Notes under the pieces: generated by a model
Seen by the model: only the letters and a program-made list of their open reading frames with translations
Databases searched by the model: none
What the model was told of the DNA's origin: nothing
Made by a program: the position numbers and the translations under genes
From: Chitinophagaceae bacterium LGM1
GTDB lineage: Bacteria > Bacteroidota > Bacteroidia > Chitinophagales > Chitinophagaceae
Assembly (NCBI GenBank): GCA_018604165.1
Contig: CP075895.1
Location: 3,033,001-3,097,000, forward strand
Reading direction: 5' to 3'
Length of the DNA stretch: 64,000 nucleotides
Shown here: positions 1 through 64,000 of the stretch, in pieces
How the letters are laid out: each line of letters opens with the position of its first letter
Position numbering within the stretch: position 1 is the stretch's first letter

Positions 1-117
1 CAACGGATAGGCTTCATAACGCGCGTCAATACCTTCTGTTGCAAACTTCTTATTGAAGTATGCGGGTGAGAAAGAATGACTAAGCGGATAACCGATAAGG
101 CCGTATAATGCTGCCAT
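1..117 (-). CDS. aroE: Shikimate dehydrogenase, N-terminal part only
   Basis: Reading the minus strand from an ATG at 117 gives 39 codons open to the window edge. The product begins MAALYGLIGYPLSHSFSP, which is the N-terminal substrate-binding signature of shikimate dehydrogenase (G-x-P-x-x-H-S-x-S-P). The enzyme reduces 3-dehydroshikimate with NADPH in the chorismate pathway in the cytoplasm. The gene lies 61 bases downstream of the ComA-like gene on the same strand, but a hairpin lies between them, so they may not be fully co-transcribed. The catalytic Lys and the NADP domain lie outside the window. Confidence 0.85.
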   Translation of the reverse strand, partial: MAALYGLIGYPLSHSFSPAYFNKKFATEGIDARYEAYPL

Positions 118-140
118 GCAGTAAAGATACCTGATGATAT

Positions 141-168
141 GAAAAGAGGCGTACAACTTGTACGCCTC
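141..168 (-). terminator. Hairpin terminator after the ComA-like gene
   Basis: A perfect 11-bp inverted repeat (GAGGCGTACAA / TTGTACGCCTC, 146-168) is followed on the minus strand by a short TTTT run at 145-142. It lies 10 bases past the stop of the gene ending at 179 and upstream of the aroE start. The U-tract is short, so it may be an attenuator rather than a full stop. Confidence 0.6.
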
Positions 169-178
169 AGCTATTGTA

Positions 179-952
179 TTAGTTGTTTGAATCTGTATTC
201 AGATACAGATGGAATGTATCTCCTCGTAATCCTACACGCATAGCTTCCAGCGGTATTACTTCGTTGGGGGCAATATTGCCGAGGTTTACGTTTGCACCCA
301 ATAACTCCTGAAAGTACACCTGCTGTGCTTTTTGCGGTGCTTCCCAAATGATTTTCTCATAAGGTATCTGTGTCAGTATCTCTTGCACCAAACCTTCGCG
401 CACCTCTCCACTACCACGATAGATGCCCACATTACCCGCTTCGCGCGCTTCGGCTATTACATAAGTAGAGCCTGCTTCCAGTTCGGCACGCATTAGCTCA
501 ATCCACTTGTAGGGTGGTATGATGTGAGCCGCGTCCTTAGAGCCTACTTCTGACAATACAGTAACATGCTTAGCCAGTTTCTCAATATAGCCGCATTTTT
601 CGGTATGGGGTATAGTTATAGAACCGTCAGACACCTCTACGTGTCGCAGGCCATATTCTTTTATTACATTCAGGTAGTCGTCAAACTGTCCGCGTATCAA
701 AAAGGCTTCAAACAGTGTGCCGCCAAAGTAAACGGGTATGCCATGTGCCTGGTATATATCTATCTTCTCGCGCAGGTTGTTGGTAACAAAAGCGGTACCG
801 AAGCCAAATTTTACGATGTCAACATACGGTGCGGCAACAGATAAGAAATTCTTAACCTCATCCAGTCCCATGCCCTTGTCCATCACCATCGTTAAGCCAT
901 ACTGGCGCGGTTGTTGGGTACGTTCAGGCAGGTTTTTCAAATGAAAATTCAT
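179..952 (-). CDS. Phosphosulfolactate synthase (ComA) family protein
   Basis: The 257-residue protein matches the (2R)-phospho-3-sulfolactate synthase family, a TIM barrel that adds sulfite to phosphoenolpyruvate. Visible family blocks are VDIVKFGFGTA (about 44-54), GIPVYFGGTLFEAF (about 71-84), VEVSDGSI (about 105-112) and VIAEAREAGNVGIY (about 165-178). The length is normal for the family. In archaea the reaction starts coenzyme M synthesis. Its product in Bacteroidota is not evident from this locus, and no other sulfolactate genes are visible here. It is transcribed towards aroE. The family is confident; the physiological role is inference. Confidence 0.85.
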   Translation of the reverse strand: MNFHLKNLPERTQQPRQYGLTMVMDKGMGLDEVKNFLSVAAPYVDIVKFGFGTAFVTNNLREKIDIYQAHGIPVYFGGTLFEAFLIRGQFDDYLNVIKEYGLRHVEVSDGSITIPHTEKCGYIEKLAKHVTVLSEVGSKDAAHIIPPYKWIELMRAELEAGSTYVIAEAREAGNVGIYRGSGEVREGLVQEILTQIPYEKIIWEAPQKAQQVYFQELLGANVNLGNIAPNEVIPLEAMRVGLRGDTFHLYLNTDSNN

Positions 953-1054
953 GCGTCTTGGTTTTGTCTAATCAACAACAAATGTACATCTTTAACGACT
1001 GTATGTACAAAAATGAATTTTTCACTTGTATATTAGCATAATATTTTCAGGCTT

Positions 1055-1348
1055 ATGAAACGCAATGTTCCATTATTAGGTTTTGTAATAGGTGCAATAC
1101 TGCCTTTGTTAGGTATGTTCATTGTGTACCTGATATTGTTTCAGGGTGTAGATTTTAATGAGTTCCTGAAAGGCTTGCGACATCAACCATCACAAGCAGC
1201 TAAAGTTATCAGCCTTGGTATTCTTATTAATGTCATTCCTTTTATATTTTATACAAACAAACGCCTCGACCTGACAGCAAGGGGCATCTTTATTGCCACC
1301 ATGCTTTATGCAGTATTTATGCTGCTCATAAAGTTTGTATGGAGCTGA
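1055..1348 (+). CDS. Small integral membrane protein upstream of lpxB
   Basis: The 97-residue protein has three hydrophobic stretches, at about 7-29, 50-66 and 75-95, separated by short charged loops, so it is probably a three-helix inner-membrane protein. It has no signal peptidase site and no recognised catalytic motif. Its stop codon (1346-1348) is one base from the lpxB start at 1350, so the two are almost certainly co-transcribed and translationally coupled. That suggests an envelope role, but I do not recognise a function. Confidence 0.75.
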   Translation: MKRNVPLLGFVIGAILPLLGMFIVYLILFQGVDFNEFLKGLRHQPSQAAKVISLGILINVIPFIFYTNKRLDLTARGIFIATMLYAVFMLLIKFVWS

Positions 1349-1349
1349 T

Positions 1350-2444
1350 ATGCGTTATTACATTATAGCAGGCGAAGCCAGTGGCGACTTACACGGCAGC
1401 AACCTTATCAAAGCCATCCACCGAAAAGACACGCAGGCAGATATACGCTGCTGGGGTGGCGATAAAATGCAGGCAGCAGGCGCTACAATCATCAAGCATT
1501 ATCGTGACCTTGCTTTCATGGGTTTTGTAGAAGTGCTGATGCACTTACGTACCATCATCCGCAATATAGACTTCTGTAAAAAAGATATTACAGCCTACAA
1601 ACCCGATGTATTGGTACTGATAGACTACCCGGGCTTCAATATGCGCATAGCCGAATGGGCAAAACAACAGGGGATAAAAATTGTGTACTACATATCTCCA
1701 CAAGTATGGGCATGGAAAGAAAACCGTGTACACAAACTGAAACGCGATGTGGACAGGATGCTGGTGATACTGCCTTTTGAGGTGGACTTTTATAAGAAGT
1801 GGAACTACGAAGTAGATTATGTAGGCCACCCGCTGATACAAGTAGTAGAGGATGAACTGAAAACACCACCTGTAAAGCTTTCGGACAAACCCATTATAGC
1901 ACTACTACCGGGCAGCCGTGCGCAAGAGATAAAAGTGAAGCTGCCCATCATGCTGCAAGCGGTAAAGCATTATCCCGATTATCAATTCATTGTAGCACAG
2001 GCACCATCATTGCCAGATGCTATATATACCAACATCATCGGCAAGCAGAACGTATTGCTTGCCAAGGGACAGACATACAACCTGCTGAAACAGGCAACAG
2101 CCGCATTGGTAACAAGTGGTACCGCAACTTTAGAAACCGCCCTGTTTGGCGTACCCGAAGTGGTTTGTTATAAAGGCAACCCCATATCTTATCAACTGGC
2201 AAAGCGGCTGATAAAAGTAAAATACATATCGCTGGTGAACCTGATAATGGATAAGCCTGTGATAACCGAACTTATACAAGCCAACCTGAACGAAGCTATG
2301 CTGAAACAAGAGCTTGACAAACTACTGCACAACCCGCAACACATAAGCAAGCTGAAAGAAGACTACAAACAACTATGGCATTTGCTAGGCGATAAAAACG
2401 CTTCTGAAAATGCTGCGGATGCGATATTAGAATTGATACAATAA
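1350..2444 (+). CDS. lpxB: Lipid-A-disaccharide synthase
   Basis: LpxB joins UDP-2,3-diacylglucosamine and lipid X to form the lipid A disaccharide at the inner face of the inner membrane. The family blocks are clear: MRYYIIAGEASGDLHGS at the N-terminus, YISPQVWAWKENRV (about 114-127), a YVGHPL block (about 156-161), the LLPGSRAQEI nucleotide-sugar segment and TSGTATLETAL near residue 260. I use ATG 1350 rather than 1335 because 1350 gives the family's normal N-terminus and sits just after the stop of the upstream gene. The protein is 364 residues, normal for the family. A strong hairpin begins on the stop codon. Confidence 0.96.
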   Translation: MRYYIIAGEASGDLHGSNLIKAIHRKDTQADIRCWGGDKMQAAGATIIKHYRDLAFMGFVEVLMHLRTIIRNIDFCKKDITAYKPDVLVLIDYPGFNMRIAEWAKQQGIKIVYYISPQVWAWKENRVHKLKRDVDRMLVILPFEVDFYKKWNYEVDYVGHPLIQVVEDELKTPPVKLSDKPIIALLPGSRAQEIKVKLPIMLQAVKHYPDYQFIVAQAPSLPDAIYTNIIGKQNVLLAKGQTYNLLKQATAALVTSGTATLETALFGVPEVVCYKGNPISYQLAKRLIKVKYISLVNLIMDKPVITELIQANLNEAMLKQELDKLLHNPQHISKLKEDYKQLWHLLGDKNASENAADAILELIQ

Positions 2445-2477
2445 ACAAAGCCACCTGATAGGTGGCTTTGTTTATTG
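2439..2477. terminator. Bidirectional terminator at lpxB stop
   Basis: An 18-bp perfect inverted repeat with a 3-base loop runs from 2439 to 2477, with arm halves AACAAAGCCACCT and AGGTGGCTTTGTT. It overlaps the lpxB TAA and abuts the left att repeat. In the island-free chromosome it would lie just past the 3' end of tRNA-Ala(GGC) on the other strand, so it probably ended both convergent transcripts. Confidence 0.85.
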
Positions 2478-2490
2478 GTGGAGAATAACG
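2478..2490. repeat. Left island attachment repeat (att core)
   Basis: GTGGAGAATAACG is identical to 11655-11667, where it forms the last 12 bases of tRNA-Ala plus one flanking base. Here it continues into TTCTCC, making the palindrome GGAGAA-TAACG-TTCTCC (2480-2496), a typical tyrosine-recombinase core: two inverted arms around a 5-base crossover. The two copies bound the AT-rich island, and the integrase starts 115 bases inside. Confidence 0.85.
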
Positions 2491-2562
2491 TTCTCCAATA
2501 AAAAATAATGATATTGATTATCAATACTTTATAACAAAATATAGATAATATCGGAACAAAAT

Positions 2563-2598
2563 GTTTTACTCGTGTTTTACTCTTAGTTTTGAGTAAAA
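2563..2598 (+). promoter_or_regulatory. Paired GTTTTACTC repeats upstream of integrase
   Basis: GTTTTACTC occurs at 2563-2571 and 2574-2582, one helical turn apart, and TTTTACTC (2575-2582) pairs with GAGTAAAA (2591-2598) as an 8-bp inverted repeat just before the integrase start. A similar pair, GTTTTACAC, lies near the right end at 11575-11596. The placement inside both att cores suits integrase arm-type binding sites. It may also autoregulate int. The role is inferred. Confidence 0.5.
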
Positions 2599-2605
2599 AT
2601 TCCAG

Positions 2606-4105
2606 ATGGGAAAAACAACCTTTACACCAGTATTAAAAAAGAAATATTCAACAGATAAGACTGGTATTATTAATATCAGAATTACTCAAAATAGAATATC
2701 TAAATACGAGTCATTAGGAATTTCACTCAAGGAACGATTTTGGAACAATAACGGGAAAGATATTGAAAGTAAATTAAGAGTTAATCGTGATTTTGATGAA
2801 AATCACCGAATGTCAATAATAAGTACTGTAAATCTTTCCATTGATAAACTAAAGAAAACACACAAAATTTCTGGTGATATTAATATCACAATTAGTAACA
2901 AAAGAAATTCATTCCTTTCTCAATTAGATGGATTTATTAAATTCTTAGAATCAAGAATGAAAATAGGTAGTTCCAAAAAATATAAGACTACACGTTTTCA
3001 TATACTCAAATACTTGAAAAGTATAGATAAGTCCGATTTGACATTTACGGAATTAACTAGTTTGTTTATTGAAAATTTTGAAACATATTTATTAAACCAA
3101 AAAATAAGTTTTAACACAACCAAAAACTATATCAATTGTATAAAAAGGGTTTACACAAAATGTGTTGGTAATGGAGAATACACACCTCACTTAGACCCTT
3201 TTGTAAATTTTAAGAATAAAAAAGTAATAGTCAAGAAAGTGTTCTTAGAAAAGAAACACGTTGAAAAAATATTACGAACTAGATTTGACAAAAGTGATAG
3301 TTTGTTCAATGTCAGAAACTATTTTCTATTTCAAGTATTTGGTCAAGGGTTAAGAGTTAGTGATTTGTTGACATTGAGATTTAGTAATGTTATCGAGGGG
3401 AATATCACATTCAATCAGTATAAGACGAAGAAAGAACACACAGTATTCCTTACTCCAGTATTAATGTGGATACTTAAAGATTATATCAACTCGAAGGAGG
3501 TGACTAAAATTATTAGTGTAAAGTATAAGTATAAATTCAATGGTATAGATTATTCAGAAAAGTTTGAAGACATACTTACTAGATACAATCTAATTGTAGG
3601 TAGATACATCGAAACTCCACTGAATAAAAAGGATGAGAGAAATAGAACTTTTACTGATATAGAAAATTTGAAGAAAATAGTAGAACAAGTATTAAGTAAA
3701 GTTTCTGATTCACTAAAAATTGAACTACACAAATACTCTAAAGAACATAGGAATGAATTTATTTTCCCAATTGTTAATCCACAGATTTTTGATAATGTTG
3801 TCTTTAATGAGAATACTAATCTAGATAAAACTCAATACAATCATTTACAATCGAGAACTACTGTTTATAATAAACAACTTAAAGTCTTACAGAAAAAGTG
3901 TGATATTGACATAACACTTACATCTCATATTCCTAGACACACTTACACTAATTTAATGATACAAAATGACGGTGATGTGTACGAGATATCCAAAAGTTTA
4001 GGTCACCAGGGAATTAATACGACCGATAAGTATATCAGTATATTAAAAGGAAAAATTGAAAATAGTAACAAAGATCTTGGAGAAACTTTCACAAAGTTTT
4101 TATAA
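2606..4105 (+). CDS. Tyrosine recombinase, island integrase
   Basis: This 499-residue site-specific recombinase has the Bacteroidota architecture: an arm-DNA-binding domain (about 7-60), a SAM-like core-binding domain (about 100-200) and a catalytic domain. The catalytic set is visible as R250 (GQGLRVSDLL), K273/K275, H441-x-x-R444 (SHIPRHTYTN), H467 (SLGHQG) and Y476 (DKYISIL). A long insertion of roughly 130 residues separates the Lys strand from the HxxR block, which makes it longer than most of this family. It sits next to the left att repeat and reads into the island, so it is the likely enzyme for insertion in the tRNA gene. Its coding sequence overlaps the convergent gene at 4100 by six bases. 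Confidence 0.92.
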   Translation: MGKTTFTPVLKKKYSTDKTGIINIRITQNRISKYESLGISLKERFWNNNGKDIESKLRVNRDFDENHRMSIISTVNLSIDKLKKTHKISGDINITISNKRNSFLSQLDGFIKFLESRMKIGSSKKYKTTRFHILKYLKSIDKSDLTFTELTSLFIENFETYLLNQKISFNTTKNYINCIKRVYTKCVGNGEYTPHLDPFVNFKNKKVIVKKVFLEKKHVEKILRTRFDKSDSLFNVRNYFLFQVFGQGLRVSDLLTLRFSNVIEGNITFNQYKTKKEHTVFLTPVLMWILKDYINSKEVTKIISVKYKYKFNGIDYSEKFEDILTRYNLIVGRYIETPLNKKDERNRTFTDIENLKKIVEQVLSKVSDSLKIELHKYSKEHRNEFIFPIVNPQIFDNVVFNENTNLDKTQYNHLQSRTTVYNKQLKVLQKKCDIDITLTSHIPRHTYTNLMIQNDGDVYEISKSLGHQGINTTDKYISILKGKIENSNKDLGETFTKFL

Positions 4106-4309
4106 CCCTGTGAAGTTTATCACATCATCCAATCGATTTTCAAGGTTGATTAAATCACCTAAATACCCCCAGTTATAGGAGTTTTTATCGAAGTATTGTC
4201 TATGTTTTCTTAATACTCTCTTTAATCGTTGTAATTTCTTTTCAACGTCTTTACTTTTTTGATAATACCTGTTCTGTAATTCTAAATTCATCTTATTGTA
4301 TTTTATCAT
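4100..4309 (-). CDS. Small basic protein coupled to second recombinase
   Basis: The 69-residue Lys/Arg-rich product has a probable helix or coiled coil at about 10-40. Its ATG overlaps the stop of the short recombinase (TAATG at 4311-4307), so translation is probably coupled and the two proteins may act together. An internal ATG at codon 7 is an alternative start. I recognise no family. By position it could be a recombinase accessory or excision factor, but nothing in the sequence proves that. Confidence 0.55.
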   Translation of the reverse strand: MIKYNKMNLELQNRYYQKSKDVEKKLQRLKRVLRKHRQYFDKNSYNWGYLGDLINLENRLDDVINFTGL

Positions 4310-4899
4310 TATAAACTTAAACTATCGTAAACATCGTGTATCTCTTGTTCTCTAATTCCTAGATACCTTTTCGTTATTGATTGGGAACTATGTCCAAACA
4401 GTTCCATTAATAAAACCATTGATTTATCAGAATAGTTGTTTAGTTCAACTACTCTTCTACCAAGTGTCTTTCTGAAAGTATGGGTTGAAATATTACCTCC
4501 CACCTTAACCTTATATCTTTTGAATAACTCTTTCAACTTCACATTTACATAGGATTTATCTATCGGTTTAGTCCCGTACTTGTTGATGAATATGAACTCA
4601 GAATAGTCTTTTAAACCCTGTTTTTTGACTATCCTTTCGATGATCTCCCTCAAGTCAGGGTTTACCTTTATACTTCGTTGTTTTTTCGTCTTTTTCTCTT
4701 GTATTGAGATTACTTCCCGGTGTAGTATATCCTGATACCTGAGATTGAGTAAGTCTGATATTCTGAGACCAGTGAATACCCCAATAGATATTAAAAGACA
4801 AAATTTGTATTCTTCGTCCTTTTCCAATCTTGTAATGAATGAAACAAAGTCATTCCACTCCATGTAACTAGTTGTCGTTTTTTGTCCTTCCAAACTCAT
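4309..4899 (-). CDS. Catalytic-domain-only tyrosine recombinase
   Basis: The 196-residue protein is essentially just a phage-integrase catalytic domain. All active-site residues are present: R46 (TGLRISDLL), K69/K70, H140-x-x-R143 (STHTFRKTLG), H170 (LFGHSSQSIT) and Y179 (RYLGI). No core-binding or arm-binding domain precedes it, yet it has its own ATG and an intact frame, so it is unlikely to be a decayed fragment. It faces the long integrase convergently, with the small basic gene between. It may serve excision, dimer resolution or an invertible site. Which reaction it performs is unknown. Confidence 0.85.
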   Translation of the reverse strand: MSLEGQKTTTSYMEWNDFVSFITRLEKDEEYKFCLLISIGVFTGLRISDLLNLRYQDILHREVISIQEKKTKKQRSIKVNPDLREIIERIVKKQGLKDYSEFIFINKYGTKPIDKSYVNVKLKELFKRYKVKVGGNISTHTFRKTLGRRVVELNNYSDKSMVLLMELFGHSSQSITKRYLGIREQEIHDVYDSLSL

Positions 4900-4960
4900 A
4901 ACAAATCCCTGTTTTACTTACTTTTTCATTTAGACGACCAACCTAAGGAGGATTATTGAC

Positions 4961-5098
4961 ATAACCTATACTTTTATCAAAAATTGTATAAAAGTATAAG
5001 TTATGATATATTTGACAATAAAATATTTACTCGAAACCCTTACCCATTAAGGTTTCCAGTAAAAAACTTACACTTTTATCAGAAGTATAAGGTTTTTT
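4961..5098. promoter_or_regulatory. Two related palindromes in a divergent promoter region
   Basis: The 233-base gap between the short recombinase (minus) and the gene at 5133 (plus) holds two imperfect palindromes with the same half-site. The first has arms 4961-4977 and 4988-5004 (ATAACCTATACTTTTAT against ATAAAAGTATAAGTTAT, 16 of 17 matching). The second spans 5061-5098 around ACACTTTTATCAGAAGTATA. Both look like operators of a dimeric regulator. The second ends in a T-run and could instead be a terminator or attenuator. The second is also related to 10806-10824. Confidence 0.5.
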
Positions 5099-5132
5099 GA
5101 AAATTTCCAGATATTTATAATAAAGAAACTAT

Positions 5133-5348
5133 ATGATTAATAAAATAACTCTTGAAGAAATCTCAGAAATGAGTTCTCCTCTTTCCTCTCTAGTCGTTAT
5201 TGGAGAGTATTTCAATTTGATTGAACAAAGAATAAAAGATGGTTACCATGTCCCGGTTTATAATACAAAACTGGATAATGTTCCTCTCAACGTATTAGAG
5301 TCTATTGAAGAATTTAATGAGTTTAAATCAAAATACATTGTTGATTAG
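5133..5348 (+). CDS. Hypothetical 71-residue acidic protein
   Basis: The short product is acidic, with no membrane segment and no cysteine pairs. It is rich in Glu/Asn/Leu and is probably helical. It is one of only three plus-strand genes in the island and lies just after the repeated palindromes, so it may be controlled by them. I recognise no family. The ATG follows an AT-rich leader without a strong ribosome-binding site, which is common in Bacteroidota. The base composition matches the island. Confidence 0.5.
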   Translation: MINKITLEEISEMSSPLSSLVVIGEYFNLIEQRIKDGYHVPVYNTKLDNVPLNVLESIEEFNEFKSKYIVD

Positions 5349-5437
5349 TTAGAATAAGTTGAGGGGTTCAGGAAATATTTTTCATAAGGTCGGTTGATTG
5401 GATAATAATCATCTAAGTTTGACATATATCAGATATC

Positions 5438-5728
5438 ATGGATTATTCAGTCAACCGAATCGAAATTCGACCAGTAGGTAAAAATATAAGTAAAAATACT
5501 GACTACAAGTTAAGGTTTTTTAAAAGTGGGAAAATACCACCTACTATTAATCAACAGTTGACAATTCGTATAACACATAAGGATTTCCTTCCAGACCCTT
5601 TTCCAAATCAACGTAAGGAGATAATAATAAAATTGATTGATAATGTTTCAGGTGAGGAACTTGTACGGAAGTTTTCTGAACCACCAGAGTTTGGTTCGAA
5701 CAGAACTATTGTGATAAAACTACCTTAA
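5438..5728 (+). CDS. Hypothetical 96-residue island protein
   Basis: The product looks like a small beta-rich soluble protein with alternating hydrophobic residues (RIEIRPVG, LTIRITHKDF, EIIIKLIDN, RTIVIKLP) and no signal peptide or transmembrane helix. It lies 89 bases after the gene at 5133 on the same strand and converges on the restriction-modification gene, ending 31 bases before its stop. No family is recognised. A link to the restriction enzyme is possible only by position. Confidence 0.5.
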   Translation: MDYSVNRIEIRPVGKNISKNTDYKLRFFKSGKIPPTINQQLTIRITHKDFLPDPFPNQRKEIIIKLIDNVSGEELVRKFSEPPEFGSNRTIVIKLP

Positions 5729-5759
5729 GTTGAACCACAAGGAAGTCTAATCAAACAAG

Positions 5760-8700
5760 TTACACGTTAGTTGTGTAACTAAAATCCTTTTCAATTAATT
5801 CAATGTCACTGGAGTTTAAAGAATAAATTTTATAAACTTCAGAGTTGAGTTTACTATACAACTCATCTACTTCGAGATTGTTTTTTGTTCTTTCTATTAA
5901 GATATCAACTATTTCTACAACTCTTTTTACTAACTCATCATTCGGTTTAACAATAGGTGTTTCTAATAACGGGTCACTATCTATTTGATAATTCTCACCT
6001 TGTAATTTTCCTTTCTTTTTAAAATAGTAATTTATCACACTCGAGTTCAATAAACCAGTAAGATATTTTAAGTTTATTCGTTTGGATTTTATGACGTTGA
6101 TGGACATCATTACATATGTTGATTCCTCAGTATAAACAAATGTTGGGTATTTACACTTTCTAACTGATAGTATTTTTGGAGTTGGTTTGAAGTACTCTTC
6201 GTCTCTAGACCAATGTAAATGATAGAACTCTAGTCGTCCGTTCTGATTCTCTCTCCTTTGAAACATAATCTCTTTATATTTTTCTAGGTGACTTATCAAA
6301 GTTGGACAGTCGGAATTGTAGTTTGATTTATTGATGTAAATAATATCACGACTACTTTTACCTAAAAAAAATCTGTCCATATCAGATGGTTCATAGACTG
6401 GTTTTAGGTATTTCAATTCAGATTCATTTAGAGTAGGGAAGTGATTTTTCTCAACGACAAATACACCATCCCCAACTTTTATATTTCGTTCCTTTATCTT
6501 GATGTCACTAAAGTTTTTGATGTTACGAGAGTTGACGTAATCAGGATTTGGTACTATACCCTGAACTATTTCATTTTTTTGAAGTTGAAAATTAGAATTT
6601 GAGATTATTTTATTTAAAATAGAGTTATCCTCATCTTTATTAAAGGTGAAATTTTTGTTTAGATATGTATCCCTCTTAAATATTGGATTAAAAATTTCAA
6701 TACCGTCTGATTGATATCCGTTTAAAACATCATCTAATTGATTTGACCCTTTTAACGATTTCGTAATTCTTCTAAAATCAATAGTATAGTTATCGGTTTC
6801 TGTATCTTTCTGAAAAACCATGATCATAGTTTGAATTGATACATCTTCAAATACCATTACGGAACCAAAATCAATTAGTTTAACAATCTTTGAGGAATTT
6901 GTAATTCTGTTTCTGAAATTCTTTCCTCCCTGATTAGTTGTCCAATTATTAGTTGAAATAAATGACAAATACCCTTTGGGTTTTAATAATTCGATACCTA
7001 AACAACCGAAAAGATACCATATATCCATTTTCCCCTGATAACAGGATAAATCTCGTAATCCGTCAAATACCTTTTTATCATCGTTCTCCTTTATATAAGG
7101 TGGGTTACCTATGATGATATCAAACCCCTCGAAATCACCATTCTCATCTAGTACTTCTGAAAATTCATACCTCCACTCAAATGACGATTTATATTTAATA
7201 TTTTCTTCGATTTCCTTAATTCTGTTTTCAATCTTTTTAAGTTCGTTTTCCTTTGATTTAAGTTTATCTAAATCTTCTGGTTTAATTGTTTCCCCAAACT
7301 TTTCTAGATTTTTCAACCCAATCTTAATGTTAGAAATCTGACCTTTAACTTTTGAGTACTGTTTAATTGTATCCTTTTCAATAGTATCTTTAATGTTACT
7401 TCGAATCTCAAGTATAGAGGGTTCAATTTGTGTTTTTTTAATTGTCTTGTCGTTAGTGTTTTTATAATTGTAGACAAGTTCTTTATATTTTTTTATGGAG
7501 TATTTATCCTGTTTAAAAACATCTTTTAAGTCTTCGGTAATTGAATATCTAGATAGAAGAGAATTACCAATCTTTATGTTAATATCAATATTAGGTAATG
7601 TTTCAAGTTCAATGTAATTGGAATCATCGGTATAAAAAGAACTTTTAAGTAATTCAATCCATAACCTCAACCTACAAATCTTCACACTATTACTATTGAT
7701 ATCAACTCCAAATAAACAATTTTCGATTATTTTCTTTTTTTCATTAAAGATCGTTTTTTGAATATTTTGAATGTGTGAGTTTGGTCTTCCATTTTCATTA
7801 ATAAAATATTTTACTTGATCTCCAAATTCATCAAGAATAATAAGTTCGTCATTATTGATATTTATGTTAATAGTATTCAGTCTTTTCCCATTCTCATCAA
7901 TTAAAATACCTAATTCAGATTTTAATTTAATTATTGAATTTAATGTAGATACAAGAAAGTGACCACTTCCAACTGATGGATCACAGATTTTCAAGTTGTC
8001 AATAATCTTATTGGATTCTTCAATAGTAGTGACCTTATCGATAATGTTATACAAGTCATTAACACTAGTACAACTAATGTTATACTTATCATTGAAAATA
8101 TCTAATACTCTTCTTTTTATTGTGTCTTCCGAAAGATAGGTAGTAATAAAAGATGGAGTGAATACACTTCCGTCTTTGTAACCATTAATTTTTTCGAAAA
8201 TGAGTCCTAATACTGAAGAATTTATTAAGTATTTTTTTTGTAAATCATCGTCTATGTTAGAACCGAAGTTGTAAGAATCTAAAAATCTAAGTAAATACTC
8301 TAATGGTTTTAGTTTGACATCTTTCAGTCTTTTACCTGTTGTCTTGTCTTTCAAAATTGTTTTAGAAAAAACATCTACACTCAATGAGTTGTCCAAATTT
8401 GATATTCGTAACAACTTTCGTTCTATTTCTGTAGTCTCAAATAATGAACTATTTAAGTAAGGGATAAAATCAAACTTACTAAACGTATCTCTTCGATTTT
8501 GGGGTTTTTCTGACAGAACCTCAAAAAATAAATTATTCAATACATCGTAATCGTAAATTAAATCTGAGGTAAGAAACTTTTTATTCCTTTTATCACTAAA
8601 ACTTATTAATTGGGATTCTAATAATTTGAGAAATAAAATACGGTTTATCCAAGTAACAACTAATTCGAGAGATAAGTTGAATATTCTTTCTGTATTTGTC

Positions 8701-9620
8701 TCTCCAAAAGTGTATAAGTCAGTAAGATTAATATTTGATATTAACCCTTCAAGTTCAATTTTTCTAATCGTATTTTCAATTAAAGAACCTTGTTGAGGGT
8801 TGGGAGATCTATCAATTACCAGTTTCCCATCTTTTTTTTGTTCTTCAAGTCCTAATATATATAGGAGTTCATAGTAAAAACCTTTGTTTAAAACATTAGA
8901 ATCATTACTATAATCTTCCTTTAAAATATTAATTGGAGAAAAGTATCTTATAAAATCCCCCAATTCTTCTTTTCTTATTTTTCTTAAATCAAAATACTCA
9001 AACTTAATGTCCCCTTCATTATTGGAAATGTATTTTGAAATATACTCGTAAAATACTTCTGTTTTTGATGAGTCAGTTTTTTTATAATACCATTGATTGA
9101 AAAAGTTATATACTTCCTTTTTATCGTAGAACTTATTTTTTAATTCATTAGAATCAAACAAAAACCATTCATAACCATCTGTAATGATACCCTTAGTGAC
9201 AAATGGGTTTTTGTTTACTACCCTTTCATATAGATAGTACAATATTAATTCATGAAGGGACTTTCTATTAAGGTCATCTTTTGTAACTAAATCTTTTTTG
9301 TTGTCAGTCTTCTTTAATTCAATAATAACATTAGTATTAGAATCGGTCTTTTCATTTTCTTTAATTACCAAATCACTTTCAATAAGACCTTTGTATGAAT
9401 TAGAGTTAATATAATTTTTCGAAAAAAATGTTTCTAGAAACTTCGTAATAAGTATTTTGATATGTCCTTCGGTTTGTCCGGAATTATTAGTTTCATCTAG
9501 GGACGTTAAAAAACTATTGATTGATTTCTCAACAACTATACTAAAATCATTAGTAACTACGATATTCTTAAGACTACTATCAATCTTAGATCTATAGGAC
9601 TTGAGATTGGGTTGTAACAT
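5760..9620 (-). CDS. Single-chain type IIG-like restriction-modification enzyme
   Basis: The 1286-residue protein combines the parts of an Eco57I-type enzyme. A putative PD-(D/E)xK nuclease lies near the N-terminus (D83 in ESDLVI; E101 and K103 in VIIELKK). A helical linker follows, then an N6-adenine methyltransferase with motif I DPSVGSGHF (about 547-555), a GVDINS block (about 640) and motif IV NPPY (about 838-841). The C-terminal 350 residues look like a TaqI-type target-recognition domain ending near YQIDSDPLLETPIVKP. A charged, probably coiled-coil insert (about 715-815) interrupts the methyltransferase. Such enzymes methylate one strand of self DNA and cut unmodified invaders. BREX PglX is the main alternative, but no BREX partners are present and the ExK motif argues for a nuclease. 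Confidence 0.85.
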   Translation of the reverse strand: MLQPNLKSYRSKIDSSLKNIVVTNDFSIVVEKSINSFLTSLDETNNSGQTEGHIKILITKFLETFFSKNYINSNSYKGLIESDLVIKENEKTDSNTNVIIELKKTDNKKDLVTKDDLNRKSLHELILYYLYERVVNKNPFVTKGIITDGYEWFLFDSNELKNKFYDKKEVYNFFNQWYYKKTDSSKTEVFYEYISKYISNNEGDIKFEYFDLRKIRKEELGDFIRYFSPINILKEDYSNDSNVLNKGFYYELLYILGLEEQKKDGKLVIDRSPNPQQGSLIENTIRKIELEGLISNINLTDLYTFGETNTERIFNLSLELVVTWINRILFLKLLESQLISFSDKRNKKFLTSDLIYDYDVLNNLFFEVLSEKPQNRRDTFSKFDFIPYLNSSLFETTEIERKLLRISNLDNSLSVDVFSKTILKDKTTGKRLKDVKLKPLEYLLRFLDSYNFGSNIDDDLQKKYLINSSVLGLIFEKINGYKDGSVFTPSFITTYLSEDTIKRRVLDIFNDKYNISCTSVNDLYNIIDKVTTIEESNKIIDNLKICDPSVGSGHFLVSTLNSIIKLKSELGILIDENGKRLNTINININNDELIILDEFGDQVKYFINENGRPNSHIQNIQKTIFNEKKKIIENCLFGVDINSNSVKICRLRLWIELLKSSFYTDDSNYIELETLPNIDINIKIGNSLLSRYSITEDLKDVFKQDKYSIKKYKELVYNYKNTNDKTIKKTQIEPSILEIRSNIKDTIEKDTIKQYSKVKGQISNIKIGLKNLEKFGETIKPEDLDKLKSKENELKKIENRIKEIEENIKYKSSFEWRYEFSEVLDENGDFEGFDIIIGNPPYIKENDDKKVFDGLRDLSCYQGKMDIWYLFGCLGIELLKPKGYLSFISTNNWTTNQGGKNFRNRITNSSKIVKLIDFGSVMVFEDVSIQTMIMVFQKDTETDNYTIDFRRITKSLKGSNQLDDVLNGYQSDGIEIFNPIFKRDTYLNKNFTFNKDEDNSILNKIISNSNFQLQKNEIVQGIVPNPDYVNSRNIKNFSDIKIKERNIKVGDGVFVVEKNHFPTLNESELKYLKPVYEPSDMDRFFLGKSSRDIIYINKSNYNSDCPTLISHLEKYKEIMFQRRENQNGRLEFYHLHWSRDEEYFKPTPKILSVRKCKYPTFVYTEESTYVMMSINVIKSKRINLKYLTGLLNSSVINYYFKKKGKLQGENYQIDSDPLLETPIVKPNDELVKRVVEIVDILIERTKNNLEVDELYSKLNSEVYKIYSLNSSDIELIEKDFSYTTNV

Positions 9621-9674
9621 GATACGTTAATTTCTATTTTGTTATTAAGTTGATGTAGTAGAGAAAACGGGAGT

Positions 9675-9839
9675 TTAATTACTAGGTCTTCTTATAAATC
9701 CCATGTAATCCCTCAGTTTCTCCAAAATATAACAATCTCCAATTTTGGGAGAGAAGACTTTTTCTGAAATAAAGTCTTTGGTGTTGTAACCTACAAAAAA
9801 GAAAATTATTCCTGTTAGTGTGTAATATAGAGGTCTCAT
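9675..9839 (-). CDS. Possible 54-residue membrane peptide
   Basis: The 327-base gap between the restriction gene and the zinc-ribbon gene holds one open frame that I translated by hand from ATG 9839 to TAA 9675. It begins MRPLYYTLTGIIFFFVGY, a hydrophobic helix of about 14 residues after a short charged start, followed by a basic tail rich in Lys, Arg and Asp. It could be a single-pass membrane peptide. It reads in the same direction as its neighbours and starts 61 bases after the terminator hairpin. There is no homology evidence. Confidence 0.4.
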   Translation of the reverse strand: MRPLYYTLTGIIFFFVGYNTKDFISEKVFSPKIGDCYILEKLRDYMGFIRRPSN

Positions 9840-9899
9840 GTATTGGTTTTGGTATGGAAAATTACCTATTTTATGGATAGATAGGTAGAATACATAAAT

Positions 9900-9924
9900 A
9901 AAAAAACACGGGTATTCCCCGTGT
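9900..9924 (-). terminator. Rho-independent terminator of the zinc-ribbon/HUH operon
   Basis: ACACGGG (9906-9912) and CCCGTGT (9918-9924) form a strong stem with a short loop, followed on the minus strand by a run of T from 9905 downwards. It lies 24 bases beyond the stop of the zinc-ribbon gene and separates that operon from the restriction gene. Confidence 0.85.
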
Positions 9925-9947
9925 CAAGTTTAAATTTGATTCTTATG

Positions 9948-10172
9948 TTAGAGTTTACTCCAAGAATGGAATGATTTGTTTGAACACCCATTAACATTTG
10001 GTGTAGAATTACTATTAATTTTTACCCCACAATTCTTACATAAGTACGTTTTATCACCCACTTGACCAAGATTTGACCAAGAATGAAAAGAAGACTTAGG
10101 ACATCCGTTGACATTCGGTGTAGAATTACTTTGGTGTGTAGTTCCACAGTGTTTACAACAATAATTATTCAT
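9948..10172 (-). CDS. Tandem zinc-ribbon protein, 74 residues
   Basis: The whole protein is two copies of a roughly 35-residue unit. Each has C-x2-C-G near its start (CCKHCGTT and LCKNCGVK), then SNSTPNVNGC and FHSW. Each unit therefore supplies three Cys plus a His, enough to hold one zinc. Units of this pattern occur in short proteins of Bacteroidota mobile elements; their function is not known to me. The start is 31 bases downstream of the HUH-motif gene and the operon terminator follows, so the two are probably co-transcribed. A DNA-binding or partner-binding role is inference. Confidence 0.7.
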   Translation of the reverse strand: MNNYCCKHCGTTHQSNSTPNVNGCPKSSFHSWSNLGQVGDKTYLCKNCGVKINSNSTPNVNGCSNKSFHSWSKL

Positions 10173-10203
10173 GATATTTGATTTAGGTTAACAATTCTTA
10201 AAG

Positions 10204-10731
10204 TTAGATAACGTTTTTCATTATTAATTCACTTGAGAACCTGTCCTTTATCTGTTTAGTGTGATAAAGAATGAAGTTATCTTCCAGTTTATCAATCTTC
10301 TTGTAGTCAAACTTTGTAAGTGATTTCCTTTTCGTAGGAATGGAAGTTAATTCTTCAAATAGATTGTAGATAAGGTTAACAAAAGACACGTTATATCGAC
10401 TGGATATAAAGAGATGAAAATGGAAATTCAATTCAAAATCTTGTGTAAAAATATCTTGTGTATTTTGTGACAAATTAAACTCTTTAGACGTTTCAAAGAA
10501 ACAGTAGTATTGAAATAATTTATTCTCCATCCCCTTCTTATAATTATAACTAAGATAGTGTTGTGTATACCTTTTCAGAGATCTGTTAATACATTTCTTT
10601 AATTCAGGTAGGGTCATAGGTTTATGTAATAATGATTGTTGAATAACTACATAATGTAGATTGTTTATAGGTAAAGATTTTACTTCATTTAGTATTTGTA
10701 TTTGATGTGGTTTTAATTCATAAGTATTCAT
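10204..10731 (-). CDS. Candidate compact HUH endonuclease / replication initiator
   Basis: This 175-residue protein shows, in the right order, three motifs resembling rolling-circle Rep proteins. Motif I is like CFFETS (77-82). Motif II is HFHLFIS with the HUH pair H104 and H106 on a beta-like strand. Motif III is Y156-H-T-K159 (YxxK), the expected nicking Tyr and Lys. The order and the helical segment after motif II fit a minimal HUH fold without a helicase. Such enzymes nick single-stranded DNA for replication, mobilisation or transposition. The spacing between motifs II and III (about 50 residues) is plausible. I cannot name a family, so this stays a motif-based call. A small hairpin (10828-10844) lies upstream of the gene. 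Confidence 0.55.
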   Translation of the reverse strand: MNTYELKPHQIQILNEVKSLPINNLHYVVIQQSLLHKPMTLPELKKCINRSLKRYTQHYLSYNYKKGMENKLFQYYCFFETSKEFNLSQNTQDIFTQDFELNFHFHLFISSRYNVSFVNLIYNLFEELTSIPTKRKSLTKFDYKKIDKLEDNFILYHTKQIKDRFSSELIMKNVI

Positions 10732-10805
10732 TACGTGGATTATATTATTAGGTATAGGACAATCAATACAATAAAATAATTATTGTTCAAACACCTTGAT
10801 TTTTT

Positions 10806-10844
10806 ACTTTTTACAGAAGTATAACTGAATCCTGTTATAGGATT
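10806..10844. promoter_or_regulatory. Operator-like element plus hairpin upstream of HUH gene
   Basis: CAGAAGTATAA at 10814-10824 repeats 5080-5090 exactly, and the preceding bases (TTACTTTTTA) resemble TTACACTTTTAT there. Next to it, AATCCT-GTTAT-AGGATT (10828-10844) is a perfect 6-bp hairpin about 100 bases ahead of the HUH gene. The first part may be a shared operator. The hairpin may be a promoter-linked structure or a nick site. Both roles are inferred. Nothing else is visible in 10732-10860. Confidence 0.4.
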
Positions 10845-10860
10845 TGAACCGATATTTCCG

Positions 10861-11007
10861 TTAATTCTTTTTAAGTCTTTCCAATTTTATCCGTAATTCC
10901 AAAATTTGTATTTCCAACCACAATTTCCGTTTATCATTATAATCCCTCTCTTGATAGTATTTCTGTCGTTTATCTGTTAGTTTCTTATTCAAACATTTAA
11001 TTTTCAT
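10861..11007 (-). CDS. Small basic coiled-coil protein, 48 residues
   Basis: A frame translated by hand from ATG 11007 to TAA 10861 begins MKIKCLNKKLTDKRQKYYQE and ends LELRIKLERLKKN. It is strongly basic, with a heptad-like Leu/Ile pattern at about 30-46. Its start lies 11 bases inside the end of the 96-residue gene, so it fits as the third member of an overlapping mini-operon (11471 to 10861). The overlap and the matching strand are the support. No homology is known. Confidence 0.5.
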   Translation of the reverse strand: MKIKCLNKKLTDKRQKYYQERDYNDKRKLWLEIQILELRIKLERLKKN

Positions 11008-11287
11008 GAAGTCCATTTCTATCTGATTTCATTTTATCAACTTCTTTCTTTGTTCTGTCTATATCTTTTACCAACCTATTCATTACCAAGAATGTAATAA
11101 ACTCAATTACAGAGTTTTCTTTGAAAAGGAATTGGTTTTTATAATGGACATACTCACTCTCTGAAAAGTTGTATTTCTTCATCTCTCTTATCAATTGAGA
11201 CTTAGACATACCAAGGGTTTCTCTCAACATATTTGTATCGTATAGTATTTCCTTAGTATTTTGGTTTATATATTTTATCATATTCAT
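10997..11287 (-). CDS. Hypothetical 96-residue island protein, possible DNA binder
   Basis: The product has a central segment, RETLGMSKSQLIREMKKY (about 22-39), that reads like a helix-turn-helix or helix-loop-helix, then an aromatic strand YVHYKNQFLF and a C-terminal charged helix rich in Lys, Asp and Glu. It overlaps the gene upstream by 35 bases and the 48-residue gene downstream by 11, so all three are probably one transcript. M3 (11281) is an alternative start. A regulatory or replication-accessory role is possible but unproven. Confidence 0.55.
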   Translation of the reverse strand: MNMIKYINQNTKEILYDTNMLRETLGMSKSQLIREMKKYNFSESEYVHYKNQFLFKENSVIEFITFLVMNRLVKDIDRTKKEVDKMKSDRNGLHEN

Positions 11288-11471
11288 CCATTATTTCGTT
11301 AAACTCTCTCATTAATTCTTCTATACCAAGTGGTTTACGTTGGAGAGTAATAGTAACCTCATCATTTCCATTTGTGGTATTTACCTCATCATTTACCTCT
11401 TTAGTTTTTTCATTCAATTTGTGTTTCAAAAACATATTGAATGATGTTGATACATACTTCATAGTGTTCAA
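11253..11471 (-). CDS. Hypothetical 72-residue protein, first gene of right-end operon
   Basis: The short acidic product has a low-complexity Asn/Thr/Glu middle and a C-terminal helix (GIEELMREFNEIMDEYDKIY). It has no signal peptide or cysteine motif. It is the promoter-proximal gene of the minus-strand run that leads to the HUH gene and starts about 185 bases inside the right att repeat. No family is recognised. Confidence 0.5.
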   Translation of the reverse strand: MNTMKYVSTSFNMFLKHKLNEKTKEVNDEVNTTNGNDEVTITLQRKPLGIEELMREFNEIMDEYDKIYKPKY

Positions 11472-11574
11472 TAATTTTTTGTCCGAAACGTATCGGTAGT
11501 ATTATATATCAGTTGTAATAAAAGGTTTTAAGAAAGAGTGGATTTTTTATAAAACTTAAAACGAATTCAAAAAC

Positions 11575-11596
11575 GTTTTACACAATTGTTTTACAC
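11575..11596. promoter_or_regulatory. Paired GTTTTACAC repeats at right island end
   Basis: GTTTTACAC occurs at 11575-11583 and 11588-11596, 13 bases apart, 59 bases from the right att core. It differs by one base from the GTTTTACTC pair found 73 bases from the left core. Matching repeats at similar distances inside both cores fit arm-type integrase sites. Confidence 0.5.
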
Positions 11597-11606
11597 CTAA
11601 AACTAA

Positions 11607-11649
11607 AAAGTGTCTGAAAGTATTGATAAATCAACATTTCAGACACTTT
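11607..11649 (-). terminator. Island-borne hairpin next to the tRNA 3' end
   Basis: AAAGTGTCTGAAA (11607-11619) and TTTCAGACACTTT (11637-11649) form a perfect 13-bp stem with a 17-base loop. On the minus strand it begins six bases after the mature tRNA end and runs into TTTTTAGTTTT. It therefore serves as a terminator for tRNA-Ala, and it lies inside the island, where it replaces the chromosomal hairpin at 2439-2477 that integration moved 9 kb away. Confidence 0.75.
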
Positions 11650-11655
11650 GTTAAG

Positions 11656-11729
<74 letters not shown>

Positions 11730-11805
11730 ATGCGGGCTGCAAATATAGCGTCTTGAAACTATTTGGCAAATTTCTTGTTAACTTTAGAAACAACTCTTTT
11801 GCATT

Positions 11806-11964
11806 ATGTGGCGGCAGATACTTACATATTTCTACTTGCGCAAAAAAGACCCCAATGCGCCGTCTAATATAAACATCAAATTCATGCATGGCATGAACAG
11901 GATTTCACTGTTCATCTTCCTCATTGGCATTATTGTTATGATAGTACGCTTGATACGCCGCTAA
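11806..11964 (+). CDS. DUF6728-like small membrane protein
   Basis: A 52-residue frame runs from ATG 11806 to TAA 11964. It begins MWRQILTYFYLRKKDPNAP, then a HGMNRIS block, and ends in one transmembrane helix (ISLFIFLIGIIVMIVRLI) with a basic tail. The YLRKKDPNAP and HGMNRIS blocks match, from memory, the small Bacteroidota family DUF6728, whose function is unknown. It is probably an inner-membrane peptide. It lies between the tRNA (opposite strand) and the SDR gene. Confidence 0.7.
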   Translation: MWRQILTYFYLRKKDPNAPSNINIKFMHGMNRISLFIFLIGIIVMIVRLIRR

Positions 11965-11998
11965 GCGAACCTATTTACAGCAGCATTGTTATATCTGC

Positions 11999-12685
11999 AT
12001 GAAAAGATTTTTGATTGCAGGTGCCAGTTCGGGCATCGGGTATGCATTGGCAGATGCGTTGTTACAACAACAGCACGAAGTATTGTCTTTATCCAGAACA
12101 ACACCCGATTTACCAGTAGCACAACACATCAGCTACGATGTAAAAGACAGCAACGAACCACCTGCCATAGATGGCGTACTCGACGGGCTTGTATATTGCC
12201 CCGGCTCTATCAACCTAAAACCATTTAAAAGCCTGAAACAAACTGATTTTCAAAACGACCTTGACATCAGCCTGCACGGTGCTATTAAAATCATACAACG
12301 TTATCTACCCAACCTGCAACAATCGCCACAGGCATCTATTGTATTGTTCAGTACAGTTGCTGTGCAGACAGGCATGCCCTACCACACATCGGTAGCAGCC
12401 GCCAAGGGTGCGGTTGAGGGTTTTGCTCGTGCTTTAGCAGCAGAGCTTGCTCCCAAAATAAGAGTGAATGTAATTGCACCATCGCTTGTAAAAACACCAC
12501 TTGCGGCCAGACTTACGGATAACGATACCAAAATACAGGCAGCAGCAGATAGGCATCCGTTGAAACGTATCGGAGAAGCTAACGATATAGCAGCCATGGC
12601 ATCGTTCCTGTTATCGGACAATACAAGCTGGATGACAGGACAGGTGCTACATATAGATGGTGGTATGTCTTCTTTGAAACTGTGA
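11999..12685 (+). CDS. SDR-family protein lacking the catalytic tyrosine
   Basis: The 228-residue protein has the short-chain dehydrogenase fold. The cofactor motif AGASSGIG lies at 7-14, an LDGLVYCPG strand replaces the usual NNAG, and the C-terminal MTGQVLHIDGG is typical. The active-site Ser is present (FSTVAV), but where SDRs have Y-x3-K it reads HTSVAAAKGAVEG, with Val four residues before Lys. It may use another residue, act on an unusual substrate, or be non-catalytic. The gene is followed after three bases by the TIGR03643 gene, so they are an operon. Confidence 0.85.
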   Translation: MKRFLIAGASSGIGYALADALLQQQHEVLSLSRTTPDLPVAQHISYDVKDSNEPPAIDGVLDGLVYCPGSINLKPFKSLKQTDFQNDLDISLHGAIKIIQRYLPNLQQSPQASIVLFSTVAVQTGMPYHTSVAAAKGAVEGFARALAAELAPKIRVNVIAPSLVKTPLAARLTDNDTKIQAAADRHPLKRIGEANDIAAMASFLLSDNTSWMTGQVLHIDGGMSSLKL

Positions 12686-12688
12686 TGT

Positions 12689-12967
12689 ATGCATCCTCAA
12701 CTGACAGCAGCAGATATTGACCGCATTATTGAAATGGCATGGGAAGACCGTACACCTTTTGAGGCTATCGCTTTTCAATTCGGTTTATCTGAACCGGACG
12801 TTATATCGCTGATGCGTACACATAGCAAAACATCCAGTTTCCGTATGTGGCGCAAACGTATGAGCGGCAGGCATACCAAACACCAACAATTACGCAATGA
12901 AGATGTAACACGTTTCAAATGTTCCCGACAAAAAGCCATTAGCCAAAACAAAATCACTAAGCGATGA
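12689..12967 (+). CDS. TIGR03643 family (DUF2805) protein
   Basis: The 92-residue basic protein starts with a compact helical domain (DIDRIIEMAWEDRTPFEAI, then FGLSEPDVISLMR) and an MWRKRMSGR block, matching the TIGR03643 family. The helix pattern resembles a helix-turn-helix. The C-terminal tail is Lys/Arg/Gln-rich. The family has no defined function; I recall it beside SDR and photolyase genes in Bacteroidota. It is coupled to the SDR gene upstream. Confidence 0.8.
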   Translation: MHPQLTAADIDRIIEMAWEDRTPFEAIAFQFGLSEPDVISLMRTHSKTSSFRMWRKRMSGRHTKHQQLRNEDVTRFKCSRQKAISQNKITKR

Positions 12968-12970
12968 TGC

Positions 12971-13651
12971 CTATTTCTTCTTATTAAAGAAGTCGCGCAA
13001 TTCACGGCTCATTTCTTCGCCACGACGTTTCAGGTCTTGCAGTTCTTCGCCCATATTGCGTTGCATGGTTTCAAAGTCCATCGGCTTACCCGTACTCATA
13101 TAGCCCAAATCTTCCAACGACCTGGCAGCAGGTATTATCATCCACGCCAGTATATAGGCTACAAAACCTATACCTGCCGTCAGGAACAGTACTACCATCA
13201 CTAAGCGTACTATCACAGGGTCTATATCAAAATAGTTGGCAACACCACTACACACACCACCCAGTATTTTATCGTAAGTATTTCTATATAGCCTTCTGGG
13301 TTGTGTGTAATCATACTGTTGTTTGCTTTGCTCTTGCTGTCCGTACACGCCAGGCAGGTAAGTAGTTTTAGCATGGTTGGCTACTGTTGGTTCATTCAGG
13401 TCGGCGGCAGCACCCAGCGTTTCGGTTACTTTCTGCACATCGCCTTTGTCTATGGCAGGCGCACCTGTTTGCAGGCGTATGGTAAATAGCTCTGCTATAC
13501 GGTTTTCAATGTCTTGCAGTATTTCGTCTTTGCCTTCTTCTTTTGCAAACTGTTTATCGAGCGATGCGATGTAGTTTTTCAATACCTGGTAGGCATCTTC
13601 TTCTATCGGTATGATGCGCCCCACTATATTAATCTGAATGATACGTTGCAT
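12971..13651 (-). CDS. PspC-domain membrane protein
   Basis: The protein has an N-terminal regulatory region (about 1-75, beginning MQRIIQINIVGRIIPIEE) and then a PspC domain (about 121-177: RRLYRNTYDKILGGVCSG, a DIDPVIVRL block and two close transmembrane helices ending AWMIIPAA). A C-terminal charged helix is rich in Lys and Glu. PspC proteins sense envelope stress at the inner membrane in other bacteria. Here the gene is 16 bases after a PadR repressor gene on the same strand. This two-gene arrangement is common in Bacteroidota and suggests that PadR controls it. Confidence 0.88.
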   Translation of the reverse strand: MQRIIQINIVGRIIPIEEDAYQVLKNYIASLDKQFAKEEGKDEILQDIENRIAELFTIRLQTGAPAIDKGDVQKVTETLGAAADLNEPTVANHAKTTYLPGVYGQQEQSKQQYDYTQPRRLYRNTYDKILGGVCSGVANYFDIDPVIVRLVMVVLFLTAGIGFVAYILAWMIIPAARSLEDLGYMSTGKPMDFETMQRNMGEELQDLKRRGEEMSRELRDFFNKKK

Positions 13652-13667
13652 AGTTGTTTGTATTTAT

Positions 13668-14000
13668 TTAGTTGGTTAAATGATTAACGGATTGGCTGAG
13701 TTCGTCCCAGCTTTGTTTCAGTTGGTTGTACATTTGCTGCCCGTGTGCTGTCAAGGCGTAGTATTTGCGGGGTGGTCCGGTTACAGACTCTTCCCACCTG
13801 TAGGTCAGCACTTCCGCATTCTTCAAACGGGTGAGCAAGGGGTAGAGCGTACCTTCCAATACCACCAACTTGGCGGCTTTCAGTTGTTCCAGTATATCGC
13901 TGGGGTAGGCTTCTTTTTCCTTTTGTATAATGCCCAATATGCACAGCTCCAGCAGCCCTTTCCGCATTTGCGATTCCGTATTCTCTATATTCATCTTCAC
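13668..14000 (-). CDS. PadR-family transcriptional regulator
   Basis: The 110-residue winged helix-turn-helix protein has PadR hallmarks: an N-terminal RKGLLELCILGII helix, SDILEQLKAAKLVVLEG, then TLYPLLTRLKNAEVL and the wing segment GPPRKYYALTAHG. PadR proteins are dimeric repressors released by small ligands or stress. It is the first gene of the PadR-PspC pair and probably autoregulates it. Met3 (13994) is an alternative start. Confidence 0.92.
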   Translation of the reverse strand: MKMNIENTESQMRKGLLELCILGIIQKEKEAYPSDILEQLKAAKLVVLEGTLYPLLTRLKNAEVLTYRWEESVTGPPRKYYALTAHGQQMYNQLKQSWDELSQSVNHLTN

Positions 14001-14110
14001 TGTTTAGAATGCAAACCTATGCAAAAACTTAGTACCTTGCAATACATAGTACCTTTTTTAACAAAAAATATTCTACCCGTATAGGTATTAGGCTCATTGG
14101 CAAAATGAAA

Positions 14111-14118
14111 TACCTTTG
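14111..14118 (+). promoter_or_regulatory. -7 promoter element upstream of glycan cassette
   Basis: TACCTTTG matches the Bacteroidota -7 consensus TAnnTTTG, 23 bases before the first codon of the arylsulfotransferase-like gene. No clear TTTG -33 box lies 19-21 bases upstream, so support is partial. It faces away from the PadR promoter. Confidence 0.5.
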
Positions 14119-14141
14119 TTACAGCATACAATACCATCTAT

Positions 14142-15428
14142 TTGAAGAAGCGGGTACAGATAAATATATACATGCTGATATTGATAATATTATCCATATC
14201 TGTACTGTTTCTATTATTTGGCTGGGCAGTTTGGCACCAGTCGAACGGCGGCAACCGATTGGGTAAGTATGGTAAATATGTGATAGACATTGCCACGCTG
14301 CCCAATGCTTTGCTAGAAAATGCTGAAACCAAATCGCCCGTATGGGAAACCAACAAAACCAAACAAACCACCCATTTTGTAAGCAACAGCCCCGATAGCG
14401 GCTACTTGCTGATACCAGCTTACGACAAAACATATAAACAGTTTGTTGTAAAGCTTTTCTCATTAACCTCTCAAAAAACTATCCATACATGGATACCTGA
14501 TTTGCAAGCCATTGCCAAACTGAATAAAACAAAGGGCATACAACTTGAAGAAGAATTGCTGCAACCTATATCATTCAAAACACAACACCCGATACTGACA
14601 AGTGATACAGGATTGATAATAAAAGGTGAGTATGGATTGATGAAGCTCGATAAACAATCTAAGATTGTATGGTTTACAAAAGGCAGCTACCATCACAGTA
14701 CAGAGCAAGACTATGAGGGAAAGTACTGGACGGCTGGTTTTATAAAGCCAACAGCCTTAGACACTAATTTATTTCCGGGCATAAAAGACGATGCCATTGT
14801 GCAGTTTGAAGCTCAGGGCAGTGTATTATTTAAGAAGTCTATTGCATCAATATTGATAGAGAACGGAGCCATCTACCTGCTAACCGGCATAGGGCTATAC
14901 GAACCTGATGCCATACATGTAAATGATATACAACCCGTACTGCACAACACCAACTATGCACAACAAGGCGACTTGTTCATCAACATCCGCAACAGGAGCA
15001 CAGTTATACTGTACAGCCCCGCCACCAATAAAATAAAATGGATGCAGACAGGGCCTTGGAGCAATGAACATGATGTATCGCTGATAGACTCGAACAGGGT
15101 AGGACTGCTTGGTAATGATGTCATCAGGCATGGCAAAAAACGTTTTAACTTCATCAGGGGGTACAATAGCTTTTACATTTACAACTTTGCAACTAAGCAG
15201 GTAGATACACCGTACAATCACATTATGCGCCAACAGATGATTGCGACAAAATCGGAAGGGCGGATAGCACTGCTAAAAAACGGCGATTTATTGATAGAAG
15301 AAAGCAACTATGGGCGACTGATGCGTGTAAACGACAAAGGCATAGTATGGTGCTACATGGAAATAATAGACGACAAGAGCGTATCAATACTTGGTTGGAG
15401 CAGGTATTATGAACGCCTACCTTTGTAA
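14142..15428 (+). CDS. Arylsulfotransferase-like (ASST) membrane-anchored protein
   Basis: A basic N-terminus and one transmembrane helix (about 11-30) are followed by a beta-propeller-like region of about 390 residues. Blocks such as SYHHSTEQDYEGKYW, AIHVNDIQPV, QGDLFINIRNRSTVILYSP, WSNEHDVSLID and LKNGDLLIEESNYGRL resemble the ASST propeller family, where conserved His residues act in sulfate transfer between phenols. The catalytic assignment is uncertain here. The first codon is TTG at 14142; ATG 14172 would start inside the helix. It opens the cassette with an ABC exporter and a glycosyltransferase, so its substrate may be a surface glycan or lipid. Confidence 0.65.
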   Translation: MKKRVQINIYMLILIILSISVLFLLFGWAVWHQSNGGNRLGKYGKYVIDIATLPNALLENAETKSPVWETNKTKQTTHFVSNSPDSGYLLIPAYDKTYKQFVVKLFSLTSQKTIHTWIPDLQAIAKLNKTKGIQLEEELLQPISFKTQHPILTSDTGLIIKGEYGLMKLDKQSKIVWFTKGSYHHSTEQDYEGKYWTAGFIKPTALDTNLFPGIKDDAIVQFEAQGSVLFKKSIASILIENGAIYLLTGIGLYEPDAIHVNDIQPVLHNTNYAQQGDLFINIRNRSTVILYSPATNKIKWMQTGPWSNEHDVSLIDSNRVGLLGNDVIRHGKKRFNFIRGYNSFYIYNFATKQVDTPYNHIMRQQMIATKSEGRIALLKNGDLLIEESNYGRLMRVNDKGIVWCYMEIIDDKSVSILGWSRYYERLPL

Positions 15429-15473
15429 AACTTACAAACTGCTCTATCTTAGCAGCTAATATATATAGGGCGC

Positions 15474-16280
15474 ATGATTGAATACCCCCGCAAGATTTCC
15501 CTTTCACGATATATTGCCGATATATATAAATACAGGCAATTACTTTTCATGTTATCCAAAAAATGGATAAAACTAAAGTATGAGCATTCTTACATTGGTA
15601 TAGGCTGGATAGTTATCAATCCCATTATTACAACACTGGTATACACCATCTTCTTCGGTCTTGCTTTTGATGTGGATGTAAACAGGGTTAAGTATTTTAT
15701 TTTCATCTACAGCGGTATGCTGCCTTGGTTGTTTTTCAGAGATTCTTTTCTGGATATTTTAGAAGTATTTACCAAAGAACCCAATACCATCAAGCGTACC
15801 AACTTCCCCAGATTAATTGTACCCTTATCATCTATATTGCTAAAGCTTGTAGAATTCCTATTCGGGCTTACAATACTTACCATCATACTACTGGCTTCGG
15901 GTAGAGGTATCAACTATGCCATGTTTTTATTACCAGTACTGATATTGCAGGTGGTGTTGTTTTCTGTAGGGCTAGGACTGATACTGCTGATACCCAGCCT
16001 CGTGTACAGAGATATCAAACACATGCTTCGCTTTCTGATGCCACTTGGACTATACACATTGCCCATCATCTACAATATTGGCTATGTACCGGATAGCTGG
16101 TTGAAGTATTATACACTCAACCCTATGGTATCTGTAATACAATCTTTCAGGGCTATTTTGTTCCACGAAACAGTACCCTGGGTGATGCTTTCAAAAGGTA
16201 TGCTGGTATCCGTTACATTATTCATTACAGGCATTGCCATCTTTTTACGATACGATAAAAAATTGGCAGACATTATCTGA
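15474..16280 (+). CDS. ABC-2 polysaccharide exporter, permease
   Basis: The 268-residue permease is of the Wzm/KpsM type. It has an N-terminal amphipathic segment (SKKWIKLKYEHSYIGIGW), six hydrophobic helices from about 40 to 262, and the conserved NPMVSVIQSFRAILF block before the last helices. With the ATPase encoded 16 bases later it would export a finished polysaccharide or lipid-linked glycan across the inner membrane. The length is normal. Confidence 0.9.
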   Translation: MIEYPRKISLSRYIADIYKYRQLLFMLSKKWIKLKYEHSYIGIGWIVINPIITTLVYTIFFGLAFDVDVNRVKYFIFIYSGMLPWLFFRDSFLDILEVFTKEPNTIKRTNFPRLIVPLSSILLKLVEFLFGLTILTIILLASGRGINYAMFLLPVLILQVVLFSVGLGLILLIPSLVYRDIKHMLRFLMPLGLYTLPIIYNIGYVPDSWLKYYTLNPMVSVIQSFRAILFHETVPWVMLSKGMLVSVTLFITGIAIFLRYDKKLADII

Positions 16281-16296
16281 TATACCTATTCACGTA

Positions 16297-17058
16297 ATGA
16301 TAGAATTAAAAGACATAAAAAAACGCTACTCGTCGAAAGAGAAGAAATACATAGGTAAGTATTTCCTGCGCAATTTATTTGCAGACTTGAAGTCGCTTTT
16401 TAATGGCAAAGATGACGACAGGTTTAATGTACTGAAAGGCATCAGCTTCAGAATAGAAAAAGGGGAGCATGTAGGTATTGTAGGGCGAAACAAAGCAGGT
16501 AAGTCAACGCTATTACAACTGATAAGTGGCATATCTGCACCAACAGGCGGTAGTTTGCGGGTAGAGGGCAATATAATACCCGTATTCGGGCAGGGCAATA
16601 TTTCTACTCCTGACATGACAGGGTGCGAATACTTACGCTTCTACGCATCAGCACTCGGGGCATCTAAAAAACAGATTGCATCGCTTGAACAATCCATCAT
16701 TGATTTCAGCGAGATAACACAGATTGATACACCTGTTAAATTTTACTCAACAGGTACACGTACTCGTCTTAGCCTTTCTACTACATTATTATTACCTGCT
16801 GATATTTACATACTCGACGAAGTATTTTATGGCAGCGATGTGTTTTTTAAAGATAAGATAGCAGCCCACTTAAACCACATACAACAGAATCCCGGCATTA
16901 CTACCATTATGGTAAGTCATCACGAAGAAATTTTGAGAACATTCTGCCAAAGGCTGATACTTATTGAAGAGGGAAAAGTAATAGCAGATGGGAGTGTAGA
17001 TGAAGTGATGGCTATCTACAACAGCAGGCATATACCTACACCTGAAACTATTGCTTAA
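16297..17058 (+). CDS. ABC-2 polysaccharide exporter, ATPase
   Basis: This Wzt/KpsT-type ATPase has Walker A GRNKAGKST (Lys in place of the usual second Gly), a degenerate signature YSTGTRTRLSLS instead of YSSGM, Walker B ADIYILDEVF and the switch His in TTIMVSHH. I use ATG 16297 (MIELKDIKKRYSS), which lies just after the permease stop; the upstream start at 16234 would overlap the permease. The protein is about 253 residues with no C-terminal carbohydrate-binding extension, so chain recognition must lie elsewhere. Confidence 0.9.
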   Translation: MIELKDIKKRYSSKEKKYIGKYFLRNLFADLKSLFNGKDDDRFNVLKGISFRIEKGEHVGIVGRNKAGKSTLLQLISGISAPTGGSLRVEGNIIPVFGQGNISTPDMTGCEYLRFYASALGASKKQIASLEQSIIDFSEITQIDTPVKFYSTGTRTRLSLSTTLLLPADIYILDEVFYGSDVFFKDKIAAHLNHIQQNPGITTIMVSHHEEILRTFCQRLILIEEGKVIADGSVDEVMAIYNSRHIPTPETIA

Positions 17059-17102
17059 CTTCGCACCCGCATGCCGCTGCCATTTGCGCAGAGCGCTCAT
17101 AC

Positions 17103-18332
17103 ATGGGTAATAGCATCCTGAAAAATATATACCAACAAAAACGTAAGTACCTCGATGTGTTCATTACGCTATCCAGCAATGCACTCATCTTGTATTTGGC
17201 AATCAGTGAAAATAAGTTGTTGCTGGCAATGACTCCTTTTTTGGTCTTACGCTTTGCCTATGTTTTCAATAACTACTTGCTGCGCAATAAGCAAGTATCA
17301 TCGCCAGTAGCAGAAAAGCTGCAATCATTCTCCATTATCATCTGCACATACAACGAGCCGGATGAAAACCTGCAAAACTTGTTTCGCTGCATTGCAGATA
17401 GTACTGTGCAGCCGCAAGAGATAATCGTAATTGATGACGCAAGCAATACGCCTGTGCAAGTGATTGATACACTTGATGGGCGATTGAAAATAATACACAA
17501 CGAAAAAAATATAGGACTCCGAAAATCGCAAATACGCGCAATCGAGGCATTGCAACCGGTTGACTATGTATTACACATAGACTCTGATATGTATTTTGAA
17601 AACAACTGCATTGAAAAAAGCCTGCAGTTTATCAGCCCAAAGCCCGACGGTAATATATTTGGTGTGCGCATCACCATCAAAAACGCGCGAAGCAATTACC
17701 TCAACACCTACATCCACTCCAGCTATCATGGCAACTATTACAAACGCCTGTTTGAGAGCAGTCTGGGTGTAACGCTGGCTTGCAACGGGGCGTTTATGTT
17801 TACCAAATATGCATTTATTCGTAGTATCACTACAGCATATGGAAAAGAAAGTTTTGCAGGCACACCTTTGTTGTCGGGCACAGACAAAGCCATTACCAAC
17901 TTCGCGCTGCAAAGTGGCAAGAGCTACACGATACCCGATGTAAGTGTGGTGCATGAGCAGTTTGTGTATAAAGACTACATCAAAAAAATACAACGCACAT
18001 TCAAAACCAGTATCATCTATCAGCTACGCACCATTTTCTTGCCAAATGTATCGCCTTGGGTACGTGTATTATCTACGCTCGATGTGTTTTCGTTTTTTAT
18101 ATCAGTGCCCTTACAGGTATTGTTGCTGGCGACACTATTGCAGCTTCCGTTTTTCTACATTTTTATTGCTGCCTATCTGCTTGTATTGGTTGTGCGAAAC
18201 GATAAATCGGTAATAGAAGTAGTAAAATACAATGCCTACCGTTTTGCCATCGGTATCTATTTTTATTTATTGAAGATACGCACGCTATTACGCCTCAGGT
18301 CTACAGGTTGGGGCAACAGAAAGCTATCGTAG
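17103..18332 (+). CDS. Family 2 glycosyltransferase with membrane helices
   Basis: A short N-terminal hydrophobic region precedes a GT-A domain: SIIICTYNEPDENL (about 76-89), EIIVIDDASN, the DSD metal site in VLHIDSDMYF (about 156-165) and a GTDKAITNFAL block near 258. Two or three hydrophobic helices (about 325-375) close the protein. Such enzymes add sugars from nucleotide donors at the membrane. It is the last gene of the export cassette and overlaps miaA by nine bases, tail to tail. Confidence 0.88.
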   Translation: MGNSILKNIYQQKRKYLDVFITLSSNALILYLAISENKLLLAMTPFLVLRFAYVFNNYLLRNKQVSSPVAEKLQSFSIIICTYNEPDENLQNLFRCIADSTVQPQEIIVIDDASNTPVQVIDTLDGRLKIIHNEKNIGLRKSQIRAIEALQPVDYVLHIDSDMYFENNCIEKSLQFISPKPDGNIFGVRITIKNARSNYLNTYIHSSYHGNYYKRLFESSLGVTLACNGAFMFTKYAFIRSITTAYGKESFAGTPLLSGTDKAITNFALQSGKSYTIPDVSVVHEQFVYKDYIKKIQRTFKTSIIYQLRTIFLPNVSPWVRVLSTLDVFSFFISVPLQVLLLATLLQLPFFYIFIAAYLLVLVVRNDKSVIEVVKYNAYRFAIGIYFYLLKIRTLLRLRSTGWGNRKLS

Positions 18333-19223
18333 ATTAGCTGTTATTTTATCCATCAGCATAGTATCATCTGCATTGTACCAGTTTATCTCTTTATCTTTTT
18401 TAAACCATGTCATCTGCCGCTTGGCGTAGTGGCGGGTATTTTGTTTTATTTTTTCTACTGCTTCTTCCAGTGTATATAACCCTTCTATATGGTCAAACAA
18501 TTCGTTATAACCTACTGTTTGCAGATTTTTCAAATGCCTTAGCGGGTACAGGTTACGCACCTCATCCAGCAAACCAACTGCCATCATCTTATCTACCCGT
18601 TGATTGATGCGTTCATACAATACTTCTCTCGGTAGTTCCAGCCCTATTTTGATGATATTGAAATCGCGCTGTTTCTTTTCCCCTGTGCGATAGTTAATGA
18701 TGCTTTCTCCAGTAGAGCGTTTGAAGATAAGCGCACGTAACAAGCGGGCAGGGTTTTTCACTTCACCCTCTTTGTAAAAATCAGGGTCTTCTTCCTGCAC
18801 TGTGTGTTGCAGCCATTGCAGTCCGCGAGTTTCGTATTGTTCATTTACTTCTTGGACTATCTCGTCTTGTACAGGCGGCATCTCATCCAGCCCCTCGCAT
18901 AGTGCTTTAATGTACAAGCCTGTACCACCGCACACTACAGCAGTATTGTTTGTTATAAAAATCTCTTCTAAGTATCCGAGTGCCAGCGTTTCATAATCTG
19001 CCGCATCCAGCGAGTTGGTTACTGAAAAAGCATCTATGAAATAATGCTTTACTGCTGCCAGTTCTTCCGCATCGGGTTTAGCCGTGCCGATGGTCATCTC
19101 CCGGTAGCATTGCCTGCTATCTGCCGATACGATGGATGTACCCAACTGTTTAGCCAGTGCTATGGCTACTGCCGTTTTACCTACTGCCGTAGGTCCTGCT
19201 ATGATGTATGCTGTTTTTACCAA
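18324..19223 (-). CDS. miaA: tRNA dimethylallyltransferase
   Basis: MiaA transfers dimethylallyl to N6 of A37 in tRNAs that read UNN codons. The 299-residue protein shows the P-loop GPTAVGKTAVAI (9-20), SADSRQCYREMTIGTAKP (about 34-51), CGGTGLYIKALCEG (about 98-111) and the TVGYNELFDHIEG block near 236. The length is normal. The PRiA4 ORF-3-like gene lies just upstream, 17 bases away. Confidence 0.96.
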   Translation of the reverse strand: MVKTAYIIAGPTAVGKTAVAIALAKQLGTSIVSADSRQCYREMTIGTAKPDAEELAAVKHYFIDAFSVTNSLDAADYETLALGYLEEIFITNNTAVVCGGTGLYIKALCEGLDEMPPVQDEIVQEVNEQYETRGLQWLQHTVQEEDPDFYKEGEVKNPARLLRALIFKRSTGESIINYRTGEKKQRDFNIIKIGLELPREVLYERINQRVDKMMAVGLLDEVRNLYPLRHLKNLQTVGYNELFDHIEGLYTLEEAVEKIKQNTRHYAKRQMTWFKKDKEINWYNADDTMLMDKITANLR

Positions 19224-19240
19224 CCAGTATATGGTGTGTT

Positions 19241-19804
19241 CTACTCCTCAAAGCTTTCAGTAGCTGTATCTAAGCCGCTTTCTTCCATACTTTCCTCACC
19301 CTCATCACCAAAGCCCTCTGCCAATTCATCGGCACCCAGGTCGTATTTCTCTTCTACTTCCAGCAGTTTATCCAGGTTCACACCTTTTACACCGTATTGT
19401 GCAGGAGCTACTCCCTCTTTGCGCAATACAAACGGATAAGTGCGCTTTGCATCTTCGTCTTTACTTATGCCTATCAACTCTACCAGAAATACCCATTTCT
19501 TGGCGGGGTCGTATTCATATACAAATTTATGGTCAGGTGTAGATATCAATGCAGATACAGGGGTGCGCATCATTGACAAAGCAGGTGCGTCTTTTTTGTT
19601 TACCAACACTTCCGAATTCAGCTCTCGCCCGCGCGCCCATTTTTCAGTACTGTCAAAAAAAGATGCAGCATGTTTGCCGTCAAACTCGTAAGCGGCAATA
19701 ATAGCTTTGTGAAACTCCAAAAACGTCTGTGTGGGGCGTATCTCTATATCTCTATACACCAAGTCATCCTCTTCCCAATATACCCTGAATCTGAAAAGTG
19801 CCAT
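19241..19804 (-). CDS. Plasmid pRiA4b ORF-3-like protein
   Basis: The 187-residue acidic protein matches the PRiA4 ORF-3 family: FRFRVYWEEDDLVYRDIEI at the N-terminus, FLEFHKAIIAAYEFDG, and the KFVYEYDPAKKWVFLVELIG block. The C-terminal tail is Glu/Asp-rich (from about 155). The family's role is unknown. Chromosomal copies beside miaA are, from memory, common in Bacteroidota, so despite the name it is not evidence of a plasmid here. It probably shares a transcript with miaA. Confidence 0.8.
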   Translation of the reverse strand: MALFRFRVYWEEDDLVYRDIEIRPTQTFLEFHKAIIAAYEFDGKHAASFFDSTEKWARGRELNSEVLVNKKDAPALSMMRTPVSALISTPDHKFVYEYDPAKKWVFLVELIGISKDEDAKRTYPFVLRKEGVAPAQYGVKGVNLDKLLEVEEKYDLGADELAEGFGDEGEESMEESGLDTATESFEE

Positions 19805-19932
19805 AATGTACCGTAAAAATAGGCGAAATGGCGGATTTGTACCATAGTGCTGCCTATTTCTCTCGTATAAATAATATTGCTACACATATACCCATCCTGC
19901 CCGCCGTCAGGTCAAATAAAGTTTCGCTTTAT

Positions 19933-19963
19933 TTTGTTTGATTAGTAAAAATTGCTACCTTTG
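19933..19963 (+). promoter_or_regulatory. Bacteroidota promoter of rpmI-rplT
   Basis: TTTG at 19933-19936 and TACCTTTG at 19956-19963 are separated by 19 bases, matching the -33/-7 consensus TTTG-N19-21-TAnnTTTG. The -7 box ends 22 bases before the rpmI ATG. Confidence 0.75.
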
Positions 19964-19985
19964 CCATCCCAAAAAAATTGAGGAC

Positions 19986-20183
19986 ATGCCAAAGGTGAAG
20001 ACTCACAGCCGTGCTAAAAAAACTTTCAAAGTTACTGGTACGGGCAAAATACGCAGGTATAAAGCTTTCAAAAGCCACCTGTTGACGAAGAAATCAAAAA
20101 CACGCAAACGCCACTTGCGCCAGGCTGCATTTGTACACCCTGCAAATCAGAATCTGGTAAAACGCATGTTGTGCTTGCGATAA
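19986..20183 (+). CDS. rpmI: 50S ribosomal protein L35
   Basis: The 65-residue basic protein [20 protein letters not shown]... has the full L35 pattern, including [18 protein letters not shown] choose ATG 19986 over the upstream start at 19938, which would add 16 unrelated residues across the promoter. It is followed after 37 bases by rplT. infC, which usually precedes this pair, is not upstream here, and the pair has its own promoter. Confidence 0.97.
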
Positions 20184-20220
20184 TATAATATTTTCATAAA
20201 CGAATTAATAAAATAAGAAT

Positions 20221-20565
20221 ATGCCACGTTCGGTAAATGCGGTTGCATCTCGCGCGAGAAGGAAGAAAATACTGAAACAAGCTAAAGGTTTCTACGGCAA
20301 ACGTAAAAACGTATATACGGTAGCCAAAAACGTACTTGAAAAAGGTCTTGGTTACAAATATGTTGGTCGTAAACTGAAAAAACGCGATTACCGCGCTTTG
20401 TGGATAGTGCGTATCAACGCTGCCTGCCGCGAAGAAGGTTTGAGCTATTCTCAGTTCATGGGCAAACTGGCTGCTAAAGGTATAGACCTGAACCGCAAAG
20501 TATTGGCTGACCTGGCTATGAACGAGCCTGAAAGCTTTAAGAAACTGGTTGCTGAAGTAAAATAA
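20221..20565 (+). CDS. rplT: 50S ribosomal protein L20
   Basis: The 114-residue protein begins [20 protein letters not shown] and carries the L20 signature [15 protein letters not shown] and [18 protein letters not shown]. It binds 23S rRNA early in assembly of the large subunit, and in some bacteria it represses its own operon. It is co-transcribed with rpmI and ends before a strong hairpin. Confidence 0.97.
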
Positions 20566-20584
20566 GCTGACCTGATTATATTTT

Positions 20585-20616
20585 AAATAGCCGCTCCATA
20601 CATTGGGCGGCTATTT
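20585..20616. terminator. Bidirectional terminator between rplT and ispE
   Basis: AAATAGCCGC (20585-20594) pairs perfectly with GCGGCTATTT (20607-20616), with A and T tails on both sides. It lies between two convergent genes. Confidence 0.85.
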
Positions 20617-21435
20617 CTATTTGTAATAATAAGCTTCATACTCTAAAGTGGATTGAATTACAGCCCGCTCCCCTTTCTCAAACAACCCATACACCGTACT
20701 ACCGCTACCACTCATAGCTGCATAGATAGCCCCTGCATCGTATAGCTGTTGTTTGATGTCTGCCAGTTGAGGATGCTGAGCAAATACAGGTGCTTCAAAA
20801 TCATTGCTCACCACATCTTTCCATTCATTTATCGGCAGTGTAGCTAATTCCCGCAAATCAAACGGAGCAGGCTTACGGCTTATCATTTTAAAAGCCGCAG
20901 CGGTAGATACATGCACTTGCGGGCATATTAGCTGTATGCTATAGGCAGATAAATCTATGCTCACGGGCTGCATCACCTCGCCCCTGCCTGTGGCATATTG
21001 CGGGCTGTTCTCTATAAAAAACGGGCAGTCGCTACCCAATTGTAAGGCATAGCCTATCAATGCTTTGTTGCTCAAACCAAGACCAGCATAATCATTCAGT
21101 AAACGCAGCATAAAAGCCCCATCGGCACTGCCGCCACCCATACCCGCACCCATTGGTATATTTTTCAGCAGGTGGATGGATAAGGGTGGTATTGCAGGGA
21201 AATCACGCTTCAATAGCTCGTAGGCTTTCCATACAAGGTTGTCATGCTTATCGCCCGCTACAGTTTTGCCATGCAGGGTTATGTCGGTTTCAGTAGCGGG
21301 TACTACTTCCAGCACATCAGTCAGTTGCCTAACAGGATAAAACACGGTTTCGAGGTTGTGATAACCATCGGCGCGTTTTGATGTTATATATAAGCCAATA
21401 TTGATTTTACAGTTGGGAAAGCAGACCATATACAA
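20617..21435 (-). CDS. ispE: 4-diphosphocytidyl-2-C-methyl-D-erythritol kinase
   Basis: IspE phosphorylates CDP-methylerythritol in the MEP route to isopentenyl diphosphate, which later feeds the carotenoid genes at 35156-39509. Family blocks are CFPNCKINIGLYITSKRADGYH at the N-terminus (seen in two overlapping parts), the GHMP ATP loop IPMGAGMGGGSADGAF (about 100-115), SDCPFF (about 143-148) and AAMSGSGSTVYGLF near 243. Met3 (21429) is an alternative start. The length of about 270 is normal. Confidence 0.95.
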   Translation of the reverse strand: MYMVCFPNCKINIGLYITSKRADGYHNLETVFYPVRQLTDVLEVVPATETDITLHGKTVAGDKHDNLVWKAYELLKRDFPAIPPLSIHLLKNIPMGAGMGGGSADGAFMLRLLNDYAGLGLSNKALIGYALQLGSDCPFFIENSPQYATGRGEVMQPVSIDLSAYSIQLICPQVHVSTAAAFKMISRKPAPFDLRELATLPINEWKDVVSNDFEAPVFAQHPQLADIKQQLYDAGAIYAAMSGSGSTVYGLFEKGERAVIQSTLEYEAYYYK

Positions 21436-21456
21436 AGCGATGCGTAAAATTATCTG

Positions 21457-21464
21457 TATTTTTG
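21457..21464 (+). promoter_or_regulatory. -7 promoter element of ABC ATPase gene
   Basis: TATTTTTG fits TAnnTTTG, 29 bases before the ATG at 21494. No clear -33 box is seen, so this is a moderate call. Confidence 0.45.
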
Positions 21465-21493
21465 AAATGGCAGCATGTTAATTGCCCCCATAG

Positions 21494-22216
21494 ATGAAAG
21501 AAGTTATCAGCCTGAACGACATACGGAAAAGCTACTATCTCGGCAAGCAGGAACTACCTGTGCTGAAAGGTATCAACCTAACCATCAATAGCAACGAGTA
21601 TGTAGCACTGATGGGGCCATCGGGTTCGGGCAAGTCCACCCTGATGAATATTATAGGTTGCCTCGATACCACCACCAGCGGGCAATACATACTGAACGGC
21701 AAAGACGTAAGCCGAATGGAAGATGATGAGCTGGCAGATGTACGCAATATAGAGATTGGCTTCGTGTTTCAGCAGTTCAACCTGCTACCCCGCCTCACAG
21801 CATGGGAAAACGTAGCTATGCCCCTGATATATGCAGGCGTTGGCAAAAAAGACCGCGAGGAACGCGCCCGTGCCATGCTGGATAAAGTAGGACTGGGCGA
21901 CAGGGCGCACCACAAGCCCAACGAAATATCGGGCGGGCAAAGCCAGCGTGTAGCCATTGCGCGCGCGCTGATAAATAATCCGTCCATCATACTGGCAGAC
22001 GAACCTACGGGCAACCTCGACTCCAAAACATCGGTAGAAATCATGGAGCTATTCGGGCAGATACACGCACAGGGTAATACCGTAGTGCTGGTAACGCACG
22101 AGGAAGATATTGCCAACTACACCCACCGTGTCATCCGCATACGCGATGGGGTGGTGGAAACGGATACCCCCCGCCCTAAAGGGAGCCTGCACACTACAGA
22201 AAAAACTATTGTTTAA
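21494..22216 (+). CDS. LolD/MacB-type ABC transporter ATPase
   Basis: The 240-residue ATPase has Walker [10 protein letters not shown] (about 40-48), Q-loop [11 protein letters not shown], signature [15 protein letters not shown], Walker [12 protein letters not shown] and switch His in VLVTHEED. The sequence is of the LolD/MacB class, which powers lipoprotein release or peptide/drug efflux with a FtsX-like permease. No permease gene is adjacent, so the partner is encoded elsewhere and the substrate is unknown. The cobalamin adenosyltransferase gene follows after 38 bases. Confidence 0.92.
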
Positions 22217-22254
22217 ATTCAACTAAATAAAAGCCCCTTTAGGGGTTGGGGTTT

Positions 22255-22815
22255 ATGGCATTTAAGATATATACAAAGACGGGCGACAAAGGCAGTACCA
22301 GCCTGATAGGTGGTGTGCGTGTACCCAAAAATCATATACGCATAGAGGCTTATGGCACAGTAGATGAGCTCAACTCGTTTATAGGCATGGTAAACGACAT
22401 GGCTGCCAATGAAAAAATAAGTGGCTGGCTACGCGAAATACAAGACAGGCTTTTTACCGTAGGTTCTGTACTGGCTACCAACCCCGATAAGGAAGTGAAA
22501 ATGAAACTGCCCGATGTACACGACGAAGACGTAACATGGCTTGAGCAGCGTATAGACGAGATGAATGAAGTGCTGCCCGAAATGCGCTCTTTTATATTAC
22601 CCGGTGGGCAGTTGGCGGCTTCTACCTGCCATGTGGCACGTTGTGTATGCCGTCGTGCAGAGCGCATATGCGTAGGTATGCAGGAACAAGAAGAGCAAGT
22701 ACCCGAACTGATAGTACGCTACCTCAATAGGTTGTCGGACTTTCTGTTTGTATTGGCAAGGTATATAGCACACATCAACAACGTAGACGACCTGCCATGG
22801 AGAGCGAGGGTGTAA
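22255..22815 (+). CDS. Cob(I)alamin adenosyltransferase, PduO type
   Basis: The enzyme transfers the adenosyl group of ATP to cob(I)alamin to make adenosylcobalamin. The N-terminal KIYTKTGDKGSTSLIGG is the PduO/MMAB ATP-binding signature. AYGTVDELNSFIG, the LPGGQLAAS... helix with CHVARCVCRRAER, and RYLNRLSDFLFVLARY complete the family pattern. I choose ATG 22255 (MAFKIYTK) as start. The product is the cofactor required by CarH at 33554 for light sensing, though the genes are 11 kb apart. Confidence 0.94.
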   Translation: MAFKIYTKTGDKGSTSLIGGVRVPKNHIRIEAYGTVDELNSFIGMVNDMAANEKISGWLREIQDRLFTVGSVLATNPDKEVKMKLPDVHDEDVTWLEQRIDEMNEVLPEMRSFILPGGQLAASTCHVARCVCRRAERICVGMQEQEEQVPELIVRYLNRLSDFLFVLARYIAHINNVDDLPWRARV

Positions 22816-22822
22816 AAATATG

Positions 22823-22846
22823 AAAGGCTGCATATGCAGCCTTTTT
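22823..22846. terminator. Bidirectional terminator
   Basis: AAAGGCTGCAT/ATGCAGCCTTT (22823-22844) is a perfect palindrome followed by T residues, with A residues on the other side. It separates the adenosyltransferase gene from the convergent T9SS gene. Confidence 0.85.
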
Positions 22847-22848
22847 GC

Positions 22849-23835
22849 TTAATGGATTATTTCTATTCTTTTGTTTGATGTTGTATTGCCTTGAGTGTAT
22901 TGCAATGTATAAATACCAGTAGGCACATCCGCTACCTGAATGTTGATATTATTTTTGTTGGCTGGCAATGCATATTCTTTCAGCAATCTGCCATCAGCAG
23001 CATATAGCCCTATAGTTGCTTTTGTTTTCGGTGCTTCATCAAGCATAATGTTCAGCACTTTGTTAGCTGGGTTAGGAAATACATCCAGCATATCTTTTAC
23101 TGTTGCTGAGTGTACAGATGCCGCAACAGTTTTAGGCACAAACCTGTACACCGTTCCGTTAGCAGGCACACCAGAAATATTGGGGAAACTGATATTCTTT
23201 GAAGAATCAAGCTGTAAACTTGGTGGTAAGCCATACACCCATAGTTTCTGATATATTTGCGATACATCAGAAGGTGAATAGAATATACCTACCGAAGGCC
23301 CTGTAGAAGTAGTATAACCCGATGCGTTGTTGACAGAACTTGGTCCATACCTATATTCAATGATACCGTTTTGATAAAGCCATATTTGCAGATTTACAAA
23401 ATTACCTGTCTGACCACTTTGTATTTTTACATTCTTCCATTGAGCTTTTAATATTTTACTGCCTACAGCTCCATCTATTTTATAAGATATTTTAGAGGTA
23501 TTATCTATCGAATCCAGCGAGCGGAATAAGCCATCAAATACCATCAGCTCTCCCGTAGTATCTATAGCCTCTACCAAACCATTGGGAAAAATCAAAATAC
23601 CTTTTGTTATACCATCCATCGTCCACGATTTCCCGAACAAATTGAATGTAGTACCATTTAGTGCTGTAATCTCAACTTCATCACCCGTTGCAAATACCAT
23701 TTGTGTAAGTGCAATATCACCCGTCAGTTCCGTATATGTGTCGGCAGATGATTTAAAAATATAGGTATTTGTTTGCGCTGCGACATGGCTGAATTGAAAC
23801 ACAATCACTGATAGCATAATGAATAGCCTGAGCAT
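22849..23835 (-). CDS. Secreted protein with T9SS type A sorting domain
   Basis: An N-terminal signal peptide (MLRLFIMLSVIVFQFSHVAA, start taken at 23835; an upstream Met lies at 23871) precedes a beta-rich region of about 220 residues with no recognised enzyme motif. The last 80 residues are a type IX sorting domain: DVFPNPANKVLNIML, the GRLLKEYAL strand and VPTGIYTLQYTQG. The domain directs passage through the outer membrane and attachment to the surface. The middle segment includes IWLYQNGIIEYRYGP, like a carbohydrate-binding or lectin-like fold, but I do not assign one. Confidence 0.85.
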   Translation of the reverse strand: MLRLFIMLSVIVFQFSHVAAQTNTYIFKSSADTYTELTGDIALTQMVFATGDEVEITALNGTTFNLFGKSWTMDGITKGILIFPNGLVEAIDTTGELMVFDGLFRSLDSIDNTSKISYKIDGAVGSKILKAQWKNVKIQSGQTGNFVNLQIWLYQNGIIEYRYGPSSVNNASGYTTSTGPSVGIFYSPSDVSQIYQKLWVYGLPPSLQLDSSKNISFPNISGVPANGTVYRFVPKTVAASVHSATVKDMLDVFPNPANKVLNIMLDEAPKTKATIGLYAADGRLLKEYALPANKNNINIQVADVPTGIYTLQYTQGNTTSNKRIEIIH

Positions 23836-23969
23836 GAGTATTAAATTTGTTTCCGAAACTAACCCATGCATTACGATACAACTCTTAAAGAATACTAAAC
23901 ATGGTTAACAATGCTTAATTCAAATCAGTATTTTACAGTTCCGTGTATATTTCAGTTCAAACAAGTGGT

Positions 23970-24473
23970 ATGAAGCAAATAGTATATTGCATAATTGGGG
24001 TGATATGCATAATGGCATTGTCATGTAATAGTGAAAACACCCGACAAGCAGACGCAAACACAAACGCCGGCAAAGCAAACAGGCTGGATAAAATTAGCTG
24101 GATAGCTGCAGACTGGAAGATGGAAATGCCTGATGGCATAATAACCGAAAGCTGGCTAAAAAGTAACGACAGCCTGTGGGTAGGCGCAAGCTATTTTGTA
24201 CTGCCTAATGGCGATACTGCCAGCAAAGAAGTCATTCGACTGGCTGCTATCAACGATACACTTTACTATATGCCCACCGTCAGCAACCAAAACGATGGTA
24301 AAGAAATACACTTTAAGGAAACCATGCTTACGGACTCATCTGTTGTATTTGAAAACCCTGCGCATGATTTCCCTAAACGTATTGCGTACATCAAAACATC
24401 GGACACAACCGTACATGCCTATGTAGCAGGCAACGGTAAGCAGATGGATTTCTTTTACAAAAAGATGCGCTGA
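23970..24473 (+). CDS. DUF6265-like lipoprotein
   Basis: From ATG 23970 the protein starts MKQIVYCIIGVICIMALSCNS, a lipoprotein signal with lipobox ALSC. The mature part has ISWIAADWKMEMPDG...ESW and ENPAHDFPKRIAY, the pattern of the DUF6265 family (lipocalin-like barrel, function unknown). An upstream GTG frame start (23943) would break the signal peptide, so I reject it. It ends one base before the convergent stop of the GlsB-like gene. Confidence 0.8.
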   Translation: MKQIVYCIIGVICIMALSCNSENTRQADANTNAGKANRLDKISWIAADWKMEMPDGIITESWLKSNDSLWVGASYFVLPNGDTASKEVIRLAAINDTLYYMPTVSNQNDGKEIHFKETMLTDSSVVFENPAHDFPKRIAYIKTSDTTVHAYVAGNGKQMDFFYKKMR

Positions 24474-24722
24474 TTATTTGCGCATCTTACCAACAACAAA
24501 TAACAGTAATAAAGCACCTATTACAGCAAGTGTAAAGCTTCTGAAGTTGAAGCCGTTTACATCTCCCCATCCAAGTGCAGTGCCTATCCAACCACCTATC
24601 ACAGCACCTATTATACCAATGATGATGGTGATGATCCAACCACCGGGGTCGTCGCCCTTGCGTAGTGCTTTGGCTATTGCGCCTGCTATCAGCCCAAACA
24701 ATGCCCATGAAATGATACCCAT
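24474..24722 (-). CDS. GlsB/YeaQ/YmgE family membrane protein
   Basis: The 82-residue protein has three transmembrane helices. It begins MGIISWALFGLIAGAIAKAL and contains the family block RKGDDPGGWIITIIIGIIGA followed by VIGGWIGTALGW. Members are small inner-membrane proteins linked to stress responses; no enzyme activity is known. Its promoter region faces the three 21-base repeats at 24879-24940. Confidence 0.92.
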   Translation of the reverse strand: MGIISWALFGLIAGAIAKALRKGDDPGGWIITIIIGIIGAVIGGWIGTALGWGDVNGFNFRSFTLAVIGALLLLFVVGKMRK

Positions 24723-24878
24723 AGTTATTAGAAGTTTAGTGCATTACTAAAGTACAAAAGGGCTTTTGTAAAATATAACTTATGCACGTTATTTTAACAT
24801 TATAGCAACCTACGCTAAAACATAGGTTTGTAACAATAACATGACAATCAATCACTTAGTAATATGACTCAAAAACAT

Positions 24879-24940
24879 CCACTCGTCGGATGAAACCGCC
24901 CATTCGTTTAACCAAACCGTCCATTCGTCAAATGGGTAAT
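24879..24940. repeat. Three 21-base-spaced CCAYTCGTY repeats
   Basis: CCACTCGTC (24879), CCATTCGTT (24900) and CCATTCGTC (24921) recur at exactly 21-base intervals, with AAACCG after the first two. This phasing, about two helical turns, resembles direct-repeat operators of LytTR response regulators. They lie in the 362-base gap between the GlsB-like gene (minus, start 24722) and the DUF4440 gene (plus, start 25085). The binding protein is inferred. Confidence 0.6.
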
Positions 24941-25034
24941 TGTTTCCCCGTTTTTTTATCGGTACTTTATGTTATCCTATAAACGAGCGACCTGTAATAC
25001 CCAGCTGAACATCCGGCCCCTGTAATCCACTTTT

Positions 25035-25064
25035 GGTAACTGTCCCCTACGGTTACCTTTTTTT
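25035..25064 (+). terminator. Hairpin with T-run ahead of the DUF4440 gene
   Basis: GGTAAC (25035-25040) pairs with GTTACC (25052-25057), followed by seven T (25058-25064). It lies only 20 bases before the ATG at 25085, so it would end a leader transcript: either an attenuator or the end of a short RNA made from the repeat region. The stem is only 6 bp. Confidence 0.45.
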
Positions 25065-25084
25065 ATTTTCAGTATCTTCCCCTT

Positions 25085-25504
25085 ATGAAGCAATTTCTAC
25101 TTGCAGTAATAATACTAATATGCCACAAGGCATTAGCGCAAAGTGATGAACAACTGATACGCAATGTATTGCAACAACAGTCAGCCGCATGGAATACGGG
25201 CAGCATTGATGCATATATGCAGGGCTATTGGCAAAACGATAGCCTGCTGTTTGTTGGTAAAAGCGGCCCTGTATACGGATATGAGCAAACCCTGCAACGC
25301 TACAAAAAATCGTATGCAGATACTACACAAATGGGGAAACTGTATTTTGATATACTACAGGTAAAACGCTTGAGTAAAGAATACTACTTCGTATTGGGTA
25401 AGTGGCAATTGAAACGCAGCATTGGCGACCTGAACGGGCATTTTACATTACTTTTCCGAAAAATAAAAGGGCAGTGGCTGATAGTAGCAGACCATAGTAG
25501 TTAG
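25085..25504 (+). CDS. Secreted DUF4440/SnoaL-like protein
   Basis: A signal peptide (MKQFLLAVIILICHKALAQ) is followed by a 120-residue NTF2-like cone fold: IRNVLQQQSAAWNTGSIDAYM, the FVGKSGPVYGYEQTL block and GHFTLLFRKIKGQWLIVADHSS. This is the DUF4440/SnoaL pattern. Such proteins have varied, often unknown roles. It is probably periplasmic. The length is normal. A hairpin terminator follows. Confidence 0.82.
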   Translation: MKQFLLAVIILICHKALAQSDEQLIRNVLQQQSAAWNTGSIDAYMQGYWQNDSLLFVGKSGPVYGYEQTLQRYKKSYADTTQMGKLYFDILQVKRLSKEYYFVLGKWQLKRSIGDLNGHFTLLFRKIKGQWLIVADHSS

Positions 25505-25526
25505 TAAACTTATTGCATTCAATAAC

Positions 25527-25554
25527 AAAGCCCCACGCTATTGCATGGGGCTTT
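25527..25554. terminator. Bidirectional terminator
   Basis: AAAGCCCCA (25527-25535) and TGGGGCTTT (25546-25554) form a 9-bp stem between two convergent genes. Confidence 0.85.
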
Positions 25555-25577
25555 ATATTATCTATTAACCAACTATA

Positions 25578-27659
25578 TTAATTCTTTACAGGCAGCAAAC
25601 CATAGTTTTTGCCATAGTCCATCATTTGCTGATAGAAGCTCGTAGGGTATTCTACTTTTACGTCTGTTATCTTGTCTCCATTCATCACTGGCACTAACCT
25701 TGGTTGCACAAAACCTTTGTATGGTTTGATGCCCAACTTAGCAAACCTATCCAACACTTCTTTATGCAGTTCTCTGTCCAGCTTTACACCATAATTTTCC
25801 ACTAGGTTTTTCCCTGCATTATAATCCCCTTCCGATTTGATGCGCTGTATCTCACGTAGCAATTCGCCAAACAAACTCCGTAGTTTATCGTAGTCGTTAA
25901 TCTTTACATATGTTTTGCCATCTTTCTTTACCAACTCTACTACATTGTCTTTCTTACCTTTTTCATAAGCCCAGCGCGCGTTCAATGCACGGTTGCGCAT
26001 ATGTGCTTCTTCCAGCTGGTCGCCAAGTTTCAGGCGGGTAAGCTGTGTCATCAGGCCGTTCATCATATAGTTATCATATTCAGCCATGCCCACTTCTTTG
26101 CTTTCTGCCACACCTATGTCTATCAGTTTTTTGTCGAGTGCATAGTACAAGCCTACTAAGTCTGCTCGTGCTTCTTCAAGGCAAGATGCGTAGTTTTTCA
26201 AAGTCTTATCCGTTGTTTCTACACCTTTGTTAATTTGCCCCGAAGCATGACCTATACACTCGTGCATATCTGTATGCAGGTCGGCAGCCAATGCACCATG
26301 TTTACGAGCACGCGCTTTTACCACATCATCTATCGCAAACTCGTCGAGCATACCACCCTTAGCACCTGCCACGTTATACGCATTTATCACATTACTAAGC
26401 GATACGGATTTTGAACCATGGTTTTTACGTATCCAATCCGCATTCGGCAGGTTGATGCCGATAGGTGTGCTTGGTGCAGCATCACCGCTTTCTACTATTA
26501 CGGTTATGGCTTTCGCTGTTATACCTTTTACGGTATCTTTTTTATGTTCGGGCATCAGCGGCGAGTTGTCCTCAAACCATTGTGCCTGATCGGCTATCGC
26601 TTTGATGCGTTTGGTGGCTTCCATGTCTTTCATAGACAAAGTGCTTTCAAAGCTGCCCTTCTTGCCAATGGCATCCATGTACACTTCTATAAAGCCGTTC
26701 ACCACATCAATGCGCGATGCAGTGTCTTTTACCCATGCAATGCTATAGTCGTCAAATGTTTTCAGGTCGCCCGTTTTGTAGTATTGCGCCAGCAGTTCCA
26801 GTGCTTTTTTCTGCTCTGCGTTTTCAGCTACAGTTACAGCTTTCTCTAACCAGCCCACTATCTTGCTGATGGCTGCATCATACATGCCGCCCATTTTCCA
26901 GGTTTTCTCTACTACTTTCCCGTTTTCTTTCATCACTTTGCTGTTCAGTCCCCAAGATGGTGCATTACCTTTGGTATCAAACTTAGCATAGTAAGCCTCT
27001 ACCTCTTTCTGTGTTACACCTTCATAAAAGTTGTTAGACGATTTTGCAATATTATCTATACCGGGGCGCAAGTCCACCAATTTAGGTTCTATCCTAGGGT
27101 CGTAGATGACAGGGCTAATACGCGCTACGAAAGCATCGGTACTTTCGCCTGCTTCTTTGGGTAGTTGTGCTGTATCGCTGGCTTTTATGATAGATACCAG
27201 ATAATCTGCACTACATTCAGGGAAGAATTTCTCATTACCATAGTGATGGTGATTGCCATTACTAAACCAGAAACGTCCGCAATACACTTCAAACTTTTTC
27301 CAGTCTTCACTATTCTTATCACCGTTGTATGTGCCATATACAGTTTCCAGCGTCTTGCGTATCAGTATGCCGTATTTGCTCTTCTGGTCGTAGATAATGT
27401 CACGCCCGCATAATGCTGCCTCGTACAGGTAATATGCCAGTTGTTTTTGTTGCAGGCTCAGTTCATTCCATCCCGGTACTTGGTAGCGTAGCAGTTGCAG
27501 GTCGGCAAATGCCTCTGCCTCTACTTTGAAGTTGGTATCATAACCTACAACAGCTTTCGTACTGTCAGCATTATTATTGCCTGCATTGCCGCCATCGCAA
27601 GACGACAACATGATTTGTGAACCCATAAACACCATTACGGGTAGTACCCAATTTTTCAT
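25578..27659 (-). CDS. Dipeptidyl-peptidase III (M49) lipoprotein
   Basis: The 693-residue zinc peptidase carries the M49 motifs: HECIGH (about 467-472, HExxGH form) with EEARADLVGLY about 30 residues later, which supplies the third zinc ligand. It would release N-terminal dipeptides. The N-terminus MKNWVLPVMVFMGSQIMLSSC is a lipoprotein signal with a Cys at 21, so the enzyme is anchored at the envelope. The length fits DPP III of Bacteroidota. Confidence 0.94.
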   Translation of the reverse strand: MKNWVLPVMVFMGSQIMLSSCDGGNAGNNNADSTKAVVGYDTNFKVEAEAFADLQLLRYQVPGWNELSLQQKQLAYYLYEAALCGRDIIYDQKSKYGILIRKTLETVYGTYNGDKNSEDWKKFEVYCGRFWFSNGNHHHYGNEKFFPECSADYLVSIIKASDTAQLPKEAGESTDAFVARISPVIYDPRIEPKLVDLRPGIDNIAKSSNNFYEGVTQKEVEAYYAKFDTKGNAPSWGLNSKVMKENGKVVEKTWKMGGMYDAAISKIVGWLEKAVTVAENAEQKKALELLAQYYKTGDLKTFDDYSIAWVKDTASRIDVVNGFIEVYMDAIGKKGSFESTLSMKDMEATKRIKAIADQAQWFEDNSPLMPEHKKDTVKGITAKAITVIVESGDAAPSTPIGINLPNADWIRKNHGSKSVSLSNVINAYNVAGAKGGMLDEFAIDDVVKARARKHGALAADLHTDMHECIGHASGQINKGVETTDKTLKNYASCLEEARADLVGLYYALDKKLIDIGVAESKEVGMAEYDNYMMNGLMTQLTRLKLGDQLEEAHMRNRALNARWAYEKGKKDNVVELVKKDGKTYVKINDYDKLRSLFGELLREIQRIKSEGDYNAGKNLVENYGVKLDRELHKEVLDRFAKLGIKPYKGFVQPRLVPVMNGDKITDVKVEYPTSFYQQMMDYGKNYGLLPVKN

Positions 27660-28028
27660 TATTCAGATGATTTTTTAGAAAGATTAAAAATACCTGTTTT
27701 CAGTCAATCGTGATAGCTTAGTTTTCGTATTATATTATATAGTGCTGTCATTACGTCAACATTACAGGTTATCAATAAGTAATTTTACAAATATTTTATG
27801 TATATTTGTATTTGAACATTGTCCATCAGAAAATGATAAACCGTTCCCTCAAGAAGATATCTTTTCAACACAACAATACCTATTGGCAAAATATATGTTG
27901 CTATTTTATAATGCAAAAGGCTTAAAAACTTTGATTTTTGCAACAAAATGCAACAATTAGAAATCGCCAAACTCATATCATAAATCAATTATCTTTGCAC
28001 GCAATCAAATTTTAATACGTTCATTCAG
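27660..28028. other. Intergenic region between DPP III and gcvT
   Basis: These 369 AT-rich bases separate divergent genes. Besides the -7 element near gcvT I see no gene: the open frames present start at poor codons and have no family pattern. No clear terminator or riboswitch is evident. Confidence 0.5.
27990..27997 (+). promoter_or_regulatory. -7 promoter element of gcvT
   Basis: TATCTTTG matches TAnnTTTG, 32 bases before the gcvT ATG. No TTTG -33 box is found at the ideal distance. Confidence 0.55.
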
Positions 28029-29114
28029 ATGAAGAATACACCTTTTACACAAAAACACATAGAGCTGGGTGCCAAAATGGCTGAGTTTGCAGGGTATAAT
28101 ATGCCTATCTCTTACAGCAGCATCAACGAAGAGCACCAGACGGTACGTAACAATGCCGGAGTGTTTGACGTTAGCCACATGGGAGAGTTTATACTGAAAG
28201 GGCCGGATGCGCTGGATTTGATACAACGTGTTACCAGCAACGATGCATCTAAACTGACGGACGGCAAAGCTCAATACTCTTGCCTGCCAAACAATGAGGG
28301 TGGTATTGTTGACGACTTGCTGGTGTATTGTGTAGAAACCAACAAAGTGTACATGCTGGTAGTCAACGCATCGAACATAGAAAAAGACTGGAACTGGATT
28401 AGCAAGCATAATACTAAGGGTGTTGAAATGCACAATATATCAGACAAAACAGGCTTGCTGGCTGTGCAAGGCCCTAAGGCTGTACAGTATATGCAAACGC
28501 TGACGGATATGGACATCACCAACCTCAAGTATTACACCTTTACAAAAGGAGTATTTGCAGGTGTAGAAAATGTACTGGTAAGTGCTACCGGCTACACAGG
28601 CGCTGGTGGTGTAGAGATATATTTTGAAGACAAAGACGGTGCAGCAGAAATAATCTGGAACAAGATTTTTGAAGCTGGTGCAGCCGGTGGCATCAAACCA
28701 ATAGGCCTCGCAGCCCGCGATACACTTCGTCTGGAAATGGGTTTCTGTCTGTATGGTAATGACATAGACGATACCACATCGCCATTGGAAGCTGGCTTGG
28801 GATGGATAACCAAATTCACCAAAGACTTTACTGCCCGCCCCATACTGGAAGCACAAAAAGCCGAAGGGCTGAAGCGCAAACTGGTAGGCATAGAAATGAT
28901 AGATAAAGGCATACCCCGCCACCACTACAAAGTACAGGATGCCAATGGCAATGAGATAGGTTATGTAACATCGGGCACACAAGCACCCAGCCTTAGCAAA
29001 GCAATAGGCATGGCTTATGTAACCAAAGAAAATGCAGCCGAAGGCACTGAGGTATTTATAGCCGTGCGCGACAAAGCACTGAAAGCCAAAGTGGTGAAAA
29101 TACCATTTGCATAA
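28029..29114 (+). CDS. gcvT: Glycine cleavage system aminomethyltransferase
   Basis: GcvT (T protein) transfers the methylene unit from the aminomethyl-lipoyl H protein to tetrahydrofolate and releases ammonia. The 361-residue protein shows [11 protein letters not shown] (about 43-53), the [13 protein letters not shown] block, [24 protein letters not shown] and [18 protein letters not shown] near 230. The C-terminal barrel [19 protein letters not shown] is intact. It has its own promoter and terminator. Confidence 0.97.
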
Positions 29115-29121
29115 TATTATT

Positions 29122-29146
29122 AAGAGCCACGCAATGCGTGGCTCTT
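29122..29146 (+). terminator. Terminator of gcvT
   Basis: AAGAGCCACGC (29122-29132) and GCGTGGCTCTT (29136-29146) form an 11-bp stem with a 3-base loop just after the gcvT stop, followed by a T-rich tail. Confidence 0.85.
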
Positions 29147-29169
29147 ATCTTATAACAGACAACCGACTT

Positions 29170-31029
29170 ATGTACCGCAAGCTGCTAATAATAATCACAT
29201 CTGTAGCAACCCTGGTTGTATCGGTATTTTTCTATTTGCAATTCGGTAAGAAGTCCACCACTTTTTATGGAGACTCATTAGGTTACTATTTATATCTGCC
29301 GGCTACTTTTATTTACAACAACCATAAAGACATTACCACCTACCCCAATGAGGGAGAACTGCCCGAATCTGTAAGATGGTATACTGGGCAATTAAAAACA
29401 GACGCTGTAAAAACACCTAAAGGCTACGTACTTAATCAGTATACTTATGGTATTGCTTTCTTCGAGCTACCTTTTTTCCTGATAGCTCACGGCATTGAAA
29501 AAGCAAAGGACTTACCTGCAAATGGCTTTTCTAACACCTACAATATATGGCTGAAAACAGGTACTATTTTTTATGCCATTCTGAGTTTGCTCATTACCTA
29601 TCTGATACTAATACGCTACTTCAGCAAAACAATATCCTTCATCAGTATAGTACTGATTTTTGTCGGGTCGAATATGTTTTGGTTTACACTACGTCAGGCG
29701 GGCATGTCGCACATCATATTGTTCTTCCTGTTTGCACTGCTCATACTATCTACCATCAAGATTCATGAAAGACGCAAAATAGCTGATTACATAATAGCAG
29801 GGTTGACTGCAGGCATGATAACCATCATCCGCCCTACCGATATTATTTGCTTGCTTATACCATTGCTATATAATGTATACAACAAAGCAAGCCTCAAAAT
29901 AAAATGGCAAATGCTGCAAGCAGATAAAGTGAAAATCTTGTTTGCAGCAATCGTGTTCATCATCCCCATCGTGCCACAACTGTTTTACTGGAAAGAAATG
30001 ACGGGCAGTTATTTCTTCTACAGCTATGGTGGGCAATCTTTCAACTGGAGGCATCCTCGTATTTTAGAAGGTCTGGTATGTTTCAAAAATGGTTGGCTGG
30101 CATACTCTCCCTTGATGATATTGAGTGTACTTGGCTTTGCCTGTTTCAAGTATTATAAGCAGTGGGCGTTCTGCCTGATGGCATTGTTCCCGCTGTATGT
30201 ATATGTTATCTATTCTTGGTTTTGTTTTAATTATATTAATGGTTTAGGCTCGAGGCCTATGATAAATATCTATGCGTTATTAGCTATTCCACTTGGAGCA
30301 TTTCTTACTTATGTTGCTAAGAGGGGTGTCTTAGTAAAGGCTGCTGCTGCGTGCTTATGCATATTCTTCATAGCTGTAAACGTGTCTTATAGCGTACAAA
30401 AATCATTGAACATACTTAATAGCGAGGAGTCGAACATGGCATTTAATATGCAGACCATGTTCAGGTACAAACTCAACTATGCTGATTATGTAGTAGCAGA
30501 TGTAACTGAACGTCAACCTGACACAGGTAGCGTAACCCATATCAGCACATTAAGCACAGAAAATTTTGACGATTCAGTATCTGAACATTTTGTAAAAGAC
30601 ACCCTCTTTGGCAGCAAATACTTATACCATTTTACTGACAACGAACATTACGAACATGCGATAAAAATACCCTACGATAAAGCAACGTTTAAAGATGCCA
30701 AATGGTTGAAATGCCACGGCCTGTTTATGATACCCAACCCCAGAGTGTACTATCAGCATTTGATGGTATTAGACATCAGCAGAAATAACAACTTTATGAT
30801 ATGGCGAGGCTGCAGGGTGGACAACAAGATAGGTTTGGCCGATAATTATTGCGAACATGTCAATAAAATAGACATAGACCACTACGAACAGGGAAGATGG
30901 GGACATGTATACTTTTTCGTTTCAATACCACAGGATATACAAGACGGTGATGTTATCACTCTTGACCTATGGAATATAGGTAAGCAAGAGTTATATATGG
31001 ACAACCTGACTTTAGAGATATATAAATAA
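29170..31029 (+). CDS. Polytopic membrane protein, possible lipid-sugar glycosyltransferase
   Basis: From ATG 29170 (MYRKLLIIITSVATLV) the protein has about ten hydrophobic helices up to residue 430 and then a soluble domain of about 190 residues. The first periplasmic loop has the YGDSLGYYLYLPA segment, a pattern like the acidic first loop of GT-C enzymes (PMT/ArnT class), which use polyprenyl-phosphate sugars. No clear family signature beyond that is visible. The upstream frame start at 29107 would run through the gcvT terminator, so it is rejected. Confidence 0.6.
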   Translation: MYRKLLIIITSVATLVVSVFFYLQFGKKSTTFYGDSLGYYLYLPATFIYNNHKDITTYPNEGELPESVRWYTGQLKTDAVKTPKGYVLNQYTYGIAFFELPFFLIAHGIEKAKDLPANGFSNTYNIWLKTGTIFYAILSLLITYLILIRYFSKTISFISIVLIFVGSNMFWFTLRQAGMSHIILFFLFALLILSTIKIHERRKIADYIIAGLTAGMITIIRPTDIICLLIPLLYNVYNKASLKIKWQMLQADKVKILFAAIVFIIPIVPQLFYWKEMTGSYFFYSYGGQSFNWRHPRILEGLVCFKNGWLAYSPLMILSVLGFACFKYYKQWAFCLMALFPLYVYVIYSWFCFNYINGLGSRPMINIYALLAIPLGAFLTYVAKRGVLVKAAAACLCIFFIAVNVSYSVQKSLNILNSEESNMAFNMQTMFRYKLNYADYVVADVTERQPDTGSVTHISTLSTENFDDSVSEHFVKDTLFGSKYLYHFTDNEHYEHAIKIPYDKATFKDAKWLKCHGLFMIPNPRVYYQHLMVLDISRNNNFMIWRGCRVDNKIGLADNYCEHVNKIDIDHYEQGRWGHVYFFVSIPQDIQDGDVITLDLWNIGKQELYMDNLTLEIYK

Positions 31030-31126
31030 CATCGCTACGGTCATTGCCTATATTATCTTTCCTTAGTTTTTCATTTCTTTGCAGCAAATCAGCCCCTTTA
31101 CAATTTTTTTCAAATAACAGCTATAT

Positions 31127-31837
31127 ATGCTTCCTAAATACAGCAGAGTACTACTGAAACTTTCGGGTGAATCATTAATGGGCGACCGTAGCTTTGGTCT
31201 TGACCCTAAAATGCTGGAACAGTACGCTACAGACATCAAAGCCATTACAGACCTTGGTGTGCAGGTAGCTGTGGTAATAGGTGGCGGTAATATATACCGT
31301 GGTATGAACGAGGCTGAAACAGGTATAGAGCGCGCACAGGGCGACTATATGGGTATGCTGGCAACGGTTATCAACGGTATGGCATTGCAGGCATCGCTGG
31401 AAAAGATTGGCGTTAAGACACGCCTGCAGAGTGCCATAAAAATGGAGCAAGTGGCAGAGCCGTACATCCGCCGCCGCGCTATGCGCCACTTGGAAAAAGG
31501 CCGTGTGGTGATATTCGGGGCAGGTACGGGGAATCCTTATTTTACTACAGACACAGCAGGCTCGTTGCGTGCTGTTGAGATAAATGCTGATGTGATACTG
31601 AAAGGTACACGGGTAGATGGCATCTACAATGCCGACCCCGAAAAAGACCCCACTGCTACACGCTACGAGAAACTGACTTTTGGCGAAGTCATCAGCCAAA
31701 ACCTGAAAGTGATGGATATGACTGCCTTTACGCTTTGTCAGGAAAATAAATTGCCTATCATCGTGTTTGATATGAACACGCCGGGCAATCTGCAAAAAGT
31801 AGTAGAGGGCAAAACCATCGGCACGTTGGTAAGCTAA
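31127..31837 (+). CDS. pyrH: Uridylate kinase
   Basis: UMP kinase makes UDP from UMP and ATP. The 236-residue protein begins with [17 protein letters not shown], then [11 protein letters not shown] (about 46-56), [19 protein letters not shown] and [19 protein letters not shown] (about 126-144), all hallmarks of the amino-acid-kinase fold family. The length is normal. Its stop abuts the stop of the convergent vWA gene with no space between. Confidence 0.97.
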
Positions 31838-32932
31838 TCAGCGTACACGTTTGCGCTTGTTGCGCTCATAATCTTCAAAAATGAATTGCCCCAAGCCATC
31901 GAGCGATGAGTAGAAGGCTTTACCATTATTTACTTCCGTAAACTCCCGCACGAACGATTGCAGGTACGGGTCGTTAGCTATCATAAATGTAATGACAGGT
32001 ATCTTCAGCCTTCGTAGTTGCCCCGCAAGGTTCAGTGTACGGTTCAGTATTTTGGTATCGATACCAAAGCTGTTTTTGTAATACTTATTACCAACTTTCA
32101 GGCAGGTAGGCTTGCCATCGGTTATCATGAATATCTGCTTGTTGGGATTCTTACGCCTGCGTAGTATATCCATTGATAGCTCCAACCCTGCTACTGTATT
32201 GGTATGATAAGGGCCTACTTGCAGGTAAGGCAGTTCTTTCATCTCTATCTGCCAAGCATCGTTACCAAACACTACAATATCCAGCGTGTCTTTGGGATAG
32301 CGGGTGGTTATCAGTTCGCTGAGTGCCATGGCTACGCGCTTGGCGGGTGTTATACGGTCTTCGCCATACAGTATCATGGAGTGCGATATATCTATCATCA
32401 GCACAGTAGATGTCTGCGTCTTGAAGTCCATCTCGTGTATTTCCAAGTCGTCTTGCTGCATCTGGAAGCTATCTACCCCATGATTGACAAATGAATTGCG
32501 TAGGCTACCGGTATAGTCTATTGCTTCCAGCGCATCACCAAATTCGTAGGGGCGTGTTTCGGGGTTCATCTCATCGCCCTGCCCGCTACGGAAAGTGCGG
32601 TGGTTACCCTGCTTAGTCTTCTTCAGCTTACCGAATATCTCATCGAGCGAGCGTTTGCGGATGGTTTGTTCTGCCTTAGCAGTAATCCGATAAGCACCAT
32701 CGTTCTCGTTCTCTTGCAGGTAACCCTGTTGTTTCAGGTCTTCTATAAAATCGCCGATGCTGTAGTCGTTATTGGTAAGCGCATACTTCCTATCAAGCTG
32801 TGTCAGCCAGTCAAGTGCTTCTGCTGCATCGCCACTAGTGTATTGCAGCAGTTCCATAAACAAATCAAACAGTTTCTCAAACGGCGATTTGCCCTCTTCT
32901 TCCCTGTATTTGGTAAATACAATGCCTTTCAT
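31838..32932 (-). CDS. von Willebrand factor A domain protein
   Basis: The 364-residue protein has an N-terminal helical region and a linker with a TFRSGQGDEMNPETRPYEFGD block. A vWA domain then runs from about residue 175. Its metal-ion (MIDAS) motif is DISHSM (DxSxS) near 182, with the second Asp in MITDGKPT near 275. Such cytosolic vWA proteins commonly work with a MoxR/ChlI-type AAA ATPase, but no such gene is adjacent here, so the partner is unknown. There is no signal peptide. Confidence 0.85.
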   Translation of the reverse strand: MKGIVFTKYREEEGKSPFEKLFDLFMELLQYTSGDAAEALDWLTQLDRKYALTNNDYSIGDFIEDLKQQGYLQENENDGAYRITAKAEQTIRKRSLDEIFGKLKKTKQGNHRTFRSGQGDEMNPETRPYEFGDALEAIDYTGSLRNSFVNHGVDSFQMQQDDLEIHEMDFKTQTSTVLMIDISHSMILYGEDRITPAKRVAMALSELITTRYPKDTLDIVVFGNDAWQIEMKELPYLQVGPYHTNTVAGLELSMDILRRRKNPNKQIFMITDGKPTCLKVGNKYYKNSFGIDTKILNRTLNLAGQLRRLKIPVITFMIANDPYLQSFVREFTEVNNGKAFYSSLDGLGQFIFEDYERNKRKRVR

Positions 32933-33041
32933 CCTGACATGAAGTTAAGCCCTTTCTGCCATCCGCTGTTTATTGCATTTATTGATGTTCGTATCAATTT
33001 GCCCTAAACGAACAATAGCAGATGATATATGTTGTAGTGGC

Positions 33042-33503
33042 ATGTCTGTACACAAACTGGTAAGGAAACAACTGATAAAATGCGATATAAATAAGCTGTG
33101 GGATTTTTTTGCAGATGCAAAGAACCTTACAGCCATCACCCCATCGTATATGAATTTTGTCATTACATCGGATATGCCGAAAGATGGTGTGTATGCAGGG
33201 CAGGTTATCACCTACAAAGTATCGCCCCTGCTGGGCATACCCATGTTTTGGATGACGGAAATAACGCATGTAGAGAAAAACAAGCGATTTGTTGACGAGC
33301 AACGGGTAGGCCCCTACAAAATGTGGCACCACCAACACCTGTTTGAGCAAACTGCCGATGGCATACTGATGACCGATATTGTACATTACCGCCTGCCTTT
33401 GTGGATATTGGGGGATATTGCCCACAGCCTGTTCGTAAAGCAGCAATTACGGGATATATTTGACTATCGGTATCAGCAGATAGAAAAACTATTCAACAAA
33501 TAA
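33042..33503 (+). CDS. SRPBCC (START-like) family protein
   Basis: From ATG 33042 the 153-residue protein has the SRPBCC helix-grip pattern: VRKQLIKCDINKLWDFFADA at the N-terminus, NLTAITPSYMNFVIT, the YKVSPLLGIPMFWMTEI strand pair and a C-terminal helix (DIFDYRYQQIEKLF). It would bind a hydrophobic ligand. It stands 50 bases upstream of carH on the same strand. Similar genes occur in light-induced pigment clusters, so a carotenoid- or photoprotection-linked role is likely but inferred. Confidence 0.85.
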   Translation: MSVHKLVRKQLIKCDINKLWDFFADAKNLTAITPSYMNFVITSDMPKDGVYAGQVITYKVSPLLGIPMFWMTEITHVEKNKRFVDEQRVGPYKMWHHQHLFEQTADGILMTDIVHYRLPLWILGDIAHSLFVKQQLRDIFDYRYQQIEKLFNK

Positions 33504-33553
33504 GCTTTTGAACTTTATTTAATTGTTATTGTTTAATATAAAACTGTGATACT

Positions 33554-34453
33554 GTGGATACTGTAGACATGAATAGGTTCAGCATCAGGGATATTGAAAA
33601 TCTGACAGGTATCAAAGCGCACACCATACGCATCTGGGAGCAACGCTATGGCATATTGCAGCCCAAACGCACTGCTACCAATATACGTTACTACGACGCG
33701 CTGGACCTGAAGCTGGCTTTGCGCATATCGCTGCTCAACAATTACGGCTATAAAATATCGCGCATACACGAGATGAGTGAAGACGATATGAACGCCCTCA
33801 TCCAGAAAATCAACGACAGAGATTTCAAACTGCAAGTGCTGGTAAACGAACTGCTCGAAACCACACTGGCTATGGATATTGACAGGTTTGAACGATTGGT
33901 AAATGAATACATGCGTAAGTATGGTATAGAGCAAACCATCGAACAACTGGTATTTAATTTTCTTGAGAAAGTAGGCATCATGTGGATGACTGACAGGATT
34001 TTCCCTGCACAAGAACACATGATGAGCAATGTAGTGTACAGAAAGCTGGCATTGGCAATAGAAAACCTGCCACCGAAAGAAGCAGATGCCAGCCCATCAG
34101 TATTACTCTTTCTGCCAGAGGGAGAGATACACGATATAGGCCTGATGTATGTAAATTACCTGCTACGTAAGTACGAGAAAAACCCAATATATCTGGGCGC
34201 TAATTCACCCATCAAAGAGGTGAAACTGGTGGTAGATGCCAAGCAGCCCGACTACCTGTATGTGCATCTGACATCGGTAACATCAGAGTTTGACGTAAAC
34301 AAATACCTGCAAAAGCTGCATAATGCATTCCCCGACTCAAAGATTATGGTATCGGGCAGCTTGTTGAGGAGTACCAAGCATGTACCCATCCCAAATGTAA
34401 AGCTGCTATTTACTTTGCAAGAGGTTAGGGACACTCTCATTACATTAATATGA
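33554..34453 (+). CDS. carH: CarH-type MerR regulator, B12 photoreceptor
   Basis: The 299-residue protein has a MerR winged helix (about 6-75: FSIRDIENLTGIKAHTIRIW, then QRYGILQPKRT), a helical bundle with W144-x9-E154-H155 (WMTDRIFPAQEH) and a B12-binding fold with the lower-ligand motif EIHDIG (H193). In CarH this W-x9-EH motif caps the adenosyl group. The dark adenosylcobalamin tetramer binds DNA and represses carotenoid genes, and light breaks the Co-C bond and releases it. All key residues are kept, so it should be a functional light sensor. It lies just upstream of the sigma factor and pigment genes. ATG 33569 is a possible alternative start. Confidence 0.9.
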   Translation: MDTVDMNRFSIRDIENLTGIKAHTIRIWEQRYGILQPKRTATNIRYYDALDLKLALRISLLNNYGYKISRIHEMSEDDMNALIQKINDRDFKLQVLVNELLETTLAMDIDRFERLVNEYMRKYGIEQTIEQLVFNFLEKVGIMWMTDRIFPAQEHMMSNVVYRKLALAIENLPPKEADASPSVLLFLPEGEIHDIGLMYVNYLLRKYEKNPIYLGANSPIKEVKLVVDAKQPDYLYVHLTSVTSEFDVNKYLQKLHNAFPDSKIMVSGSLLRSTKHVPIPNVKLLFTLQEVRDTLITLI

Positions 34454-34475
34454 CAATTATAAACAATTATAAAAC

Positions 34476-34498
34476 AGGCTGAAAGATGATTTCAGCCT
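34476..34498 (+). terminator. Terminator of carH
   Basis: AGGCTGAAA (34476-34484) pairs with TTTCAGCCT (34490-34498), followed by ATTTTATTTT, 23 bases after the carH stop. It separates carH from the sigma factor transcript. Confidence 0.8.
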
Positions 34499-34516
34499 AT
34501 TTTATTTTACAAAGCC

Positions 34517-34626
34517 TTGTTTATCAATCATTTAGTTTTGTTTAAAGAAACACCATGAAAGGATAAACAAAATCTATTTCTCCGTATATACTTTGTGTTT
34601 AACTTCGTTCCATCAAAAGTTAAACA
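34517..34626. promoter_or_regulatory. Nested inverted repeats ahead of the sigma factor gene
   Basis: The leader holds two perfect inverted repeats: TTGTTTATC (34517-34525) with GATAAACAA (34562-34570), and TGTTTAACTT (34596-34605) with AAGTTAAACA (34617-34626). A further TGTTTAA is at 34539-34545, and the same heptamer lies ahead of carH at 33530-33536. This is the expected place for CarH operators controlling the pigment operon. The second repeat ends three bases before the start codon and could also fold in the mRNA. Confidence 0.55.
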
Positions 34627-34629
34627 ATT

Positions 34630-35127
34630 ATGACAACGGCAGATTTCAACATGATGGTAGTGCGTCATAGCGACTTTTTAAAACCGTACGCTGTATCGCT
34701 CACACACGACCACGAAGACGCAAAAGATTTGTTTCAGGAAACAATGATGCGCGCATTGCTCAACAAAGAGAAGTATCAGTTTGGTACCAACCTGAAAGCA
34801 TGGTTGTACACCATCATGCGCAACATCTTCATTAACAACTACAGGCGCAACAAAAAATTCACCAAAGTATCGGGCGAAACGCCATCAGACGTTGTGATGT
34901 ATAATGCGGATAAGACAGCCTACAACCAAGGTTGGAATAACACACGCATGAGCGAAGTAAAAAAAGCAGTGGATGATTTGCCACAAGTATTCCGTTTATC
35001 GTTCGAGTTGCACTATACTGGTTATAAATACCAAGAGATAGCCGAACTGTTGAACGAACCGTTGGGTACTATCAAAAGCCGCATACACTTTGCCCGCAAA
35101 ATGTTAATGTCAAAATTAGACAGGTAA
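34630..35127 (+). CDS. ECF RNA polymerase sigma factor
   Basis: The 165-residue sigma-70-family protein contains region 2 (DAKDLFQETMMRALLNKEKY, then LKAWLYTIMRNIFINNYRR) and region 4 (LPQVFRLSFELHYTGYKYQE, then GTIKSRIHFARKML). There is no anti-sigma gene beside it. It is the first gene of the run sigma-crtI-crtB-idi-crtD with gaps of 28, 1, 11 and 4 bases, so it probably belongs to the same operon and drives it when CarH is released. That control model is inference. Confidence 0.9.
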   Translation: MTTADFNMMVVRHSDFLKPYAVSLTHDHEDAKDLFQETMMRALLNKEKYQFGTNLKAWLYTIMRNIFINNYRRNKKFTKVSGETPSDVVMYNADKTAYNQGWNNTRMSEVKKAVDDLPQVFRLSFELHYTGYKYQEIAELLNEPLGTIKSRIHFARKMLMSKLDR

Positions 35128-35155
35128 TAATCCTTATTTTTATTCTCCCCCCAAG

Positions 35156-36634
35156 TTGGAAAAAGTAATAGTAATAGGAAGCGGATTTGCAGGCTTATCA
35201 GCTGCATGTTTTCTGGCCAAAAATGGTGCAGACGTTACTGTTATAGAAAAAAACGAACAGGCAGGGGGCAGGGCAAGGGTTTTCAGGAAAGATGGTTTTG
35301 TGTTTGACATGGGGCCAAGCTGGTACTGGATGCCCGATATATTCGAACGCTTTTTCAACCAATTCGGTAAATCGGCCAAAGATTATTACGACCTGAAAAG
35401 ATTAGACCCATCGTACCGTGTTTTTTGGGAAGATGAGGTAGTAGATATACCTGCAGACTTTGCTGCACTACAGGCATTGTTTGAAAGCAAAGAAGCGGGC
35501 GCGGGCAAAAAGCTGGAAGCATTCCTTAAGGAAGCAGCTTATAAATACGATGCAGGCATCAATAAGTTTGTACACAAACCCGGGCTGTCTGTTTTTGAGT
35601 TTGTGAGTTGGGATGTGTTGAGCTCATTGTTTAAGATAGATATGTTTACATCCATGCACAGCCATGTGCGTGGGTATTTTAAAAACCCGAAACTATTGCA
35701 ACTGGCAGAGTTCCCCATATTATTTCTGGGGGCATTGCCACAAAATACACCTGCACTCTACAGCCTGATGAACTATGCCGACATGAAGCTGGGTACATGG
35801 TACCCCGATGGCGGTATGTGGAAAATAGCAGAAGCCATGTATAAGCTGGCAGAAGAGTTGGGTGTACAATTCAAATTCAACGAACCGGTGCAGAAGATAA
35901 ACGCATGGGGTACCGAAACTACGGGCGTAACAACAGACTACGAAACATATAGCAGCGATGCCGTAGTGGTAGCATGTGACTACCACCATGCAGACAGTGA
36001 ACTGCTGCCTGATGAGTACAAGAACTATACAGAAGAATACTGGGATAAACGCAGCATGGCACCATCGTGCCTGCTTTACTATATTGGTGTCAACAAAAAA
36101 ATAGATGGGCTGCAACACCACAACCTGTTTTTTGATGCACCTTTCGATACACACGCAGCTGAGTTATACACTACACCACAATGGCCTACAAACCCATTGA
36201 TGTATGTATGCTGCCCGTCTAAAACAGATGCAGAAGTAGCACCCGATGGCTGTGAAAATATATTTGCTTTGATACCCGTAGCACCGGGCATGGAAGACAA
36301 TGAAAAAATCAAAGAGCATTATTTCAATATCGTAATACAAAGGCTGGAGCAGCGATTGGGCATGAGCATCCGAGATGCCATTGTGTATAAACGCAGCTAT
36401 GCACACAACGATTTTGTAAATGATTACAATTCTTTCAAGGGCAATGCGTATGGCCTTGCTAATACACTGATGCAAACCGCGATTCTGAAACCATCTATCA
36501 AAAACAAAAAACTGGTGAACCTCTATTATACAGGACAACTGACAGTGCCGGGGCCGGGCGTACCGCCATCTCTCATATCGGGCGAGGTGGTAGCCAACCA
36601 ATTATTACATCAACTAAAATTAAAAACTGCCTGA
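35156..36634 (+). CDS. crtI: Phytoene desaturase (CrtI family)
   Basis: The 492-residue FAD enzyme begins KVIVIGSGFAGLSAACFLA (dinucleotide-binding GxGxxG), then AGGRARVFRKDGFVFDMGPS, and ends with YYTGQLTVPGPGVPPSLISG, the C-terminal CrtI signature. It desaturates phytoene towards lycopene at the membrane. The first codon is TTG (35156), giving the exact family N-terminus; no ATG lies in a suitable place. It starts 28 bases after the sigma gene and is one base from crtB. Confidence 0.95.
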   Translation: MEKVIVIGSGFAGLSAACFLAKNGADVTVIEKNEQAGGRARVFRKDGFVFDMGPSWYWMPDIFERFFNQFGKSAKDYYDLKRLDPSYRVFWEDEVVDIPADFAALQALFESKEAGAGKKLEAFLKEAAYKYDAGINKFVHKPGLSVFEFVSWDVLSSLFKIDMFTSMHSHVRGYFKNPKLLQLAEFPILFLGALPQNTPALYSLMNYADMKLGTWYPDGGMWKIAEAMYKLAEELGVQFKFNEPVQKINAWGTETTGVTTDYETYSSDAVVVACDYHHADSELLPDEYKNYTEEYWDKRSMAPSCLLYYIGVNKKIDGLQHHNLFFDAPFDTHAAELYTTPQWPTNPLMYVCCPSKTDAEVAPDGCENIFALIPVAPGMEDNEKIKEHYFNIVIQRLEQRLGMSIRDAIVYKRSYAHNDFVNDYNSFKGNAYGLANTLMQTAILKPSIKNKKLVNLYYTGQLTVPGPGVPPSLISGEVVANQLLHQLKLKTA

Positions 36635-36635
36635 C

Positions 36636-37475
36636 ATGTTATCGCTTTTCCATACCGTTTGCCACGAGTGCAGTGAGGTAGTTACTAAAAGATACAGCAC
36701 ATCGTTTTCAAGTGCCATCAAATTGCTGCACAAAGATTTGCGCGCGCCGATATTTGATATATATGGCTTCGTGCGCTTTGCAGATGAGATAGTAGATACC
36801 TTTCACGACTACGATAAAGAAACATTGCTGAATGAGTTTGAAGCCGAAACATGGAAAGCTATAAAAAACGGCATCAGCCTGAATCCTATACTGCATAGTT
36901 TTCAGGATGTGGTGCGCAAGTACAATATCCCTAACGATTTGATAGAAGCATTTTTGTACAGTATGCGCCTAGACCTGAATAAGACAGACTACAATACCGT
37001 ACACGAAATGGACGAGTATGTGTATGGCTCGGCAGAAGTGGTAGGGTTGATGTGCTTATGTGTGTTTTGCGAGGGAGATATGCAGCAATATGAAGCATTG
37101 AAAGGACAGGCACGCAAACTGGGTGCGGCATTTCAAAAAATAAACTTCCTGCGAGATATTCAGGCAGACTACAACAATCTGAACCGTACTTATTTCCCCG
37201 ATTTTGATTATTACCGATTTGACCAACATACAAAACAGCGCATAGAAGAAGATATAGAAGCAGACTTTAAGGCCGCACTAGAAGGTGTACGCGCGTTGCC
37301 TTGGAAAGCGCGCTTTGGTGTATATACTGCCTACAGGTACTACTACGCGCTGTTTAAAAAAATAAAACGTATGCACCCCAAACATGTGCTGGAGCAACGT
37401 GTGCGAGTGCCAGATTATCAAAAAGCGTTCATAGTATTTTCGGCAGGACTGAACAACCGCCTTAACCTGATATAA
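36636..37475 (+). CDS. crtB: Phytoene synthase
   Basis: CrtB condenses two geranylgeranyl diphosphates to phytoene. The 279-residue protein has both Asp-rich motifs, DEIVDTFHDYD (about 50-60) and NFLRDIQADYNN (about 170-181), plus RYSTSFSSAIKLL and YGFVRFADE. The length is normal. It is coupled to crtI (stop TGA, one base, ATG) and followed by idi. Confidence 0.95.
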   Translation: MLSLFHTVCHECSEVVTKRYSTSFSSAIKLLHKDLRAPIFDIYGFVRFADEIVDTFHDYDKETLLNEFEAETWKAIKNGISLNPILHSFQDVVRKYNIPNDLIEAFLYSMRLDLNKTDYNTVHEMDEYVYGSAEVVGLMCLCVFCEGDMQQYEALKGQARKLGAAFQKINFLRDIQADYNNLNRTYFPDFDYYRFDQHTKQRIEEDIEADFKAALEGVRALPWKARFGVYTAYRYYYALFKKIKRMHPKHVLEQRVRVPDYQKAFIVFSAGLNNRLNLI

Positions 37476-37486
37476 AAACATTGAGT

Positions 37487-38026
37487 ATGTTGTACGATAA
37501 AAACAACGTGATAGTTGTAAATGAGAAAGACGAGTGGATGGGCTCGATGGAAAAACTGCAAGCCCATAAAGAAGGTGTTTTGCACAGGGCATTTTCGGTG
37601 TTTGTGCTGAATGATAAAAACGAACTGTTGTTGCAACAGCGTGCGCAAGACAAATACCACTCGGGCGGATTGTGGAGCAACACTTGCTGTTCTCACCCTG
37701 CACCGGGCGAAAGCACTATGGCAGCAGCACACCGCAGGCTGAAAGAAGAAATGGGCTTTGATTGCGATATTGAAAAGATATTCGAGCTACGTTATAAATC
37801 GGACGTGGGAAACGGGCTGACTGAAAATGAGTACGACCATATATTTATAGGTTACCACAACGGGCAAACCAACCTGAACAGCGCGGAAGCGAAAGATGCG
37901 AAATTCATAGATTTAGACAGCCTGCATACATGGATGCAAAAAGAACCACAAGCATTTACCGCATGGTTTCATCTGGCAATGCCTAAATTTACAGCCTATT
38001 TATCGCAACAGGAAAAAGCAGCATAA
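37487..38026 (+). CDS. idi: Isopentenyl-diphosphate delta-isomerase, type I
   Basis: This Nudix-fold isomerase balances IPP and DMAPP for the pigment pathway. The catalytic Cys and metal site are in GGLWSNTCCSHPAPGE (about 62-77), and the second half has TENEYDHIFIG with the catalytic Glu. The HRAFSVFVLNDKNELLLQQR block is typical. I choose ATG 37487; the TTG two codons earlier is less likely. The length of about 179 is normal. It sits between crtB and the second desaturase. Confidence 0.94.
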   Translation: MLYDKNNVIVVNEKDEWMGSMEKLQAHKEGVLHRAFSVFVLNDKNELLLQQRAQDKYHSGGLWSNTCCSHPAPGESTMAAAHRRLKEEMGFDCDIEKIFELRYKSDVGNGLTENEYDHIFIGYHNGQTNLNSAEAKDAKFIDLDSLHTWMQKEPQAFTAWFHLAMPKFTAYLSQQEKAA

Positions 38027-38030
38027 AGTT

Positions 38031-39509
38031 TTGAACCCACAGGGAAAGAAAGCCATCATCATCGGTTCGGGTATAGCAGGCCTTAGCAGCGCGGCAAGAT
38101 TAGCTTCGCAAGGTTTTGAGGTGAGCGTGTTTGAAAAAAACGATTTCTTCGGTGGCAAGCTGGCATTGCATGTGCAGGATGGTTTTAGCTTTGATATGGG
38201 GCCGTCTATTTTCACACAGCCTTTTGTACTGGGAGATTTATTCAGCTTCTGTGGCAAGCGTTTTGAAGATTATTTTCAATATCAAAACCTGACAGTTAAT
38301 ACACACAACTTCTTTAATGATGGTACAGAAATCATTGCCTACAAAGGCAAGGATAATTTTGTAACAGAGGTACGCAATAAGCTACACATTGATACAACAA
38401 GATTAGAAAGCTATTTGCTGGAAGCAGAGCGGATGTATAACGACATCGGCAAAATATTTCTCGACGAGCATATACACGACCTGAAAACATGGACGACCGC
38501 ACGCATACCCAAAGCGTTGAAAGCGTTGAAATGGCAATACCTGTTGAAGTCTATGCACGACTATCATACCGATAAACTACAGCATCCTAAATTGGTGCAG
38601 ATGTTCGACAGGTTTGCAACCTACAATGGCTCTAACCCCTACGAAGCACCTGCCATGCTGAGTATGATAGCACATTTAGAAATGAATGAGGGCGCATACT
38701 ATCCACAGGGTGGCATGATAAGCATACCCAATGCGGTGCATCAGCTTTGCAAAGATGTAGGGGTGCAATTTCATTTCAATAGTAAGGTAGAGCGCATCAT
38801 TACCGAGCAAGACGAGGCTGTGGGCATTGTAGCCAATGGCAAAACGCATTACGCAGACGTGATAGTTACCAACAGCGATGTGTTTTTTACCTACAACGAT
38901 TTGCTGGCAGATAAAGAGAAAGGAGAACAGATACAACAGATGGAGCGTAGTACCAGTGCTATGATTTTTTACTGGGGCATCAATAAAGAATACAAACAAC
39001 TGGGGCTGCACAACCTGTTCTTTTCAGATAATTACAAGGAAGAGTTTGACTATGTATCGAAACTGAAACAACCTTACCACGACCCTACCATCTACATCAA
39101 TATCACATCGAAAATGGAAGCGCAACACGCGCCTGCAGGTTGTGAGAATTGGTTTGTATTTGTAAACAAGCCTGCTGTGATAGATGCAAATGAAGATGAA
39201 GTAACCGCCATCATTAAGCAACACACTGTTGCCAAACTAAGCCGTATGCTGGGCGAAGATGTAGCACAGCATATTGTAACAGAACATACCCTAACGCCTA
39301 CATCCATACAAAGCCGCACCAATAGCTATCTGGGGGCATTGTACGGCACATCGTCTAACAACAGGATGGCCGCCTTTAAGCGACACAGCAATATATCATC
39401 ACGCTACAAAGGGCTCTACTTTGCAGGTGGTAGTGTGCACCCGGGCGGTGGCATTCCGTTATGTTTGCGTTCTGCAAAACTGGCTGTAGAAAAAATACTG
39501 GCTGATTAG
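38031..39509 (+). CDS. crtD: Second carotenoid desaturase, CrtD-like
   Basis: The 492-residue CrtI-family protein has AIIIGSGIAGLSSAARLA, GGKLALHVQDGFSFDMGPS, YYPQGGMISIPNAV and a C-terminal GLYFAGGSVHPGGGIPL. The last block and the second position in the cluster fit 1-hydroxycarotenoid 3,4-desaturase (CrtD) rather than phytoene desaturase. The substrate cannot be proved from sequence. It starts with TTG (38031), four bases after idi, and its stop overlaps the convergent gene by four bases. No cyclase (crtY) or hydroxylase (crtZ) follows. Confidence 0.85.
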   Translation: MNPQGKKAIIIGSGIAGLSSAARLASQGFEVSVFEKNDFFGGKLALHVQDGFSFDMGPSIFTQPFVLGDLFSFCGKRFEDYFQYQNLTVNTHNFFNDGTEIIAYKGKDNFVTEVRNKLHIDTTRLESYLLEAERMYNDIGKIFLDEHIHDLKTWTTARIPKALKALKWQYLLKSMHDYHTDKLQHPKLVQMFDRFATYNGSNPYEAPAMLSMIAHLEMNEGAYYPQGGMISIPNAVHQLCKDVGVQFHFNSKVERIITEQDEAVGIVANGKTHYADVIVTNSDVFFTYNDLLADKEKGEQIQQMERSTSAMIFYWGINKEYKQLGLHNLFFSDNYKEEFDYVSKLKQPYHDPTIYINITSKMEAQHAPAGCENWFVFVNKPAVIDANEDEVTAIIKQHTVAKLSRMLGEDVAQHIVTEHTLTPTSIQSRTNSYLGALYGTSSNNRMAAFKRHSNISSRYKGLYFAGGSVHPGGGIPLCLRSAKLAVEKILAD

Positions 39510-40960
39510 TTTTCGTAACAACCAATATCGGGCGTAACAGGGTCGCGGGGCTTGCCATCGAGGTCGGTGCTTACAGCAACTGCCTTGCCTTTACCAATAG
39601 CGGGTGAGCCAGCTTTGAGCCTGAAATTGAATGCCTGATAATTTTCAAACTGCGGGTCTTGATTCAGTATGCAGTTATTAACTTTGGCATCAGCAGATAA
39701 AGGCTCTTTATTTTTTATGAGGCAATTATTGAGTGTAACATTAAATGTATCGTTGCCACGCTTTCTGATGAAACATTCATTTTCTAAAGAGCCCCATATC
39801 GTACAATTATCAAATTGTGCTATCAAACCACCTGCCACATAACTTATATCATCAATATCACGGTAATTAATGAGGGCTAATACAGGGTTATCCGTATGGC
39901 TTATCTTATTGCTGCTGTAGGTAATAAGATTACAATGCTTTAGGTAATAGCCACCACCCTCAAATGTTGCCAATGCTTGTGCTCCGCAAGCGTTAATCAA
40001 ACAGTTTTCTGCTACCAGTGTACTGGCAAAACCAAGAATGCCATAACCGATGGAGTTTTCAATGATACAGTTGCGCATGGTAAGCATTGCTTTGAAATCA
40101 TTAATGGTATCCTGGTTGAGTTGTATCGCAGCAGGAGAGAATACAGCATTGCCAAGTGTTGTGCTATTGCCACAGTTCTTCAGTATCACATACTCCATCA
40201 GGTTTTCACTACTGGTTTTGTTGAAGTAGAGTCCGCCCCATTCGCCGGGATAACCTACATTGCCAAAGTATTTTCTATCCAACCTATCGCCCTGAAAAAT
40301 GATGCTATCTTTTTTTGTACCAACCGCATTCAGCTTACCCCATATCAGTAGGCGGCTGTCGGCATGCATATATATCCTGCAACCTGCAGGTATGGTCAGT
40401 GTTTCTCCTTTGTCAATTAACGCATTGCTGATGATAACGTAAGGCTTGTCCGTTTTCCATGTTTGTGTTTTCATCACGCTGTCGCGTATATAGTAGGCAT
40501 TTTGCCCATAAGCCATAAAAGGGATAGCGAAATCTTTGCCGTTCATGTTGGCTATCAGCTTGCTCTCTACTACAAAAGGGGAGTTTTTGTCATTTGGGTT
40601 AATGTTCACGGTAGCAAACACATACATACTGTCGTTGGCAGCCAGCTCCATGTTTGTAACATTATTGCCAGACACACCATTTACATTCAGCTTGAAGAAA
40701 GAGGCATTACCACCCTCAAGGCGCACACTGTTGATGTTTACTTTCTGGTTTTGTGGATTGTATATTTTGAAACTCGCAGTATAACTGCCAAGCGATGTAA
40801 ATACCGTATCGAAATTGAGTGTGTCAACTGAAAATTTTAACTCACCACCCGACGATAATAGTTTTTCTTTTCTGCATGACGTGTTAGATGCCGCTATCCA
40901 CAGCAACAATAATATTATACAACTACTGCCTTTTATATACTTCATTATCTGTCTTGCCAT
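39506..40960 (-). CDS. Choice-of-anchor Q / parallel beta-helix lipoprotein
   Basis: The protein has a lipoprotein signal (hydrophobic stretch then AASNTSC), a ~110-residue Ig-like region (GELKFSVDTLNFDTVF, like choice-of-anchor domains), then a right-handed beta-helix with repeated N-C-x-I units (MRNCIIENS, AENCLINACG, LNNCLIKNK, VNNCILNQD). It ends with SPAIGKGKAVAVSTDLDGKP and DIGCYE, the choice-of-anchor Q terminus. It is probably an envelope or surface protein, with no enzyme residues recognised. Met6 (40945) is an alternative start. Confidence 0.85.
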   Translation of the reverse strand: MARQIMKYIKGSSCIILLLLWIAASNTSCRKEKLLSSGGELKFSVDTLNFDTVFTSLGSYTASFKIYNPQNQKVNINSVRLEGGNASFFKLNVNGVSGNNVTNMELAANDSMYVFATVNINPNDKNSPFVVESKLIANMNGKDFAIPFMAYGQNAYYIRDSVMKTQTWKTDKPYVIISNALIDKGETLTIPAGCRIYMHADSRLLIWGKLNAVGTKKDSIIFQGDRLDRKYFGNVGYPGEWGGLYFNKTSSENLMEYVILKNCGNSTTLGNAVFSPAAIQLNQDTINDFKAMLTMRNCIIENSIGYGILGFASTLVAENCLINACGAQALATFEGGGYYLKHCNLITYSSNKISHTDNPVLALINYRDIDDISYVAGGLIAQFDNCTIWGSLENECFIRKRGNDTFNVTLNNCLIKNKEPLSADAKVNNCILNQDPQFENYQAFNFRLKAGSPAIGKGKAVAVSTDLDGKPRDPVTPDIGCYEN

Positions 40961-41054
40961 TCGTTTGCAATACTCTGATAACGTAAATATCTGTCATTTA
41001 TTTTAAACAATCAGCTTTGCTTTGCAGCATACAGCCATTACATTTGCTTTTGCT

Positions 41055-41849
41055 ATGGCATGTATTACGTTGTTATCAGATTTTGGCCTGCAAGATGCTT
41101 CTGTGGCGTCTGTAAAAGGCCTGCTGGCACAGCATATAGCCAATCTGCCAATTATAGATATATCTCATCAGGTAGAGCCATACCACTTGCAGCAAGCAGC
41201 GTATCTGCTCAACGCATCGTATAAGAGCTTCCCTGCAGGTAGCTACCATATTGTGTTGTGCGATGTTTTTTATACCCGTAACCCTGCATTGGTTTTATGT
41301 ATGCATAACGGGCATTATTTTTTAGCCCCTGATAATGGCATACTACCTTTGGCTTTCAGCAAGTACGATGCTGCATGGCGATGTAGTACAATGGAAAGGG
41401 GGCAATCTATGCAAGACTGGATGCATATCATCACCCAAACCATTAATGAAGTGATAAAAAATGGCGGCAATGCGGCAGGGCTTGATTATGAACCGTTGCA
41501 AATGAGCAACCTGCTGATGCATTGGCAAGCCAAACTGAACGGCAATACATTGGAATGCCATGTGATGCACATAGACAGGTTTGAGAATGTGGTGTTAAAC
41601 GTAACGAAAGAAGAATTTGAGAATGTATGCCGCAGCAGAAATTTCAGCATACAGTTTGTACGGCATGCCATTACTGAAATCAGCAGCACCTATGCCGATG
41701 TGAAGCAGGATGATATGTTGTGCCGTTTCAATACTGCGGGCTACCTTGAAATAGCCATTAACAGGGGCAAAGCTGCCAGCTTGCTGGGGCTGAAGCTGAG
41801 TAAAGAACAGCACCTTGTTTATAATGCCATCAAAATAGTTTTTGAATGA
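41055..41849 (+). CDS. SAM hydroxide adenosyltransferase (DUF62) family
   Basis: The protein begins MACITLLSDFGLQDASVASVK, the DUF62 signature. It continues with IIDISHQVEPYHLQQAAYLL, FLAPDNGILPLAF and a C-terminal beta-barrel ending ALEIAINRG-like (YLEIAINRGKAASLLGL). Members hydrolyse S-adenosylmethionine to adenosine and methionine, and relatives are fluorinase and chlorinase. There is no evidence here for halogenation. ATG 41055 is preferred over the TTG 33 bases earlier. It overlaps the next gene by four bases (ATGA). Confidence 0.92.
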   Translation: MACITLLSDFGLQDASVASVKGLLAQHIANLPIIDISHQVEPYHLQQAAYLLNASYKSFPAGSYHIVLCDVFYTRNPALVLCMHNGHYFLAPDNGILPLAFSKYDAAWRCSTMERGQSMQDWMHIITQTINEVIKNGGNAAGLDYEPLQMSNLLMHWQAKLNGNTLECHVMHIDRFENVVLNVTKEEFENVCRSRNFSIQFVRHAITEISSTYADVKQDDMLCRFNTAGYLEIAINRGKAASLLGLKLSKEQHLVYNAIKIVFE

Positions 41850-42142
41850 TAGTACGGATAGTACAGATGACATTTGAACCGGCTAATGTAGCTGCTTTTC
41901 TGCAACTGTTTGAGGAGCGCAAAGAACGCATCAGGCATTTTGAAGGATGTACCCACCTGGAGCTATGGCAGGATGCGCATAACGAAAACATATTTTTCAC
42001 ATACAGTATGTGGCAGAGCGAGGAGCATCTGAACCACTACCGTTTTTCGGAATTGTTTAAAGATACATGGGCGCGTACCAAAGCGCTGTTTGCCGCCAAA
42101 CCGCAAGCATGGAGCGTGAACCGTAAAATGACAATAGAATAA
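41846..42142 (+). CDS. Antibiotic biosynthesis monooxygenase (ABM) family protein
   Basis: The 98-residue ferredoxin-like protein has the ABM pattern: MIVRIVQMTFEPANVAAFL, then IRHFEGCTHLELWQDAHN, FFTYSMWQSEEHLNHYR and a final helix. Such small dimers include heme-degrading and quinol-oxidising enzymes and many of unknown role. Its ATG overlaps the stop of the SAM-hydrolase gene, so it is translationally coupled. Confidence 0.88.
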   Translation: MIVRIVQMTFEPANVAAFLQLFEERKERIRHFEGCTHLELWQDAHNENIFFTYSMWQSEEHLNHYRFSELFKDTWARTKALFAAKPQAWSVNRKMTIE

Positions 42143-42143
42143 G

Positions 42144-42168
42144 AAACGGGGCCTATAGCCCCGTTTTA
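42144..42168. terminator. Bidirectional terminator
   Basis: AACGGGGC (42145-42152) and GCCCCGTT (42158-42165) pair perfectly, followed by T residues and preceded by A residues, between two convergent genes. Confidence 0.88.
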
Positions 42169-42171
42169 TTA

Positions 42172-42564
42172 TTATAAGTTACTTGTAATCTTCTGCTGTA
42201 TGGCTTGCAGCTCTTCGTTGGTTAGCTTCATCTTGGGACGGGTAAAGTTGAGGTCGTCAGCAGTATTGATGGGTACAAGATGCATGTGCGCATGTGGCAC
42301 TTCAAGCCCTATCACACTAATACCACAACGCTTACAATCGAACGATTTTTCGATGGCTTTAGCAATAGGTTTGGCGAACACCAACCATTTTGCCAGATAC
42401 TCGTCGCTTACATCAAACAGTTTATCAGTTTCTGGCTTTGGTACTACCAACACATGCCCTTCTACCAATGGAAAGACATCGAGAAAAGCATAGAACATAT
42501 CATCTTCCGCTATTTTGTAAGATGGTATTTCTCCAGCTATTATTTTACTGAATATGGATGCCAT
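42172..42564 (-). CDS. HIT family nucleotide hydrolase/transferase
   Basis: The 130-residue protein has the Hint-type pattern: SIFSKIIAGEIPSYKIAEDD, DVFPLVEGHVLVVPK and the histidine triad PHAHMHLVP near residue 91. HIT proteins hydrolyse purine nucleoside phosphoramidates or related dinucleotides. It starts one base after the greA stop, so the two are co-transcribed. The length is typical. Confidence 0.94.
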   Translation of the reverse strand: MASIFSKIIAGEIPSYKIAEDDMFYAFLDVFPLVEGHVLVVPKPETDKLFDVSDEYLAKWLVFAKPIAKAIEKSFDCKRCGISVIGLEVPHAHMHLVPINTADDLNFTRPKMKLTNEELQAIQQKITSNL

Positions 42565-42565
42565 A

Positions 42566-43039
42566 CTAAGCAGATATATTTTCTACTTTGAATTTTAATA
42601 TACCGTTGGGTACGGTTATTTCAGCTACCTCACCTACTTTTTTGCCAAGCAAGCCCTTGCCAATGGGCGAAGTAATTGATATTTTACCAGACTTCAGGTC
42701 GGCTTCGGTTTCAGATACAAGCTGATACTCAACTACCTTCTTCGTACCCATATTTGTCAGCTTCACCCTACTGAGTATTGATACCTTACTCATGTCCAAA
42801 TCCTTAGCATCTATCACCCTTGCATTAGCTATAGCAGTTTCTAATTGTGCAATCTTAGCCTCGTGGTAGCCCTGTGCTTCTTTAGCAGCATCGTACTCAG
42901 CGTTTTCTTTCAAATCGCCTTTTTCGCGCGCATCCGCAATGGCACGCGCTATCTCTGCACGTCCCGATGTTTTCAGTTGCGTCAGTTCGTCGCGCATATG
43001 CTCCAGCGTTTCTTTGGTAACATAGTTTACTCCTGCCAT
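42566..43039 (-). CDS. greA: Transcription elongation factor GreA
   Basis: GreA rescues backtracked RNA polymerase by stimulating transcript cleavage. The 157-residue protein has the coiled coil with acidic tip (ADAREKGDLKENAEYDAAKE, about 40-59) and the C-terminal FKBP-like domain with ISITSPIGKGLLGKKVGE. The length is normal. It is the first gene of a greA-HIT operon. Confidence 0.97.
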   Translation of the reverse strand: MAGVNYVTKETLEHMRDELTQLKTSGRAEIARAIADAREKGDLKENAEYDAAKEAQGYHEAKIAQLETAIANARVIDAKDLDMSKVSILSRVKLTNMGTKKVVEYQLVSETEADLKSGKISITSPIGKGLLGKKVGEVAEITVPNGILKFKVENISA

Positions 43040-43138
43040 GCTATATCAACTTTTGCTGTATGGTTTGAAATCAGAAAAAAATACAACGCTTCTGTTGTGG
43101 CAGAAGCGTTGTGTATACAAATGTAAGTATTTTTTGAA

Positions 43139-44242
43139 TTAGCGCATGAAACGCAGCGAAAATACGTGAACGCCTGTAGCAGGGCGTTGGGTTGGCCTGA
43201 AAGAATAATCGATAGCCAGCATAGGACCATTTTCGCCAATACGTTGTTGCACAGTAGCACCTGCCGCAACGCCAGAGTACATAGTAGTGCTATTAGTAGT
43301 ACCAATACCCCTTTCATAACGATAGCCCGCACGTACCATAAACATTTCTTTAAAAGAATATTCACCGGCAATACCCAAAAAGTCGCTGTAAAAAGAGTTA
43401 GACGTAAAGTTTGCCATAACAGTAGCCCTGTGTTTTGGTTTGGCAACTTCAGCTTTTTGCTCTTCTGTTTCAGCTACGTTATTAGCATCCAAGTAAAAAT
43501 CGTATGCCGCGCCGAAATTCAGATAGGTCGGCATTTCAAATTTCTCTGACGGAGTTAATGTATTAATTGAATAGTTTTCATTTTCCTGTGCTCTATTTTC
43601 AGCACTAAAGCCATTGCCTGCAAAACGCATATTTGTACCAATATTGCGCAACGTAATGCCAAAGTGGAAATTTTTCCTTGGACCTGTTACATACTGAATA
43701 CCTGCTTCAAAAGCAACACCGCTTGCCCTGACGTTAGATATTTGCTGCGATACAAATGTTGCAGCAAGACCCGCCTGAATATTATCAGAAAATGATTTTG
43801 CGTAGCCTAAATGCAAGTTGAAAAACTGTGGGCGATAAGAACCTATCTGACCTTCAGGGTTATCATAATTAGTAACGGTGATTTCACCATAATTAACCGT
43901 CATGATATTAATACCAAGCACACCCGATTTTCCTACACGCTGGCCAAAGCCCAAATTATTTACACCAATACCAGAGCCTCTAAGTAATAATGAATAAGAG
44001 GCTCCAACTTCTGTTTTATTTACATGTGCCAAACCTGCAATGTTTGTTTTCATTGCATCGAGACCTTTTACATGCGATGTATTCAAACCGAACACACCCG
44101 TGCTTTGACCCCAAGGATTGATCAATAATTCAGCAGCACCTGCTTGCCCTGTACGATCTTTGTTACCTGCTAATGCCTGTGTACCAAAACCAATAGCAAG
44201 TATGGCAATCATTGCTCCTTTCGATATATTTTTCATATACAC
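43139..44242 (-). CDS. PorV/PorQ family outer-membrane protein
   Basis: A signal peptide (about 1-25, ending TQALA) precedes a long series of amphipathic beta strands with Gly-rich turns (GLNTSHVKGLDAMKTNIAG, GFGQRVGKSGVLGINIM, FSLRFMR at the C-terminus with terminal aromatic/basic residue). This is the PorV/PorQ (FadL-like) family, whose members shuttle or attach type IX cargo at the outer membrane. It lies directly downstream of the giant T9SS protein gene and may be its dedicated partner. Met3 is an alternative start. Confidence 0.85.
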   Translation of the reverse strand: MYMKNISKGAMIAILAIGFGTQALAGNKDRTGQAGAAELLINPWGQSTGVFGLNTSHVKGLDAMKTNIAGLAHVNKTEVGASYSLLLRGSGIGVNNLGFGQRVGKSGVLGINIMTVNYGEITVTNYDNPEGQIGSYRPQFFNLHLGYAKSFSDNIQAGLAATFVSQQISNVRASGVAFEAGIQYVTGPRKNFHFGITLRNIGTNMRFAGNGFSAENRAQENENYSINTLTPSEKFEMPTYLNFGAAYDFYLDANNVAETEEQKAEVAKPKHRATVMANFTSNSFYSDFLGIAGEYSFKEMFMVRAGYRYERGIGTTNSTTMYSGVAAGATVQQRIGENGPMLAIDYSFRPTQRPATGVHVFSLRFMR

Positions 44243-44293
44243 TGTATGTTATTCGTTAGTAGTCGGGCAGTATACTGCCCGACTGTATTATTT

Positions 44294-47200
44294 TTAGTAG
44301 TTTATGATATCAACAGGGCGCATAGCACCAAACCATTTAACAACTTTTTCCCCAACACCGTCAACATTTATATGCATAAGGTACATACCGCTGGCTATTG
44401 GCAAGCCTTTAGCATTGCGTATATCCCAATCTATATATGATACATTCGGATTGTCTTTATCCAACTTACGGATGAGTGTACCATCTACAGTATAGATACT
44501 GATAGTAGCTCGCTTAGGTAAGTTGATTATTCTTACACGGGTATCAAGCCTATTCAATTCGTAGCCAGAGTATGCGTAGTACGGGTTAGGCACTGCATGT
44601 ATTTTATCGAGCAATTCATCTTTTGCAGCATTGTCATTTTTATCAAATGGTGTTGGTGCAAGATTATTTGTACTGAATGAATAAAGCGGATTTCCGTCAT
44701 TTTTCAATCCTGTAGCTGACTGTCCGGCTGCAAGGTATTTTGCATATGGGCGGTCTACCCTGAAACGGATGGTTACGTCTGTTGGTATTAAGCCATCATT
44801 TAACGAACGATATTGGAAGCCCTGACTTAGTAGGGGAAGACCAACCCAAGCTATTTTGCTGAGCATTCCGTTAAACTGAATAGCATTTCCCAGTAATGCA
44901 GCTCTCGCTTCTTTACAAGAATCGTATTTAGTATTCACTACATAGATATAGTGCTTACCACCATTAACTACATTTCCTGAAAGAATATTTTCTGTTGTTG
45001 GATTCCATATCATATCAGTACCATTCGACTGTTTGAGCCAAGAATCTTCACCAAACATGATGTTCAAACGTTCACCTGTTTCCTGATTGATTGCATAGCC
45101 CGGGAACCAAGACATACCCGCATCATCCGGTAATTTGCTGTAAACAGGTCTTCCATTGGCATCTATATCCATATTCCAACCTGCACTTGTTCTTGGCCTG
45201 AACTTAATAACACCACCTAAAGAAAGTGCAGGGTCGTCTTGCATTTCCATAACTACGCAACGAGACCATTTAGATTTATCGGATGTCAGTATTACATCAA
45301 CGCTAGGTAGTGCATACAGTAAAGCACCCGCAGTATTTGGCCTTATTACACCAAAACCACACTGACCTCTGTCTTCGTCAGCAGCTAATACGTATGGTGC
45401 CCATGTGCCTTTTGTCAAAGTATTTTCAGAAAGCAGCGATTCATATACCTGTGTTGCGGTATCAAAGCCCAAGCCTGTCCTATCGTTATAATTACATCTA
45501 GTAAAAGTATCTGAAGAGTGACCGCTACGTATCCAGTTGTTCAAAGACCTTGCCTCTTCGTCCTGTACACCTGACAACCAAGGCTTGGCAGGGTCTGCAA
45601 AACTGATGTCAGAAGTAATAAGACCATTACCTACAGCCTGATTATCACCCGGGCGTTCAGTTTGTTGTATTGTGATGGCGATACCATACTTTTCGATGAT
45701 TTGCTCATCAGCCTCGCTGATACCGTACTTACCTTCGCTCATCACAATATCTCCATTGTCAGTATTCAATAAATACCAACCACTATACGGGCTAAGACCT
45801 TTTGTAGGTTCTGCCTGTGTAGGCCCTTGAATATATATTTCGAAGTTGCCTGGTTTTACTTTTACAGGGTCTACTACCTGTACTTTTACTGGTCCGTGAT
45901 TAGGCTGATAAGTTGGGTACATCGTGCTTGTATTAGCCAAGATGTCGTCAACAGACTCTTTTGTCAGCCTTAAATCATTGTGACCATTACCTATACCTTC
46001 CAATCTTTTAATAATAACACCATCGCCATAATCTGCATTCAGTACAGTACCCATATCTCCGTTTGCAGGATTGGGCATACCTGCTACTACAGCTAGCGCG
46101 GTACCACCAGGGCCTTTTGAGCTTTCTATATAGCTAATGTCTTGTGTAGAGTCATCACGCTTAGCATCGAATGGTGCAAAGTTGTTATATGCATAAGCAA
46201 TTGCAACGAAGTAGTAGTTACGATAGTTAACCAAACGTTTGTCATCACCTGATGCAAATTGGTCTATTGAAACTTCAAAACTATGTCTGATACCACTATC
46301 CTTACCTAATACTTTAACGATAGGAGTGAATGTAGTATCGCTAATATCAGTATTCTTTTCATAATTAATAATCCTTGTTACACCGTTTTTAACATCGCAC
46401 TGAAATACTTCTGATGCAACTGTATTATCAACCTGTCCGTTTGCAAGGAATATCTGAGAAGGTTGTATTAAACCATTCTTAAGTTGGAATACTCTGTAAC
46501 CTTCAAACTTATACAATGAGTCAGCAGCCTTAGCATACCTTGCTTTGGGAGACGCAACACGGTATTGGCTATCCGGATGACGACCATAACGCTCGCGGAA
46601 GTTATTACTACCAAAGTCGTTCAGCAAATAGAATATTAATTTCCTATCCATTTCCCTTGCAACCATACGAGGTGCTTCAGGCCCTTCTATAGTTCTGAAA
46701 CCATTGTCAAATAACTCTTGAGCTAAATCATCAGCAGCTTTAATTTTCTTGAAGCTGGTAGTAGGACAACCACCTGCGTCAGATACCCAAACTGCACCAA
46801 TTGTAATATCATTTACAACGCCCGGATCTAATTTGAACGGACCAGCAGAGTGTACAAAACGCCTGTCGCCTACCGGGTTCAAACAAGTACATTCAGACCA
46901 TTCTGTTTTTATTTCAGGATCGCCATAAAATACAAAACGTGTAGTAGGGCCAGTGCCATACGCTTTTGAATTACTACCCGGCCCAGTAAAGTCGTTTGTA
47001 AAACGCTGACCATTACGAATAGAGCCAGTCATGTAGTAGTATATCTGCACACCATTATTTGGATTACCTATAATGGTCGCGTCGTTATTATAATATGTGA
47101 ACGACTCCATTCCCAACTCTTTCTTCAACTTAAGACCCGCAGAATCGTAAAATTTTATCGGACCCTTAAAGAAATCTATACCTACCATTGGTATTTTACT

Positions 47201-48208
47201 ACCGTAGCTATTTATCTGACCAGCGCCATCTACACTGGCACCGTTATAAAGAATACCTAAGCCACGTGTAGTATCGCAACCTATATAGTCATCTCTGTAG
47301 TAGCCAAGGTCGGCATCCGTCCATGTAGCAATGTATGTACTATCTAAAGTAATATTACTACGGTTTATGAGCCTATAGTTATAAAAAGTAGCATCATTAA
47401 GGAAGTCTTTAGTTGCAAAACCAAAAGCACTTGCCTGTACTTCTATACCTATACCTTCTGTTTGAGATTGTTGTTTGGTATTACCTTTATCGTTAAATAC
47501 CCACCATACAAACTGGTCGCCAAAAATATCCGGATAATCGCCCAGTTCAGGATCATATTTACCGTCTTTATCAGCATCTATAAATGGTGCATACTCGCGT
47601 GTAGCACTACCTAAACCTAAGGTATTATTTGTGTTACCAACAGCTTTTGCATTACCTTTTGCCGGCCATTGCAATATAGTTTCGTAAGTAACATCGGCTA
47701 ATGCAGCAACTCGTTCTCCAGAACCCATGGTCCTGAATTTCAACAAATCTGACCTGTTAATTTTCCAAAACCTATCCCATTCAGCACAATCAGTTTCACT
47801 AACATTTGCCTGATCATCCAAAGGGCCAGGCCAATAGTCGTTACCATCTTGCCTGTAGGTTTGCGCAGCTACCTTCAATTGGCCTTGCGCATCTATACCA
47901 CCTATCCATACAGAGCCTGCAAATAGTGAGTTTTTACGGCTTCCTTTAGGCACTTCATAGCGCGCTTCTGCTGTACCGTTATCCCACCACATATCGCCAC
48001 CGGTCATCAAGCGTGCGCGCACGTTGTTGATGTCCAAGTCTATTTTGGCTTCTGCAGGCTTACAGGTTGCAGCAGTTGTCTTTAACTGGCCGCCTCTTTT
48101 CAACTGAGGGTTGTTGTCGATATTAGGGCGGGCGACGGCAAGGTTGGTTGCCCCTGTTAGGGCAATGATTGCTGCCGTAAGTATTGTTTTTTTATCCTTA
48201 AACATCAT
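44294..48208 (-). CDS. Giant surface protein with T9SS type A sorting domain
   Basis: The 1304-residue protein starts with a signal peptide (DKKTILTAAIIALTGATNLAVA) and ends with a type IX sorting domain (VPNPYYAYSGYE, ATISIYTVDGTLIRKLD, GLPIASGMYLMHINVDG). Between them are long beta-rich stretches with many Asp/Gly loops (DADKDGKYDPELGDYPD), possibly calcium-binding, and no enzyme motif that I recognise. It lies between the PorV-like gene (51 bases away) and the TonB receptor gene (36 bases away), so the three form one operon. Confidence 0.88.
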   Translation of the reverse strand: MMFKDKKTILTAAIIALTGATNLAVARPNIDNNPQLKRGGQLKTTAATCKPAEAKIDLDINNVRARLMTGGDMWWDNGTAEARYEVPKGSRKNSLFAGSVWIGGIDAQGQLKVAAQTYRQDGNDYWPGPLDDQANVSETDCAEWDRFWKINRSDLLKFRTMGSGERVAALADVTYETILQWPAKGNAKAVGNTNNTLGLGSATREYAPFIDADKDGKYDPELGDYPDIFGDQFVWWVFNDKGNTKQQSQTEGIGIEVQASAFGFATKDFLNDATFYNYRLINRSNITLDSTYIATWTDADLGYYRDDYIGCDTTRGLGILYNGASVDGAGQINSYGSKIPMVGIDFFKGPIKFYDSAGLKLKKELGMESFTYYNNDATIIGNPNNGVQIYYYMTGSIRNGQRFTNDFTGPGSNSKAYGTGPTTRFVFYGDPEIKTEWSECTCLNPVGDRRFVHSAGPFKLDPGVVNDITIGAVWVSDAGGCPTTSFKKIKAADDLAQELFDNGFRTIEGPEAPRMVAREMDRKLIFYLLNDFGSNNFRERYGRHPDSQYRVASPKARYAKAADSLYKFEGYRVFQLKNGLIQPSQIFLANGQVDNTVASEVFQCDVKNGVTRIINYEKNTDISDTTFTPIVKVLGKDSGIRHSFEVSIDQFASGDDKRLVNYRNYYFVAIAYAYNNFAPFDAKRDDSTQDISYIESSKGPGGTALAVVAGMPNPANGDMGTVLNADYGDGVIIKRLEGIGNGHNDLRLTKESVDDILANTSTMYPTYQPNHGPVKVQVVDPVKVKPGNFEIYIQGPTQAEPTKGLSPYSGWYLLNTDNGDIVMSEGKYGISEADEQIIEKYGIAITIQQTERPGDNQAVGNGLITSDISFADPAKPWLSGVQDEEARSLNNWIRSGHSSDTFTRCNYNDRTGLGFDTATQVYESLLSENTLTKGTWAPYVLAADEDRGQCGFGVIRPNTAGALLYALPSVDVILTSDKSKWSRCVVMEMQDDPALSLGGVIKFRPRTSAGWNMDIDANGRPVYSKLPDDAGMSWFPGYAINQETGERLNIMFGEDSWLKQSNGTDMIWNPTTENILSGNVVNGGKHYIYVVNTKYDSCKEARAALLGNAIQFNGMLSKIAWVGLPLLSQGFQYRSLNDGLIPTDVTIRFRVDRPYAKYLAAGQSATGLKNDGNPLYSFSTNNLAPTPFDKNDNAAKDELLDKIHAVPNPYYAYSGYELNRLDTRVRIINLPKRATISIYTVDGTLIRKLDKDNPNVSYIDWDIRNAKGLPIASGMYLMHINVDGVGEKVVKWFGAMRPVDIINY

Positions 48209-48244
48209 GACTCCTTTAAGTAATTATATAAAAACAAATATTTA

Positions 48245-51200
48245 TTAGAAATTGAGTTGTAAACCTAAGTTTATACGCCTCGGGAAATTTATGTTGTTAT
48301 GATTCATTAACGTCATATTGTAGTAGTCTACATAAGAATCAGGATTTACCTGTGTTTCAGTAGCTAACTGACCTTGTGGAGAAGCCAACCAACCATCATC
48401 ATCGGGGCGACCTGTAAATCCATCAACAGCCAATATGTCTTTAATGTTCAGTAGATTTTGTACTAATACAAAAGCGTTCAGCATCAGGTCGCGCTTGCGT
48501 GGAGCTACCCCTTCAACAGTAGATTTTTTGCTGCTGAACAGGCCGCTTACTTTGAAGTCTTTATCCAACCTCATATCCAGACCAAAGTGCCATCCTAAAC
48601 GTGCACCGTTTACGCCACCATCTATCAGGTTTGTAACGGCTGTAGGCTGCCTGAATTTAGTATACGGCTCACCACTACGTGCACGGAAGATGAAGTTTAC
48701 ACCGGCATTTTCTAATATATGCTTGCCGCCTACTACAGGGCCGCTCTTGTCAGAATACCTATAGTCAATAGTTGTTGCTATAGTGTGCCTTGCGTCATAG
48801 TCCAGAACGGTTGACAAACGCATATTTGGCAAACCGGCAGATATAAAGTTGGTGAGGATACCATTACCACCAACACCACCTCTTGCGCTAGTATTAGAAT
48901 TAGAACCTGTACCTTCTGCAAACTGCAAGGTGTATGCGATATTCATACGCAGGTTACCAACCCTACGCATATCGTATGTCAGTGTCAAACCTTTGGTTGT
49001 AGAGAAGTCGCGATTGCCGTATGTATAATACGTAACAGGCCATGCAAACAAATATGGACGAACCTGTATCATATCCTTACGTTCTTTGTAGAATGCTGTG
49101 ATGATTATTGCAGATTGTTTAGTAAGTGCCTGCTTGAAACCAACTTCGTAGTCAAACAATTTCTGCGGCTTCAGGTTAGGATTGTTAATGATATCCTGTG
49201 TGTTTGAAGTAAGATAATAGTAAGACAATGGTGATGTAAATACATTTCCATCAGGGCGCTGCACAATCACGTCGTAGTGGGCATAAAAAAGTGCCTCGTC
49301 AGATATAGGGAAGTTGAAAGCGATACGTGGCATCACATTTACTTGTGGCTTGTAGTCAGTAAATGACTGGTCAGGGTTGAAATTATTACTCCTGATGTTG
49401 TCATTAGGATTCTTCAACAAAGGTTGAGGATCCCTACCACCACTATAGTTCTTTAATACGTTGGGGTCTTCTATCAACTTACCGGCATAGTCATACCAAT
49501 CGTCGCCATTACGATAACCAATAATATTACGTGTAGTAGATTGGTTGTTATTAACATAAACAACATAGTCGTCTCCTACATTAGCAGGGCGCACATTGCC
49601 ATTCAGTGTATTGGTAATATTAGCACCTACCGACCCACTTGCAACATCACCTGCTGTATGAACAGCATATAATGAATACGGGTCTCTCAACACTTTTGTA
49701 TTAGCATCAAAACGGTCTATACGAACACCGATATTGAAATTTACATCTTTTATTTTAAACCTGTCGAGTAAGTAACCTGCAATGTAGCTTGGGCGATAAG
49801 CACCTATCTCACGCGTGTAGTTACCATTAGCATCTTTCTTAGTAAAGAAGTCGTTGAAGTTTACTTGTCCGCGCTGACGGTTACCTGCATAATCGTAACC
49901 ACGATATGATACAAACTGATTACCACTGTTCAGCAATTCATCTGCAGAGAACATATCCAACGTGTAAGTAGATGGGTCATAATTATCAACATCTACGTAA
50001 TCTGTTGTATTAAGATTAAGTTTTTTACGCAGGTTTTGTGCAAATACTGATATAGTATCAGAAGACCTTCTGTTATATATAATAGTATCATACGGAGATG
50101 GTGATATACGACCTGAAATCACATCATCCCTGGTATATTGTTTACCACCTACGATAAAAATCGGATTTTTAAAATCGAGCGATATGTGCGCGTTGCTCAA
50201 CTGGCGAGCATACTGCCATAGGTTAGTACTTCCGGCAAAATTACCTGCTGAATAACCACGATCTACTTGTTGCTGATAATACAAGCCAAATTCTATCTGA
50301 TGGCGTGTTTTACCGGGTTGAAAATCGAATGATGCGTCTACACCAACAGCCGCTTGATCAACTGATGCTCTACCATAACTTGAAACACCTGTACCAACAT
50401 TGTTGTATCTGCCATATATAGAATTGGGCATATAACCATTGGTGAGGAAGTTTTGTGCCAATACCTGGCTTAAAGCCTGAGGGCGCGTGCCTGATTCGTT
50501 GAAGAATTGTGTAGTATAGTTTGCCAGTTCAGGGTTCATGTCAGACCTTTCGTAGCGTACACCATTAGGCAACCTGTCAAGCAGTAACCTAACACCTGTC
50601 AGCCCTGTTGTATCGTCCAGTGTGTTTGGTGCATATAATGATACATAGTCGGTATAGAATTTACCTACGTATGCATATTTAAAAATGTCTGTACCAAAAT
50701 CAGGATGGTCTTGTGTGAAGGCATCTTTCTGATAATCTGCCTGTAATGAGTAATAAGCATTAGATATTACCGGCGTTTTTCTGCTAGAATCTGTTTTCGC
50801 ATTACCAAAGCGTTGTGTAATACGCATATACGCCCTGCCGGTATAGTTGTGCCTAACCGGTGTGGCATCTGAAGCAAACAATGAAAGACCGCGGCTATAT
50901 TGCTTAGCCCTGTTATATGTAAATGTACCACCCGCCTGTACGTTCAGGTTTTCATTTACCTGAAAATCAAGCCTGCCATTTATCCTACCTTCCAGTTGGT
51001 CTGCATTCTGGCGTGCTTTTACAGTTGTAAAGTCGCTAGCTCGCAGGTATTCTGTTGCATAGTTGAATACAGGGCGACCACTTGCATCCGGTACTGCCAC
51101 CAAAGGCCTGTCTGTAACACGCTGACGCGCATCATCAGTAGGTACGTAGTGCCTTGTCCACCAAGGGCTGCGGTCTTTGTCATATATCACGTCACCATCT

Positions 51201-52021
51201 ATCCTGAAACCAACAACTGGCCTCTTTTCAGTACTATCAATACGTTTGCTGATAAATGGACCAGACAGGTTGAAATTGAAAAGGTTGTGACCATAACCAT
51301 CAACTGATTTTTCAAACATCACACCACCTCTTAAGTCTTTAGATATACCTTTTGTAGTAATGTTTATCACACCACCCAACGCATCGCCATATTTTGCAGA
51401 AAGACCTGATTGCAGGATTTCGACCTGATCGATAGAGTTTTGAGGCACGTTGATACCGCGCTCACCGTACACCCTGATACCATCTACTATATACGCAGTA
51501 CCACTGCTACGTGCACCACCCATGTTCAACGAACCACCTTCACGAGACTGAATAACGCCTGCTGCAGTAGATACCATAGAGTTGGTATTACGTGTAGGCA
51601 TTTTTTCAATGTCTTTAGATGTAAGTGTTACCCTAGGGTCTTCACCAATCAATGGCACTTCATAGTCTATTACAACTACTTCATCCAGTTGTTTGGGGTC
51701 TTCTTCCATGGCAAAATTAAGCGTTGTATTCCTGTCAGGGGCTACAGATACACCTTTCACAACTTTGGTTTTGAAAGTAGCAGATTTTACCTCTACCTCA
51801 TACGAACCGGGGTTTAAGGGCTTTAAGATGTAAGTACCGTCTACATCTGTAACAGTACCGAGCTTTTTAATGCCACCCTGCTTTACTTCTACAAAAGCAC
51901 CGATAAGGGGTTCCTTATTGTTGTCTAATACCGTTCCGGAAATACCACCTACCTGAGCAATGGCTGTGCCGGTAACACCTATAAACAGTAAAAGGAATAA
52001 ATAACGTAGTGTACGTGTCAT
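48245..52021 (-). CDS. TonB-dependent receptor with carboxypeptidase-like domain
   Basis: After a signal peptide (YLFLLLFIGVTGTAIA) there is a CarboxypepD_reg-like domain (ISGTVLDNNKEPLIGAFVEV, about 25-100), a plug domain (NTNSMVSTAAGVIQSREGG, YIVDGIRVYG, AKYGDALGGVINITTKG) and a long beta-barrel ending LGLQLNF, with a terminal Phe for assembly. It resembles Oar/SusC-like importers energised by TonB-ExbBD. I use Met10 of the longest frame (52021); a Met three codons earlier (52030) is also possible. It is the first gene of the TonB/T9SS/PorV operon. The substrate is unknown; no SusD gene is adjacent. Confidence 0.93.
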   Translation of the reverse strand: MTRTLRYLFLLLFIGVTGTAIAQVGGISGTVLDNNKEPLIGAFVEVKQGGIKKLGTVTDVDGTYILKPLNPGSYEVEVKSATFKTKVVKGVSVAPDRNTTLNFAMEEDPKQLDEVVVIDYEVPLIGEDPRVTLTSKDIEKMPTRNTNSMVSTAAGVIQSREGGSLNMGGARSSGTAYIVDGIRVYGERGINVPQNSIDQVEILQSGLSAKYGDALGGVINITTKGISKDLRGGVMFEKSVDGYGHNLFNFNLSGPFISKRIDSTEKRPVVGFRIDGDVIYDKDRSPWWTRHYVPTDDARQRVTDRPLVAVPDASGRPVFNYATEYLRASDFTTVKARQNADQLEGRINGRLDFQVNENLNVQAGGTFTYNRAKQYSRGLSLFASDATPVRHNYTGRAYMRITQRFGNAKTDSSRKTPVISNAYYSLQADYQKDAFTQDHPDFGTDIFKYAYVGKFYTDYVSLYAPNTLDDTTGLTGVRLLLDRLPNGVRYERSDMNPELANYTTQFFNESGTRPQALSQVLAQNFLTNGYMPNSIYGRYNNVGTGVSSYGRASVDQAAVGVDASFDFQPGKTRHQIEFGLYYQQQVDRGYSAGNFAGSTNLWQYARQLSNAHISLDFKNPIFIVGGKQYTRDDVISGRISPSPYDTIIYNRRSSDTISVFAQNLRKKLNLNTTDYVDVDNYDPSTYTLDMFSADELLNSGNQFVSYRGYDYAGNRQRGQVNFNDFFTKKDANGNYTREIGAYRPSYIAGYLLDRFKIKDVNFNIGVRIDRFDANTKVLRDPYSLYAVHTAGDVASGSVGANITNTLNGNVRPANVGDDYVVYVNNNQSTTRNIIGYRNGDDWYDYAGKLIEDPNVLKNYSGGRDPQPLLKNPNDNIRSNNFNPDQSFTDYKPQVNVMPRIAFNFPISDEALFYAHYDVIVQRPDGNVFTSPLSYYYLTSNTQDIINNPNLKPQKLFDYEVGFKQALTKQSAIIITAFYKERKDMIQVRPYLFAWPVTYYTYGNRDFSTTKGLTLTYDMRRVGNLRMNIAYTLQFAEGTGSNSNTSARGGVGGNGILTNFISAGLPNMRLSTVLDYDARHTIATTIDYRYSDKSGPVVGGKHILENAGVNFIFRARSGEPYTKFRQPTAVTNLIDGGVNGARLGWHFGLDMRLDKDFKVSGLFSSKKSTVEGVAPRKRDLMLNAFVLVQNLLNIKDILAVDGFTGRPDDDGWLASPQGQLATETQVNPDSYVDYYNMTLMNHNNINFPRRINLGLQLNF

Positions 52022-52153
52022 ATCCTGCATTAATAAAAAATTAACCAAATGAACGGTAAAGATAAAAACTTCTGTTAAAAGTACGCCCGCAGTTTAGATT
52101 TTTTGTCAGATTTATGTTTGTTTTCCTTACATTATCCATATATGACATACATC

Positions 52154-53086
52154 TTACCTATGCATGACAATTTTATCTAACAAAATTTTGCTCATTTTAT
52201 ATAAAGCTTCGCGGCTGTAACCCGCTATATGTGGCGTCAGTACTGCGTTTGAGAGGGATGCAATATTTTTCAAAAGTGTTTTTTGTTTGTCACTCATAGC
52301 ATTGATAGGTTCTTCTTCCCATACGTCTATACACACGCCACAAATTTTATTTTGTTGCATACCAAGCCACAAAACTTCATTATCAACCACCACACCCCTT
52401 GAAGTATTTATTAATATGAAAGGTTTTTTTACTTGTTCCAAAAATGACTGGTTGAAATAATGAGTAGTATCTGCCTGTAAGGGTACATGAAAGCTGATAA
52501 TGTCTGCCTGCTCGAGTATGGGCGCTAATGTTTCGCAATGGGTTACATAAGGCGGAAAGTTTGTTTGGTGGTACTTATCGTATGCCAGTATTTGCATATC
52601 AAATCCCGTCAGCTTTTTGGCAAATGCCCTGCCAGTATGCCCAAAACCTATCAGCCCGATGGTTTTGCTCTCCAGTTCTACTCCTCTGTTTTCATCGCGT
52701 AGCCACAAGCCCTGTTTTATTTCACCATGCGCCTGTACAATGCGCTTATTGAGGCTCAATAGCATACCCAGCGCGTGTTCTGCTACCGCATTAGCGTTAC
52801 CATTTGGGCTGCCGAAGCAGCGTATGCCTTTACTTTCGGCATAGGTTACATCTATCACTTCCATACCACTACCCATACGTCCTATCCATTGCAGTTGCGG
52901 GGCTGCATCTATTAATGCTTTATCCAATTGCAGACGGGTTGATGTAATGATGCCCGCTACATCCTTTACCAATTCATACGCCTGCTGCTGGTTTATTTTT
53001 TCATGTACTATACACTCGTAGCCCGCTGCTTGCAGCCCGTCAGTCAACACAGTATGCACTGGTGCAGCTATCAATACATTTTTCAT
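52154..53086 (-). CDS. D-2-hydroxyacid dehydrogenase
   Basis: The 310-residue NAD enzyme has IGRMGSGMEVIDV with the first substrate loop, the Rossmann loop GLIGFGHTGRAFAKKL (about 144-159), catalytic Arg in INTSRGVVVD, Glu in WEEEP and His in TPHIAGYS. It is of the phosphoglycerate/glycerate dehydrogenase class. It is shorter than SerA and has no ACT domain, so the substrate is uncertain. It overlaps rsmA by four bases, downstream in the same operon. Confidence 0.9.
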   Translation of the reverse strand: MKNVLIAAPVHTVLTDGLQAAGYECIVHEKINQQQAYELVKDVAGIITSTRLQLDKALIDAAPQLQWIGRMGSGMEVIDVTYAESKGIRCFGSPNGNANAVAEHALGMLLSLNKRIVQAHGEIKQGLWLRDENRGVELESKTIGLIGFGHTGRAFAKKLTGFDMQILAYDKYHQTNFPPYVTHCETLAPILEQADIISFHVPLQADTTHYFNQSFLEQVKKPFILINTSRGVVVDNEVLWLGMQQNKICGVCIDVWEEEPINAMSDKQKTLLKNIASLSNAVLTPHIAGYSREALYKMSKILLDKIVMHR

Positions 53087-53850
53087 GCCTGCTGATATTG
53101 TTTATGCAATGCAACAAAATCGGTTACAGACAGTTGCTCGGCGCGTTTATCAAATATCTTATCAGTCAGTGCTTCGGGGGGCAATGTGCCTTTCAGGCCG
53201 TTTCGCAAGGTTTTGCGGCGTTGGTTGAAGGCTGCTTTTATCAGTTGTATAAACTTCTTCTTATCGGTTATACCATGCGGATTGTGCAGGTTGGTAAGGC
53301 GTATAACACCACTTTTCACTTTAGGTGGTGGTGTAAAGCAGTTCTCATGTACATCAAACAGGTATTCTACCCTGAAGAAAGCCTGCATCAATACACTTAA
53401 TATACCATAAGTTTTGCTACCCTCTTTGCAAGCCACACGTTGCGCTACCTCTTTCTGAAACATGCCTATCACTTCTGCCACTTGCGGTTCCCAGTCCAGC
53501 ACTTTAAATAATATAGGTGATGATATATTATATGGAAAATTGCCGATGATGCTGAATATACCCTCGAAAGGCGCATCAGCACGTAGTATATCCTTATGTA
53601 TTATTTTATCAGTCAATACAGGGTAGGTCTTTTTCAGGTATTCTACCTTTTCGTCATCTATCTCTATGGCTTTGTATTGTACATCGGGCAGTGCTATCAG
53701 GTATTTGGTAATAGCACCACCACCCGGCCCTACCTCTACCAGTTGCATACCAGCCGACAAGTGTAGCTGCTCTACTATCTTACGGCACATATTCTCGTCG
53801 TGCAGAAAGTGCTGGCCGAGGCTTTTCTTTAATGTATATGGTTGCGACAA
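53083..53850 (-). CDS. rsmA: 16S rRNA adenine dimethyltransferase
   Basis: RsmA (KsgA) dimethylates A1518 and A1519 of 16S rRNA. The 255-residue protein shows KKSLGQHFLHDENM at the start, LVEVGPGGGAITKYL (SAM motif I, about 37-51), the IIGNFPYNISSPI motif IV (about 117-129) and the C-terminal FNQRRKTLRN helix. The length is normal. The gene starts divergently from leucyl aminopeptidase. Confidence 0.96.
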   Translation of the reverse strand: MSQPYTLKKSLGQHFLHDENMCRKIVEQLHLSAGMQLVEVGPGGGAITKYLIALPDVQYKAIEIDDEKVEYLKKTYPVLTDKIIHKDILRADAPFEGIFSIIGNFPYNISSPILFKVLDWEPQVAEVIGMFQKEVAQRVACKEGSKTYGILSVLMQAFFRVEYLFDVHENCFTPPPKVKSGVIRLTNLHNPHGITDKKKFIQLIKAAFNQRRKTLRNGLKGTLPPEALTDKIFDKRAEQLSVTDFVALHKQYQQA

Positions 53851-53885
53851 TGTATTACGATTCGCGTTATATTAAGTTGACGTTG

Positions 53886-53934
53886 CAAAGTTAGCTGTAA
53901 ACTTATCAAACTATCGCACCGAAGTATAACTTTG
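53886..53934. promoter_or_regulatory. Divergent -7 elements between rsmA and leucyl aminopeptidase
   Basis: TAACTTTG occurs on the plus strand at 53927-53934 (24 bases before the aminopeptidase ATG) and on the minus strand at 53893-53886 (36 bases before the rsmA ATG). Both match TAnnTTTG. No good -33 boxes are seen. Confidence 0.6.
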
Positions 53935-53957
53935 CAGCCTAATCTGTTTTAGTTTTC

Positions 53958-55394
53958 ATGGAATTCAAGATACTGCAAAAGCCATCGGGCAAAAACCACC
54001 TGTATATTATTGATGATGCCAAAGCCTTAAAAAACATCACGGCACTCAGCGATAAAGAAAAGAAATACATAACACAGGCTATAACAGACGAGCAAACGTC
54101 TATTACCATCAATCAATATGGCGCGCTGGTATTTATATATGTGTTGAAAGCTAAAAAAACAGACTGGCAAACAACCGAAGCGCTGCGCAAAGCAGGTGCT
54201 GAATGGCAGGCTGTATGCAATAAGCACAAACTGGCAGACATCACCATTACCAATCTGGCGGCACAAGAAAATGCTGCTTATGTATTGGCAGAGGGTATGG
54301 CGCTGGCTTCTTATCAGTTTCTGAAATACCGTAGCGACGCGAAGAAAATAACACAAACCTTAAAGACCATATCTTTTACCAAAGAAAGCATCACGCTGAA
54401 ATTAGTAAACCAACTAAGTGTTATTAACGAAGCTGTTTACCGTGCGCGTACATTGGTAAACGAACCCCTGAACTACCTGACTGCTCAGCAACTTGCCAAA
54501 GAAATACAACTATTGGGCAAAGAAGCTGGCTTTACGGTACAAGTGCTGAATAAAGCACAGATAACTAAAGAAAAAATGGGCGGCATCCTTGCCGTGAACC
54601 GTGGTAGCATATTGCCGCCTACGTTCAGCATAATGGAATACAAACCCAAAAAAGCGATTAATAAAAAACCTATCGTACTGGTAGGTAAGGGCATAGTGTA
54701 TGATACAGGCGGACTAAGCCTGAAACCAACACCTGCCTCTATGGACCGCATGAAAAGCGATATGAGTGGTGCGGCTGTGGTGAGTGCATCTATGTATGCC
54801 ATCAGCAAATTGCAATTGCCGCTGCATGTAATAGCATTGGTACCTGCAACGGAAAACCGCCCTGGCGAAAATGCTTACACACCCGGCGATGTGATTACCA
54901 TGTATAGCGGTACTACGGTAGAAGTATTGAATACTGATGCAGAGGGCAGATTGGTACTGGCAGATGCACTACACTGGGCAAAACGCTACAAACCCGAATT
55001 GGTGATGGACTTTGCTACGCTGACAGGTGCAGCATCTGTAGCCGTAGGCGAGCATGGCATAGTGTGTATGGGTACTGCGGAAGAAAATACCAAACAATCG
55101 CTGCGTGAAAGTGGCTACCGCCAATACGAAAGGCTTGTAGAATACCCGCTGTGGGATGAATATGGCGATATGATAAAAACCGATATTGCCGACTTGAAAA
55201 ACATAGGCGGCCCATCGGGCGGCGCTATAACGGCAGGTAAATTCTTAGAACATTTTACAGATTATCCTTGGATGCACTTTGACATTGCAGGCGTATCGCA
55301 TAGCATTACTAAACGCAGCTATATGCCCGCAGGCGGCACAGGCTATGGCATACGTATGTTGCTCGATTTCCTGATGCACTACGGAAAAGCATAA
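53958..55394 (+). CDS. Leucyl aminopeptidase (M17)
   Basis: The 478-residue cytosolic metallo-peptidase has the M17 signature NTDAEGRLVLADAL (about 324-337), the metal Lys/Asp block VGKGIVYDTGGLSLKP (about 237-252), MKSDMSGAAVVSA and the GGAITAGKFLEHF segment. It removes N-terminal residues from peptides and is normally a hexamer with two metals per subunit. The length is normal. Confidence 0.95.
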   Translation: MEFKILQKPSGKNHLYIIDDAKALKNITALSDKEKKYITQAITDEQTSITINQYGALVFIYVLKAKKTDWQTTEALRKAGAEWQAVCNKHKLADITITNLAAQENAAYVLAEGMALASYQFLKYRSDAKKITQTLKTISFTKESITLKLVNQLSVINEAVYRARTLVNEPLNYLTAQQLAKEIQLLGKEAGFTVQVLNKAQITKEKMGGILAVNRGSILPPTFSIMEYKPKKAINKKPIVLVGKGIVYDTGGLSLKPTPASMDRMKSDMSGAAVVSASMYAISKLQLPLHVIALVPATENRPGENAYTPGDVITMYSGTTVEVLNTDAEGRLVLADALHWAKRYKPELVMDFATLTGAASVAVGEHGIVCMGTAEENTKQSLRESGYRQYERLVEYPLWDEYGDMIKTDIADLKNIGGPSGGAITAGKFLEHFTDYPWMHFDIAGVSHSITKRSYMPAGGTGYGIRMLLDFLMHYGKA

Positions 55395-55428
55395 ATTTGA
55401 TTTTTACTAAACAAGAAGCTGTTTGCCC

Positions 55429-56526
55429 ATGCAACCTAACAATATTGAAAAACCGATAATCGGCATTACCATCGGCGACCTGAATGGTATAGGGCCCGAA
55501 GTAGTTATCAAAACAATATCTGATAACAGGATACTGGATTTGTGTACGCCCGTTGTTTTTTCGTCGAACAAGGTTATCAATTTTTATAGAAAGATTGTCA
55601 CTTCCGAACACCCCATCAATTTCAATAGCACTAAAGACCTTACCAAGCTACACCCCAAGCAGGTAAACATCTTCAACTGTTGGGAAGAAGAAGTGCCGCT
55701 GCAACCCGGGCAACTGACAGACGCTGCCGGCAAATACGCCATACGCTCGCTGCAGGTAGCTACCCAATGCCTGAAAGATGGTGAGTTGGATGCTATTGTT
55801 ACTGCCCCCATCCACAAAAGCAACACACAGACAAACGATTTTCCGTTTACAGGACATACACCTTTTCTGAAAGATAAATTCGGCGCGAAAGATGTAGTGA
55901 TGATACTCTACAGCCACAACCTGCGTGTGGCACTGGCTACGGAGCATATACCTGTTGCCAAAGTAGCGCAAACCATTACCAAAGAACTATTGCAAAGCAA
56001 ACTAAGCATACTGCGCGACAGCCTCGTAAAAGACTTTGGCATAGACAAACCGAAGATTGCAGTGCTGGGATTGAACCCACATGCTGGTGATGGCGGACAG
56101 ATAGGCAATGAAGACCAGAGCGTTATAAAACCCGCAGTAGATGCCATGCAGCAAAACGGGCATTTGGTGTATGGGCCATATAGTGCCGATGCATTCTTTG
56201 CGCGCAGCAGTTATGTAAACTTCGATGCAGTGCTGGCTATGTACCACGACCAGGGGCTGATACCATTTAAAACACTGGCGCATGGCGAGGGTGTAAATTA
56301 TACAGCAGGCTTGCCGGTAGTGCGTACATCGCCCGACCACGGCACAGCTTTTGATATTGCAGGGCAAGGCATTGCAGACCCATCCTCTTTTCAGGAAGCA
56401 TTGTTTCAGGCAATAGACTTAGTAAGGCAACGTGCCAACTATGCTACTAATACCGCTAACCCCATGCGCAGAGGGCGCATAGAGAAAGAAAAAGAAAACA
56501 GCACATCGCTCAAGCTGGAAGAATAA
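55429..56526 (+). CDS. pdxA: 4-hydroxythreonine-4-phosphate dehydrogenase
   Basis: PdxA oxidises 4-phosphohydroxy-L-threonine in de novo pyridoxal phosphate synthesis. Family blocks are PIIGITIGDLNGIGPEVV at the N-terminus, TAPIHKSNTQTNDFPFTGHT (about 126-145), LGLNPHAGDGGQIGNED and AMYHDQGLIPFKTL with the metal-binding His. I choose ATG 55429 over TTG 55423. The length of about 365 is slightly above the enterobacterial enzyme. It is 34 bases downstream of the aminopeptidase gene. Confidence 0.95.
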   Translation: MQPNNIEKPIIGITIGDLNGIGPEVVIKTISDNRILDLCTPVVFSSNKVINFYRKIVTSEHPINFNSTKDLTKLHPKQVNIFNCWEEEVPLQPGQLTDAAGKYAIRSLQVATQCLKDGELDAIVTAPIHKSNTQTNDFPFTGHTPFLKDKFGAKDVVMILYSHNLRVALATEHIPVAKVAQTITKELLQSKLSILRDSLVKDFGIDKPKIAVLGLNPHAGDGGQIGNEDQSVIKPAVDAMQQNGHLVYGPYSADAFFARSSYVNFDAVLAMYHDQGLIPFKTLAHGEGVNYTAGLPVVRTSPDHGTAFDIAGQGIADPSSFQEALFQAIDLVRQRANYATNTANPMRRGRIEKEKENSTSLKLEE

Positions 56527-56534
56527 ATAATACC

Positions 56535-56562
56535 AATGCACACTTCAACGTGTGCATTTTTT
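56535..56562 (+). terminator. Terminator of pdxA
   Basis: AATGCACAC (56535-56543) pairs with GTGTGCATT (56550-56558), with TTTTT following, just after the pdxA stop. Confidence 0.85.
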
Positions 56563-56609
56563 AACTGTACACAAACGGCTTAACTTAGCCGCATACAGAG
56601 CAATAGATT

Positions 56610-57851
56610 ATGTTAGACTTTGAAAGATTTACGTTAGACAACGGATTGCGGGTAATAGTACACAAAGACACCACTACACCTATGGTGGCTGTCAATGTAT
56701 TGTACGATGTTGGCGCAAGAGATGAAAACCCAGAGCGTACAGGTTTTGCCCATTTGTTTGAACACCTGATGTTTGGTGGCAGCGAAAACATACCATCGTA
56801 CGACGAGCCGCTGCAAATGGCAGGTGGTGAAAACAACGCATACACCACCAACGACATTACCAACTACTACATACAACTGCCGTTGCAAAATATTGAAACG
56901 GCTTTTTGGTTGGAGAGCGACCGTATGAATGCTTTGGCATTCAGTGACAAGAGCCTGGATGTGCAACGCAAAGTAGTAAGCGAAGAGTTTAAAGAACACT
57001 ATATCAACAAACCATACGGCGATGCTTGGGAAAACCTGCGCAAGCTGGCATACAAGCAGCACCCCTATCAGTGGATGACGATAGGTAAAGAACTAAAACA
57101 TATTGAAGAAGCACAGTTGCAAGACGTACAGTCGTTTTTCTACAAACACTACCGACCCGTAAATGCTATACTGGCTGTGGCTGGCAATGTAACCACAGAG
57201 CAGGTAAGGCAACTGGCGGAAAAATGGTTTGGCAACATACCCGCAGGTGATAAATACAATCGCAACCTGCCGCAAGAGCCAACACAAACAGCAGCACGAG
57301 TTGCTACGATAGAAGCCAATGTGCCATTAGACGCGCTATACAAAGCATGGCATATAGGCGGGCGTATGTCGCCAACGTACTATGCTGCCGATTTGATAAC
57401 CGAGATAATGGGCAATGGCTTTGCATCTCGTCTGTATCAGCGATTGGTAAAAGAGCAGCAGCTATTCAGCAATATCAGTTGCTACCATACCGGCAGTACC
57501 GACCCCGGACTGTTGGTAATTGAGGGCAAGATTGTAGAAAACAAAAACATAGCCGATGCCAATGCAGCCGTAGAAGCGGAAATTGAAAAACTGGTAGCAG
57601 AGGGTGTAACGGAAGAAGAACTGCAAAAAGCCAAGAACAAAATAGAGGCGATGATAACGTTTGAGGATATGACCATCCTTTCTCGTGCCAACAACCTTGC
57701 TTTTTATGAGCTGCTGGGCGATGCTGCACTCATCAACAAAGAGTGGGATAACTACAATGCTGTTACTACTGCGCTGTTGCAGCAAACAGCCAAAGAAGTA
57801 TTCCGCAATGAAAACAGCAACACATTATATTATAAAAGAAAAGCACAGTAA
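56610..57851 (+). CDS. M16 family zinc protease
   Basis: The 413-residue protein has the inverted zinc motif HLFEH (HxxEH, about 48-52) in GFAHLFEHLMFGG, the distal Glu in VVSEEFKEHY, and a C-terminal inactive M16 half. There is no signal peptide, so it is probably cytoplasmic or exported by another route. Its size fits the small two-domain processing-peptidase type. The partner M16 subunit is not encoded next to it. Confidence 0.93.
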   Translation: MLDFERFTLDNGLRVIVHKDTTTPMVAVNVLYDVGARDENPERTGFAHLFEHLMFGGSENIPSYDEPLQMAGGENNAYTTNDITNYYIQLPLQNIETAFWLESDRMNALAFSDKSLDVQRKVVSEEFKEHYINKPYGDAWENLRKLAYKQHPYQWMTIGKELKHIEEAQLQDVQSFFYKHYRPVNAILAVAGNVTTEQVRQLAEKWFGNIPAGDKYNRNLPQEPTQTAARVATIEANVPLDALYKAWHIGGRMSPTYYAADLITEIMGNGFASRLYQRLVKEQQLFSNISCYHTGSTDPGLLVIEGKIVENKNIADANAAVEAEIEKLVAEGVTEEELQKAKNKIEAMITFEDMTILSRANNLAFYELLGDAALINKEWDNYNAVTTALLQQTAKEVFRNENSNTLYYKRKAQ

Positions 57852-57856
57852 ACATC

Positions 57857-58831
57857 ATGCTTTTTGAAGGAAAGATAACAGACAACGGTTTTGACAACCG
57901 TATAACACAACTATTCAGCATACAATACCCTATTATACAAGCGGGTATGATATGGGCATCGGGCTGGCGGCTGGCATCAGCGGTAAGCAATGCGGGTGGA
58001 CTGGGTTTGATAGGCGCTGGTAGTATGTATCCCGATGTATTGCGCGAGCATATACAGCAATGTAAAGCCGCAACCAGCAAGCCATTTGGCGTAAACCTGC
58101 CACTACTCTACCCCGATATTGACAAACACATTGCCATCATCATAGAAGAAAAAGTACCTATTGTTTTTACATCGGCAGGCAACCCTAAAACATGGACAGC
58201 CAAACTGAAAGAGCATGGCATAACGGTGGTACACGTAGTATCGAGTGCTAAGTTTGCCAAGAAGTGCGAAGATGCAGGTGTAGATGCAGTAGTAGCTGAG
58301 GGCTTTGAAGCAGGCGGACATAACGGGCGGGAAGAAACTACCACACTCTGCCTGATACCCCATGTACGCCAAAGCATCAGCATACCACTCATAGCGGCAG
58401 GTGGCATAGCTACAGGCCGTGCCATGTATGCCATGATTGCGCTAGGTGCAGAGGGTGTGCAGATAGGCAGCCGCTTTGTGTGTACGCCAGAAGCATCCAG
58501 CCACCAGGCATTTAAAGAGGCAATAGTAGCAGCCAATGAGGGCGATACGGTACTGACATTGAAAGAGCTGACACCTGTGCGCCTCATCAAAAACGAGTTT
58601 TACCAACGCGTAGCTGTAGCAGAAGAAAACTGTGCAACCAAAGAACAGATGGAAGAACTGCTTGGCAGAGCAAGGGCTAAGAAAGGTATGTTTGAGGGCG
58701 ACATGGTGGAAGGTGAGTTGGAAATAGGACAAATTAGCAGCATGATAAAGGATATTAAACCCGCAGCTAATATTCTTTCAGAAATATGGAAAGAATTCAC
58801 AGAAACGGCAAAAAATCCGTTTCGTTTCTGA
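57857..58831 (+). CDS. Nitronate monooxygenase / FabK-like flavoprotein
   Basis: The 324-residue TIM barrel has QYPIIQAGMIWASGWRLA at the N-terminus, AEGFEAGGHNGREE (about 148-161) with the FMN-site Gly/His, and LIAAGGIATGRAMYAMIALGAEGVQIGSRF near 205. Both nitronate monooxygenase (2-nitropropane dioxygenase) and enoyl-ACP reductase FabK share this family, and the sequence alone does not separate them. It starts five bases after the M16 gene, same strand. Confidence 0.9.
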   Translation: MLFEGKITDNGFDNRITQLFSIQYPIIQAGMIWASGWRLASAVSNAGGLGLIGAGSMYPDVLREHIQQCKAATSKPFGVNLPLLYPDIDKHIAIIIEEKVPIVFTSAGNPKTWTAKLKEHGITVVHVVSSAKFAKKCEDAGVDAVVAEGFEAGGHNGREETTTLCLIPHVRQSISIPLIAAGGIATGRAMYAMIALGAEGVQIGSRFVCTPEASSHQAFKEAIVAANEGDTVLTLKELTPVRLIKNEFYQRVAVAEENCATKEQMEELLGRARAKKGMFEGDMVEGELEIGQISSMIKDIKPAANILSEIWKEFTETAKNPFRF

Positions 58832-58871
58832 AAATATTGCTTATATTACAATTTCTAAAATCAAGTAAAAT

Positions 58872-60596
58872 ATGAAAAAAGCCTACTTAACTTTTTTATT
58901 AGGTTTATCATCTATAATAGGCTATTCGCAAATAAATGGGCCAGACACAGTATGTCTCGGAGGCAATCCAACCTTTACAACTGCTCATGAGGCTGGCACT
59001 TATGCATGGTCTGTTGGCAATGTTGATACAGACCCATCATCTATATCAGGTTCTTCTGTTATCAGGATTGATTCTTCTCTCTCAGGGATTTCTATGCAGT
59101 TCGACGGTGGTAGGTATTACGCTTTTGTTACAGTAAGAAGCGGTTATTTGTTGAAGCTTGATTTCGGCACTCAACCATATCCCGGCACACCCGTAGTGAC
59201 AAACCTCGGCAATTTTGGTGTATTAGGCGATAGCACTATCAGTATTGATATATTGAAAGATGACAATGGCAACTGGCATGGCTTTACGCTTGATGGTAAA
59301 AAGCTGGTACGCTTTTCCTTCGGCAGCAGCCTGAATAACACTCCTACTGCTACAGCAACGACTATCAATAGCTTCGCATACCCTTATTTTGTTACTGTCA
59401 GGAAGTTTAATTCTGAATGGGTAGGTTTTGTACTAAACAGGTCATTCAGCACTATTAGTCGCCTTGAATTTGGCAACTCATTGGCCAATGTGCCTGTAGC
59501 AACCAGCTTAGGTCTCAGTTTCGGATTGCTTTCAGCCCCGGTGAATATGACACTCCATCAATGGAATGGCAACTGGTTTGCGTTGGTAACTAACATAGGT
59601 GCTGGCGGTGGCCCCGGTGGTGGCGACCGTCTTGTAAGGTTGGCTTTTGGAACTGACCTTAAAAACAACACCCCTAACGAAACGAATTTTAATAACCCAA
59701 ACAACAGGCTAGCTAATCCAAGGGCTATAGTAATGGTTGGTGATTGCGATACCAGCTATGCATTAATAGCTAACGAAAATAATCATAGGCTTATTAAGAT
59801 TGAATTTGTTGGTGGCAACATTACAGGTAATGCATCAGGCGTAGATTTAGGCACTGTAGGCATACCAAGCAGTGAAACCAATGCCATGTCACCATTTTGG
59901 TACAACAACAGGTTGCATTTTATAGGTACCAGCTTCGACTCTACCATTTATCTATATGATAATGTTTATAATCTACCGACAGGTGGCACTACTTCATATA
60001 CTAATAGTGGATACACACGCACTTTTAATACAGGTGGCACATATACAGTAACGCTCCACGCCGATCAAGGTGATGTATCGGGCAGCAGAACGATATGCCG
60101 TAATATTGTGGTGCTTGGCAATATCAAAGTAGCTATTAAACAAAGCGGCGATACGCTTGTTGCTTCCGGTACATTATGCGACAATTACGTTTGGAAATTT
60201 AATGGCGTAATCATACCTGGTGTCAACACACAAAAATATTTACCTGTAGAAGGCTTTGGTGTGTATACTGTTACCGGCACTACTGCAGGCTGCTCAGCAA
60301 CATCAAATTATCAATATTGGCCTGTCTCAGTAAACAATGTATTGCAGGCAGAGAACGTAATCATCAGCCCTAACCCTTCAAATGGTGTGTTCAACATCAA
60401 CATCAACGGAGTGAAAGGCAGTGTTGCGATACAGTGCTACAACGTAATGGGTGCTAATGTTGCAAGTAAAATAGCAGAAGCAAATGGCAGGCTTACCACA
60501 TCTGTAGACCTCTCAAACTTACCAAAAGGTATATACCAGGTGAAAATACAAACTGCAGACGGCGCAACTATCGTTAAACAAGCGTTGCTACAATAA
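58872..60596 (+). CDS. Secreted T9SS protein with beta-propeller-like repeats
   Basis: A signal peptide (KKAYLTFLLGLSSIIGYS) is followed by about 330 residues of repeats containing W-x-G-F and L-x-R-x-x-F-G (LVRFSFGSS, ISRLEFGNS, LVRLAFGTD), suggesting a six- to eight-blade propeller. A Cys-rich Ig/PKD-like part follows and then a type A sorting domain (VIISPNPSNGVFNI, LSNLPKGIYQVKIQTADG). It is probably a surface or secreted protein. The ligand is unknown. Confidence 0.85.
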   Translation: MKKAYLTFLLGLSSIIGYSQINGPDTVCLGGNPTFTTAHEAGTYAWSVGNVDTDPSSISGSSVIRIDSSLSGISMQFDGGRYYAFVTVRSGYLLKLDFGTQPYPGTPVVTNLGNFGVLGDSTISIDILKDDNGNWHGFTLDGKKLVRFSFGSSLNNTPTATATTINSFAYPYFVTVRKFNSEWVGFVLNRSFSTISRLEFGNSLANVPVATSLGLSFGLLSAPVNMTLHQWNGNWFALVTNIGAGGGPGGGDRLVRLAFGTDLKNNTPNETNFNNPNNRLANPRAIVMVGDCDTSYALIANENNHRLIKIEFVGGNITGNASGVDLGTVGIPSSETNAMSPFWYNNRLHFIGTSFDSTIYLYDNVYNLPTGGTTSYTNSGYTRTFNTGGTYTVTLHADQGDVSGSRTICRNIVVLGNIKVAIKQSGDTLVASGTLCDNYVWKFNGVIIPGVNTQKYLPVEGFGVYTVTGTTAGCSATSNYQYWPVSVNNVLQAENVIISPNPSNGVFNININGVKGSVAIQCYNVMGANVASKIAEANGRLTTSVDLSNLPKGIYQVKIQTADGATIVKQALLQ

Positions 60597-60615
60597 CTAG
60601 CCAAGCTATTTATAT

Positions 60616-60646
60616 AAAAAAGCCATCTCTTACAGATGGCTTTTTT
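60616..60646 (+). terminator. Terminator after T9SS gene
   Basis: GCCATCT (60622-60628) pairs with AGATGGC (60634-60640), followed by six T; A residues precede the stem. Confidence 0.88.
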
Positions 60647-60682
60647 ATTTGCTTTTTGCTTTATAATTTTTGAATTTGCAGT

Positions 60683-61279
60683 ATGTTCTACTCATTCAAA
60701 GGCTTTATACCTGTAGTGCACCCAAGTGCATATGTACACCCGCAAGCAGTGGTAACGGGTAATGTGATTATTGGTAAAGACGTGTATATAGGACCTGGAG
60801 CAGCATTGCGTGGCGACTGGGGTGGTATAGTTATAGAAGACGGCTGCAATGTGCAGGAGAATTGCACGATACACATGTTCCCCGGTGTTACAGTACTGCT
60901 GCGCGAGGGGGCGCACATAGGCCATGGTGCCATCATACACGGTGCTACCATTGGCAAAAATGTACTGGTGGGTATGAATAGTGTAGTGATGGACGAAGTG
61001 GAGATTGGCGATGAGTGCATCATCGGCGCGCTATCATTTATAGCAGCTAATACCAAAATTCCGCCACGCAGCTTAGTGGTAGGCAACCCCGCCAAAGTAA
61101 TAAAAGAAGTGAGCGATGAAATGATAAAATGGAAAACCAAAGGTACACAATTGTACCAAAGCCTGCCGCATGATATGCGCGAACATGCCACCCCTTGCGA
61201 ACCACTTACAGAAATACCTGCCAATCGCCCAACACAGGAAAGCCTTTACGATACTTGGAATAAGATAAAGGGTAGCTGA
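60683..61279 (+). CDS. PaaY/CaiE-like gamma-carbonic-anhydrase family protein
   Basis: The 198-residue left-handed beta-helix shows hexapeptide repeats (VIIGKDVYIGPGAAL and onward), the gamma-CA metal His region (CTIHMFPGVTV, HIGHGAIIHG) and a C-terminal extension with GTQLYQSLPHDM and EIPANRP that resembles PaaY/CaiE rather than plain gamma carbonic anhydrase. PaaY is a thioesterase in phenylacetate degradation. No paa genes are near, so the role here is open. Confidence 0.88.
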   Translation: MFYSFKGFIPVVHPSAYVHPQAVVTGNVIIGKDVYIGPGAALRGDWGGIVIEDGCNVQENCTIHMFPGVTVLLREGAHIGHGAIIHGATIGKNVLVGMNSVVMDEVEIGDECIIGALSFIAANTKIPPRSLVVGNPAKVIKEVSDEMIKWKTKGTQLYQSLPHDMREHATPCEPLTEIPANRPTQESLYDTWNKIKGS

Positions 61280-61368
61280 TTGGGTGATTAGTTTATTAGG
61301 CAACTGGCAGAAATAATTGTTCATTTCGTGACAGTGCTTTGCACATCGCCACGGTTAGGGATTAATGC

Positions 61369-61393
61369 TAAAAAAGCAGCACGTAGGCTGCTT
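61369..61393 (-). terminator. Terminator of rho
   Basis: AAGCAGC (61374-61380) and GCTGCTT (61387-61393) pair around a 6-base loop. On the minus strand a T-run follows (61373-61370). It lies 28 bases after the rho stop. Confidence 0.8.
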
Positions 61394-61421
61394 AGTATTT
61401 GTAAAATATATTGAGTTACAT

Positions 61422-63029
61422 CTACTTACCCATTATCGCCAAAAACTCTTCGTTGTTTTTAGTGCCTTTCATTTGCTTCATCAGGAAGTTCATAGCCTCG
61501 TCTGTATGCATATCGGCAATATGATTGCGGAGTATCCACATTTTGTTGAGTACATCTTTTTCCAGTAGCAAATCATCGCGGCGGGTAGATGATGATGTAA
61601 TGTCTATAGCAGGGAAGATGCGTTTGTTAGCCAGCTTACGGTCGAGCTGTAATTCCATATTACCTGTACCCTTAAATTCTTCAAATATCACCTCGTCCAT
61701 CTTAGAGCCCGTATCTATCAGGGCTGTAGCCAGTATCGTCAGCGAGCCGCCGTTTTCTATTTTACGTGCTGCGCCAAAAAACTGTTTAGGTTTCTGCATG
61801 GCGTTGGCTTCTACACCACCACTTAATACCTTACCACTGGCAGGTGCTACGGTATTGTGCGCACGGGCAAGGCGGGTAATAGAGTCGAGCAGTATCACCA
61901 CATCGTGCCCCACCTCTACCAATCGCTTGGCTTTTTGCAGGGCGATGGTTGATACTTTTACGTGTTTATCAGCAGGTTCATCAAATGTTGATGCTATCAC
62001 CTCTGCACGCACACTACGCTGCATATCTGTTACCTCTTCCGGGCGTTCATCCACCAATACTATCATCAGGTAGCACTCAGGGTGGTTGGCTGCTATGGCA
62101 TTGGCTACTTCTTTCAGCAGCATGGTTTTACCCGTTTTGGGTTGTGCTACTATTAGTCCGCGTTGTCCTTTACCTATTGGGGTAAAGAGATCCATAATAC
62201 GCGTACCGTAATTAAGACCTGTAGAAAAAAGGTTCAGTTTCTCGAATGGGAAAAGCGGTGTCAGGTAATCGAAAGGTACACGGTCGCGTATCTCGTCGGG
62301 CAGCTTACCGTTGATGGTTTCAACCTTTAGTAGGGCAAAATATTTTTCACCTTCTTTAGGCGGGCGCACCGTACCACGTACCGTATCGCCTGTTTTTAAT
62401 CCGAATAATTTTATCTGCGATGGCGAAACATATACGTCATCTGGAGAGCTTAAATAATTATAATCGCTGCTGCGCAAAAAGCCATAACCATCGGGCATCA
62501 TTTCCAGCACACCTTCACTGAATACTACACCGTCAAACTCTACATTGAAACTCGACTGTGGAGCTTCTCTACGTTGCTGGTGTCTGTTTTGGTGTTGATG
62601 CTGGTGTTGCGGACGCTCTTCAGTAGGTTCTGTAGCGGCAGCTTGTGGTGGTTGTACTTCTGCCTCGGTAGTATCGGGCATAGTAATACCAGACGAGGTT
62701 GTTTCTTCTTGGGGTGCAGTAACAACTTCAGGAGTGGTTGTTTCTTCTTCTGCAGCCTCTACGCGCGGTTTTCTTGCACGGCGTTTTTTATCATCGCCTG
62801 CTGCTTCGGCGGCAGGTGTTGTTTCGGGTGCAGTTGCTTCTACTTTGGGTTTGCGGGTGCGGCGTTTTTTGTCTTCGCCTTCAGATTGATTCAATGTTTG
62901 CTGATCCAATATCTTATTGATTAAAGTTTGTTTGTCTAATGAACGGGAATTGCTGATTTTCAGTTGTTCAGCCAAGTCTGCCAGTTCCGGAACGAGCATG
63001 TCGTTCAGCGATGCAATGTCGTACTGCAT
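61422..63029 (-). CDS. rho: Transcription termination factor Rho with disordered insert
   Basis: The 535-residue protein has a Rho N-terminal domain (about 1-46). A 110-residue Lys/Arg/Glu/Pro/Thr/His-rich insert follows, with two copies of a DKKRR-x-RKP-x-VEA unit and an [14 protein letters not shown] run. The cold-shock-like RNA-binding domain comes next ([15 protein letters not shown]). The ATPase has Walker [13 protein letters not shown] (about 292-303), [12 protein letters not shown] and the R-loop ([19 protein letters not shown]). Rho ends untranslated RNA synthesis. The length is much above E. coli Rho because of the insert, as in other Bacteroidota. Confidence 0.97.
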
Positions 63030-63248
63030 GTTGTAATTACTTCAATGTGGTTTTGTGTTCTCAATAGTCCACTTATTCTATAAACAAATCCCTTTTTTTA
63101 ATTGTTTAATCCGCCTGTACAGCCAAACGGAGTAATAAAGAAGCAGGGAAAAAATTCAGGGTAAACTGAATATGTAAAGAATGGAACGAATGTCCTTGTT
63201 GCAAGTTTACAACTGTTTTGCTTAAAAAACCAAAAAAAGGCGGATTTT

Positions 63249-64000
63249 TTAGTTTTTCTGCCTCAGATAGGCATTTGCCATGTGCTGTATAGTATCTTTT
63301 AAAGGCGTATATCTGAAATCGGGCAGATAACTAAACAACTTGTTGTTATTATAAAAGTTTTGTTTTTGCGCGGTGCGCGCTGTTTCTTTTGTGATGGTTA
63401 TTGCCTTGCCTGTGAAGAAATGTTTCAACATTTCCCATCGCCATACCAACTCGGTCATCCATTTGGTGGCTTTGATGTGTGGTGGTTTCTTACTCAATGC
63501 ATTTGCCATGAGGGTAAAGACTTCCTGATAGCTGTGATTCCCTTCACATAGTATAAAACGTTCGCCGCTTACATCAGTATGCATCAGTTGGTATGTAATG
63601 TTTGCCACATCTTGCACATCTACCCAGCCATTGATGCCCGTTGTGTAAAAAGGAAATTCTTTATATGCTACTTTCATCAGCCGGGCAGAGCCATCATCCC
63701 ATTTATGGCTTTCACCAAGTATCACACCCGGGTTTACAATCACAGCTTCCACACCCTCTGCATGGGCGCGCCATACTTCCAGCTCTGCACAGTGTTTGCT
63801 GTAGGAATATGTGGAATTGTATTTGCTTTCTTCCCATTGTTCTTCTTCGGTTATCTCTTTTTTGTCTTCACTACGCCCCAGCGATGCGATGGAACTGATA
63901 TATGCCAGCTTGCGGATGCCCTGCTCTATGGCTTGGTTGACAATATTGGCGGTAGCTTCTACATTAAAATGCAGCATCTGCGCTTTGTCTTTGGGGTGAA
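63249..64000 (-). CDS. NAD-dependent epimerase/dehydratase, 5' part missing
   Basis: The frame stays open to the window edge: codons before Met 63977 read HPKDKAQ, so the true start lies beyond 64000. Visible are NVEATANIVNQAIEQGIRKL, YISSIASLG, the YxxxK site YSYSKHCAE and VIVNPGVILG, all extended-SDR features of the sugar-epimerase/dihydroflavonol-reductase type. The N-terminal NAD loop is outside. The C-terminal third is less conserved. The substrate is unknown. Confidence 0.88.
   Translation of the reverse strand, partial: HPKDKAQMLHFNVEATANIVNQAIEQGIRKLAYISSIASLGRSEDKKEITEEEQWEESKYNSTYSYSKHCAELEVWRAHAEGVEAVIVNPGVILGESHKWDDGSARLMKVAYKEFPFYTTGINGWVDVQDVANITYQLMHTDVSGERFILCEGNHSYQEVFTLMANALSKKPPHIKATKWMTELVWRWEMLKHFFTGKAITITKETARTAQKQNFYNNNKLFSYLPDFRYTPLKDTIQHMANAYLRQKN

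Follow-up and report, generated by a model that had tools for sequence, protein, structure and literature searches.

The window, a 64,000-nucleotide stretch of the genome of Chitinophagaceae bacterium LGM1, contains a 9.2-kb island in a tRNA-Ala(GGC) gene that is one of a small and apparently unnamed family of Bacteroidota mobile elements often carrying restriction enzymes. It is probably an integrative element that is excised by its integrase IntA, replicated by a 175-amino-acid HUH-type protein, resolved from multimers by a second recombinase, IntB, and reintegrated, with a type IIG restriction enzyme as cargo. The chances seem about even that the family is also undescribed, a constant replication module (an orphan HUH family, a hairpin origin and three small partners) being swapped among two unrelated integrase superfamilies, four kinds of target and restriction cargo, with one branch keeping a tyrosine resolvase and a two-part site.

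Island ends and the tRNA-Ala site

The two copies of the 13-bp direct repeat GTGGAGAATAACG that bound the island match with zero mismatches and have 9.2 kb between them (Table 1). They are its only two exact copies in the whole 3,322,193-bp genome; the same exact count found no copy on the reverse strand, and a control pattern gave no match. The repeat is also the sole direct repeat of at least 9 bp between the end regions 2440-2620 and 11450-11740. A chance estimate permits two mismatches (mean of 1.21 matches in shuffles; two or more in 34 of 100 shuffles), and this core is therefore better tested by counting exact copies in the whole genome. GC content is 0.26-0.32 within the island, 0.42-0.45 leftward and 0.37-0.46 rightward up to 20 kb. 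An exact pair with lower GC inside is what the sequence-only reading had described as a repeat bounding 9.2 kb of different base use, and its placement of one copy at the 3' end of the tRNA gene is likewise correct for the right copy.

The palindrome formed by the left core and the first bases of the element is, from its sequence, a candidate strand-exchange core, and the 7-mer GTTTTAC, present twice at each end and once more in mid-element at 4911, defines the candidate arm sites of the window. A shuffle test with TGTTTTAC demands a pair of copies in the outermost 200 bp at each element end; the window fails it because its right end holds one exact 8-mer (the other begins with C), the left end having two. 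The Flavobacterium element has two copies of TGTTTTAC on the left and two on the right, and the G1250 element passes the like end-repeat test with AGGACAA (0 of 300 shuffles).

The tRNA-Ala gene with the core is kept in 14 of 14 same-genus genomes (11 exact, three with one mismatch), none of which encodes the 175-aa HUH protein, and near lpxB in these 14 loci the island proteins find no match (in G001 the contig stops at the core, which leaves that locus without a verdict). The expectation that lpxB lies directly beside tRNA-Ala in relatives was wrong for these loci, in most of which the tRNA is inverted or apart from lpxB. In G006, the closest of the relatives whose tRNA has the same orientation, the tRNA site is empty and a 359-aa ORF lies between lpxB and the tRNA. 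The earlier proposal that removal of the island restores an lpxB/tRNA pair is therefore right about the empty tRNA site and wrong about the bare pair, since that ORF intervenes. The comparison of the 14 genomes found neither the same genes without repeats nor empty sites without the core. Direct repeats with one copy in a tRNA 3' end, an integrase at the end and an empty site in relatives are the features by which an integrative element is recognized, and with the palindromic core and arm-like repeats they uphold the proposal of an island with defined ends in tRNA-Ala.

Table 1. Features of the island and its borders (window coordinates)
Feature	Position	Strand	Remarks
Left 13-bp core copy, beyond integrase	2478..2490	+	exact count, end-region comparison
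Palindrome TGGAGAA-TAACG-TTCTCCA, core plus first bases of element	2479..2497	+	7-bp arms, 5-bp spacer; sequence
GTTTTAC x2, left end, candidate integrase arm sites	2563..2580	+	11 bp apart
intA, tyrosine integrase, 499 aa	2606..4105	+	R, HxxR, LGH, Y motifs
69-aa ORF	4100..4309	-	directly downstream of intB
intB, catalytic-domain-only tyrosine recombinase, 196 aa	4309..4899	-	76% and 73% identity to IntB of two other members
Inverted repeat site II, upstream of intB	4963..5002	-	AACTTATACTTTT...AAAAGTATAGGTT; conserved in three elements
Inverted repeat site I, upstream of intB	5064..5094	-	about 30 bp, short spacer, imperfect in window
71-aa ORF	5133..5348	+	without family
96-aa ORF	5438..5728	+	without family
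Type IIG restriction enzyme-methyltransferase, 1286 aa	5760..9620	-	DUF7149, DUF7814, Eco57I, TaqI_C
Double zinc-ribbon-like protein, 74 aa	9948..10172	-	two CxxC...GC...H repeats
HUH-type protein, 175 aa	10204..10731	-	HFHLF at 104, YHTK at 156
Box TGATTGTCCTAT, upstream of HUH gene	10754..10765	-	
Hairpin CAATAA-TTATT-TTATTG	10769..10785	-	immediately 5' of box
Hairpin TACTT-CTGTAAA-AAGTA, upstream of HUH gene	10805..10821	-	covarying stem, constant loop in family
o48, 48-aa ORF, coiled coil by eye	10861..11007	-	conserved between winged-helix and HUH genes
o96b, winged-helix protein	10997..11287	-	long C-terminal helix
o72, small protein	11253..11471	-	overlaps o96b
GTTTTAC x2, right end, candidate arm sites	11575..11594	+	13 bp apart
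Element-borne hairpin, then T run (minus strand)	11609..11647	.	partly by eye
Right core copy, tRNA 3' end	11655..11667	+	exact count
tRNA-Ala(GGC), intact	11655..11729	-	Rfam agrees

The replication module and its family

The Bacteroidota family was found through the 175-aa HUH protein. Single-sequence scans with this protein or the integrase gave nothing usable in genome contigs, viral contigs, plasmids or phages; the first HUH relative, G515, came from searching 395 genomes of the phylum with the single sequence, and a two-row alignment then opened the family. Weak matches of that search (E 1.8e-4 to 0.01, in seven of the nine matching genomes) were set aside, and one in G527 was rejected as falling inside a recombinase that we take to be XerC-like.

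The H-x-H (H104, H106) and Y-x-x-K (Y156) motifs of the HUH protein are invariant in seven of seven sequences, down to 20% identity, in an alignment whose rows include Mucilaginibacter, Flavobacterium, L048, L049, G1028 and the window. The HUH superfamily pattern, H-hydrophobic-H plus Y, is thereby present, with F as the middle residue in six of the seven and a polar T in G1028. The fold model (pLDDT 81.9) has a strand and helix order that fits the HUH fold; its best viral fold match is weak (E 7.9e-4), and among the 50 viral matches listed three are named, all replication proteins, and 47 are nameless. Against solved structures the model gave nothing at E <=0.001 (best PDB E 0.03), the top PDB matches being to beta-alanine synthase, that is, non-HUH enzymes. 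Neither the Pfam, PADLOC, NCBIfam and PHROGs families nor the plasmid and phage searches gave a match to the protein, three scans of viral contigs with it were empty, and its relatives give weak unrelated matches (MinE at E 0.0077 and PHROGs at E 0.053, at best). Pfam and NCBIfam found no relaxase of a canonical Mob family in the island, nor among the HUH relatives. The invariant motifs, and more weakly the predicted fold, thus support the HUH assignment guessed at in the sequence-only reading; the proposed function, replication initiator/relaxase, is argued from motifs, fold and the adjacent hairpin because the database, plasmid and phage searches gave no match.

The shared module has the order o72, winged-helix protein, coiled-coil ORF, HUH protein. 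Relatives of o72 are acidic in the middle and weakly conserved (17-26% identity). The hairpin with the CTGTAAA loop, which in perfect form occurs once in the whole window, is by its sequence a candidate nick/origin site that could instead act in the mRNA. Over six elements, two of them close Flavobacterium relatives, 29 of 30 stem cells are paired, four of five pairs have changes on both sides, and the covariation of 0.867 exceeds that of shuffles (0.318 +/- 0.106; 0 of 500 as high); two of five stem measures lie within the shuffles, namely both-side changes and further pair types, whose values were reached in 73 and 150 of the 500 shuffles, respectively. The set omits Mucilaginibacter and G1091, which have variant loops (the G1091 pairing was read by eye), and G1028, in which no such hairpin was seen. 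At up to two mismatches the box TGATTGTCCTAT is absent upstream of HUH in L057, L064, L065 and L066; in L049 that stretch is cut off and holds no box. The hairpin beside the box is individually weak in the fold scan (p 0.01 to 0.29).

Across the family the module occurs with tyrosine or large serine integrases, with varying cargo and at four kinds of site: tRNA-Ala, tRNA-Arg, comM and the region upstream of mrp. The G1250 element sits at tRNA-Arg(CCT), and beyond its intA lies a repeat of 20 nt or more without mismatch; counted from the tRNA it has the gene order of the window island: o72, o96b, o48, HUH, cargo, intB and reversed intA. The G1028 element lies in comM with a 10-bp repeat, two further comM members have large serine recombinases, and the Flavobacterium MAG element, which has no intB match, has an 18-bp repeat and is inserted upstream of a gene resembling mrp. 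Remnants are found in G1047 (with stops), G358 and G1288; no second core copy was found at the decayed G1047 locus. The earlier statement that no known element matches holds in part; other Bacteroidota carry the gene set too, which makes the island a family member. We note that the module (10861-11471), the hairpin and inverted-repeat sites and the IntB conservation were absent from the sequence-only reading.

Proposed life cycle, alternatives and known systems

In the proposed cycle IntA would recombine the two 13-bp cores to release a circle, leaving the tRNA whole because the element would supply its 3' end and, in the hairpin at 11609..11647, a putative terminator. The HUH protein would nick the covarying hairpin that lies upstream of the HUH gene, cutting in the loop, to start rolling-circle replication, presumably aided by the winged-helix, o72 and coiled-coil proteins. 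IntB would resolve multimers at the pair of inverted repeats next to intB, and a copy would reintegrate at tRNA-Ala. The type IIG cargo may defend the host and tie it to the element.

In the three elements that have intB, no recombinase is better conserved than IntB, which is 73-86% identical among them, whereas the IntAs of the same three are 22-30% identical. IntA has one relative at E 1e-50 or better among 394 family genomes, in G358 (best three candidates per genome scored), and a single-sequence scan gave one plasmid match, at 25% identity. Instead of a resolvase, IntB might be a DNA invertase, or a regulator with the inverted repeats as operators; it has a weak match (E 2.9e-5) to an NCBIfam model for tyrosine-type DNA invertases, and the repeats occupy the position expected of an intB promoter. 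We find this doubtful, as paired sites with two spacings are conserved upstream of intB in three elements, an arrangement that we take to resemble resolution sites, and relatives of IntB occur on 573 plasmid records (33-37% identity in the 20 matches listed).

The element as a whole might be an integrative mobilizable element (IME) whose HUH relaxase nicks an oriT so that a conjugative helper mobilises the circle, replication being secondary or part of transfer. The hairpin adjoining a conserved box would suit an oriT equally, o96b weakly matches the fold of a pCW3 relaxosome accessory protein (E 0.35; no plasmid match was found for o96b), and Firmicutes IMEs often have relaxases related to rolling-circle initiators, in 118 of 144 streptococcal cases according to a review (PMC5704250). 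The absence of conjugation genes from the cargo, claimed earlier, agrees with a scan of 10 ORFs of the window island, which found no mating-pair genes; neither a coupling protein nor a gene for mating was seen in the ORF lists of the island and four other members, part of whose ORFs were family-scanned, the host genome has no match to the conjugation ATPase TIGR03783 (the sole mating family sought there), and the four Bacteroidetes IMEs named in the review's section use MobP relaxases (PMC5704250), so we rate this reading as unlikely. A phage satellite, excised and replicated upon phage infection and packaged by a helper phage, is less probable still: small size, a tRNA site, its own replication module and defence cargo are satellite-like, as is the weak o96b fold match (E 0.9) to 6hn7, a protein from an E. 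coli phage-inducible island, but no packaging or structural PHROG matched the 10 ORFs, and the phage and viral-contig searches with the HUH protein were empty. Equally improbable is an ordinary decayed island, its shared genes common passengers and nothing moving now, to which the remnants elsewhere would testify; in the window the genes for the integrase, recombinase, HUH protein and type IIG enzyme have uninterrupted frames that include the catalytic motifs, both cores are identical, and across bacterial families the module keeps its order, compensatory hairpin changes and DNA sites.

Among known systems the island resembles, by analogy, RCR-type IMEs of Firmicutes. Like streptococcal IMEs (MobT/Rep_2/PHA00330) as the review's section presents them (PMC5704250), it has its own integrase, a target gene that would stay functional, an HUH/RCR-type protein and no mating genes, and some of those (35 of the 118) also lack a coupling protein; the section calls the Rep/relaxase distinction "probably not relevant", and its table gives type II RM as cargo of one IME. 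Unlike them, it comes from Bacteroidota, its HUH family has no Pfam match, it has the winged-helix/o72/coiled-coil module, and three elements have a second recombinase with its own sites. NBU1, NBU2, Tn4555 and Tn4399 are also from Bacteroidota and, in that section (PMC5704250), NBU1 and Tn4555 have tyrosine integrases and require further element genes for excision; the four have MobP relaxases and are mobilised by ICEs with MPFB, whereas the island has no relaxase-family match.

The two recombinases of the island prompted a comparison with the GInt and SE families. GInts resemble it in having multiple tyrosine recombinases, direct repeats that are short (10-11 nt in GInts) and variable cargo; membership is rejected on gene order, as GInts have a ginABCD operon with the three integrases of ginABC at one end, whereas the two recombinases here are convergent on opposite strands with the HUH module opposite (PMC5385486). 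SE-6945 and SE-6283 also have two tyrosine recombinases, IntA and IntB, with circles shown there and proposed here; their core is an intA-CDS2-intB-CDS4 cluster of four genes at one end, with 19-bp inverted ends and an IntB with a very long N-terminus, which the convergent genes, direct-repeat ends and 196-aa IntB of the island do not match, and membership is rejected (PMC9345347). Microvirus and other HUH initiators, pMV158 RepB and IS200/IS605 TnpA share with the HUH protein the predicted fold (weakly), H-x-H and a Y with K three on, but at the profile thresholds used they show no similarity to it in sequence.

Cargo genes

The gene inventory given earlier (integrase, second recombinase, type IIG enzyme, zinc ribbon and the 175-aa HFHLF/YHTK protein) was confirmed. 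Judged from its sequence the largest product is a type IIG enzyme, a nuclease and Eco57I-type methylase fused, with a specificity domain; motifs ELK, DPxxGSG and NPPY are present, and it matches PADLOC REase_MTase_IIG at E 1.8e-226 over residues 32-1278. As a probe it matched one viral contig and 26 plasmid records, and the ten plasmid matches listed are Eco57I/TaqI_C-type where annotated. Restriction-modification is frequent as cargo, with REase and MTase genes in other members; in the Flavobacterium MAG element three cargo ORFs have no restriction match in Pfam, one of them also none in PADLOC, in scans that left out its 125-aa ORF. Many defence genes lie in small islands, and we know of no account of how these move. 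The family would be a compact restriction-enzyme vehicle with mapped parts (ends, integrase, candidate origin, initiator and, in three elements, second recombinase and sites) and would add an HUH family with no relatives in plasmid and phage searches; its defined hairpin makes island replication and spread in Bacteroidota directly testable by nicking. A relative of the 74-aa zinc-ribbon-like protein sits after the HUH gene, or an HUH remnant, in two other loci.

Ends, insertion site and genes of the element

The island is a real, well-bounded integrative element that belongs to a new family of a known kind, and it stands out from routine islands by its putative replication module, its covarying hairpin and the exchange of integrases. 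Its 13-bp terminal repeat (the core) was found at both positions named by the sequence-only reading and at no other place in the 3,322,193-bp genome, and no further direct repeat of at least 9 bp was present between the two end regions compared. That reading was also right that the right core copy is the 3'-end of a tRNA-Ala(GGC) gene, which is intact, and that base use differs inside the island (GC 0.26-0.32, compared to 0.42-0.45 on the left and 0.37-0.46 on the right). The left core runs on into the element as the palindrome TGGAGAA-TAACG-TTCTCCA, and tyrosine recombinases bind palindromes of such a 7-5-7 type. The motif GTTTTAC is paired near both ends and occurs once elsewhere in the element; we take the end copies as candidate arm sites. 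The predicted hairpin terminator of the tRNA gene after insertion is supplied by the element. A decayed copy in genome G1047 likewise has a terminator hairpin, and by eye the sequence behind the tRNA is similar in the extracted loci L058 and L064.

Coordinates of the element's features (genes in order from the tRNA) and of side observations; window positions unless a locus is named
Feature	Position	Strand
Element	2478-11667	
Left core	2478-2490	
Right core	11655-11667	
7-5-7 palindrome	2479-2497	
GTTTTAC, left end	2563, 2574	
GTTTTAC, right end	11575, 11588	
GTTTTAC, elsewhere	4911	
Predicted terminator hairpin	11609-11647	
o72	11253-11471	-
o96b	10997-11287	-
o48	10861-11007	-
HUH (175 aa)	10204-10731	-
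Zinc-ribbon	9948-10172	-
Type IIG	5760-9620	-
Two ORFs		opposite
intB	4309-4899	-
o69	4100-4309	-
intA	2606-4105	+ (opposite)
Small divergent gene	11806-11964	
Duplicated tRNA-Ala 3' part, G012	L023 10331-10744	
Duplicated tRNA-Ala 3' part, G007	L024 11496-11922	
ORF over zinc-ribbon remnant, G358	L041 250-1289	
69-71-aa ORFs	L043 14755-14970; L064 11545-11754	
86-aa ORFs	L043 12252-12509; L048 10917-11177	

In the integrase IntA (499 aa) SAM-like and catalytic domains are recognised, in IntB (196 aa) a catalytic domain alone; both carry the R, HxxR, LGH, Y pattern that is characteristic of tyrosine recombinases. Residues 32-1278 of the 1286-aa protein align with a type IIG model, and the protein retains a nuclease-like ELK, a SAM motif and NPPY, motifs of known meaning in such enzymes.

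lpxB is present in all 15 same-genus genomes (LGM1 included) and tRNA-Ala(GGC) in 14/14 of the relatives, in whose lpxB loci no match to the island proteins was found at E ≤1e-4; the contigs that hold these loci are short in G001 and G011, and the G001 contig stops at the core, so that this locus cannot be judged. The core is at the relatives' site, as a comparison proposed in the sequence-only reading should find, exactly in 11 of the 14 and with one mismatch in three. In G006, whose lpxB is the most similar, the sequence is TATTG-core-GAGTCG and matches both flanks of the island. The predicted empty lpxB-tRNA-Ala site thus held in part: the tRNA site of G006 is empty, but a 359-aa ORF, presumably Rieske-type, separates it from lpxB.

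Among the same-genus genomes (loci L020-L030) the tRNA-Ala gene and a small divergent gene vary in orientation and position relative to lpxB. In two species (G012 and G007) a portion of the tRNA-Ala 3' sequence recurs at a distance of 339-352 bp from the intact gene, and an ORF of 82-86 aa, which we take to be GIY-YIG-like, lies in between; this may be a mini homing unit that uses the same end of the tRNA.

The probable HUH protein and a candidate origin

The 175-aa protein had no match, and the small island ORFs no match of usable score, in Pfam, PADLOC, NCBIfam or PHROGs, so it took iterative searches to reveal the protein's family. A sample of 395 genomes of the phylum gave one convincing second member, G515. 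The resulting two-row alignment matched five loci among genome contigs, one of them the G515 contig, named Mucilaginibacter, and 5/395 genomes of a class sample (LGM1 included); 4 of 64 family genomes around G1047 and 1 of 110 around G515 (G515 itself) matched, and the phylum sample, re-searched with six rows, gave 2/395. From these low counts the family is rare, yet it is spread over several bacterial families. Among 59 genomes (LGM1 plus 58 relatives, of which 14 are congeneric) the protein was found in LGM1 only, and viral contigs, phages and plasmids gave no match to the family. The search for islands with the same gene set, also proposed earlier, was fruitful in Bacteroidota (for example G1250, at tRNA-Arg(CCT)). 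No paper on these elements was found by title or abstract start in a literature coverage outside which most subscription journals lie.

H104, H106, Y156 and K159 are invariant in 7/7 HUH sequences, that of the window included. The predicted fold (from six sequences; pLDDT 81.9, pTM 0.82) runs, short helices omitted, strand-helix-strand-strand(HFHLF)-helix-strand-helix(Y). One viral structure model matched it at E ≤1e-3 (E 7.9e-4, unnamed), and the three named among the 50 viral matches listed are all replication proteins (of a microvirus, of an archaeal rod-shaped virus, and ORF2/G2P). No PDB entry matched at E ≤0.001; the best were beta-alanine synthase, and RepB of pMV158 and IS200/IS605-type transposases appeared at E 0.12-0.32 amid many other folds. 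The protein is likely, not proven, to be of the HUH type.

Between o48 and the HUH gene lies a hairpin (10805-10821 in the window), found in eight members, with loop CTGTAAA or its variants CTAAAAA and CTGAAAA; none such was seen in G1028. Counted over six elements, the stem is paired in 29 of 30 cells, and four of five pairs are altered on both sides. The covariation score (0.867; shuffle mean 0.318) was equalled by none of 500 shuffles and fell to at most 0.200 when the partner was shifted by 1-3 columns; two of the five stem measures were reached by shuffles (73/500 and 150/500). A 5-bp Watson-Crick stem with a 7-nt loop occurs by background at 34 of 10,133 positions, and one with loop CTGTAAA once in the 64-kb window. 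A second hairpin, weak in each element taken singly, lies farther on toward the HUH gene, as does the box TGATTGTCCTAT. The box is exact in five elements, two of which are closely related, and has one mismatch in G1091; with up to two mismatches allowed, it was not found ahead of HUH in the other elements scanned. A constant loop on a covarying stem beside a HUH gene is how a nick site looks, and on this analysis the covarying hairpin is a candidate nick site; the alternative is that the same hairpin acts in mRNA control.

Recombinases, members and place among known elements

HUH proteins of five members are 43-51% identical to that of the window and that of G1028 is 27% identical, and the four tyrosine integrases are 22-30% identical to each other; one HUH family is coupled to integrases of two superfamilies. 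Three elements carry IntB, with 73-86% identity among them. In these, two inverted repeats based on AACTTATACTT lie upstream of intB; the spacer is short in one, which is imperfect in the window and G1250, and long in the other. IntB relatives occur in 573 plasmid records, 351 of them enterococcal (33-37% identical among the 20 matches listed of the 573), and in 125 phage records. We infer that IntB and the inverted repeats serve to resolve multimers, a function that would go well with rolling-circle replication; where the elements carry serine recombinases, the small one may take this part. For o96b the model (pLDDT 88.4) shows a winged helix and a long helix at the C-terminus. Among its weak PDB matches (E ≥0.33) are the pSK1 partition protein, the TorI and Pukovnik excisionases and a pCW3 relaxosome protein. 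The o96b protein may assist in partition, excision or initiation.

Other members of the family
Member	Site	Content
G1250	tRNA-Arg(CCT); exact tRNA copy of at least 20 nt beyond intA	o72, o96b, o48, HUH, three N6/N4-type methyltransferases and other ORFs, intB, small ORFs, intA (opposite strand)
G1028	inside presumed comM; 10-bp repeat	intA, intB, an ORF, C5 methyltransferase, HUH, o96b, o72
L045 (Flavobacterium MAG)	just upstream of a presumably Mrp-like gene; between 18-bp repeats	integrase, o72, o96b, HUH, more ORFs
L048 (Bacteroidetes MAG)	inside presumed comM	569-aa large serine recombinase, o72, o96b, HUH, methyltransferase, type II restriction endonuclease (match E 1.3e-67), 204-aa serine recombinase
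Mucilaginibacter contig (cut; any other recombinase is off it)	presumed comM	ends in 211-aa serine-recombinase-like ORF (28% identity with the 204-aa recombinase of L048)
L047 (cut or decayed)		
L049 (cut or decayed)		HUH, zinc-ribbon, HsdM piece
G1091, G1288 (cut or decayed)	tRNA-Arg(CCT)	
G358 (cut or decayed)		
G1047 (decayed; another bacterial family)	between lpxB and tRNA-Ala(GGC)	HUH (two stops), o96b, o72
G880		short HUH end alone

Insertion into the tRNA-Ala gene beside lpxB seems to have taken place in two bacterial families, for G1047 as judged by position; a second core copy was not found at the G1047 locus. Restriction or DNA-methyltransferase genes are present in five members (window, G1250, G1028, L048 and L049), and none was among the ORFs scanned in L045.

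Of the known kinds, IMEs with a rolling-circle-type relaxase come closest; proteins of this type are present in 118/144 streptococcal IMEs, and the border between Rep and relaxase is called probably not relevant (PMC5704250). No canonical relaxase was recognised in the window element, whose mobilisation is hypothetical, and we withhold the name IME. Gene order rules out GInt (PMC5385486) and SE (PMC9345347) identity.

Further ORFs accompany some members. One that we take to be Fic-like overlaps the zinc-ribbon gene remnant of the decayed G358 member, and 69-71-aa ORFs of two members are alike by eye. The two presumed comM elements with serine recombinases share an 86-aa ORF (42% identical), which precedes the module in one of them and follows it in the second.
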